DNA from: Bacteroidaceae bacterium | GTDB lineage: Bacteria; Bacteroidota; Bacteroidia; Bacteroidales; Bacteroidaceae | NCBI GenBank assembly: GCA_017555875.1 | Contig: JAFZFN010000020.1 | Span: 1-33,340 of the forward strand | DNA: 33,340 bases | Direction: 5' to 3' | Shown here: positions 1 to 33,340 of the stretch, piece by piece | Layout: the number at the start of each line of letters is the position of its first letter | How positions within the stretch are numbered: the first letter of the stretch is position 1 | Program-made: the position numbers and the translations under genes | Notes under the pieces: generated by a model | What the model saw: the letters and a program-made list of their open reading frames with translations, nothing else | The model's database searches: none | Told to the model about the DNA's origin: nothing

Positions 1-97
1 ACATCACAAGATCGCTTCTTGTACTACTTGTCTGTATGGAAAATATTTTCAAAGAACTCTTTCTTCAACCATCTCAAGGGGTGTCCCTCTCGATTGC
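1..97 (-). other. Probable rRNA operon leader (5' part, runs off window)
   Basis: Read on the minus strand, this stretch follows a strong Bacteroidetes promoter. It contains a TTCTTTGAAAA segment (complement of about 46-57) and then a GTAGTACAAGAAGCG segment near the edge, which resemble 16S rRNA leaders of Bacteroides/Prevotella as I remember them. The mature 16S 5' end is not in the window, so the operon is inferred. No protein gene is convincing here. Confidence 0.5.
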
Positions 98-102
98 GGA
101 TG

Positions 103-134
103 CAAAGGTAGATACTTTCTGCAAACTGACCAAA
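103..134 (-). promoter_or_regulatory. Strong housekeeping promoter, probably of an rRNA operon
   Basis: On the minus strand TTTG (131-134) is followed after 20 nt by TACCTTTG (103-110). This fits the Bacteroidetes primary-sigma consensus TTTG-N19-TAnnTTTG. Transcription would start near position 97 and run left out of the window. Confidence 0.6.
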
Positions 135-639
135 CATTCCAAGAACTTTTTTTCAAGATTTTTTAACGGATTTTCCCAATGCGCTGATTTTCAAAGGGAG
201 TCATGGGAAGGAAATTTTCGAGAGGATAGGAAAATTGGCATTTACATGTTGCAAAACATGGTTTTTCGAGGATTTTGGGGGATTCGGAGCTACGAGGGAG
301 ATTTTGCATTTGTGCGAAATTATTTCTGCATGGTGGGAAAAATGCTGAAAGGGAGAGGCGGGCTGAACTTTTGCATTCCTGCGATGTTGTATATACCGAG
401 CAACAGCAAAGCTGCAACCTTAATAACTTTTTCTTAATCATTCTATCTACCGGGCTGCTCTTCTTAGTGATAAGGGGAGCAGTTTTCATCTCTCCTGCCA
501 TGGGGACTTACACATTATATATATAAGGAGTGCCAACACATCATAAATAAGTTAAAAGAGGGGGCGATTGCAAACAAAACGTAGGCTTCATGCATTATAC
601 CTAGACAAGTTTTGTTTAACCCTTAAAAAACTAACGATT
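135..639. other. Intergenic region, no supported gene
   Basis: This AT-rich stretch separates the leftward rRNA promoter from the rightward hsp20 gene. Open frames of up to 133 codons exist on both strands, but they overlap each other, lack recognisable domains and have unconvincing composition. The hsp20 promoter must lie in its right part, but no clear TAnnTTTG box was seen close to the start codon. Confidence 0.5.
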
Positions 640-1140
640 ATGACCCCAATGAAAAGAATGTACCGTCAAGACTGGGTACCGAGCATCTTCAGTGATTTTT
701 TTGATACGAACTGGATGGGCCGCACCAAGGCTACAGCCCCAGCCATCAATGTCATCGAAAAGAAAGATGAATACAAAGTGCAGGTCGCTGCTCCTGGCAT
801 GACTAAGGACGATTTCCACATCCACCTCGACGAGGCCGGTGATCTTGTCATCACCATGGAGAAGTGCTGCAACGATAAGGATGGCAAGGAGTGCAAAGAG
901 CAGAAGGGCGAGTGCAAGGATCCCGAATGCAAGGATGCGGAGTGCTGCGACGAGAAGGAGTGCAAGTATATCCGCCGCGAGTTCTCCTATGCCAAGTTTG
1001 AGCAGACGCTCGTGCTCCCCGACGACGTGGACAAGGCCCACATCAAGGCCAAGGTGAAGCATGGTGTGCTCCACATAAAGCTGCCCCGCAAGGTTGCCGA
1101 GGAGAAGCCCCAGATGCAACAGACCATCGCGATCGAATAA
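640..1140 (+). CDS. Hsp20-family small heat-shock protein with Cys-rich insertion
   Basis: An ATP-independent holdase chaperone of the alpha-crystallin/Hsp20 family, cytoplasmic, 166 aa from the ATG at 640; an ATG at 649 is also possible. The reading frame stays open upstream to 568, but that part lacks family features. The N-terminal DWVPSIFSDFF motif is typical of Bacteroidetes Hsp20. The alpha-crystallin domain starts near residue 35 (APAINVIEKKDEYKVQVAAP) and includes YIRREFSYAKFEQTLVLPDD and the GVLHIKLPRK strand; the tail ends in IAIE. The oddity is residues 76-108: the loop that is usually a short charged linker holds eight cysteines (76, 77, 85, 92, 97, 102, 103, 108) among Lys, Glu and Asp. 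The family call is secure; a redox or metal role for the loop is inference. Confidence 0.93.
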   Translation: MTPMKRMYRQDWVPSIFSDFFDTNWMGRTKATAPAINVIEKKDEYKVQVAAPGMTKDDFHIHLDEAGDLVITMEKCCNDKDGKECKEQKGECKDPECKDAECCDEKECKYIRREFSYAKFEQTLVLPDDVDKAHIKAKVKHGVLHIKLPRKVAEEKPQMQQTIAIE

Positions 1141-1176
1141 TCATCTGCTGAAGAGACAGTAAATAACTAACCTCTC

Positions 1177-1263
1177 GTGTCATCCTGAACCCTGCGTGAG
1201 CTCTCGCCATTAGCCTCCACAGCCCTCTAGTGAGTGAACTCTCACGTACGTTCGGGATGACAC
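1177..1263. repeat. Imperfect inverted repeat between hsp20 and lipocalin gene
   Basis: The left arm (about 1177-1206, starting GTGTCATCCTGAAC) pairs imperfectly with the right arm (about 1234-1263, ending GTTCGGGATGACAC on the plus strand). The hairpin sits 36 bp after the hsp20 stop and ends just before the lipocalin start. It could act as a terminator or be a dispersed intergenic repeat; there is no T-run. Confidence 0.6.
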
Positions 1264-1286
1264 ACCTATTCATTTCACTTATCCCC

Positions 1287-1805
1287 ATGAAAGCTACCTT
1301 CCTCTCGCTCGCCCTCTGTGGGCTATGCGCTACTGCCATGTCCCAGAAGGTCGACAACAGCACTATCACCTCATTTGACCTCGACCGTTACCTTGGCCGA
1401 TGGTATGAGATTGCCCGCTATGACCACTCCTTCGAGCGCGGTCTCGTGGGGAGCACTGCCGAGTATTCGCTACGCGATGATGGCAAGATAAAGGTTCTCA
1501 ATAGTGGTCATCTCAACACGCTCGACGGCCCCTACAAGGAGAGCATCGGCAAGGCCAAGGCCCGAAAGAACGGCACACCGGGCCAACTGCAAGTGAGCTT
1601 CTTCGGTCCCTTCTATGGCGACTACGACATCCTCGAGCTGGCCCCCGACTACTCCTACTCGGTGGTGGGCAGCAGCAGCCCCAAGTATCTGTGGATACTG
1701 AGCCGCACCCCACAGATGTCGACAACCACAAAGGACAAGATCCTGCGCAATCTGCGCCAACGTGGCTATGACACGAGCAAGCTCATCTGGGTGGAACAGA
1801 GATAG
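1287..1805 (+). CDS. blc: Bacterial lipocalin, exported (Blc-like)
   Basis: A lipocalin that probably binds lipids or other small hydrophobic ligands in the envelope. It is 172 aa from the ATG at 1287, chosen because it gives a clean signal peptide (MKATFLSLALCGLCATAMSQ); the open frame extends to 1230 but only adds non-signal sequence overlapping a hairpin. The fold signature GRWYEIARYDHSFERG (residues 37-52, invariant G37-x-W39) is the first lipocalin motif. Later segments SFFGPFYGDYDILELAPDYS and YLWILSRTP match the Blc beta-barrel strands. E. coli Blc is a lipoprotein; here no proper lipobox is evident (LCGLC has Cys but poor context), so it may be periplasmic rather than membrane-anchored. 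It lies downstream of hsp20 in the same direction, separated by a hairpin. Confidence 0.9.
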   Translation: MKATFLSLALCGLCATAMSQKVDNSTITSFDLDRYLGRWYEIARYDHSFERGLVGSTAEYSLRDDGKIKVLNSGHLNTLDGPYKESIGKAKARKNGTPGQLQVSFFGPFYGDYDILELAPDYSYSVVGSSSPKYLWILSRTPQMSTTTKDKILRNLRQRGYDTSKLIWVEQR

Positions 1806-1874
1806 CCGCTCCCCCCGCGACAGGCAACGCCATCAAGGTGCTCTCGCCCGAGCGGCCCCCACCATGCCGTAGGC

Positions 1875-2018
1875 GAGATCATCTCGATGGTGTCTGACTA
1901 CACGAATAGGGATCTGTGTCTTGTGCAATATGTCAAAGAGCGCCTGCTCCCTTTTTTGCTCGCCCCGCCGAAGTTCACAGGCCGCAAGGATGGAAGCAAG
2001 ACCTTGAGCGTTTCTTGA
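1875..2018 (+). pseudogene. Possible C-terminal coding remnant, unidentified
   Basis: One frame is open and reads as protein-like sequence (EIISMVSDYTNRDLC, then VQYVKERLLPF) up to a TGA at 2016. Just upstream, near 1830, a different frame reads IKVLSPE. This suggests a frameshifted tail of a lost gene. The family was not identified, and it may be chance. Confidence 0.2.
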
Positions 2019-2124
2019 CCTGTGACTCGATGCAAAGTTACAATACTATTTTTTGACATCTGCACTTACTTGATTCTTCGTGCTTCTTCTTTTTGTAAGT
2101 AGCTGATGGAGAGAAAAATAAAAA

Positions 2125-2208
2125 ATCTTCACGAGGTGCACGCGGAGGGTCTACCGATCCGTAGCCGAGGGCTTACCCTCACGGCTCGGTGGGCTCACCG
2201 TCGAAGAT
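2125..2208. other. Possible structured RNA or DNA element (multi-hairpin)
   Basis: An outer stem is possible between ATCTTCACG (from 2125) and CGTCGAAGAT (ending 2208). Inside are AGCCGAGGG-ctta-CCCT..CGGCT (about 2163-2186) and CGGTG-ggct-CACCG (2187-2200), plus a weak CTAC/GTAG hairpin. The layout is cloverleaf-like, but there is no T-loop sequence, so it is not a tRNA. No homologues are known to me. Confidence 0.3.
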
Positions 2209-2280
2209 CGAACAGTCTACTGATTTTAGTGGCCCCATGAATTTTCTCCGGCATTGTCCTTCCTCTTCGTGGGCAAAAGT

Positions 2281-2442
2281 CATCAATCATCAGTAATCAG
2301 ATGTTTTCTTGATGATATAGTGAGGCGCAAAACAATGTAAAGAAAATTTTATATATATAATTATTTAAATAATTATATATATAACTTCTTTTTTCAAGTA
2401 TTTGCATCATCATATATATTTACTGATTACTGATGATTGATG
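2281..2442. repeat. MITE-like inverted-repeat element with central 36-bp palindrome
   Basis: Perfect 20-bp inverted repeats (CATCAATCATCAGTAATCAG at 2281-2300 and its reverse complement at 2423-2442) bound a 162-bp segment. Its core, 2349-2384, is a perfect 36-bp A/T palindrome. There is no ORF inside. Additional partial copies of the arm lie to the right at 2511-2532, 2657-2671 and 2708-2720. Confidence 0.75.
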
Positions 2443-2861
2443 ATTTCCGCGATGAGTGCATCCCAGCATAAGTTGCTGATATCGTTGTGTCAATGATGGT
2501 AAAGGTAAAGTCATCACTCATCAGTAATCAGTTTATTTTCTTTATTATTGTACTGAAAAGGTTGACTCTGATGACCGAAAGTGTAGACTCTTTTCCTGAG
2601 ATAGTTGACACAAATACGATTTTTGTTGACTCCCATCTTGTTTGCCTCCGAGATAGTCATCAGTAATCAGTAGTTCGTTTTTTAAATACTCTTTTGTCCC
2701 CTCCGTAAGCAGTAATCAGTTTGTCGCACCTGCGAAATGCACTCACCGCACCTGCGAAAAAATCACGCCACACCTATGAAAAACTGCGCTTGCAAGCGAA
2801 CAAATAGCAAGAAAATCCCCGCAAGTGTCTTTTTTTACAAAAACATGAAAAAACCTCAACC

Positions 2862-2880
2862 TGTCCCACGATATGGGACA
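2862..2880. promoter_or_regulatory. Short palindrome, possible operator
   Basis: TGTCCCA and TGGGACA form a perfect 7-bp stem around CGATA, 62 bp upstream of the HIRAN fragment start. This could be a regulator site or a small hairpin. The function is unknown. Confidence 0.3.
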
Positions 2881-2942
2881 ACACCTCCATAACTTCGTGC
2901 CAGAAAACAAAAGAACTTATAAACTCATAAACTTAAATCAGT

Positions 2943-3050
2943 ATGGAAACAAAGAAGAAGTATTTCATGGATTGCCACCTTGCAGGACGTATGTATCACG
3001 ACGCTGATGAAGTATGGAACCAGCTCACGAGTTATTATAGGTTATCCTAG
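2943..3050 (+). pseudogene. Truncated HIRAN-domain protein (N-terminal fragment)
   Basis: The ATG at 2943 opens a 35-codon frame. Its YFMDCHLAGRMYHDADEVWN segment (residues 7-26) resembles the first half of small HIRAN-domain proteins of Bacteroidetes, which normally go on to a G-x-x-L-x-L-x-x-E-x-x-N-x-x-D-P-x-A-V half. Here the similarity stops after NQL, and the last codons (YYRLS-stop) are already part of the 10-bp CCTAGG array; the TAG stop itself lies within a CCTAGG. HIRAN domains bind DNA 3' ends in proteins such as HLTF. Either the gene was cut by the array or this is a short ORF kept as array leader. The identification rests on about 20 residues. Confidence 0.5.
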
Positions 3051-3160
3051 GAGATATTAGGTTATCCTAGGAAGTTCTATGAAATCCTAGGAAATTCTGG
3101 GGCGTGTTAGGAGATTCTAGGAGGATCTAAGAAGGCTAGGAAATCATAGGCTTTATAGGA
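3031..3160. repeat. CCTAGG-type 10-bp tandem array, block A (13 units)
   Basis: A TAG or close variant recurs every 10 bp at 3038, 3048, 3058, 3068, (3078), 3088, (3098), 3108, 3118, (3128), then 3137, 3147 and 3156 after a 1-bp phase shift. Typical units are GTTATCCTAG, GAAATCCTAG and GAGATTCTAG. There are no spacers. The centre of the best units is the palindrome CCTAGG. The array ends about 30 bp before the putative promoter of the four-helix gene. Confidence 0.85.
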
Positions 3161-3192
3161 AATGGTGATTTTTAAGATTTCTTGAAAACATC

Positions 3193-3222
3193 ATTGATTT
3201 TGCGTATCTTTTTATAAATTTG
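3193..3222 (+). promoter_or_regulatory. Putative promoter between the two repeat blocks
   Basis: TAAATTTG at 3215-3222 fits TAnnTTTG, with ATTG at 3193-3196 (18-bp spacer) as a weak upstream element. A start near 3229 would place the whole of repeat block B in the 5' untranslated region of the four-helix gene. Confidence 0.45.
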
Positions 3223-3230
3223 CAGAGGAG

Positions 3231-3350
3231 TTTATAGGATTTTCTAGGAGATTCTAGGGATTTCTAGGAAAGCCTAGGTGATCCTAGGAAGTCCTAGGTG
3301 ATTCTAGGAGGTCCCAGGGAATTCCTAGGTAATTCTAGGGAAGACTAAGA
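3231..3350. repeat. CCTAGG-type 10-bp tandem array, block B (12 units)
   Basis: Ten-base units such as TTTCTAGGAG, AGCCTAGGTG, ATCCTAGGAA and GTCCTAGGTG follow without spacers, with one 1-bp slip near 3321. Five units hold the full CCTAGG palindrome or a one-base variant. The block starts at the predicted transcription start and ends 80 bp before the four-helix ORF, so it would be transcribed. Confidence 0.85.
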
Positions 3351-3431
3351 GGCTACAAAAAGCCACAAAGAAACCCAAAAAATCTAAAAACTATAAAAAC
3401 TATAAATAATTAAACAAAAACCATAAATACT

Positions 3432-4118
3432 ATGAACTACGCCTCTAAAGATAAGGTGCTGAAGAAGGGGACTGTATGGAAGGACCTCTACTTCTATCGC
3501 AAGAGCGATGCCATATATCAGCTTACGGTGGAGTTTTGCAAGCGCTTCCTTCCTGCCCATGGTGACCGTACGGTGGATCAGATGGTGCAGGCGGCACGCT
3601 CGGGCAAGCAGAACATCATCGAGGGGAGCGAGGATGGGCAGACGAGCTCGGAGATGGAGATACGCCTTATCAACGTCGCGCGGGGGAGTCTGCAGGAGTT
3701 GCGTGCCGACTATCTTGACTACCTCAACACGCATCACTTGCCGGTGTGGCCCAAGGATAGCGAGCGTCAGAGGAGGATGCGCGACTTCTGCCGTGAGCAG
3801 AATGACTATGAGGCTTATGCTCCGTTGGTGATGAAGATGACCGACGAGGAGTATGCCAACCTGCTGCTCACGCTATGTCACCAGACGGACAAGATGATGT
3901 GTGCTTACCTGCAGGCATTGGAGGAGCGCTTTGTCACTGAGGGTGGCATCAAGGAGCGCATGTATGCAGCCCGCACGGGCTACCGCCAGGCACAAGATGA
4001 GCATATGAGTCAGCTGGAGGCTGAGAATGCGGTCCTGCGAACGGAAAATGCGGTGCTGAAAGCGCGCATAGCGGAGCTGGAGTGGCGCTTGAGAGAAGAA
4101 CCTGGAGGTGCCAGGTAA
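3432..4118 (+). CDS. Four-helix-bundle (S23/IVS-like) protein with C-terminal coiled coil
   Basis: A 228-aa soluble protein without signal peptide. Residues about 17-165 are helical and carry the S23/four-helix signature: AARSGKQNIIEGSEDG (54-69), then RLINVARGSLQELRADYLDYL (78-98). The segment LPVWPKDSERQRRMRDFC (103-120) and the following helices look like the extended 'four helix bundle suffix' variety seen in Bacteroidetes. Residues about 186-222 form a heptad-like coiled coil (QLEAENAVLRTENAVLKARI). Related proteins include those encoded in 23S rRNA intervening sequences and the diversity-element protein Avd, which is basic and nucleic-acid associated; the role of this subfamily is unknown to me. 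The gene lies between 10-bp CCTAGG arrays, and its last codons (PGGAR-stop) overlap a degenerate CCAGG repeat of the same period. Binding of the protein to the repeats is inference. Confidence 0.8.
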   Translation: MNYASKDKVLKKGTVWKDLYFYRKSDAIYQLTVEFCKRFLPAHGDRTVDQMVQAARSGKQNIIEGSEDGQTSSEMEIRLINVARGSLQELRADYLDYLNTHHLPVWPKDSERQRRMRDFCREQNDYEAYAPLVMKMTDEEYANLLLTLCHQTDKMMCAYLQALEERFVTEGGIKERMYAARTGYRQAQDEHMSQLEAENAVLRTENAVLKARIAELEWRLREEPGGAR

Positions 4119-4130
4119 CTCCAGGAGTAT
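4101..4130. repeat. Degenerate 10-bp repeat over the stop codon of the four-helix gene
   Basis: CCTGGAGGTG, CCAGGTAACT and CCAGGAGTAT are three consecutive 10-mers sharing CC-(T)-GG/CCAGG phasing. They resemble the CCTAGG arrays upstream and contain the TAA stop. With three units, chance cannot be excluded. Confidence 0.35.
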
Positions 4131-4221
4131 TATGACAAGGAGAAGAAAGAGTAAGGTCGGTGCCAAGCTGTATGAATGAGTGATTTGACAAGTCCCAATA
4201 AGGTATCGGGGCAAAACAAAT

Positions 4222-4252
4222 TTTGCACATCTGACGAAAAGCCTTACCTTTG
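4222..4252 (+). promoter_or_regulatory. Consensus promoter of the acyltransferase gene
   Basis: TTTG (4222-4225), exactly 19 nt, then TACCTTTG (4245-4252). This is a perfect match to the Bacteroidetes TTTG-N19-TAnnTTTG consensus, 26 bp before the ATG at 4278. Confidence 0.8.
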
Positions 4253-4277
4253 TGGACAATAACTCAAACCACACACG

Positions 4278-5369
4278 ATGACAACAAGCATACAGCAACC
4301 CACCAAGAGGATAGAGTACATCGATGCACTACGAGGACTGACCATGATTCTCGTAGTGTTTTCACACGTCGAACTTAGCTGCATGGGCATCACTACACCG
4401 ACCTACCTGAACGAGGTGCTGATGTCGTTTCGCATGCCGCTCTTCTTCTTCATCAGCGGATACATCGCCTACAAGGAGAGCCTGGCATGGGACTGGAGCA
4501 TGTGGAGGACGATGAGCAGGAAGAAGCTAGTCGTACAGCTGGTGCCAACGCTCATACTCGGGCTACTCTATACCTATGCCTATTATGGTACTGACTGGCA
4601 GACCTTCGTCACCGCAAACGGCAAACTAGGGTACTGGTTTACCATCGTGTTGCTAGAGATGTTCCTCATCCTATACACGGCAAATACCTGCCTCTACACC
4701 CCCGACCGAGAGCGCTACCGCAAGCGTATGACACTGACACTCTTATTGCTTGCAGGCATACTCTTCGTGGCCAAGATGGGTCTCAAGATGATCCCTACGC
4801 TCAACACGTGGGCCAACGTGGGGAGCTGGCACCACTTGTGTAGCTACTTCCAATACTTCGCCTTTGGCTACATCTGCTCCATGCACAAGGAGCGGTTTGC
4901 TCAGCTACTCGAAGCACGATATACGATGGCTATCGTAATAGGCCTCTACGCCTTGATCTTCGGAACGAAGAAATACCTCATCGCAACTCATCTGACAGGG
5001 AGCATAGACCTCTGGAAGGTGGCAGAGACCCTGAGCGAGGCGCTGATAGGATACCTGGGGCTCATCATCGTGTACAACACCTTCAAGACCTACCAAAACG
5101 GCTTCACTCGTGACAAACGAGTGGGAAAAGCGTTGCAGCTCATTGGCACAAGGACACTGGACATCTACCTCCTGCATAGTTTCTTCATGCCTCACCTACC
5201 CCAGCTGAGTGCGTTGTGTAGCGAAGGTAAGAATGCGGTAGTGGAGCTATTCCTTGGCGGTGGCATAGCGCTATCTATCATCGCTCTGTGTCTGTGCGTG
5301 AGCGCTGTCATACGCACAAGCCCTATGCTAGCGAAGCTCTTGTTCGGTGTGAGCAAGAAGAAGGGATAA
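4278..5369 (+). CDS. Membrane acyltransferase, family 3
   Basis: An integral inner-membrane O-acyltransferase (Acyltransferase 3 family), which typically acetylates sugars of polysaccharides or other envelope glycans. It has 363 aa and about ten hydrophobic segments. The N-terminal RIEYIDALRGLTMILVVFSH (residues 11-30) carries the family's diagnostic D-x-x-R-G-x-x and the helix-ending His. SFRMPLFFFISGYIAYK is the second hallmark, with the R-M-P-x-F-F-x-x-S-G-Y pattern. It has its own consensus promoter and converges with the exopolysaccharide operon. Its product may therefore decorate that polymer, but this is inferred from position only; the substrate cannot be told. Confidence 0.88.
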   Translation: MTTSIQQPTKRIEYIDALRGLTMILVVFSHVELSCMGITTPTYLNEVLMSFRMPLFFFISGYIAYKESLAWDWSMWRTMSRKKLVVQLVPTLILGLLYTYAYYGTDWQTFVTANGKLGYWFTIVLLEMFLILYTANTCLYTPDRERYRKRMTLTLLLLAGILFVAKMGLKMIPTLNTWANVGSWHHLCSYFQYFAFGYICSMHKERFAQLLEARYTMAIVIGLYALIFGTKKYLIATHLTGSIDLWKVAETLSEALIGYLGLIIVYNTFKTYQNGFTRDKRVGKALQLIGTRTLDIYLLHSFFMPHLPQLSALCSEGKNAVVELFLGGGIALSIIALCLCVSAVIRTSPMLAKLLFGVSKKKG

Positions 5370-5447
5370 GAGGACTCGGTACTCCGACAAGGAAGGGAGC
5401 CTCAACAAAGATGTCGCGACGGACTCATCAAGGGGAGGGGTTACCCA

Positions 5448-6452
5448 TTAGAAGGGCAATACGGGAGGAGCAAAGCGCGTGCGAGAGCGTAGCGCACTGG
5501 CCTGCATCGTAGCCAGCAGGTCACGATTGGCCTCAAGACGCATCACCCGATCTATCAGTTCCTGCTCGCCTCGCTCAAAGGGGACGATAAACCCTGTCAC
5601 CCCATCATCAACAAACTCGGTGGCATATTTCCATGCGGTGACAATCACAGGAAGCCCAGAGATGTAGGCATCGACTACTGAGCCAGGAAGTCCCTCGGTG
5701 TAGAAATGAGTAGGCAAAAGAAGCACATCATACTGACTCAATGTGGCGTAGATCTCCTCGGGAAGTAGCGCTCCTCGGTATTCGGCAAACCGATAATGCT
5801 GGAGCTGCTCCATGAAATAGGCCTCATCGGCAGGATTGATTTGCCCATAAAAGGTAACGGTGAACTTGGACTCCAAGCCATGAGTGGCTATGTGTTCACA
5901 AAGATGGAAGATCCAATCGAGTCCCTTCATGCGATTGACACGAGCCATGAACACAAGGCGCACCTTCTCAGAAGCCACACGAGAGGGAGCAAAGTCGAAG
6001 AATCGGAAGTTGGGCAATAGAGAGACGTTGCTCCATGCATAGTGTTGCACGAGCTCTTGCTTCATGATAGAGGTTTCTACATAGATGCCCGAGATGCGAG
6101 ATAGCATGAAGCGATGCAAAGGGAGCGAGGCCAAATATTCTCTGAGCCACCCACCGATGACAATATAATGAATGTGGACACGGGACACCGAAGCCAAACA
6201 GAAGAGCACAGGGAAGAGATACTTGAGGTTGCCATGGGCAGGTAGATAGATGAGCTTGTGACATCGCACCACCTTGGCAAGCATCTGGAACACAGAGAGC
6301 TTGCTTCGCTTAAACTCCTCGGTATCGAAAAAGTCAACACTCTCACCGTACTGCTCCTTCACCAAGCGATACACGTCGCGGGTCTTCACCGTCTGTCCAT
6401 CGAGTTTATTCGAGCTATGTCCAAAGTAGCCTAGAACCAAAATCCGCTTCAT
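5448..6452 (-). CDS. Glycosyltransferase family 4
   Basis: A retaining GT-B glycosyltransferase expected to add one sugar to the lipid-linked exopolysaccharide repeat on the cytoplasmic face of the inner membrane. It has 334 aa. The N-terminal domain begins MKRILVLGYFGHSSNKLDGQ; the linker LVFMARVNRMKGLDWIF (about residues 165-181) is the start of the GT4 C-terminal domain. The donor-site loop TEGLPGSVVDAYISGLPVIV shows the family's E-x7-E/D pattern, with Asp as the second acid. The C-terminus is odd: after LLATMQASALR it ends RSRTRFAPPVLPF, a basic, Pro-rich tail unlike the usual final helices. A late frameshift or truncation at the convergent junction is therefore possible. It is the last gene of the operon, 6 bp after the flippase stop. 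Confidence 0.88.
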   Translation of the reverse strand: MKRILVLGYFGHSSNKLDGQTVKTRDVYRLVKEQYGESVDFFDTEEFKRSKLSVFQMLAKVVRCHKLIYLPAHGNLKYLFPVLFCLASVSRVHIHYIVIGGWLREYLASLPLHRFMLSRISGIYVETSIMKQELVQHYAWSNVSLLPNFRFFDFAPSRVASEKVRLVFMARVNRMKGLDWIFHLCEHIATHGLESKFTVTFYGQINPADEAYFMEQLQHYRFAEYRGALLPEEIYATLSQYDVLLLPTHFYTEGLPGSVVDAYISGLPVIVTAWKYATEFVDDGVTGFIVPFERGEQELIDRVMRLEANRDLLATMQASALRSRTRFAPPVLPF

Positions 6453-6458
6453 ACCATC

Positions 6459-7673
6459 TTACCTACGACAATAATTCCTATAATAATAAAGCAACACGCA
6501 AGTGTAGATACACGAACTCACGACATTGGTCAACAAGGCTCCCTCGATGTCCCATAGCCACACAAGAACAACGAAGCCCAACACCTTGAACAAGCCACAA
6601 GCATAACTACTATTGCGAATCGAGATACCCTCGCCATGAGATCCTAGGAAACGATTTATCATATCTCCAAGGCCATGCACCGAGAAGCCTATAGCCATCC
6701 ATGAGGCATATTGCCCTACGACTGCATAGGAAGAGGGATAGAACCACTCCACAAAATAGCGGAGAAACAAGATGAAACACAGACACGAGGCCAGGGTAAC
6801 CACCAAGCTCATACGAAACACCTGGCGAGGGATGCAAGGCTCGGATGCAAAACGCTTGAAATAGGCCGTACCGATAATCCCAGGCAGGTAAGACAAGGGA
6901 GTAGTGAGCGTAAGAGCCAATGTGTAGAAACCCACGTTCACATTATCATCATTGAACAACCCCAACGTAACGCCTGCCAGATAGTTGGTGGCCACCATAG
7001 CCAAAGAGCCGTAGTAGAGATGGATACCATACGAACGATTCTCGTGCTGAAGGTCTGTGAACACAGGACGCAGGTGCTGAAACGAAGGACGAGTGGACAG
7101 GACAATAGTTAGCAACACACCACAATAGATACCCCATTGCAACAATGTCATCAGTGACGAAGTGGCCCCAAAGTGGCGATACACCACATAGGCTATCGGC
7201 ACATACAACAATGCGGGGAGCACACGTGCCGTAGCAAGGCGCCCGATATGATTGTCTCCCTGCGCGGTGGTGTTGATATAATTGGTCAACAGGGGATAGA
7301 AGCACACTGGTAGTGACACGAAGAACAGATGACGCAACGTGAGGGTGCGATGGCAAAGGCCTGAGACGAAAGTCCCCAACGCCAAAATGAGAGCACACAA
7401 GATGAGGATAATCACCATGATGCCCCGGATGCGACGACTACGCTGCTCCTCCTTGGAGAGAGCCAGCAGACGGCTACCACTGAGAAAATAGCCAAAGAGG
7501 AGGAGCGAAGCCAAGAGGGTAATCAGATTCTGCACATAACGCACATCGCCATAGTCTGCCTCTGAAAGGAAATGAGTGTTGACTATGGAGGTAGCAAAGC
7601 CCAGCAATGAACCCAGCAAGGTGGATGCATAGAGATAGACGACCTGGAAAGAATGTTTGGACAAGCTCTTCAT
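6459..7673 (-). CDS. wzx: Wzx-type polysaccharide flippase
   Basis: A polytopic membrane protein of the MATE/MVF-like oligosaccharide flippase superfamily. It would turn the undecaprenyl-linked repeat unit to the periplasmic face. It has 404 aa and about 12 predicted membrane helices. The N-terminus VVYLYASTLLGSLLGFATSI followed by VNTHFLSEADYGDVRYVQNL has the typical fold of Wzx proteins (Y-G-x-x-x-x-x-x-x motif after helix 1). It sits between the GT4 and GT2 genes with gaps of 6 and 7 bp, so it belongs to the same transcript. The polymerase, chain-length and export genes in the operon support a Wzx/Wzy pathway. Sequence alone does not show the substrate. Confidence 0.85.
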   Translation of the reverse strand: MKSLSKHSFQVVYLYASTLLGSLLGFATSIVNTHFLSEADYGDVRYVQNLITLLASLLLFGYFLSGSRLLALSKEEQRSRRIRGIMVIILILCALILALGTFVSGLCHRTLTLRHLFFVSLPVCFYPLLTNYINTTAQGDNHIGRLATARVLPALLYVPIAYVVYRHFGATSSLMTLLQWGIYCGVLLTIVLSTRPSFQHLRPVFTDLQHENRSYGIHLYYGSLAMVATNYLAGVTLGLFNDDNVNVGFYTLALTLTTPLSYLPGIIGTAYFKRFASEPCIPRQVFRMSLVVTLASCLCFILFLRYFVEWFYPSSYAVVGQYASWMAIGFSVHGLGDMINRFLGSHGEGISIRNSSYACGLFKVLGFVVLVWLWDIEGALLTNVVSSCIYTCVLLYYYRNYCRR

Positions 7674-7680
7674 GGCTGGG

Positions 7681-8661
7681 TCATCGTTTCATTGGGGTTG
7701 CAAAAGGGAAGTAATCACCATCAAACATCAGTGAGCGGAAGTCAGCGTAGCTGAAGCCTTCCTTCTTTGTAGTGTCGACCATGAGATGCCGCACGATCTT
7801 CAAGGCTAGGCGCCACGAACCGGTGTAGGACTTGAAGTATCTCAAGCAGTTGGCCGAGGTGAGCATGCGTATCAAGTGAAACTTAAACCGCGAGCTATGC
7901 ATACGCACACAGATGAGGCGATTATGATAGTACATGTATGCTCGACCCAATCCACGGCTATCATTGGTATTCTTCTGCGATGAGCCCACCTTGTGATACA
8001 CTATCGACTGGGGCACACAAGCCATCTCGACATCCTGTGTCTGGAGGCGCAAGCAAAGCTCATAGTCCTCTTCGCCAAAGAAGAAGCCATTGTAAAACAA
8101 TTCTCCACGGCGGTCGAGCAACGTGGGGTGAAAGAAGAGAGCACACCCCGACACAAAGGATATGGGATAGGGATCCCCAGGAAGAGTAGACACAGGCTTA
8201 TCCTTGTAGGGAACTTGACGGGATAGGAAGGTCAGTTCTCCACCCGCAAACCACACTTTATCTTTGTCTGCAAAGTAACGGATACAGGGCGACAAGACCT
8301 TGTATTTGGGATGAGCAGTAGCAAACGATACCAACCGCGACAGAAAGTCGGGCTCCACCTCCGTATCATTATTGAGCAGCAAACAATAGTCGGGACTATG
8401 CTTGAGAGCTACAGAAAGAGCTTTGTTATTGGCTACGGCAAACCCATAGTTGGCATCGAGGCGAAGCAACTCATAGGACCTAACGACAGGACGTGACTCT
8501 CGATGCGCATCGATCCAAGACTGTATGCAGAGCACAGAATCATCGGTCGATGCATTATCGGCAACAATCACAAAATGAGGCTCACTCATCGCACTCAAAG
8601 AGTCGAGACAAGCGAGGGTATCATCGGCCCCATTCCAATTAACAAGTATAATAGCAGTCAT
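7681..8661 (-). CDS. Glycosyltransferase family 2 (rhamnosyltransferase-like)
   Basis: An inverting GT-A glycosyltransferase of the WcaA/WbbL type, 326 aa. The nucleotide-binding start TAIILVNWNGADDTLACLDS and VIVADNASTDDSV are classic. LLLNNDTEVEPDFLSRLV contains the metal-binding D-T-E version of DxD. GEEDYELCLRLQTQ is the acceptor/catalytic ED motif with the expected family spacing. It probably adds a sugar such as rhamnose to the lipid-linked unit, although the donor cannot be read from sequence. It is 7 bp upstream of the flippase gene and 15 bp after the polymerase gene in the minus-strand operon. Confidence 0.9.
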   Translation of the reverse strand: MTAIILVNWNGADDTLACLDSLSAMSEPHFVIVADNASTDDSVLCIQSWIDAHRESRPVVRSYELLRLDANYGFAVANNKALSVALKHSPDYCLLLNNDTEVEPDFLSRLVSFATAHPKYKVLSPCIRYFADKDKVWFAGGELTFLSRQVPYKDKPVSTLPGDPYPISFVSGCALFFHPTLLDRRGELFYNGFFFGEEDYELCLRLQTQDVEMACVPQSIVYHKVGSSQKNTNDSRGLGRAYMYYHNRLICVRMHSSRFKFHLIRMLTSANCLRYFKSYTGSWRLALKIVRHLMVDTTKKEGFSYADFRSLMFDGDYFPFATPMKR

Positions 8662-8676
8662 GAGAATACGTGGATT

Positions 8677-9858
8677 TTAAAACTGAATGGAGATGTCGCG
8701 GTAGTTCTCGATAAAACGTTCTCGATGCTCATCGATTTCTTTATCAAGAACAGAATGATAGGGGTGATACTTCACATAAGCACGTGTGCCGGGGTATACG
8801 TCTGACAAGTCGCTAGTGTAGAAACGTATCAAATTAAAGTTATAGAGCAGCAATGCACACAAGCATGCCACAAAGGAGACCTGACGTTGCCTAAACTCCC
8901 AACTCAGCACACGATAGATCGTATTGACTACATAGACGATGATGAACGGGACGAAATAGTTGATAAAACGATTCAAGATACCCAAGTTCATGGCGAGGCC
9001 ATAAACGACAACCGTCCCCATGACGATGAAGGTAAAGTCTCTGTCCTCGACAATGCTATATCGCTCACGCGCCCAAATGCACACAAGGATGGGGAGGTAA
9101 TTGAGAAACTCAGAGATGATACCTACAATATTGCGCTGGTCATCCATATACACACTGATGAGTGTCGTGAGCTGCTCATTGATGCCAAACATCTCGAGCA
9201 ATAGCACAGGCAGATTGACCACACTCATGCACACTACAACCACAACGAGAATCACAATCTCCCACAGACATGAGGGGCGCTTGAAGATATACAGAAAGGG
9301 GAAGAGCAACATGATCGCTGCCGAGTAATGGAGCAACAATGCGACAAGACACAAAGCGTAGTATGGCACCCATCGTCGTGACAACAGGAATGTCGTCGCC
9401 CACAGAAGTACACTGACGCATAGAGACTCGCGCAGCACCTCCATATTGAAATAACAAAAGTAGCCTATGTAATACAATAGGATAGCCGTAAAGTAATAGC
9501 GCGGGCAATATTTGCGAAAGAAATGAAAGAACGACACATTGACAATGAACGCATGAATCAGCTGAAACAGAAAGAAATCGTCGTAGATGCTACGCGATAG
9601 ACCGTTGAGGATATACCACAACGGGTTATACTGAGCCGATGCGAAGTCAAAGTATTTTAAATCCTGAAGCTTGGGACACTCTTCGAACATGCCCATATAG
9701 AGCAACGTATCTCCTCCGATGCGATAGCGGAGCCCTGCAAAAAGTATCAGTACCAGTAGATTGAAGTAGTACCAACCTTTCTCGCCACCAGCCTTCACCA
9801 TCCAATCGTATCTGACGACTGGTATCAGCAACAGGAGAAATACGACGATATATATCAC
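8677..9858 (-). CDS. EpsG-family polysaccharide polymerase (Wzy-like)
   Basis: An integral membrane protein of 393 aa with about ten helices, resembling the EpsG family of O-antigen/exopolysaccharide polymerases. The segment LFAGLRYRIGGDTLLYMGMF (about residues 39-58) has the family's R-x-x-x-G-x-D-x-x-x-Y pattern. A periplasmic loop after FASAQYNPLWYILNGLSRS, and MEVLRESLCVSVLLWA (the R-E/Q motif of EpsG), are also typical. It would join repeat units in the periplasm after flipping. The start codon overlaps the stop of the Wzz gene by 4 bp (ATGA-type), which suggests translational coupling. Confidence 0.85.
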   Translation of the reverse strand: MIYIVVFLLLLIPVVRYDWMVKAGGEKGWYYFNLLVLILFAGLRYRIGGDTLLYMGMFEECPKLQDLKYFDFASAQYNPLWYILNGLSRSIYDDFFLFQLIHAFIVNVSFFHFFRKYCPRYYFTAILLYYIGYFCYFNMEVLRESLCVSVLLWATTFLLSRRWVPYYALCLVALLLHYSAAIMLLFPFLYIFKRPSCLWEIVILVVVVVCMSVVNLPVLLLEMFGINEQLTTLISVYMDDQRNIVGIISEFLNYLPILVCIWARERYSIVEDRDFTFIVMGTVVVYGLAMNLGILNRFINYFVPFIIVYVVNTIYRVLSWEFRQRQVSFVACLCALLLYNFNLIRFYTSDLSDVYPGTRAYVKYHPYHSVLDKEIDEHRERFIENYRDISIQF

Positions 9859-10973
9859 TTAGTCGGCTTGAAGAGTTTACGACATATATTGGCAAATGGC
9901 TCCTTCAGCAGTACATACGCTACGGCCAACACACCGCCCAAGAAAGTATATATGAAGATCACCATTAGCTTGCGCATCGATGAGGGGATGGCAGGCACCA
10001 CGGCAGGCTTCAGTGTGGTGAAGGCCGGTGTAAACTCTTGCACTTTGGCCTTAGCCAACTGGTACTGTTGTGCCCACTGGGTATACAACGCATTCCGCAT
10101 GTCCTTCTCTGCATGTAGGCGCTCTCGCTCTACCAGATAGCGTTCCTGGGTAATGTTACGATTGCGGTCAACGTACACGGCATATCGCTCCTGTGCCTCC
10201 TCGTAGCTCTGCTTGGCCTCGTTGTACATGCTCTCGATGTATCGACAATCGGCCATAGCCTTGCTCGTACGATACTCGGTGATGCAGTTTTGCAAGCGAG
10301 CCATAATCGTATCGGTCATGATAGCTGCAATACGAGGGTCGGGGTCGGTGAATGACACAGAGATGACATTGGTTTTCTTATCCACAAAGATACCCATCCG
10401 CCCATTGAGAGCCTCAATCATTCGCATCTGTTTGCGCGAGAGATGATAGGGATCAAAGATTGCCAAGTCGCCTCCCTCCTCTGCACTAGACGAGAGAGTC
10501 TCTGATAACCACGACACAAACTTCTTCGGAGCTCCTAGCACCACCTTGGTCCATGAGCGGGGTTGCAACTCGCTGACATAATAAAAATAGGTCGTATCGA
10601 TAGCCCCATCTTGAGACACCACATTCACATCGAACAGTGCAGATTGGAAGGGCAGTGAGCGCACGATGTCTGGATAGAGCAACGGATAGATAGCATCTTC
10701 GCCTCCTATGTTGCTGATGTCAATGCCCACCATCGAAGCCAATGAGCCCAATCCTCCTCCCATCACCGACGAGCTAGACGACTCGGGTGCAACGACAGCC
10801 TCTGATGTGTACTCCTTCACCATGGTGATTGCCATCACGAGACCTAACATCATGAAACAGAAGACTACACAAAAGATGAATTTCCAGCGCGACAACAACT
10901 TACCCACGAGCTGTAACAGGTCAGCCTCCTTGAGCAGAGGTTTCTTCTCGTATTGATTTGTTTGATTTTCCAT
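9855..10973 (-). CDS. wzz: Wzz-type chain-length determinant protein
   Basis: An inner-membrane polysaccharide co-polymerase, 372 aa. TM1 lies near residues 32-55 (FIFCVVFCFMMLGLVMAITM) and TM2 near 334-355 (MVIFIYTFLGGVLAVAYVLL). Between them is a large periplasmic domain with a long helical stretch around QSYEEAQERYAVYVDRN. The Pro-rich KPAVVPAIPSSMRK motif just before TM2 is the PCP hallmark, and the initial YTSEAVVAPES is the start of the Wzz domain. There is no C-terminal BY-kinase, so the operon lacks a fused regulatory kinase. The start lies 9 bp after the exporter gene. Confidence 0.9.
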   Translation of the reverse strand: MENQTNQYEKKPLLKEADLLQLVGKLLSRWKFIFCVVFCFMMLGLVMAITMVKEYTSEAVVAPESSSSSVMGGGLGSLASMVGIDISNIGGEDAIYPLLYPDIVRSLPFQSALFDVNVVSQDGAIDTTYFYYVSELQPRSWTKVVLGAPKKFVSWLSETLSSSAEEGGDLAIFDPYHLSRKQMRMIEALNGRMGIFVDKKTNVISVSFTDPDPRIAAIMTDTIMARLQNCITEYRTSKAMADCRYIESMYNEAKQSYEEAQERYAVYVDRNRNITQERYLVERERLHAEKDMRNALYTQWAQQYQLAKAKVQEFTPAFTTLKPAVVPAIPSSMRKLMVIFIYTFLGGVLAVAYVLLKEPFANICRKLFKPTK

Positions 10974-10982
10974 AGTCTGCGA

Positions 10983-13466
10983 TTATCTCATGAGAATGTT
11001 CACCAACGTAATGATCACCGTAGCCAACGAAGCCGATGTAGAACTCAACGAGAGGATCTCTGTCGTCTTCAAGCGCTCCCTATCGTCTTTAGGCACCACA
11101 ATCTCACAACCAGGCTGCACGATGGCACTATTCTTTCTCTTAGCACGGGCCACCTTGCCATTCATATACTTCACATACACCTTTGACTTCTTGGCATTGT
11201 TGTTGTAACCACCAGCATAGTCAATGTAGTAGTTTATGCGGCGCCCCTTCTCATAAGGTATGACACTACCCGACGACATCACCTCACCACTGATCTTCAC
11301 CGTGTTCAGGAACTGAGGAATGATGATTCGGTCTCCACTGCGAAGCACCATATCAGCATTGCCAAAGGGTTCCTCAAGGGCTTTGTGCAATTCGATACCT
11401 ACGGTATACTCCGACTGAGTGAGCAAGGTGTTACGTATTCTTGCCGAGTCTTGCGACGTCTTAGCTCTCTTCAGTTCCTCCTCGATGACGATATAGAGTC
11501 GTTGCATCTCCTCGTCAGACATGCGACGTATGAGACGTGCACCTTTTGGATAGGCTTGTGGAGTCAATCCTCCTGCACTTTCGATGAGTTCGCTCAGACG
11601 CAAGTTCTTCTGTGTGAGCGCATAGATACCACTAAACAGCACCTCACCCTCAATCGTCACATTCTCCTGTGCATAGTATCCAGGACTCTTGCGCACATAT
11701 ACCTCATCGAAGGGTCTCAATACAAAATTCTCTGCAGCCTCATCGCCCAATGCGAATGAGAAGGACTGTGTGATGGTATCGCTTGTGGACACCGCCTTAG
11801 AGTCCTTGACACGACGCGACACATCGACACGTGCTGTGGATGCAGCCTCTGTCATGCCTCCTGCCTTGATGATAAAGTCCTCGACAGACATGTTATCAGC
11901 ATATTCATATACACCAGGGAAGGCCACCTCACCATAGATGGTCACGGTCTGCACCTCCTGCAAGTCAAAGATGCTAGGGATGAGCAACACGTCATTCTTA
12001 CGCAGAGGCACATCGGCCACATTGCCAGCCATGAGTTCCTCGACATTGATAGACAAGTTCTCCAGTGTATTGTTGGGATTGCGACGATTGAGTATAGCAC
12101 GCTGAGTATATGCCTCATCTTTCAGACCTCCAGCACACTCGATGAGCTGCTTCACGGTAGTCACACGTCCGTCCATCTGGAAAATGCCTGGGCGATATAC
12201 CGCTCCTTTGATCTCTACCATATTGGCAAAAGTCACCATGATGGAGTCCACCGAGACAGAGTCGCCATCGGCTACCCAAAAGGTCTGTTGCTCATCTGCA
12301 TTGAGCGTATAGATTTCACGTTCGCGCTTACCATTACGCACAAGTCTCACGTCCTCCTTATAGGCATTGCCCGCAAATCCTCCTGCATACTTCAAGAGTT
12401 GAGCCACCGACTCCTCCTCGAGCATCTCGTAATACATAGGACGTTTCACCTTACCCGTCACACACACGAGGTTCTTGTAGGCATCCACCGACACTACATC
12501 ATTGTCTTCGAGTCGGATACCCGTGTTGGCCGTACCATTGAGGATAAAGTCATAGACGTCATATGTAGCCACAGGTTTATCGTTGCGATACACCTTCACA
12601 GCACGCAAGGTACCCACTTCGTTGACACCTCCTGCCTGATACAGCGCGTTGAACACGGTAGCGAAGGATGACATGGTATAGGTACCGGGGTTCTCAACCT
12701 CACCCATCACATGCACCTGTATCGTGCGGTTCTGCGCCAATGTGAGACGGATATCCGAGTTGGCCGACTCGCCATCGACAGACAGGATGCGTCCAAACTG
12801 ACGTTTCAGATAGTTATTGGCCTGCGTCACAGTGAGTCCACTCAAGTGCACAGGGCCAAGGCTCTCGACATACACGTTACCATCGGGCGAGATGATCTCT
12901 TGCATAGAGTATTCCGAAGCTCCCCACACATCGATAGCCACCTCGTCGCCAGGGCCGAGCTTGTAGTTGGGAGGGGTGGGCAGATTGTATGCGGCCTCAA
13001 AGGCAACCTCCTTGTTTTGGAAGATGCGATGACCGAAAATCTTCTTCTTGTTCTTCTCGTCGAGTAAAGCTTGCTCCATAGCCGTAGAGTCGGGCAGTAG
13101 CATCCCTATCTCAGTGCCCATCATCATCTCTGTAGCCACATTGGCGCCTTGCTTATCCTTGGCGCCCTCGGGAGTCTGCAGTTTCAGTGCTCCATTCTGC
13201 TGGGGCGCTGTACGCATACGGGTCTTCGCATCCAGCGTCATACCCAGCCCAGCGCTCCCTTGGCTCTCCATCTTGCGTCGGATGCGGTTCACTTGGTCCA
13301 TAGTGACCCCTCGTCTCAGGAGTTCCGAAGCTATCTGCTGCTGGTCGGCACCCCTACCTTGTGCATCCATCACATATTCTATCACCTGATCATCTGTCAT
13401 CTTCTGCGCCTGGACATAGGAGTAGCACAGGAGAGACAGCATCAAAAACAAGATTCTTCTCTTCAT
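10983..13466 (-). CDS. Wza-like outer-membrane polysaccharide export protein with SLBB repeats
   Basis: An exported 827-aa protein that would form or line the outer-membrane channel for the polymer. It has a signal peptide (MKRRILFLMLSLLCYSYVQAQ), a helical N-terminal segment, and then the polysaccharide export domain near residues 155-240 (YKLGPGDEVAIDVWGASEYS, ISPDGNVYVESLGPVHLSGL). At least five SLBB domains follow, recognised by repeated phrases such as VHVMGEVENPGTYTMSS, VTIYGEVAFPGVYEYADN, VTIEGEVLFSGIY and VKISGEVMSSGSVIPYEKG. The C-terminus is hydrophobic (LATVIITLVNILM) and may be the membrane-spanning helix. It is much longer than E. coli Wza (about 380 aa), as usual for Bacteroidetes. 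No lipobox is visible. Confidence 0.92.
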   Translation of the reverse strand: MKRRILFLMLSLLCYSYVQAQKMTDDQVIEYVMDAQGRGADQQQIASELLRRGVTMDQVNRIRRKMESQGSAGLGMTLDAKTRMRTAPQQNGALKLQTPEGAKDKQGANVATEMMMGTEIGMLLPDSTAMEQALLDEKNKKKIFGHRIFQNKEVAFEAAYNLPTPPNYKLGPGDEVAIDVWGASEYSMQEIISPDGNVYVESLGPVHLSGLTVTQANNYLKRQFGRILSVDGESANSDIRLTLAQNRTIQVHVMGEVENPGTYTMSSFATVFNALYQAGGVNEVGTLRAVKVYRNDKPVATYDVYDFILNGTANTGIRLEDNDVVSVDAYKNLVCVTGKVKRPMYYEMLEEESVAQLLKYAGGFAGNAYKEDVRLVRNGKREREIYTLNADEQQTFWVADGDSVSVDSIMVTFANMVEIKGAVYRPGIFQMDGRVTTVKQLIECAGGLKDEAYTQRAILNRRNPNNTLENLSINVEELMAGNVADVPLRKNDVLLIPSIFDLQEVQTVTIYGEVAFPGVYEYADNMSVEDFIIKAGGMTEAASTARVDVSRRVKDSKAVSTSDTITQSFSFALGDEAAENFVLRPFDEVYVRKSPGYYAQENVTIEGEVLFSGIYALTQKNLRLSELIESAGGLTPQAYPKGARLIRRMSDEEMQRLYIVIEEELKRAKTSQDSARIRNTLLTQSEYTVGIELHKALEEPFGNADMVLRSGDRIIIPQFLNTVKISGEVMSSGSVIPYEKGRRINYYIDYAGGYNNNAKKSKVYVKYMNGKVARAKRKNSAIVQPGCEIVVPKDDRERLKTTEILSLSSTSASLATVIITLVNILMR

Positions 13467-13490
13467 ATTATATGTTTCTTGACTTCTTCG

Positions 13491-14135
13491 TTAGAACTTA
13501 TTGCCACTGACAATAGCCATCGCGGTCTTCCACACGATGAGAAAATCACCCCACAATGAGCGTGTAGTAAGATACTCCAGATCCATATCGAGACGGATGA
13601 GCATCTTCTCCATCGTGTCGGTGTATCCATTATAGAGTGTCGCCTTCGAGGTGAGCCCCGGACGCATCTTATAGAGGTTCACGTAGTTGGGGTTCACCTC
13701 CATAATTTTATCAATGAATACCTGACGTTCAGGACGAGGTCCCACAAGCGACATATCGCCCACGAGCACATTAAACATCTGTGGCAACTCGTCAAGGTGA
13801 TAGTCACGCAAGAAACGCCCCACACGAGTCATCTTCTCACGGCGTTCCTCAGCCGTACGAGGTATACCGTTCTTCTCGGCATCCTTGCACATGGTCCTAA
13901 ACTTATAGATATTGAAGGTTCTCCCCTTATATCCTATACGTTCCTGCTTGAAGATGGCATTGCCTCCCGAGAAGGCTATCACGAGAAATATCACAACAAA
14001 GACAGGCGACAACACGATAATCCCGCTGAGCGAAACCAGAATATCTATCGTCCTTTTTATGCCTCGTTCGCAAGTGTTCATTGCATCACGATAATCCACA
14101 AGAGCAATTGGTTCACGAGTTTTATTATTTTCCAT
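13491..14135 (-). CDS. Small phosphoglycosyl transferase initiating EPS synthesis
   Basis: A monotopic bacterial sugar transferase that moves a sugar-1-phosphate from its nucleotide donor to undecaprenyl phosphate, the first committed step of the pathway. It has 214 aa and a single re-entrant hydrophobic segment (IDILVSLSGIIVLSPVFVVI, about residues 30-49). The catalytic pieces follow: GRTFNIYKFRTMCKDAEKNG (KFRTM), YHLDELPQMFNVLVGDMSLV (DELPQ) and GPRPERQ. The length matches the minimal PglC-like class rather than the long WbaP class with four extra helices. It is the first gene of the operon and is divergent from fabD; the likely promoter lies about 100 bp upstream. Confidence 0.92.
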   Translation of the reverse strand: MENNKTREPIALVDYRDAMNTCERGIKRTIDILVSLSGIIVLSPVFVVIFLVIAFSGGNAIFKQERIGYKGRTFNIYKFRTMCKDAEKNGIPRTAEERREKMTRVGRFLRDYHLDELPQMFNVLVGDMSLVGPRPERQVFIDKIMEVNPNYVNLYKMRPGLTSKATLYNGYTDTMEKMLIRLDMDLEYLTTRSLWGDFLIVWKTAMAIVSGNKF

Positions 14136-14232
14136 AAGCGATGTCTGTTCGGCACGTTACTACTTACATATTATAGTAACGAGAGCGACACTATATTATT
14201 ATTTTTTTTCAACTATTTTTACAATTATCGCA

Positions 14233-14240
14233 CAAAGGTA
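14233..14240 (-). promoter_or_regulatory. Promoter -7 box of the exopolysaccharide operon
   Basis: TACCTTTG on the minus strand, 98 bp upstream of the sugar transferase start. The upstream element at the right distance is poor. It leaves an untranslated leader of about 90 nt that is rich in A/T. Confidence 0.55.
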
Positions 14241-14273
14241 TGACATTTCCCGTTTATTACCATAAAAAAATGT

Positions 14274-14281
14274 TATCTTTG
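14274..14281 (+). promoter_or_regulatory. Promoter -7 box of the fabD operon
   Basis: TATCTTTG followed by CGCGC, 91 bp before the fabD ATG. It is arranged back-to-back with the exopolysaccharide operon promoter, the two boxes being 33 bp apart. Confidence 0.6.
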
Positions 14282-14371
14282 CGCGCTATTTGGGAAAAAG
14301 TCATAGATATGTTACACCCAGATAGCACCTCGACAACAAAAGAGACTATAGTAAGAAGCAAGTAAAAAAAT

Positions 14372-15232
14372 ATGAAAGCATTCGTTTTCCCTGGTCAGGG
14401 TGCCCAGTTCTCCGGCATGGGCAAGGATTTATACGAAAACCACATATTAGCAAAAGAACTTTTCGAGAAGGCCAACACTATCCTAGGCTTCCGCATCACC
14501 GACATCATGTTCGAGGGCACCGACGAGGAACTTCGTCAGACTCGAGTGACTCAGCCCGCCGTATTTCTCCATTCCGTCATCTCTGCCCTTTGCATGGGCG
14601 ACGCGTTCTGCCCCGACATGGTAGCAGGACACTCGCTCGGAGAGTTTTCGGCTATGGTGGCTAGTGGTGCACTAACCTTTGAAGATGGCCTCAAGCTGGT
14701 ATACGCTCGTGCTATGGCCATGCAGAAGGCTTGTGAGGCACAGCCCTCCACGATGGCAGCTATCATCGGTTTGCCCGATGAAACCATAGAGAGCATCTGC
14801 AAAGAGATTACCAGCAGTGGACATATCGTCGTAGCAGCCAACTACAACTGCCCGGGACAAGTCGTCATCTCAGGAAGCATCGAAGGTATCAAGCTTGCAT
14901 GCGAGAAACTTACCGAAGCTGGTGCCAAGCGCGCCTTACCCCTGAGTGTAAACGGTGCCTTCCACTCCCTTTTGATGGATCCTGCCAAGGTAGAGCTCGA
15001 AGCAGCCATCGAGGCAACAGAGTTCCACACGCCCAAGTGTCCCGTATACCAAAACGTGGATGCCCTACCCCACACCAATCCTGAAGAGATCAAAGCCAAC
15101 CTCATCGCACAACTCACCGCTCCCGTCCGCTGGACTCAGAGCGTGCGCAATATGATTGCCGATGGTGCCGAGTCGTTCACCGAATGCGGGCCAGGCAATG
15201 TGCTGACGGGGCTTATCCGAAAAATCAAATAA
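14372..15232 (+). CDS. fabD: Malonyl-CoA:ACP transacylase
   Basis: Transfers malonate from CoA to acyl carrier protein, making malonyl-ACP for type II fatty-acid synthesis in the cytoplasm. It has 286 aa, the usual length. The start KAFVFPGQGAQFSGMGKDLY has the FPGQGAQ oxyanion loop. GHSLGEFSA (residues 86-94) holds the nucleophile Ser88. RVTQPAVFLHS and the Arg of YARAMAMQKA are as expected, and NGAFHSLLM provides the catalytic His. It is the first gene of a three-gene run with an amylase (6 bp on) and alaX, an unusual partnership because fab genes are absent around it. Confidence 0.96.
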   Translation: MKAFVFPGQGAQFSGMGKDLYENHILAKELFEKANTILGFRITDIMFEGTDEELRQTRVTQPAVFLHSVISALCMGDAFCPDMVAGHSLGEFSAMVASGALTFEDGLKLVYARAMAMQKACEAQPSTMAAIIGLPDETIESICKEITSSGHIVVAANYNCPGQVVISGSIEGIKLACEKLTEAGAKRALPLSVNGAFHSLLMDPAKVELEAAIEATEFHTPKCPVYQNVDALPHTNPEEIKANLIAQLTAPVRWTQSVRNMIADGAESFTECGPGNVLTGLIRKIK

Positions 15233-15238
15233 TAATAT

Positions 15239-16924
15239 ATGCAAAAAATCATCCTTTATCAAATCTTTACACGCCTATTCGGCAACGACAATACACAGTG
15301 CATACACGATGGCAGCATTGAGCAGAACGGATGCGGCAAGCTGGCCGACTTCACTCCCGAAGCGTTGGAAGCGATCAAACAGCTAGGTACTACACACGTG
15401 TGGTACACTGGAGTCATCGAACATGCCACACAGACCGACTATAGCAACCTGGGCATCCGTCCCGATCACAAGGCTACCGTCAAGGGCAAGGCTGGTTCGC
15501 CCTATGCTATCAAAGACTACTACGACATCGACCCAGACCTAGCCACCAACATTCCCAATCGCATGAAGGAGTTCACCCAACTCGTCAAGCGCACTCACGA
15601 CGCAGGGCTTAAGATGATTATCGACTTCGTCCCCAACCATGTGGCCCGATGCTATCACTCCGATGCTAAGCCTAAGAATGTGGTAGACCTCGGCGAAAAG
15701 GACGATACTAGCCTCTTCTTCTCCCCGAAGAACAACTTCTACTACCTCCCCGGCACCACGCTCGGCGGCGAGGTAGACTGGCAAGACTATACCGAGAGCC
15801 CAGCCCGCGCCACGGGTAACAATCGCTTCGACGCCTACCCCACACGCAACGACTGGTACGAGACCGTGAAGCTCAACTATGGTGTCAACTACCTCGAAGG
15901 CGAGCGCACCGACTTCTACCCCTTCCCCTCTACCTGGCTCAAGATGCGAGACATCCTCCTCTTCTGGGCTAAGAAGGGGGTCGACGGCTTCCGCTGCGAC
16001 ATGGCCGAAATGGTACCCTTCCAGTTCTGGGGTTGGGTGATACCTATCATTAAGGAGAAATATCCCCACATCATCTTCATTGCCGAAGTGTACAACACTT
16101 GGGAATACTACAACTATGTCAAGCATGGCAAGTTTGACTACCTCTACGACAAGGTAGGCCTCTACGACACACTCATCGGGATCATCCGTCACCAACAGTC
16201 AGCTACCGACATCACCCGCACTTGGCAAAACCTCGGTGAACTGCGTAGTCACATGCTCCACTTCATGGAGAACCACGACGAGCAGCGCCTCGCCTCCGAC
16301 TTCATCGTTGGTCATGGCCGCCCTGCCCTACCCGCCATGCTCGTGAGTGCCACCATCGACACTTGCCCCACAATGGTCTACTTCGGCCAAGAGTTGGGTG
16401 AGCGCGGTATGGACCACGAGGGCTACAGTGGCCGCGACGGGCGCACCACCATCTTCGACTATTGGAGTGTCGACACCGTGCGTCGCTGGCGCGATGGAGG
16501 CACCTTTTCTGGCAAGGAGCTCAACGAGGGCGAGCGCGACCTGCAAGCCTGCTATAGCCGCCTGCTCCACATTGCCCGTGACGAGAAGGCCATCACGGAT
16601 GGAGACTTCTTCGACCTCATGTATGTGAATCCCTTCACTGGCGAGTTTAACCCTCACCGCCACTACGCCTTCCTGCGCAAGCACGAAAACGAGCTGATGC
16701 TCATCGTAGCCAACTTTGACGAATGGAGCACACCGGTGAGCATCAACATCCCCTCAGCGGCATTCAGCTACTTCAACCTCCCCACACTCGAGAATGTCGA
16801 AGCTACCGAAATGCTTACAGGAGACACCCTCACCCTATCGCTCATCCCCGATGCTCCCGTACGCCTCACCTTGCCTGGATGGTCAGGTGTCATCGTGAAG
16901 ATCATGCTACCCGAAAGCAAATAA
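15239..16924 (+). CDS. GH13 alpha-amylase family protein, cytoplasmic
   Basis: A glycoside hydrolase family 13 enzyme acting on alpha-1,4-glucans or related maltooligosaccharides. It has 561 aa and no signal peptide, so it is probably intracellular. The four GH13 regions are visible: DFVPNHVAR (region I), GVDGFRCDMAEM (II, nucleophile Asp), IFIAEVYNTWEYY (III, acid/base Glu) and HFMENHDEQR (IV, transition-state Asp). The N-terminus (KIILYQIFTRLFGNDN) is that of a Bacteroidetes subfamily, and a beta-sandwich C-terminal domain ends LPGWSGVIVKIML. It starts 6 bp after fabD and ends 3 bp before alaX. Specificity (amylase, cyclomaltodextrinase, branching or phosphate-linked) cannot be fixed from motifs. 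Confidence 0.88.
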   Translation: MQKIILYQIFTRLFGNDNTQCIHDGSIEQNGCGKLADFTPEALEAIKQLGTTHVWYTGVIEHATQTDYSNLGIRPDHKATVKGKAGSPYAIKDYYDIDPDLATNIPNRMKEFTQLVKRTHDAGLKMIIDFVPNHVARCYHSDAKPKNVVDLGEKDDTSLFFSPKNNFYYLPGTTLGGEVDWQDYTESPARATGNNRFDAYPTRNDWYETVKLNYGVNYLEGERTDFYPFPSTWLKMRDILLFWAKKGVDGFRCDMAEMVPFQFWGWVIPIIKEKYPHIIFIAEVYNTWEYYNYVKHGKFDYLYDKVGLYDTLIGIIRHQQSATDITRTWQNLGELRSHMLHFMENHDEQRLASDFIVGHGRPALPAMLVSATIDTCPTMVYFGQELGERGMDHEGYSGRDGRTTIFDYWSVDTVRRWRDGGTFSGKELNEGERDLQACYSRLLHIARDEKAITDGDFFDLMYVNPFTGEFNPHRHYAFLRKHENELMLIVANFDEWSTPVSINIPSAAFSYFNLPTLENVEATEMLTGDTLTLSLIPDAPVRLTLPGWSGVIVKIMLPESK

Positions 16925-16927
16925 GCT

Positions 16928-17398
16928 ATGGAAGAGACTCCCATCCTCAACGAGCACAACAAGCAGGAGTATCCTCCCGCCCACACTGCCGAGCACATAT
17001 TGAATCAGACCATGGTGCGCATGTTTGGCTGCTCACGCTCCCGCGTAAACCATATAGAGAGGAAGAAGAGCAAGTGCAACTACGAGCTCCCCACGTGCCC
17101 TACCGAAGAACAGGTGCGCGAGGTCGAAGCCGAGGTAAACCGCATCATCCAGGCAAACCTTCCTGTGACCTCTCGCTACGTGTCTCGAGATGAAGTGCCT
17201 GCCAGCATTGACCTGAGCAAGCTGCCCACCGATGCCAGCGACACGCTGCGTCTTGTCTATGTGGGCGACTACGACGTATGCCCCTGCCTCGGAGCTCACG
17301 TGGAGCACACGAGCGAGATAGGACACTTCCGCATCAGTAGCACCAGCTACAACGATGGTCATTTCCGCATCGTGTTTCGCGTGGCTGCAATGATATAG
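16928..17398 (+). CDS. AlaX-like tRNA-editing domain protein
   Basis: A free-standing homologue of the editing (SAD) domain of alanyl/threonyl-tRNA synthetases, which hydrolyses mischarged aminoacyl-tRNA. It has 156 aa. The zinc-site motifs HTAEHIL (H19-x3-H23) and C-L-G-A-H (C120-x3-H124, inside CPCLGAHVEHTSEIG) are both present. FRISSTSYNDGHFRIVFRVA is the closing strand pair. The substrate tRNA (Ala mischarged with Ser or Gly, or another) is not determinable. It is the last gene of the fabD run, followed after 24 bp by a terminator. Confidence 0.88.
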   Translation: MEETPILNEHNKQEYPPAHTAEHILNQTMVRMFGCSRSRVNHIERKKSKCNYELPTCPTEEQVREVEAEVNRIIQANLPVTSRYVSRDEVPASIDLSKLPTDASDTLRLVYVGDYDVCPCLGAHVEHTSEIGHFRISSTSYNDGHFRIVFRVAAMI

Positions 17399-17422
17399 CA
17401 TTTGCCTCATACACATTATAAC

Positions 17423-17460
17423 GATTACCCCCTCCTGCCGGAAGGGGTAATCATTTTTTT
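17423..17460 (+). terminator. Rho-independent terminator after alaX
   Basis: A perfect 9-bp stem GATTACCCC/GGGGTAATC (17423-17431 and 17444-17452) is followed by ATTTTTTT. It separates the fabD operon from the convergent his genes; the minus strand lacks a matching T-run. Confidence 0.88.
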
Positions 17461-17488
17461 GAACTACAGCGATGTCGTTGCTATAGCT

Positions 17489-18088
17489 TTACTTGTGACG
17501 TTTGGCCAGTTCGTCTTCGAGGTCAGCGAGAGAGCAACCCATCTGTTCGGTGAGCACAAGGAGATGATAGAGCAGGTCTCCAGCTTCGTAGAGGTAACGT
17601 TCACGATTGCCGTCGATGGCTTCGATGACCGTCTCCACTGCCTCTTCGCCCACCTTCTGGGCAATCTTGTTTACCCCCTTGTTGAAGAGGTAGGTAGTGT
17701 AGGAGCCTTCAGGCATCTTGGCATGACGATCCTTGATGCAGGCCTCCAACGTACCGAGGAAGCCCTCGTTGTCGCGAGTGTCGAAGCATGCAGTGGTGCC
17801 ACGATGACATGTAGGACCGTCGGGGCGTGCCTTGATGAGGAGAGTGTCGCCATCACAATCAGCATACATCTCCACCACATGGAGATAGTTGCCGCTCGTC
17901 TCCCCCTTAGTCCAAAGGGCTTGGCGTGTGCGGCTATAGAAGGTGACGCGCCCCTCGGCTTGGGTCTTCTCGAAGGCTTCTTGGTTCATGTAGCCGAGCA
18001 TGAGCACCTTGAGGCTGTCGGCATCTTGTATGATGACGGGCAACAGTGAGTCGCCAGTCTTGCTGAGGTTAAAATCGTTAAAATCCAT
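17489..18088 (-). CDS. hisIE: Bifunctional phosphoribosyl-AMP cyclohydrolase / phosphoribosyl-ATP pyrophosphatase
   Basis: Catalyses steps 2 and 3 of histidine synthesis in the cytoplasm. It has 199 aa. The N-terminal HisI domain (1-110) shows LMLGYMNQEAFEKT, the SRTRQALWTKGETSGN block, DCDGDTLL (metal-binding Asp/Cys) and GPTCHRG (catalytic Cys/His). The C-terminal HisE domain starts near 112 and has SYTTYLFNKGVNKIAQKVGE followed by EAVETVIEAI, then LLYHLLVLTEQMG. It is the last gene of hisA-hisF-hisIE, 74 bp after hisF. That gap carries a small trace of the CCTAGG 10-bp repeat. Confidence 0.97.
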   Translation of the reverse strand: MDFNDFNLSKTGDSLLPVIIQDADSLKVLMLGYMNQEAFEKTQAEGRVTFYSRTRQALWTKGETSGNYLHVVEMYADCDGDTLLIKARPDGPTCHRGTTACFDTRDNEGFLGTLEACIKDRHAKMPEGSYTTYLFNKGVNKIAQKVGEEAVETVIEAIDGNRERYLYEAGDLLYHLLVLTEQMGCSLADLEDELAKRHK

Positions 18089-18110
18089 ATTGATATATAT
18101 TATATAGTCT

Positions 18111-18150
18111 TATCATCTAGGACAACCTATGATTCCCTAGAAATCCTAGG
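18111..18150. repeat. Four-unit CCTAGG-type 10-bp repeat between hisF and hisIE
   Basis: The units TATCATCTAG, GACAACCTAT, GATTCCCTAG and AAATCCTAGG have the same 10-bp phasing and TAG/CCTAGG core as the arrays at 3031-3350, and lie in the hisF-hisIE gap. A T-run (GTTTTTTTT on the plus strand) follows. Confidence 0.55.
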
Positions 18151-18162
18151 CTGAAGTTTTTT

Positions 18163-18918
18163 TTACATTCTTACCTTTATGCCTCGCTCTCGCAGCGCCT
18201 GCTTGAGCACGGGGATGGGTATCTCTCCATAATGGAAGATGCTGGCGGCGAGTGCTGCATCGGCACGTCCATGGGTGAGCACGTCTGCAATGTCGTCGAT
18301 GCTACCTGCTCCACCCGAGGCGATGATGGGGATGCGCAGATGATCGGCCAGTCGGGCGAAGGTGTCGCAGGGATAGCCCTGACGCGTACCATCGTGGTTC
18401 ATCGAGGTGAAGAGGAGTTCGCCCGCTCCGCGCTCCTGTGCCTCGTGAGCCCAAGCAAAGAGTTCCTTGTCGGTAGCCTGCTTGCCTCCGTGTGTGGTGG
18501 CGAGCCAACGCCCTTCGGTAAGACGGGCATCGATGGCGATGACCACGAACTGCGAGCCATACTTCGAAGCTATCTCGTCGATCAGTTCGGGTCGACGTAT
18601 AGCAGCGCTATTGATGCTTATCTTGTCGGCGCCAGCATCGAGCAGACGACTGGCATCGTCGAGTGTGCTGATGCCTCCACCCACAGTGAAGGGTATGTCT
18701 ATAGCCTCAGCGATACGGCTCACAAGGTGGGTGAAGGTATTGCGTCCCTCCTGCGTAGCACTGATGTCGAGGTAGACGAGCTCGTCGGCACCCTCACGAG
18801 CATATTTGCTACCGAGAGCTACGGCATCGCCCACATCGCGGAGGCCTTCAAAGTTGATGCCCTTGACCGTGCGGCCATCCTTGACGTCGAGGCAAGGGAT
18901 TATTCGTTTTGCTACCAT
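18163..18918 (-). CDS. hisF: Imidazole glycerol phosphate synthase, cyclase subunit
   Basis: The cyclase subunit of IGP synthase takes PRFAR and ammonia from HisH to imidazole glycerol phosphate and AICAR. It has 251 aa, the usual length. It is a (beta-alpha)8 barrel with the catalytic pair Asp11 (RIIPCLDVKDGRTVKG) and Asp130 (VVIAIDARL). The phosphate-binding loops TVGGGISTLDD and IIASGGAGSIDD are intact, as is ELLFTSMNHDGTRQGY. It starts 9 bp after hisA. Its partner HisH is not encoded in this window. Confidence 0.97.
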   Translation of the reverse strand: MVAKRIIPCLDVKDGRTVKGINFEGLRDVGDAVALGSKYAREGADELVYLDISATQEGRNTFTHLVSRIAEAIDIPFTVGGGISTLDDASRLLDAGADKISINSAAIRRPELIDEIASKYGSQFVVIAIDARLTEGRWLATTHGGKQATDKELFAWAHEAQERGAGELLFTSMNHDGTRQGYPCDTFARLADHLRIPIIASGGAGSIDDIADVLTHGRADAALAASIFHYGEIPIPVLKQALRERGIKVRM

Positions 18919-18927
18919 CTATTTGAT

Positions 18928-19644
18928 TTACAATTTACCCAGTTCTTCCAACGTGATACGTCCCTCGTAGATAGCCTTGCCCACGATGACGTGGCGTAGC
19001 CCCATCTCATCGAGGCGGTAGATGTCATCCATACTGCTGATACCGCCACTCACGATGATGTCCTGCTCGGGATACTCCGCTTGCAACCTAGCATAGAGGT
19101 CGAAGGTGGGTCCTTGCAGCATGCCATCCTTGGTTATATCGGTACAGATGACCTCCTTGAGTCCATGAGGGACAAACCTATCTATGAGCATTTCGATGGT
19201 CTGCTCCGACTCCTCCAGCCAGCCATTGATGGCCACGCGCCCTTCGTTGACATCGGCACCGAGGATGAGTCTTTCGCCTCCGTGCTCGCTGAGCCAGCGG
19301 GCAAAGAGCTCAGGCTGGCTCACCGCCACACTGCCTATGATGAGGTGACCGGCACCAGCATTGAATGCATCGCGCAACGCTTCGTCGCTCTTGATTCCCC
19401 CACCCCATTCGATGTCGAGCGAGGTACGTGTGGCAATCTGCTCCAACACATGGAGATTCTTAGGGCTGCTGCTCTTGGCCCCATCGAGGTCCACGAGATG
19501 CAGGCGACGTATGCCTACATCCTCATAGCGCATGGCCATATCGAGCGGCGAGGCATCATATTGTTTCTTCTGGCTATAGTCCCCCTTGGTAAGGCGTACG
19601 CACTTGCCGTCGATGAGGTCTATGGCAGGGATGATGTTGATCAT
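18928..19644 (-). CDS. hisA: ProFAR isomerase
   Basis: 1-(5-phosphoribosyl)-5-[(5-phosphoribosylamino)methylideneamino]imidazole-4-carboxamide isomerase, which opens the ribose ring of ProFAR to PRFAR. It has 238 aa and a (beta-alpha)8 barrel paralogous to HisF. Catalytic Asp9 lies in MINIIPAIDLIDGKCVRLTK and Asp131 in LILGADVNEG. The phosphate loops IEWGGGIKSDE and IIVSGGISSMDD are present, and ICTDITKDGMLQGP covers the second half. It is the first gene of the run and has its own consensus promoter. Confidence 0.97.
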   Translation of the reverse strand: MINIIPAIDLIDGKCVRLTKGDYSQKKQYDASPLDMAMRYEDVGIRRLHLVDLDGAKSSSPKNLHVLEQIATRTSLDIEWGGGIKSDEALRDAFNAGAGHLIIGSVAVSQPELFARWLSEHGGERLILGADVNEGRVAINGWLEESEQTIEMLIDRFVPHGLKEVICTDITKDGMLQGPTFDLYARLQAEYPEQDIIVSGGISSMDDIYRLDEMGLRHVIVGKAIYEGRITLEELGKL

Positions 19645-19671
19645 TTCCTTTTACATTTTCAATGAAGGGGA

Positions 19672-19703
19672 CAAAGGTAATGCAAGGGATTCAAAATATC
19701 AAA
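19672..19703 (-). promoter_or_regulatory. Promoter of the hisA-hisF-hisIE operon
   Basis: On the minus strand TTTG (19700-19703), 20 nt, then TACCTTTG (19672-19679), 28 bp before the hisA ATG. No attenuator-like His-rich leader peptide fits in this short leader. Confidence 0.75.
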
Positions 19704-19817
19704 TTTTGGGGATAATATAGCAGTTGTTCCATTTATGATTCCCTCTCATTTATCGGAACTACCGATGTCAACCCAAATTAATCCGACCATCTGCCCCACA
19801 TTCCTATTTTATTTTAC

Positions 19818-19825
19818 TACCTTTG
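19818..19825 (+). promoter_or_regulatory. Promoter -7 box of the BASS transporter gene
   Basis: TACCTTTG followed by CGCTCGC, 28 bp before the ATG at 19854. The upstream element is weak. Confidence 0.55.
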
Positions 19826-19853
19826 CGCTCGCTTATATCACTAGCAACCGATC

Positions 19854-20807
19854 ATGCTGAAAAGAATCCTCCGTTTCTATAAGAATTGGGCGTTGCCCAT
19901 CTCGATGCTCATGGGCGTAGTGCTCTACTTTATCTACACCAGCCTTCCCTTCCTCAGAGGCACCAGCCACATCGCCAACAAGTTGATAGGCATACTGCAG
20001 CCCACACTCATCTTCTGCATGCTGTTTATCACCTTCTGCAAGATAAAGCCCTCCGACCTGAAGCCCTGCCGCTGGCACGCCACGCTGCTGCTGGTTCAGG
20101 TCACAGCCTTCGCCCTCTGCGCAGCGGTGCTCATCCTCTTCCCCAACCTTCCTGGTCGCCTGCTCATCGAGAGCGCCATGACCTGCTTCATCTGCCCCAC
20201 GGCCTGTGCAGCCGCCGTGGTATGTGCCAAGCTGGGTGGCCATGCCGCACATCTCATCACCTATATCCTCCTCATCAACCTCGCCGCAGCGGTGTTCATC
20301 CCGCTCATCGTGCCCTTGGTGAATCCTCAGGAGGGGCAGACCTTCGTCACCACCTCGGTGCTCATCATCCGTCAAGTGTTCCCCACGCTCATCTGTCCGC
20401 TCCTGCTGGCTTGGGGCATCCGCTTCGCATCGCCCCGCCTTGCCCAGCGTCTGCAAAACACGGGCGACACCGCCTTCTACCTATGGACCGTAGCGCTCAC
20501 CATGGCGATTGCCGTCACCACGCGCTCCATCATGCACAGCCACGTCGCCGTGCCCACCCTCATCGGCATCGCTGTGGTCACCCTTGCCTCATGCTGGGCA
20601 CAGTTTGCCATAGGACGCCGCATAGGGGCCCCAGCAAACGATGCCATCGCTGCGGGCCAAGCCATCGGACAGAAGAACACGGTCTTTGCCATCTGGATGG
20701 CCTACACCTTCCTCACCCCCATCACCGCCATCGCAGGAGGATTCTACAGTGTGTGGCACAACATCTTCAACTCCTACCAGCTCTATCAGAAGCGAAAGGG
20801 CCAATAG
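19854..20807 (+). CDS. BASS-type (bile acid:sodium symporter-like) transporter
   Basis: An integral membrane transporter of 317 aa with eight to ten hydrophobic helices. It resembles the bile acid/sodium symporter superfamily, whose bacterial members carry organic anions. FICPTACAAAVVCAKLGGHA (about residues 112-131) and AAGQAIGQKNTVFAIWMAYT (about 263-282) look like the two discontinuous crossover helices that bind sodium and substrate. The start at 19854 gives an N-terminus LKRILRFYKNWALPISMLMG with one helix after a basic stretch. It is divergent from hisA. The substrate is unknown, and there is no link to the histidine genes beyond position. Confidence 0.75.
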   Translation: MLKRILRFYKNWALPISMLMGVVLYFIYTSLPFLRGTSHIANKLIGILQPTLIFCMLFITFCKIKPSDLKPCRWHATLLLVQVTAFALCAAVLILFPNLPGRLLIESAMTCFICPTACAAAVVCAKLGGHAAHLITYILLINLAAAVFIPLIVPLVNPQEGQTFVTTSVLIIRQVFPTLICPLLLAWGIRFASPRLAQRLQNTGDTAFYLWTVALTMAIAVTTRSIMHSHVAVPTLIGIAVVTLASCWAQFAIGRRIGAPANDAIAAGQAIGQKNTVFAIWMAYTFLTPITAIAGGFYSVWHNIFNSYQLYQKRKGQ

Positions 20808-20873
20808 TTTACTGGTCACACATTTGTCACACTTTTTTCACGACCATTTTTCTGGCGGGAGCGAGGAAATACC

Positions 20874-20881
20874 TATATTTG
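20874..20881 (+). promoter_or_regulatory. Promoter -7 box of the TPR/HTH lipoprotein gene
   Basis: TATATTTG at 20874-20881, with TCTG 19 bp upstream, 25 bp before the ATG at 20906. Confidence 0.5.
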
Positions 20882-20905
20882 CAGACGAAAATCTATTACG
20901 ACACG

Positions 20906-22057
20906 ATGAAAGCAATTGGGTATTTAATCATCATGGAGATGCTTCTTCTCTCAGCCTGCAATGGTGCATCGGGCCTTAAGAAAAGGTATGCGCCTAACGA
21001 GGAACAGTATGTAGCGCATGAGTATCTTACAAAAGCTAACAATGTGAGCACCGATGACAATGAGCAACGCATGCTGCTATTCGACAAAGCGATATATCAC
21101 TTTGCCAATATCGTGGTGCGCAGCGATGCCAACGACACTCTACGTGCCGATGCCCTATTCACCTTGCGATGGATAGAGGCGTACGTGAAACACGACTACG
21201 AGCAGGCCCTGCAATACCTCAACCAATACCTCGAACTGGTAGGGCCCGAGCACGAGAGTTACCCCACCTGCCTGGCCTACAAGGCCGATGACCTCTGGCA
21301 CTTCGGTGCCCAAGACTCGGCTTTGCACTATGCCTACCTTGCCTTGGAAGCGCCACACACACCAAACGATGCCATCGAGTACATCTGTCACCATATTTTA
21401 TGGAATATATATGATAGTCGCGAGATGCCCGACTCGGCCAGCCGACACAAAGCACTGCACATGAAGATACGCGAGAGCCGCGTGTTTGAGCCCATGACGA
21501 TGGAGCAACTCAAGAGCCAGTTGCAAGCAAATGTCATCGCCCCGACGAGTAAGCGCACGCCGCTCATCCCCATCGTGACCATTGCCGTAGTCCTTATCGT
21601 GGGATTGTATGTGGCGTACCTCACCTACAAGTGCCGTCGCCATGCCAAGCCAACGACACCTGTCGCAAAGAACACACCCACCAAAGCCGAGATACTGAGC
21701 AACGCGCTTGTCCAAGGCAGCAAAGCCTTTGCACTGACATCCGTGTATGACGACATCGCCACCATGCAAATCAACGAAAGAGAACTCCCCAATCTCTCCT
21801 ACGAGACGGCTCGCGCAATGGAGCGCACCCTGCTCGACGCATTCGGTGAGGCGTGTCGCACCCTGCTCGCCAATGGTGACCTCAACGATCAGGAACTCAT
21901 CTGCGCATTGGGTATGTACCTCGGCTACTCCAATGCCATCCTTGCCCATCTCGGTCACACCACCACAGCCACCATACGCAAACGCAAGGAGCGCATCCGC
22001 AAGAAACTCCCCGCCGAGTTTTGCGATGTCATCTGCAGCGGCAAGAGGCAGGAGTGA
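20906..22057 (+). CDS. TPR lipoprotein with membrane helix and C-terminal HTH
   Basis: A 383-aa protein whose real start is the ATG at 20906; its frame is open far upstream across the previous gene, but that part is not coding. Residues 1-18 are a lipoprotein signal (IMEMLLLSAC, lipobox Cys18). Residues about 35-190 are TPR-like helices (FDKAIYHFANIVV, QALQYLNQYLELVG, SALHYAYLALEAP). One membrane helix spans 219-241. The cytosolic tail ends in an HTH-like segment at 326-368 (LNDQELICALGMYLGYSNAI, then TATIRKRKERIRKKLP), similar to the LuxR-like tails of Bacteroidetes TPR regulators. The design suggests a one-piece transmembrane sensor-regulator. The HTH call is from pattern only; the target is unknown. 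Confidence 0.75.
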   Translation: MKAIGYLIIMEMLLLSACNGASGLKKRYAPNEEQYVAHEYLTKANNVSTDDNEQRMLLFDKAIYHFANIVVRSDANDTLRADALFTLRWIEAYVKHDYEQALQYLNQYLELVGPEHESYPTCLAYKADDLWHFGAQDSALHYAYLALEAPHTPNDAIEYICHHILWNIYDSREMPDSASRHKALHMKIRESRVFEPMTMEQLKSQLQANVIAPTSKRTPLIPIVTIAVVLIVGLYVAYLTYKCRRHAKPTTPVAKNTPTKAEILSNALVQGSKAFALTSVYDDIATMQINERELPNLSYETARAMERTLLDAFGEACRTLLANGDLNDQELICALGMYLGYSNAILAHLGHTTTATIRKRKERIRKKLPAEFCDVICSGKRQE

Positions 22058-22154
22058 AGTAACGGGCAAGTTTGGCACCGTCGTCACGTCTCCTCATTTG
22101 CAAAAAACTTACCTTTGCAACTTTCGGGGCGTTCTCAAAAATTTTCTTCTTCGC

Positions 22155-22184
22155 TGTAACCTTTTGGTTAGTGGTGTTGTCTAA
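22155..22184 (+). promoter_or_regulatory. ECF-sigma-type promoter, copy 1
   Basis: TGTAAC (22155-22160), 18 bp, GTCTAA (22179-22184), about 60 bp before the ATG at 22247. An AAC-containing -35 and GTC-containing -10 at this spacing are typical of ECF sigma factors. An equivalent pair is found upstream of 24628. A TACCTTTG box at 22110-22117 could be an additional housekeeping site. Confidence 0.55.
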
Positions 22185-22246
22185 TTGACGGTGACACCAA
22201 TAAAAGAGTGAACAAAATGAACAAACAAACTAAAACAACGAACGAT

Positions 22247-22915
22247 ATGAAAAAGTTTTTCAAAGTGCTGCTATTGGCAGCGGTGGCATTGATGCCAGTA
22301 ATGGGAATGTCGCAAGACTCCCATTCTCCAGAAGTACAGTATGAACGCTCAAGACAGATTCAGCAGTATGAGGACTCGGTGGCTGGAGCAAGACAGGCAC
22401 AACTGGATAGGCATGCCGAAAGGATGGCACAGATTGATGCCGATATACGAAAAAACAGTGCCATCCGGGGCGAGGATGTACTGATTGTACTGATTATAGT
22501 TTGCATTATTGCAGCAGGCATTGCCGCACTTGTCCTCTGCCTCCGTCACTCACGCAAGAAGGCCGAAGACCACAAGGAACTTATCAACAAACTCATCGAC
22601 AACAACCTACTGAACTCTACCGAACCCATCAGCAAGGAGGCCATTGAGGCGTTGATGAAGCCGAAGAAGAGCGACAAAGATAAAATTATCACTGATGTTA
22701 CCTTGGTGGGGCTTGGTTTCGGGTTTGGCGCTGCTTCAGGAACAGTTCATGGTGGATTAAGTGATATTCTTGAAGTTGCAGCATATATCCTGCTTTTCCT
22801 TGGTGCGCTACGCCTTGTTATTCGCACCATCTTAATAATTATAGGGTATTTTGCCAATAAGAAAAGAAAATCCAAGATTGAAGTAAAGGAGGCTGAGGTG
22901 GTAGAGGAGAAGTGA
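22247..22915 (+). CDS. Exported membrane protein, DUF6249-like
   Basis: A 222-aa protein of unknown function. The ATG at 22247 is chosen because it gives a proper signal peptide (MKKFFKVLLLAAVALMPVMG); a GTG at 22208 and ATG at 22217 are in frame but add a polar extension. Then come a charged periplasmic segment (25-74, many Gln/Arg/Asp), a membrane helix 77-99, a cytosolic stretch with KAEDHKELINKLIDNN and KPKKSDKDK, and two more helices (about 147-165 and 173-202). The layout resembles DUF6249 proteins, which in Bacteroidetes often accompany an ECF sigma factor and a small membrane protein, as here. The ECF-like promoter suggests it belongs to that sigma factor's regulon. Confidence 0.7.
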   Translation: MKKFFKVLLLAAVALMPVMGMSQDSHSPEVQYERSRQIQQYEDSVAGARQAQLDRHAERMAQIDADIRKNSAIRGEDVLIVLIIVCIIAAGIAALVLCLRHSRKKAEDHKELINKLIDNNLLNSTEPISKEAIEALMKPKKSDKDKIITDVTLVGLGFGFGAASGTVHGGLSDILEVAAYILLFLGALRLVIRTILIIIGYFANKKRKSKIEVKEAEVVEEK

Positions 22916-22937
22916 TAGATATGAGGAAGTAACTAAA

Positions 22938-22973
22938 AAAGCACTGTCCCCTTCAGAAGGGGACAAGTGCTTT
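22938..22973 (+). terminator. Terminator after the DUF6249-like gene
   Basis: A long stem, AAAGCACT-GTCCCC paired with GGGGAC-(A)-AGTGCTTT around TTCAGAA, 22 bp after the stop. It is symmetrical and could also work for the other strand. Confidence 0.85.
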
Positions 22974-23038
22974 CTAATTAGTTTCATCACGAGAAGTCGC
23001 CTGATAGTTAGGCGGCAAAGCCTAATACTCTAATTTAG

Positions 23039-23066
23039 AATTCAGAATTAAAAATTCAGAATTAAA
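23039..23066. repeat. Two 14-bp tandem copies before the sigma-factor gene
   Basis: AATTCAGAATTAAA occurs exactly twice in tandem (23039-23052, 23053-23066), directly before the GTG start at 23071. A small TTAGGC/GCCTAA hairpin (23008-23025) lies just upstream. This could be a slippage-prone leader; no clear promoter is seen. Confidence 0.7.
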
Positions 23067-23070
23067 CCCC

Positions 23071-23616
23071 GTGTCTACTCCCGAAGAAATATTCCTTATC
23101 TCCCGTGTGGTGCTCTTGAATGACGAGCGTGCCTTCGGCCGACTGATGAAGCGGTACCTGCGCCCTGTGCACCGGTACTTCCTCATCGAGACGGGTGGCG
23201 ATGAGGCGCTGAGTGATGACCTCACGCAGGAGACCTTCATCCGTGCATGGAAGGGGATGGACAGCTACAAGCGGCTCTCGGCATTCGGCACGTGGCTCTA
23301 CCGCATTGCCTACAACACCTATCAGAACCATCTCAGAGGCGTGAAGCATCACCTGAGCCTCGACGATGAGCACCTATCTCCTACCTTGCAGACATTGACC
23401 GCGGAGGCCGACCATGATGCCGAGCAAGTGGCCTCTCTGCACCGCGCCATAGCACAACTAAGCGAAAGGGAGCGCACCTGCATCACGCTCTTCTACCTGG
23501 AGGAGATGAGCGTCAAGGAGATTGCTGCCGTGACCAGCATGAGCGAGGGTTCCATCAAGACAGCCCTACACCGTGGACGAAACCATTTGCGAACTTTATT
23601 GACCGAAACGATATGA
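23071..23616 (+). CDS. ECF-type RNA polymerase sigma factor
   Basis: A sigma-70 family, extracytoplasmic-function type, 181 aa with a GTG start (no upstream ATG in frame). Region 2 is ALSDDLTQETFIRAWKGMDS, continuing YKRLSAFGTWLYRIAYNTYQN. Region 4 is LSERERTCITLFYLEEMSVK, followed by EIAAVTSMSEGSIKTALHRG and RNHLRTLL, the HTH that reads the -35 element. A region 1/3 is absent, as expected for this class. Its stop overlaps the ATG of the next gene (ATGA), which codes for a small membrane protein that may be its anti-sigma factor. Two nearby genes have matching TGTAAC/GTCTWA promoters, plausible targets. The start context after a direct repeat is unusual. Confidence 0.93.
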   Translation: MSTPEEIFLISRVVLLNDERAFGRLMKRYLRPVHRYFLIETGGDEALSDDLTQETFIRAWKGMDSYKRLSAFGTWLYRIAYNTYQNHLRGVKHHLSLDDEHLSPTLQTLTAEADHDAEQVASLHRAIAQLSERERTCITLFYLEEMSVKEIAAVTSMSEGSIKTALHRGRNHLRTLLTETI

Positions 23617-23990
23617 ACCGCGAAGACCGACAGATAAGAGACCTGCTGCTGAAGGCCGATACCCTGAGCCACGAGCACGAGAGGCAGTTGCACAGCCGCA
23701 TCATGCGCCAGCTGCCCACACGCAGCCTCCGCCGCATCTACCTGACCCTCTTCTTTGCCCTTCTGTGGGGCGGCGGCATAGGCCTGTTCATCACCTATTG
23801 GCAGGAGATCTCCCACTCCCTGCTCACGATGACGAGGACGCTGCTCGACTATCAACTGCCCTCGATGGAGACATTCGTCACATTTGCCCTCTGCATCGGT
23901 GCCATCGTATTCATCATCGTAGAAAGCTGGGAGGCGATGAACGAATACTACGAATACGAGATACGACAGATGCTGGAGAACAGGTCGTAG
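23613..23990 (+). CDS. Small two-helix membrane protein, putative anti-sigma factor
   Basis: A 125-aa protein with a charged N-terminal region (MNREDRQIRDLLLKADTLSH, then EHERQLHSRIMRQLP) and two membrane helices (about 42-62 and 87-105). The cytosolic C-terminus is EYYEYEIRQMLENRS. It overlaps the sigma-factor stop by 4 bp, so it is translationally coupled. Proteins in this position commonly hold the ECF sigma factor at the membrane. No zinc-binding anti-sigma motif (HxxxCxxC) is present, so the role is inferred from context. Confidence 0.75.
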   Translation: MNREDRQIRDLLLKADTLSHEHERQLHSRIMRQLPTRSLRRIYLTLFFALLWGGGIGLFITYWQEISHSLLTMTRTLLDYQLPSMETFVTFALCIGAIVFIIVESWEAMNEYYEYEIRQMLENRS

Positions 23991-24133
23991 GGATTCCAAG
24001 ACATGAGATTGAACGCATGAGCGGATGCTTCAAAATATAATTTTTCGCCTCGATGCAATATTCGGGGCTTAAGTTTTCGTAGACTTTTTTGCCTTTTCCT
24101 CCAGCAGTGCGTGATTGTTCGTAGAATTATCAC

Positions 24134-24141
24134 TACATTTG
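24134..24141 (+). promoter_or_regulatory. Promoter -7 box of the RhuM remnant
   Basis: TACATTTG, 13 bp before the ATG at 24155; an ATTG lies 16 bp upstream. It suggests that the truncated gene may still be transcribed. Confidence 0.4.
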
Positions 24142-24154
24142 CATACATTCTTAT

Positions 24155-24515
24155 ATGACAGACAAAATGGCCGAGAATAAAGTAATCATATACACCGCCA
24201 ATGATGGCACGACAAAGATTGATGTAAAGCTGGAGGAGGAGACCCTGTGGCTTACGCAGGCTCAGATGTGCGAGCTGTACCAAACGAGCAAATCAAATGT
24301 AAGTGAGCACATTAAGCATATCTTTGAGGAGGGAAAGCTCATAAAAGAAGCAACTGTTCGGAAATTCCGAACAACTGCAGCTGATGGTAAAGTGTATATG
24401 GCATCTCACTACAATCTGGATATGATAATACAAGCAACGCACCATCAGCGATGTGGAGCGCGACTACCTGTTCTCCATTAAAACGTTGGAAGATCTGAGT
24501 AAAAAGAAGAATTGA
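24155..24515 (+). pseudogene. Truncated RhuM-family protein
   Basis: The first 90 or so residues match the N-terminus of RhuM/virulence-associated proteins (about 330 aa when complete). YTANDGTTKIDVKLEEETLW is followed by LTQAQMCELYQTSKSNVSEH, IKHIFEEGKL and HYNLDMII; the helix-turn-helix-like start is intact. After HYNLDMII the frame runs into unrelated codons and stops at 24481. In another frame the adjoining DNA reads ISDVERDYLFSIKTLEDLSK up to a TGA at 24513-24515, apparently the tail of the same or another gene. A deletion of several hundred bases joined the two. Complete RhuM genes are often near restriction systems; none is seen here. Confidence 0.75.
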
Positions 24516-24570
24516 TTCGTGAGGGATTGCCTTTAGCCCGCTAGCAATCATAAATAAATTTTCACCTCAC

Positions 24571-24599
24571 TGTAACTTTCGGGGCTTTTCTCCGTCTTA
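24571..24599 (+). promoter_or_regulatory. ECF-sigma-type promoter, copy 2
   Basis: TGTAAC (24571-24576), 17 bp, GTCTTA (24594-24599), 29 bp before the ATG at 24628. It has the same elements as the promoter at 22155-22184. The spacer contains TTCGGGGC, also seen at 22123-22130 and 24061-24068. Confidence 0.55.
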
Positions 24600-24627
24600 T
24601 AGGCAGAGCAAATAAAAAATTAACACA

Positions 24628-26604
24628 ATGAAAAACGTAAAACTATTCCTTGCCCTTGCCGTGGCAATGCTGCTGGGGGCTAACACAAGCAATGCACAAA
24701 ACCTTACAGATACTTACTGGCGAAACCCGAAGACGGGCGACTGGGTCATCGGCTTTACCGAGAAGCACGTCATCTATGACAATGCCGTATGGGACATCGT
24801 GGAGCAGACGGAACGCAAGGGAGGCCATACGCTCACCATCAGTAATGGCAGTGAGACAAAGCGCATCAAGGTAAGTCCCACGAAGAAGGAGGAGCGCATA
24901 ATCACTATAGACAAAAAGGTGAGTGTAAAGTGCAGCCCCATCACCACAAGCACCTTGCCCGACTATCCCACTCGTGACGACCGACAAGGCTTCAAGGATA
25001 ATGGCTATCGCATGGGCGACAGCGTGACTATCGTGGGGTGGCTCAAGGATATACCTCAGCGTAAGAAGGCTAAGATTATCGAAGAGATTGGAGTGTTTCT
25101 GGATAATATCTTCCTTGATGAATATATAGGACACGATATTTCTTTGGATTCGCTCGGACGCTTCAGTATCACCGTGCCAATACTCAATGTTACGGAGGCT
25201 TACTTGATAGATCATCTGAATGTGGTTGAGCCAGGTGAAACTTACTTCTATCTCCACGACTATGCTACGGGAAAGCAACTCTTCATGGGAAATGATGTAC
25301 GCTTGCAGAATGAACTGGTGGCCCACCCATTCAATTACGTTAGAAAACAAATGCGTATGCGCAGTGCTACTGAAGAGGAGGTGTTGCAGTTCTTGAAGGA
25401 ATCTGACGAGGAGCGCAAGGCATTGGACGAAGAGTTGCAGCAATGCATCGCCGAACACCCTAACCTCTCGCAGCGATATATTGAATATGTTACACATCTT
25501 CACAATATGGCGCAGGGAAACAATCTGATGATGGCTCAGTTTAACCGGCCCAAGTTCATACTCCCGAAAGAGTTGGTAGATTATGTCACCACGAATATTT
25601 GGAACAATGCACACCAGCATCCCTACACGCTATGTGACTTTGGTACGTTGATGTACTACTATACAATACATACCGACCATTGTATCAATTCGCAAAGCAC
25701 TTCTGCGCTGCCTCTCATCGAGCGCCTGGCCGACGAGGGAGCCATCACTTTGACGGACAAGGAAGCCGATGCCATAGAACGCTTCCAAGCAGAGAGCGAT
25801 GCCGTAGAGGAACGACTCAAAGCTACCGAGTCAGAGGAGGAGAAACAATCCGTAATCGAGGTCTTCAACAGCAGCGAACTGGTGACGACAATCAATGCCC
25901 TGTTTGAACGCGCGAATGTTGATGTACATGCTACGATTACCTGCGACAAGGCACTGCATGTGCTTGATAGCGTGAAGCACACGCCCGCCATGCGCGACAT
26001 CTACCTATCACGTAAGTTATACGACTTTATTGATGACATGCGCCAGCCACTCACACCACATATCACAGAATGGATAGAACGTAACATACAGATGGAAGTA
26101 GCCAAAGCCACTGTGATGGAACTTAACGAAAAGTACCTTGCCCTGCAACGTCGCGACTTTTCTTCGGCAAGTCTGAAGTCGTCAGACGATGTAAAAGGTA
26201 TGAGCGATGGTGAGAAGATACTGCGCAAGCTCATCGAACCCTACAAGGGAAAACTCATCCTGCTCGACGTATGGGGCACATGGTGCGGCCCTTGCAAGGC
26301 AGCTTTGGCGAAAAGCCAAGAGGAGTACGAGCATTTAAAGGGCTACGACATCGTATACCTCTACCTCGCCAACCGCTCCAGTGAGGAGTCGTGGAAGAAT
26401 GTCATCAAGGAGTACAACGTGACGGGCGACAACGTGGTGCACTACAACCTCCCTGCCGAGCAGCAGACCGCTATCGAGCGTTTCCTTGGCGTGAACAGCT
26501 ACCCCACCTACAAACTCATCGACCGCGACGGCAACATCCTCGACGTGAATGCCGACCCTCGCGACCTCGATGCGCTGGAGAATCTGTTGAAGGTGATGGA
26601 ATAA
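24628..26604 (+). CDS. Exported protein with C-terminal TlpA/ResA-like thioredoxin domain
   Basis: A 658-aa periplasmic or outer-envelope protein. The signal peptide is MKNVKLFLALAVAMLLGANT with cleavage after SNA. The N-terminal 230 residues are beta-rich, with a DUF4369-like feel around GDSVTIVGWLKDIP. The middle (about 240-510) is helical and charged (ESDEERKALDEELQQCIAEH, QAESDAVEERLKATESEEEK). The C-terminal thioredoxin fold begins GKLILLDVWGTWCGPCKAAL, with the active site W552-C-G-P-C-K557, and continues to the cis-Pro loop NSYPTYKLIDRDG. This type reduces or isomerises envelope disulfides, or acts in stress responses. It has an ECF-like promoter and sits near the sigma factor, so it may be an effector of that response. 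Confidence 0.85.
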   Translation: MKNVKLFLALAVAMLLGANTSNAQNLTDTYWRNPKTGDWVIGFTEKHVIYDNAVWDIVEQTERKGGHTLTISNGSETKRIKVSPTKKEERIITIDKKVSVKCSPITTSTLPDYPTRDDRQGFKDNGYRMGDSVTIVGWLKDIPQRKKAKIIEEIGVFLDNIFLDEYIGHDISLDSLGRFSITVPILNVTEAYLIDHLNVVEPGETYFYLHDYATGKQLFMGNDVRLQNELVAHPFNYVRKQMRMRSATEEEVLQFLKESDEERKALDEELQQCIAEHPNLSQRYIEYVTHLHNMAQGNNLMMAQFNRPKFILPKELVDYVTTNIWNNAHQHPYTLCDFGTLMYYYTIHTDHCINSQSTSALPLIERLADEGAITLTDKEADAIERFQAESDAVEERLKATESEEEKQSVIEVFNSSELVTTINALFERANVDVHATITCDKALHVLDSVKHTPAMRDIYLSRKLYDFIDDMRQPLTPHITEWIERNIQMEVAKATVMELNEKYLALQRRDFSSASLKSSDDVKGMSDGEKILRKLIEPYKGKLILLDVWGTWCGPCKAALAKSQEEYEHLKGYDIVYLYLANRSSEESWKNVIKEYNVTGDNVVHYNLPAEQQTAIERFLGVNSYPTYKLIDRDGNILDVNADPRDLDALENLLKVME

Positions 26605-26644
26605 AGTTTCTTTGAGTATTGGATAATTTGCAGTATCATGAGCA

Positions 26645-26683
26645 TTGCCTTTAGCCCCTACGGGCGGCGAACTTCGTTTCGTG
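26645..26683. repeat. Dispersed 39-bp repeat, copy 1
   Basis: It begins TTGCCTTTAGCCCCTACGGG and ends CGAACTTCGTTTCGTG. It is nearly identical (38 of 39) to 32728-32766. A shorter relative (ATTGCCTTTAGCCC) is at about 24527-24540. Its role is unknown; it is probably an intergenic repeat family of this lineage. Confidence 0.8.
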
Positions 26684-26792
26684 TTCCCTTTTTTCAACAT
26701 AAATTCCCGTGAATTGCCCATGAATTAACCACGAATAGAATGAACTAACGAGACAATCAAAGCCAAGAAAGTGTACCTTTTCTGTACGATAG

Positions 26793-26814
26793 GTGTACAA
26801 ATTTGTGTACAATT
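26793..26814. repeat. 22-bp inverted repeat, left copy
   Basis: It starts GTGTACAAATTTGTGTAC and is the perfect reverse complement of 27529-27550. It contains two TGTACA palindromes around AAATTTG, which would suit a dimeric DNA-binding protein or an element end. Confidence 0.8.
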
Positions 26815-26845
26815 TCTTGGCTTAGTTTCCATGAGAGTCAGTGGG

Positions 26846-26963
26846 TTATGCTGCTAAAAGTGTACAATCCCTTTTCCACCTCTCCCTTTCAGTTTTCGAG
26901 CTCTTCACGAACACCCCTTGGCGCACCTTGACGATGTAACGATCCTTGGCGAGACGGGCGAGC
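26846..26963 (-). pseudogene. Coding-like remnant, unidentified
   Basis: On the minus strand the frame reads LARLAKDRYIVKVRQGVFVK, then SSKTERERW, to a TAA at 26846. There is no start codon, and the upstream sequence is non-coding. It may be the tail of a lost gene; no family was recognised. Confidence 0.2.
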
Positions 26964-27087
26964 CGCAAAGATAATACACGAAAACAATCTATGCAATACC
27001 CTATGAATCAGCATTATTACAATTAATTTTACCCTATTGCATATTTCGGAGCTATTCATTACCTTTGTTCTGTAAAGAGAAAAATAT

Positions 27088-27217
27088 TTCTATTCGCGAA
27101 TAGAATACTTTCTGACCGCGAATAGAAAACATTCTGACCGCGAATAGAAAACATTCTGACCGCGAGCAGAAATAGTTCTGACCGCGAATAGAAAAACTCC
27201 TGAAACTATAGAAAAAC
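27088..27217. repeat. 22-bp tandem array (5 full units plus one degenerate)
   Basis: Units start at exactly 22-bp intervals at 27088, 27110, 27132, 27154 and 27176, with consensus beginning TTCTGACCGCGAATAG; a decayed unit follows at 27198-27217. The first unit holds the perfect 18-bp palindrome TTCTATTCGCGAATAGAA (27088-27105). The array has no spacers, so it is not a CRISPR. It ends just before a degenerate ORF at 27230. Confidence 0.88.
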
Positions 27218-27229
27218 TCTTATCGCCCT

Positions 27230-27447
27230 ATGAAAATCAAGAAATCGAAGCATGTGCATCACGAGAGTGGCTATACCCCAATAGTGAACTGCAAACTGAC
27301 CAGTCGCCGCCTTGTCTGCGGCACCGAGCACCGCATACAAGAAGTTGGGCGAATATGTGGCCTATGGAGAGATGGAGCGCGTGCCCCGCATCAGCGGTTG
27401 CTTCCGCCCCACACTGGGTCACTTCGGACGGGAAGAATAGCGAGAAT
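27230..27447 (+). pseudogene. Degenerate, frameshifted small ORF
   Basis: The ATG at 27230 opens MKIKKSKHVHHESGYTPIVN, then CKLTSRRLVCG. About 35 codons in, the protein-like sequence continues in the +1 frame as TAYKKLGEYVAYGEMERVPR followed by ISGCFRPTLGHFGREE and a TAG at 27445-27447. One frameshift therefore explains it. The family was not recognised; a small DNA-binding or mobile-element-related protein is possible. Confidence 0.35.
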
Positions 27448-27528
27448 GATGTAAAGAAACTGTATCCGAAAGTCATTGTACACAAACAATAGCATAATCC
27501 GCTGACCGACACACTAGTTAGCTCGAAG

Positions 27529-27550
27529 AATTGTACACAAATTTGTACAC
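27529..27550. repeat. 22-bp inverted repeat, right copy
   Basis: AATTGTACACAAATTTGTAC followed by AC is the perfect reverse complement of 26793-26814. The two copies bound a 758-bp segment holding the tandem array and two gene remnants. Confidence 0.8.
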
Positions 27551-27640
27551 AAAAAGGCCGGTCTCATACCACCTTCGCTAGTCACAGATTTGCCACAGAT
27601 TTGTCACATCTCTTTTTGGGGCATATCGCCTCGGACATAC

Positions 27641-27648
27641 TATCTTTG
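27641..27648 (+). promoter_or_regulatory. Possible upstream promoter box before lacZ-like gene
   Basis: TATCTTTG at 27641-27648, preceded after 22 bp by TTTG (27615-27618). It is about 150 bp before the ATG and is probably secondary to the box at 27745. Confidence 0.35.
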
Positions 27649-27720
27649 CCATCGAAAAACTGAATCTGCCTCGCTCAACAAAGAAAATTCAGGCACTTTC
27701 CTTATATTCACTCGTTGAAA

Positions 27721-27752
27721 TTTGATATTTCGCTCGGTTTGCACTAATTTTG
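27721..27752 (+). promoter_or_regulatory. Promoter of the beta-galactosidase gene
   Basis: TTTG (27721-27724), 20 bp, TAATTTTG (27745-27752), 47 bp before the ATG at 27800. It fits the TTTG-N19-TAnnTTTG consensus. Confidence 0.7.
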
Positions 27753-27799
27753 TCGGATAATGAGAATTTTACAAACTACTAACAATTAATAACCGTATC

Positions 27800-30700
27800 A
27801 TGAAAAGATTCTTTTCCCTGATCGCAGCAGGTGCAGCCTGCATGCACATGGCGGCACAATCGCCTGCCCTCGAAGGTTTCCTTTATGGTAATCAAGCCGC
27901 ACCCACCGGCAAGGAGTGGGAGTCAGTAGAGGAGTTGTCGCTCAACAAGGAGCAACCGCACGCCTACTTCTTCTCATTCGAGAGCGTAGAGAGCGCACGC
28001 AAGTTCCTCCCCGAGAACAGCCAGTACTGGCAGTCACTCAACGGCACATGGAAGTTCCACTGGGCTCCCAACCCCGATGAGCGTCCTGCCGACTTCTTCA
28101 CCCCCGGCTATGACGCTTCGGCATGGGACGACCTCGCCGTACCCTCATCATGGAACATCGCCGGTATCCAGAAGGATGGCACACAGAAGTATGGTACCCC
28201 CATCTATGTGAATCAGCCCGTGATCTTCCAGCACCGCGTAGCAGTGGGCGACTGGAAAGGTGGTGTGATGCGTACACCTCCTACCAACTGGACCACCTAT
28301 AACCACCGCAACGAGGTGGGCTCATACCTCCGCACATTCGAGGTGCCCGCATCGTGGAATGGCCGCGAGGTGTTCATCACCTTTGACGGTGTGGACTCAT
28401 TCTTCTACCTCTGGATCAATGGTCACTATGTAGGTTTCTCAAAGAACTCACGTAATGCAGCTGAGTTCAACATCACCAAGTTCCTCCAGGAGGGTGAGAA
28501 CACCGTGGCTGTTGAGGTATACCGCTCATCAGACGCTTCGTTCCTTGAGGCACAGGATATGTTCCGCCTCCCCGGTATCTTCCGTACTGTGGCTATCCAG
28601 AGCCGTCCGCAGGTACGCATCCGCGACCTCGTGGTGAAGCCCGACCTCGATGAGAACTATCGCGATGGCAAACTTAATATCACTGCTGAGCTTACCAATG
28701 CTTCGAAGAAGAACGTGAAGGGCTTGCAGATGCGTTACTCGCTCTATCAGCACGAGCTTTACGATGATAACAACACTTTGGCTGTAAAGTATAGCAACAC
28801 CCTCACTGCCGACTTGGCAAAGTTGGAAGGTAAAGGTGTGCTCTCTGCTTCATTCACAGTAACCGAGCCCCGCAAGTGGACTGCCGAGGCTCCCTATCGC
28901 TACACGCTCGTAGCCGAGTTGCTCGACAAGAAGGGCAAGGTGCTCGAGACCGTATCTACCATCGTAGGTTTCCGCGAGGTGGAGATCAAGGACACCAAGG
29001 CCGAGGACGATGAGTTCGGCTTGGCTGGTCGCTACTACTACATCAATGGCATGCCCGTGAAACTCAAGGGTGTGAACCGTCACGAGAGCCACCCTGCAGT
29101 GGGTCACGCTATCACTCGTGAGATGCAGGAGGAAGAGGTGATGATGATGAAGCGTGCTAACATCAACCACGTGCGCAACTCACACTACCCCTGCGACCCC
29201 TACTGGTACTTCCTTTGCGACAAGTATGGTATCTACCTCGAGGACGAGGCTAACATCGAGAGCCACGAGTACTACTACGGCGAGGCTTCAATCTCACACC
29301 CCGAGGAGTGGAGAAAGGCTCACGTGGCTCGTGTGATGGAGATGGCTCACGCTACCATCAACAACGCCTGCGTAGTAATCTGGTCGCTCGGAAATGAGGC
29401 TGGTCCCGGTAATAACTTCGTAGAGGCTTACAAGGCCCTCAAGGCATTCGACGCTACACGCCCCGTGCAGTATGAGCGTAACAATGATATCGTAGATATG
29501 GGTTCAAACCAGTACCCCTCAATCGGTTGGACACAGGGTGCCGTGACTGGTAAGTATGGCATCAAGTACCCCTTCCACATCTCTGAGTATGCTCACTCTA
29601 TGGGCAATGCCGTAGGTAACCTCATCGACTACTGGGAGGCTATCGAGAGCACCAACTTCTTCTGCGGTGGCGCTATCTGGGACTGGGTAGACCAATCCAT
29701 GTACAACTACGAGAAGGATGGCACACGCTACCTCGCATACGGTGGTAACTTCGGCGACACCCCCAACGATGGCCAGTTCGTGATGAACGGTATCATCTTC
29801 GGTGACCGCGAACCCAAGCCCCAATATTGGGAAGTGAAAAAGGTATACCAGTACGTAGGCGTTAAGATGCTCGACGTAGAGCAGGGCCTCGTAGAGATCT
29901 TCAACAAGAACTACTACACTCCCCTCAACGACTACGAGATCGTATGGTCACTCTGGAAGGACGGTAAGTGCATCCAGGAGAACCAGCCCGTACAGGGTCC
30001 CCGCATGGCTGTTCAGCCCCGCCAAAAGGCTACCTACCGCCTCCCCTACGACTTTGCATCACTCGATGCCAATGGCGAGTACTTCGTGAAGGTGCAGTTC
30101 CTCCTCGGCCACGACATGCCTTGGGCTAAGCAGGGCTATCCCCAGTTCGAGGAGCAGTTGGCCGTGAAGGCTGCTGGCGTGAAGCCTGCTATCAACACCG
30201 TGGCTGCTGGCGACAAGTTGCAGGGTGCAATGAACGAAAATAACATCAGAACCATCAAGGGCAACGGCTTCGAGGTACAGTTCGATATGGCTCAGGGTAC
30301 CATCCACCAGCTCACCTATGGTGACGAGGTAGTCATCGCTGCCGGTGGCGGTCCTCGCCTCAACGCGTTCCGCGCCTTCGTGAGCAACGACAACTGGTGC
30401 TACCAGCCCTGGTTCCAGAATGGTCTCCACAACCTCCAACACAAGGCGGTAGATGCCAACACCATTCTTAATAAGGACGGCTCTGTAGTGCTCACCTTCA
30501 CCGTAGTATCACAGGCTCCCAATGGTGCCCGCCTCAACAGCCAGAATGGCCGTTACGACAGCGGTATCCACGAACTCGTAGAGCAGACTCAGCTGCCCTT
30601 CGGTGAGAACGACTTCAAGTTCACCACCAACCAGGTGTGGACCATATACCCCGACGGCTCTATCGAGTTGCAGTCGGCCATCACATCAAACAACCCCTCA

Positions 30701-31834
30701 CTCGTGCTTGCACGCCTCGGCTATGAGATGCAGGTACCTGCCGAGTATGAGAAGTTCAACTACTATGGCCGTGGTCCTGTGGACAACTACAATGACCGTA
30801 AGACAGGTGCCTTCATCGAGCAGTTTGCCTCTACCGTGGCTGAGCAGTTCGACAACTGGCCCAAGCCCATGCAGATGGGTAACCACGAGGAGACCCGCTG
30901 GGCATCGCTCACCAACGCTGCCGGCAAGGGTATGCTCGTAGTGAATGAGGCTCCCTATGCTGTATCAGCACTCGCACACAGTGCTATGGATCTCACCTTG
31001 GCATCACACCCTCACAAGTTGCCCAAGAGCGACGTGACCTACCTCACCGTCGACGCCGTAGTGACCGGTCTTGGTGGTAACTCATGCGGTCAGGGTGGTC
31101 CGCTCGTACACGACCGTGCCTTCGGTGCTCCCACACGCATGGCCTTCATCATCCGTCCTGCCGACGCTAAGGGTGGCGTAGACGTGGCTACCGCAGGTGA
31201 CAAGCCCCTCCTCATGACCCAGCAGAAGAATGGCGACATCGCCATCGAGAGCGGCATCGAGGGTGCTACCGTGATGTACAAGATTGGCACTGGTCGCAAG
31301 GCTAAGGCCGTGAAGTATACCGAGCCCATCCCCTTCCGTGACGGTGGTACCATCACCGCTTACTATAAGGAGAAGCCCGAGCTCAAGGTGACCATGACCT
31401 ACGCCAAGATCGAGAAGATCAACACCGAGGTTATCTTCACCAGTAGCGAGGAGTCTGGCGAGGGCAATGCACGCCACCTCGTAGACAACGACCCCAACAC
31501 CATCTGGCACACCATGTACTCAGTGACCGTGGCTAAGTATCCCCACTGGGTAGACCTCGACGCTGGCGAGGTGAAGACCATCACCGGTTTCACCTACCTG
31601 CCCCGCCAGAACGGCAACAACGGTAACATCAAGAACTACCGCCTCCAGGTATCCAACGATGGTAAGAACTGGAGCGAGCCCGTAGCCGAGGGCGCCTTCG
31701 CCAACGACAACAAGCTCAAGCGCGTGATGCTCGACAAGCCCGTCAAAGCACGTTACATCCGCTTCACCGCACTCAGCTCACAGGCTGGCGACGACTTCGC
31801 CTCTGGTGCCGAGCTCGGCATCTTGGCTGAGTAA
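27800..31834 (+). CDS. Exported GH2 beta-galactosidase with C-terminal discoidin-like domain
   Basis: A 1344-aa LacZ-type glycoside hydrolase family 2 enzyme that would release galactose from host or plant glycans outside the cytoplasm. The signal peptide is MKRFFSLIAAGAACMHMAAQ. The N-terminal sugar-binding domain is near residues 60-250 (SLNGTWKFHWAPNPDERPAD), followed by an Ig-like domain and the TIM barrel starting about KLKGVNRHESHPAVG. The acid/base Glu533 is in WSLGNEAG and the nucleophile Glu596 in HISEYAHSMGN. The Bgal small-chain-like beta-sandwich covers about 820-1100 (YGRGPVDNYNDRK). The last 135 residues (VIFTSSEESGEGNARHLVDN, RYIRFTALSSQ) are a coagulation factor 5/8-like (discoidin) carbohydrate-binding domain. 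Strongly biased codon choice (CTC, GAG, AAG, TAC) suggests high expression. It is monocistronic and closed by a terminator. Confidence 0.93.
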   Translation: MKRFFSLIAAGAACMHMAAQSPALEGFLYGNQAAPTGKEWESVEELSLNKEQPHAYFFSFESVESARKFLPENSQYWQSLNGTWKFHWAPNPDERPADFFTPGYDASAWDDLAVPSSWNIAGIQKDGTQKYGTPIYVNQPVIFQHRVAVGDWKGGVMRTPPTNWTTYNHRNEVGSYLRTFEVPASWNGREVFITFDGVDSFFYLWINGHYVGFSKNSRNAAEFNITKFLQEGENTVAVEVYRSSDASFLEAQDMFRLPGIFRTVAIQSRPQVRIRDLVVKPDLDENYRDGKLNITAELTNASKKNVKGLQMRYSLYQHELYDDNNTLAVKYSNTLTADLAKLEGKGVLSASFTVTEPRKWTAEAPYRYTLVAELLDKKGKVLETVSTIVGFREVEIKDTKAEDDEFGLAGRYYYINGMPVKLKGVNRHESHPAVGHAITREMQEEEVMMMKRANINHVRNSHYPCDPYWYFLCDKYGIYLEDEANIESHEYYYGEASISHPEEWRKAHVARVMEMAHATINNACVVIWSLGNEAGPGNNFVEAYKALKAFDATRPVQYERNNDIVDMGSNQYPSIGWTQGAVTGKYGIKYPFHISEYAHSMGNAVGNLIDYWEAIESTNFFCGGAIWDWVDQSMYNYEKDGTRYLAYGGNFGDTPNDGQFVMNGIIFGDREPKPQYWEVKKVYQYVGVKMLDVEQGLVEIFNKNYYTPLNDYEIVWSLWKDGKCIQENQPVQGPRMAVQPRQKATYRLPYDFASLDANGEYFVKVQFLLGHDMPWAKQGYPQFEEQLAVKAAGVKPAINTVAAGDKLQGAMNENNIRTIKGNGFEVQFDMAQGTIHQLTYGDEVVIAAGGGPRLNAFRAFVSNDNWCYQPWFQNGLHNLQHKAVDANTILNKDGSVVLTFTVVSQAPNGARLNSQNGRYDSGIHELVEQTQLPFGENDFKFTTNQVWTIYPDGSIELQSAITSNNPSLVLARLGYEMQVPAEYEKFNYYGRGPVDNYNDRKTGAFIEQFASTVAEQFDNWPKPMQMGNHEETRWASLTNAAGKGMLVVNEAPYAVSALAHSAMDLTLASHPHKLPKSDVTYLTVDAVVTGLGGNSCGQGGPLVHDRAFGAPTRMAFIIRPADAKGGVDVATAGDKPLLMTQQKNGDIAIESGIEGATVMYKIGTGRKAKAVKYTEPIPFRDGGTITAYYKEKPELKVTMTYAKIEKINTEVIFTSSEESGEGNARHLVDNDPNTIWHTMYSVTVAKYPHWVDLDAGEVKTITGFTYLPRQNGNNGNIKNYRLQVSNDGKNWSEPVAEGAFANDNKLKRVMLDKPVKARYIRFTALSSQAGDDFASGAELGILAE

Positions 31835-31860
31835 GACAGTAGCAACTGGATAAATCCCAA

Positions 31861-31902
31861 AAACCGCCTTCTCATCGGACCTTTTCCGTGAGAAGGCGGT
31901 TT
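31861..31902 (+). terminator. Rho-independent terminator after the beta-galactosidase gene
   Basis: A 14-bp perfect stem AAACCGCCTTCTCA / TGAGAAGGCGGTTT (31861-31874, 31889-31902) around a 14-nt loop, 26 bp after the stop. Both sides have short A or T tracts, so it may act in both directions. Confidence 0.88.
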
Positions 31903-32050
31903 ACATTTGTAGACACCCCCCCACTTTTCAGGTTACGAAAGTTCATAAATAGGTTGGCTTTGGCAGAGATATTCCTTAAAGAACTACGGATTGCTCAGAA
32001 AACAGATAGGACGAGCCGATCCGTCCTCGAAGCCTCACGCTGTTTTTTGC

Positions 32051-32169
32051 TCACGCGAATCTCGCGAATCACGCGAAAAACGCATCGTTTCACTCGCGTT
32101 TGCCTTCCGGACGGCAACATACGAGCGACAGCAATGTATGTTTTCGCGTGATTCGCGAGATTCGCGTGA
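32051..32169. repeat. Perfect 29-bp inverted repeat / large hairpin
   Basis: The left arm 32051-32079 (starting TCACGCGAATCTCGCG) is the exact reverse complement of 32141-32169. Each arm contains repeated CGCGAATC words. The 61-nt loop has a TTGCC..GGCAA mini-hairpin. Confidence 0.88.
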
Positions 32170-32260
32170 AATTTTCATCTTTAATTGAGATAAAAAACAA
32201 GGTCGTTCATTCGAGAAAAATTATAATGTGTATTCCCTGATTGAAGAGGTACATTCTATT

Positions 32261-32346
32261 TACCGATGCCCATCGGTAACGCTGCCGATCACCTTCAGCA
32301 ACCTTGCCGATAGGCTTCAGCAGCGCTGCCGTTGCCCTTCGGCAAA
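32261..32346. repeat. 21-bp degenerate tandem repeat (four copies)
   Basis: Copies at 32261-32281, 32282-32302, 32303-32323 and 32326-32346 share the form C-T-GCCGAT-nn-CCTTC-GCAA, such as CTGCCGATCACCTTCAGCAA and CTGCCGTTGCCCTTCGGCAA. The first and last are also imperfect palindromes. Confidence 0.65.
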
Positions 32347-32505
32347 CCCCACACCTTTATATAATATAGAGCATCGAGCTCTGCCATTATGAAGACATGA
32401 TGGCTTGCTTGCTCGGCAGAGCTCAAGAAAGCTTGACTCTGCTCTCGCTGCGCTGTGCCATTGCCAACCCATTTATGAACTTTTGTAACCTGATTTCAGA
32501 CAATT

Positions 32506-32530
32506 TTCGCCCCTAAAAACGAGGGGCGAA
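32506..32530. repeat. Short perfect hairpin
   Basis: TTCGCCCCT (32506-32514) pairs with AGGGGCGAA (32522-32530) around AAAAACG. There is no T-run, so terminator function is doubtful. Confidence 0.7.
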
Positions 32531-32727
32531 CGACTGCACATCTCCTGCGGGGAGATTTTATTTCGGGCGCAAAGTTACTAATTGTTTGAGAGTTGCGCAA
32601 CAAAAAAGGATGATTTTTATTAGGAGATGGACACATTTTTTTGCCAACCACGGCGAGAAGGTTTTCTCGCTTGGGTGGGCTCGGATCTTTCTCCCACGGA
32701 TAGAGGATTTGTGTCGATTCGTGTAAA

Positions 32728-32766
32728 TTGCCTTCAGCCCCTACGGGCGGCGAACTTCGTTTCGTG
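32728..32766. repeat. Dispersed 39-bp repeat, copy 2
   Basis: It differs from 26645-26683 at one position. It lies inside the 19-bp inverted-repeat segment. Confidence 0.8.
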
Positions 32767-32907
32767 AGCTGATAATCTTGTGCGCACGACACCTTATATA
32801 TATATTATTGCCCACAAATGGGCACGATTCTTCACGAATTTTATTTTCTCAACTGATTTAACTGATTACACAGAATTTTATCCTGTCCTTTATGCTGAGT
32901 TAGTTTT

Positions 32908-33028
32908 CTCCCACAGACTTGACAGACTACACAGATGCCTGCATCGTTACGCTCGCAGCTGGCGGCTGCGCCGAATGCAAGCGCGAAGCGACTTACGAAG
33001 TCTGTAAAGTCTGATTTGTCTGTGGGAG
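32908..33028. repeat. 27-bp inverted repeat around a structured GC-rich loop
   Basis: The left arm 32908-32934 starts CTCCCACAGACTTGACAG; the right arm 33002-33028 ends TTTGTCTGTGGGAG. They match except for a few central positions. The loop has further self-complementary pieces (CGCTCGCAGC against GCGAAGCG-like words). Confidence 0.75.
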
Positions 33029-33205
33029 ACCATAAATAAATTCCGTGTGAGGCTTGTTGTTATCGTTTTTTTTGCTGCAAAAGTTGCTTTAATTAGCTGA
33101 TATTTAGTATACTATTGGGCCATTTCGCATCTCCCCGCAGGAGATGTACAATAAAAACAAGAGATAACAAACTGTATTATAACAACTTATAATGCCTATC
33201 GAGCT

Positions 33206-33262
33206 ATGAAAACATACGGTGCGCACCGCGTGCCGACCAACACGAACGGAAACCTTTTTTAA
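33206..33262 (+). other. Possible short leader ORF
   Basis: ATG to TAA encodes MKTYGAHRVPTNTNGNLF, ending 32 bp before the next gene start. It includes the palindrome CGGTGCGCACCG (33217-33228). It may be fortuitous. Confidence 0.2.
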
Positions 33263-33294
33263 TTAATCTATTTAATAACTAATCAACTAAAAAA

Positions 33295-33340
33295 ATGAAG
33301 AAAAAGTTTACTATGCTTTTTGCTGCCCTCCTCGCGTTTG
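33295..33340 (+). CDS. Start of an exported protein (cut by window end)
   Basis: The ATG at 33295 opens MKKKFTMLFAALLAF, a typical signal-peptide beginning; the A-rich stretch before it (ACTAAAAAA) is the usual Bacteroidetes start context. The rest lies beyond the window, so the product cannot be named. Confidence 0.65.
   Translation, partial: MKKKFTMLFAALLAF

Follow-up and report, generated by a model that had tools for sequence, protein, structure and literature searches.

S23-type four-helix proteins are common, and most have no assigned function; two solved S23-type structures bear titles that give their function as unknown. In the excerpts of the literature drawn on here, a 23S rRNA IVP domain is one of the labels in a figure on CRISPR-linked genes (PMC10910872), and REP/RAYT systems are described by the flanking, co-evolution and co-abundance of RAYT genes and REPs (Nunvar 2010, PMC2817692), the REPs being palindromes of 20–40 bp (PMC3733652). 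Short tandem repeats of another type, arrays of the heptamer TAACTGA, are reported from Beggiatoaceae, Cyanobacteria and some Bacteroidetes (MacGregor 2015, PMC4679880). In the parts of that report drawn on here, the way in which these arrays spread is said not to be evident, and S1, cold-shock and Csr proteins are proposed as their binders; the terms four helix, S23 and 23S are absent from its main text.

Here we analyze a 33,340-nucleotide stretch of DNA from a Bacteroidaceae bacterium (the window), in which a gene for an S23-type protein lies beside short-period tandem arrays. We found no account of such a pairing in the open-licence literature, and other papers may describe it.

Results

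Two 10-bp-period arrays precede a four-helix gene in the window

We counted CTAGG-like units, allowing at most one mismatch, and obtained 13 in array A and 12 in array B (Table 1), as expected from a preliminary description of this DNA that had put about 25 units in two blocks. The same description had called the 10-bp period exact; the period stands, but the exactness does not, given the three slips in the two arrays. Self-match at an offset of 10 was 0.56 in block A and 0.65 in block B, whereas 2000 mononucleotide shuffles per block never exceeded 0.41 and 0.40, respectively, and the highest value outside the blocks was 0.45 (110-position stretches). The pattern CTAGN6CTAGN6CTAG, with up to one mismatch, had 11 matches in the window; 100 dinucleotide shuffles gave an expectation of 0.04, with 2 as the largest count.

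Table 1. Features of the window discussed in the text
Feature	Position	Strand	Description
Array A	3037-3160	.	13 CTAGG-like units at a 10-bp period, apart from two 9-bp steps
Array B	3234-3349	.	12 CTAGG-like units at a 10-bp period, apart from one 11-bp step
TAAATTTG	3215-3222	+	Located between blocks A and B; read from the sequence
228-aa four-helix bundle gene	3432-4118	+	Contains TIGR02436 and the TIGR04258 suffix domain; the C-terminal helix is long
About three degenerate CCWGG units, 10-bp spacing	4101-4125	.	Extend across the gene's 3' end and its stop codon; probable remnant of a 3' array
Gene-free short array, CTAGG type, 4 units	18117-18150	.	hisF-hisI gap
5' ORF fragment, about 28 codons	2943-3047	+	Ends prematurely where array A starts; from translation

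We take TAAATTTG to resemble, as a motif, the Bacteroidetes -7 promoter box. The akin TATATTTG precedes the array in locus L176; the promoter-like TAnnTTTG was present at two loci only and is not counted as a constant part of the cassette. Two features had been overlooked initially, the degenerate CCWGG run and the hisF-hisI array, and relatives show clearer 3' arrays at the position that matches the former. The ORF fragment that ends at array A is presumably HIRAN-like and had no Pfam match at E≤1. A 28-residue stretch of it is 79% identical in L176 (genome G609), where the frame continues (L176:583-). In that genome, which belongs to another genus, a longer relative of the ORF stands upstream of a cassette of like type, and this hints that the ORF and the cassette moved jointly or share a common site. 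On the other side, an acyltransferase gene (PF01757) lies 159 bp downstream of the four-helix gene. Elsewhere, the window contains a tandem array of 22-bp units (27095-27195; 4.6 copies, 87% matches).

The gene encodes an S23/Avd-type protein

The 228-aa protein scored 34.5 bits against TIGR02436 (four helix bundle protein; NCBIfam cut-off 24) and 75.1 bits against TIGR04258 (4helix_suffix; cut-off 40). Its score against PF05635 (23S_rRNA_IVP), 32.3 bits, lies below the Pfam gathering cut-off of 33.8; despite this, its fold matched 2gsc in structure comparison, and its structure model was all-helical. The NCBIfam scores and the fold comparison uphold the S23-like four-helix assignment made at the outset and identify an S23/Avd-type protein. 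Pfam and NCBIfam searches and fold comparison found no transposase, nuclease or recombinase domain in it, nor any other recognized catalytic domain, and no Y1/HUH transposase domain matched in Pfam or NCBIfam at E≤0.1. PADLOC-DB returned 0 anti-phage defence families at E≤0.1 for the two proteins tested. The suffix-domain family was found in 50 of the 395 genomes sampled across the phylum, whereas none of the 14 control genomes yielded it.

Arrays accompany the gene across the sampled family

We gathered 116 loci and retained 107 distinct four-helix genes after removing nine (five duplicates and four that were cut short or under 450 bp). Because the relatives sampled were the best 80 of 567, this set leans toward close relatives in the p10 clade. 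We called ORFs by their length and not with a gene finder, and other ORFs of at least 150 aa in the same loci served as controls. One hundred of the genes had 200 bp of sequence on either side, and 82 of them had an array of 9- or 10-bp period on at least one side, compared with 10 of 290 control ORFs; arrays on both sides accompanied 35 of the 100 and one of the 290. In the sampled family, the array is thus linked to the four-helix gene. According to the preliminary description, array-free homologues, or arrays just as common beside unrelated genes, would break this link. The outcome is mixed, as 18 of 100 homologues fall below the array threshold and unrelated genes have arrays beside them too, though at a far lower rate per gene. 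Distant homologues reached the threshold in only 6 of 28 cases, and several of those below it carry, by eye, three to five 9-bp units, for example GGGAC upstream and GTCCC downstream. Carriers of a downstream array include isolates of Prevotella jejuni, P. amnii, P. corporis and P. falsenii and of Hoylesella loescheii, H. timonensis and H. buccalis, so the pairing is no binning artefact.

Arrays frequently start at a stop codon. The four-helix gene ends in TAG in 66 of 107 cases, and 33 of the 55 TAG stops that adjoin CTAG arrays are in phase with the units. The proposal that arrays specifically bracket the promoter was not supported as worded, as they occur on both sides of the gene, some upstream arrays begin at the stop codon of the preceding gene, and some gaps between convergent genes contain gene-free arrays. 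For the orientation of the two flanks relative to each other, direct exceeded inverted at 73 of 104 loci, with the reverse at 23 and ties at 8. In the distant clade, inverted prevailed at 15 of 26 loci (L145 and L149, for example) and direct at 10, with one tie. Direct flanks in the main clade and an inverted tendency in the distant one mean that no single terminal-repeat rule applies.

Unit type follows the protein tree

The p10 unit consists of CCTAGG and four near-free bases (436 units, 43 loci), and the p9 unit of CTAG and five free bases (247 units, 22 loci); unit chains were selected on CTAG with at most one mismatch, which leaves the outer C/G and the linkers as the only unbiased columns. 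Other clades have the cores CTATAG, CCGG, GGGAC and others. Recent duplication alone would preserve the linkers as well, so the array cores are probably under selection, to judge from these alignments of units. Upstream p9 arrays kept the base before CTAG better than the base after it in nine cases and the opposite in none, with four ties, and downstream p9 arrays divided 9 to 8 with four ties; p10 arrays had no side preference around the core (9/8/7 and 10/11/13).

On a tree of 106 proteins, period changed 10 times, compared with at least 23 (mean 30.5) in 200 shuffles of 96 labelled rows, and core class changed 19 times against a shuffled minimum of 31. Period and core follow the protein tree, and gene and array type therefore travel together. 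The window's genome contains two further, paralogous cassettes: C34 (L002), with AGAGGAC-like units and an inverted run downstream, and C37 (L003), with weak CCGG-like units. As these differ in their units from the CCTAGG cassette of the window (C11), a single genome can host several gene-array types.

Two further observations concern period. At L046, L208 and L209 (about 2580-2870 in L208), a 10-bp CTAGG array gives way to 11-bp arrays whose units are at first related and later unrelated, as though through a drift in period. Other short-period arrays (7, 8 and 11 bp; for example L102:8156-8305 and L107:157-318) occur in the same genomes, with mostly near-identical units, and nearly all are distant from the four-helix gene.

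Closely related cassettes occupy different genomic sites

We compared flanks at the 69 loci that had a clear period and 1400 bp of sequence on either side, which yielded 336 pairs of at least 75% protein identity. Flank homology was absent in 311 pairs, present on both sides in 16 and on one side in nine; by contrast, hisF adjoins hisI in all 18 genomes of the window's genus in which hisF was found. The preliminary description had offered an autoregulatory or a mobile unit, and the 311 pairs make the mobile unit the better-supported half of that proposal. Two loci of one genome, L004 and L023, align at 89.6% identity across 927-938 bp, corresponding to array, gene and array, with no alignment beyond; L023 stops 195 bp past the gene, so that this comparison bears little on the 3' side. 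Neighbouring ORFs, called by length, fell into 136 clusters for 198 ORFs, 119 of them singletons.

Among the loci compared, we found no empty site of the whole cassette. The acyltransferase gene of the window did not lead to one, since its relatives, 60-61% identical, have different upstream sequence and make the comparison uninformative. A phage origin was considered and rejected, with no phage match and 0 viral contigs confirmed among 81 pattern matches. A plasmid origin was likewise set aside: the one plasmid-collection record was a 568-kb replicon of Prevotella nigrescens, on which the gene has a downstream p9 array.

Gene-free arrays are dispersed and co-occur with the gene

The window's genome holds 45 strict p10 matches (CTAGN6CTAGN6CTAG) in ten places, the window included, and 0 for the reversed control. 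The gene-free stretches that we inspected in it lie in intergenic gaps, one of them beside a contig end. In other genomes most of the 20 stretches inspected were also intergenic, as in the hisI-hisF gap of two genera; another gene-free array adjoins a PALP-domain gene that probably belongs to a trp operon. Only 6 of the 63 gene-free CTAG arrays of our loci fall inside ORFs of at least 150 aa. Those in gaps of up to 500 bp (n=38) lie between co-directional genes in 28 cases, convergent genes in eight and divergent genes in two; an avoidance of divergent gaps was considered and rejected (2/38 compared with 46/339 other gaps, p 0.2). Gene-free arrays between co-directional genes matched the direction of transcription 5 to 1 for p9 and 8 to 5 for p10. 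Genes ending at gene-free arrays have a TAG stop in 26 of 42 cases, compared with 231 of 742 overall, a background that includes the four-helix genes.

hisF was found in 18 of 19 genus members, and in these we scored the hisF-hisI array by visual inspection, G007 being ambiguous. A CTAGG array is present there in seven genomes, namely the window's own, G001, G002, G004, G009, G012 and G013, and absent from the close relatives G010 and G018 (HisF 95-96% identical) and from more distant ones. Separately, G006 (L218) carries two copies of another element of about 140 bp, with inverted GGCCTCCCC...GGGGAGGCC-like ends, in its hisA-hisF and hisF-hisI gaps, and the hisA-hisF gap of G007 (L222) holds an element resembling it. 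Two other genes are bracketed by arrays on both sides with no four-helix gene present, a PALP-domain gene, probably trpB, in G035 (L211:5878-7295) and, in the window's genome, a MORN-repeat gene (L166:1857-3410), as if other genes could be transported as well.

We then counted gene and array by hand in 301 genomes of the family, 109 of which have any family gene; genomes whose gene had an identity of 70% or more to the query, 18 in all, were scored as p10-type carriers. At least four p10 matches occurred in 16 of 18 carriers and 9 of 283 non-carriers, and at least one in 17 of 18 and 27 of 283. Within genera, the odds ratio for p10 gene and array was 69 (p 1.8e-9), and the reversed p10 control gave 0 in all 301 genomes. 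Genes of p9 type cannot be separated by identity, and p9 arrays were accordingly scored against any family gene with genera pooled: at least three matches were present in 56 of 109 genomes with a family gene and 18 of 192 without one, the reversed control giving one to three matches in 29 of 301. Exceptions run in both directions. Arrays of p10 type are found without a detectable matching gene in G001 (11 matches), G002 (10), G014 (11; its sole family gene is distant, at 45%) and G495 (20), and p9 arrays without a detectable gene in G712 (74 matches; 99% complete), G601 (68), G645 (56) and G495 (106); arrays in gene-free genomes would have to be explained by loss, by missing contigs or by another agent. 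Conversely, the carrier G609 has 0 strict p10 matches, with about three units upstream of its gene.

Discussion

We favor, with a probability of about 0.5, the reading that the window contains a mobile cassette with cognate dispersed arrays, a pattern like that of REP/RAYT in which an S23/Avd-type protein takes the place of the transposase. The window would then hold one copy of the cassette, made up of array, four-helix gene and (degenerate) array. The S23/Avd-type bundle, a probable oligomer, would probably recognize the core of its own array type, which in the window would present it with one CCTAGG core per helical turn, every 10 bp. It would cause or assist the copying of arrays into new intergenic places, so that a copy with the gene would be autonomous and the many arrays without it would be non-autonomous derivatives, much as in REP/RAYT. 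Both the binding of the protein to the core and its role in driving spread or movement are what we infer from the genomic pattern. A more specific version is tentative and, in our estimate, somewhat doubtful: these cassettes may represent a new class of bacterial selfish elements, a counterpart of REP/RAYT without a transposase, in which the S23/Avd-type protein, seemingly not an enzyme, polymerizes on the array, one core per turn, and drives its amplification and its transfer into intergenic gaps through host replication or repair. If so, it could explain the presence of S23-type proteins in rRNA intervening sequences, retroelements and arrays alike.

Part of the same evidence could be read as a regulon: by binding to arrays, either as DNA or within mRNA, the four-helix protein would control both its own gene and those that dispersed arrays adjoin. 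Core conservation despite linker drift suggests binding, the array period is close to one helical turn, array B would lie within the 5' UTR, and gene-free arrays mostly separate co-directional genes. However, some separate convergent genes, and the mix of gap orientations is not significantly different from that of other gaps at these loci; the genes that adjoin arrays are highly diverse, arrays remain in genomes without a detectable four-helix gene, and the TAG enrichment looks as if arrays start at the stop codon and not at a fixed distance from a start codon. We consider a regulon unlikely, and we hold a similarly low opinion of the proposal that the arrays are ordinary host repeats, arising by slippage, conversion or another agent, which the cassette uses as landing sites or recombination homology. 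This would suit the genomes that are rich in arrays without a detectable gene, the coexistence of 7-, 8- and 11-bp arrays away from the four-helix gene, and the likeness in direct orientation of the upstream and downstream arrays of a locus, expected if the gene had entered an array. Yet period and core track the protein clade and not merely the genome, C11, C34 and C37 carry different units in one genome, and the co-occurrence of gene and array persists within genera.

A narrower association is with restriction-modification. Sixteen of the 107 genes, spread over the tree, are placed between hsdS-like and hsdR-like ORFs, with Methylase_S (Pfam) in the upstream ORF at 7 of 7 loci tested and R-subunit domains downstream at 5 of 5. 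Mapped on the tree, a label for the 18 RM loci (hsdS is upstream in 17 and downstream in one) required 10 changes, and shuffled labels at least 13. We nevertheless regard it as improbable that the protein acts with type I RM enzymes and that the arrays are operon linkers, since this placement was seen for none of the other 91 genes (five of them have an R-like downstream neighbour only) and PADLOC-DB gave no match for two proteins; the R proteins differ in their domain sets, and the RM locus may thus be a preferred site, not a partner. Least credible to us is an RNA element like the 23S rRNA intervening sequences, with arrays that pair and a segment excised from the transcript. The protein superfamily is common to rRNA-IVS proteins, six arrays fold strongly relative to dinucleotide shuffles (z -1.4 to -8.9), and flanks in the distant clade can be inverted repeats (L145, L149). 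When linkers were permuted with the cores fixed, however, real arrays folded no better (116 arrays, mean z -0.12; 64 with z<0, five among the best 5 of 100, Wilcoxon p 0.24). The fold of the arrays therefore stems from their palindromic cores alone, and we reject a hairpin or paired-flank model for CTAG-type arrays; beyond the self-complementary CCUAGG noted in the preliminary description, we see no support for RNA structure. Flanks in the window's clade are, moreover, mainly direct repeats, and Rfam gave no match at window positions 2300-4300.

Returning to the mobile cassette, its pairing of gene and array with clade-specific cores means that every protein brings a predicted binding site, and natural pairs with differing cores and periods provide built-in controls. 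Both the function of S23-type proteins and the route by which short-period arrays disperse thereby become open to direct experiment. If the protein drives the arrays, it would represent a new route of DNA spread without a recognized transposase, and if it only binds them, a new family of sequence-specific DNA- or RNA-binding proteins. The arrays reach into core operons such as his.

Comparison with known systems

In its components, an S23-type protein with cognate short-period arrays, the cassette appears to fit none of the known kinds that we found. The comparison with Avd of diversity-generating retroelements (4dwl, 8ub7; PMC10053308, as far as the excerpts used here go) concerned the fold. 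Unlike S23/rRNA-IVS proteins (TIGR02436, PF05635; 2gsc, 2rld), the protein described here has a long C-terminal helix in addition to a TIGR04258 suffix domain, and its gene is flanked by cognate arrays; unlike a 23S intervening sequence, the gene lies outside a 23S rRNA gene (no Rfam match at E≤0.1 in 2300-4300). With the TAACTGA arrays, as portrayed in the excerpts of PMC4679880, our arrays share their form as short intergenic tandem arrays that are missing at the same site in some close relatives; the unit there is 7 bp, whereas here it is 9-10 bp, has free linkers and comes with a linked gene.

In pattern, the closest parallel is REP/RAYT, again as set out in the parts of the sources cited above. 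The four-helix protein differs from RAYT in that no Y1/HUH transposase domain was found in it, and the repeat is of another kind, with tandem 9-10-bp units of a 4-6-bp core and free linkers in place of a 20-40 bp palindrome; for these two reasons we do not count the cassette as a REP/RAYT member. Its flanks are also mostly direct (73/104), with an inverted tendency only in the distant clade (15/26). What the two systems have in common is a small ORF between repeats that are also dispersed intergenically, a repeat type that follows the protein phylogeny, and a gene whose presence tracks the number of cognate repeats.
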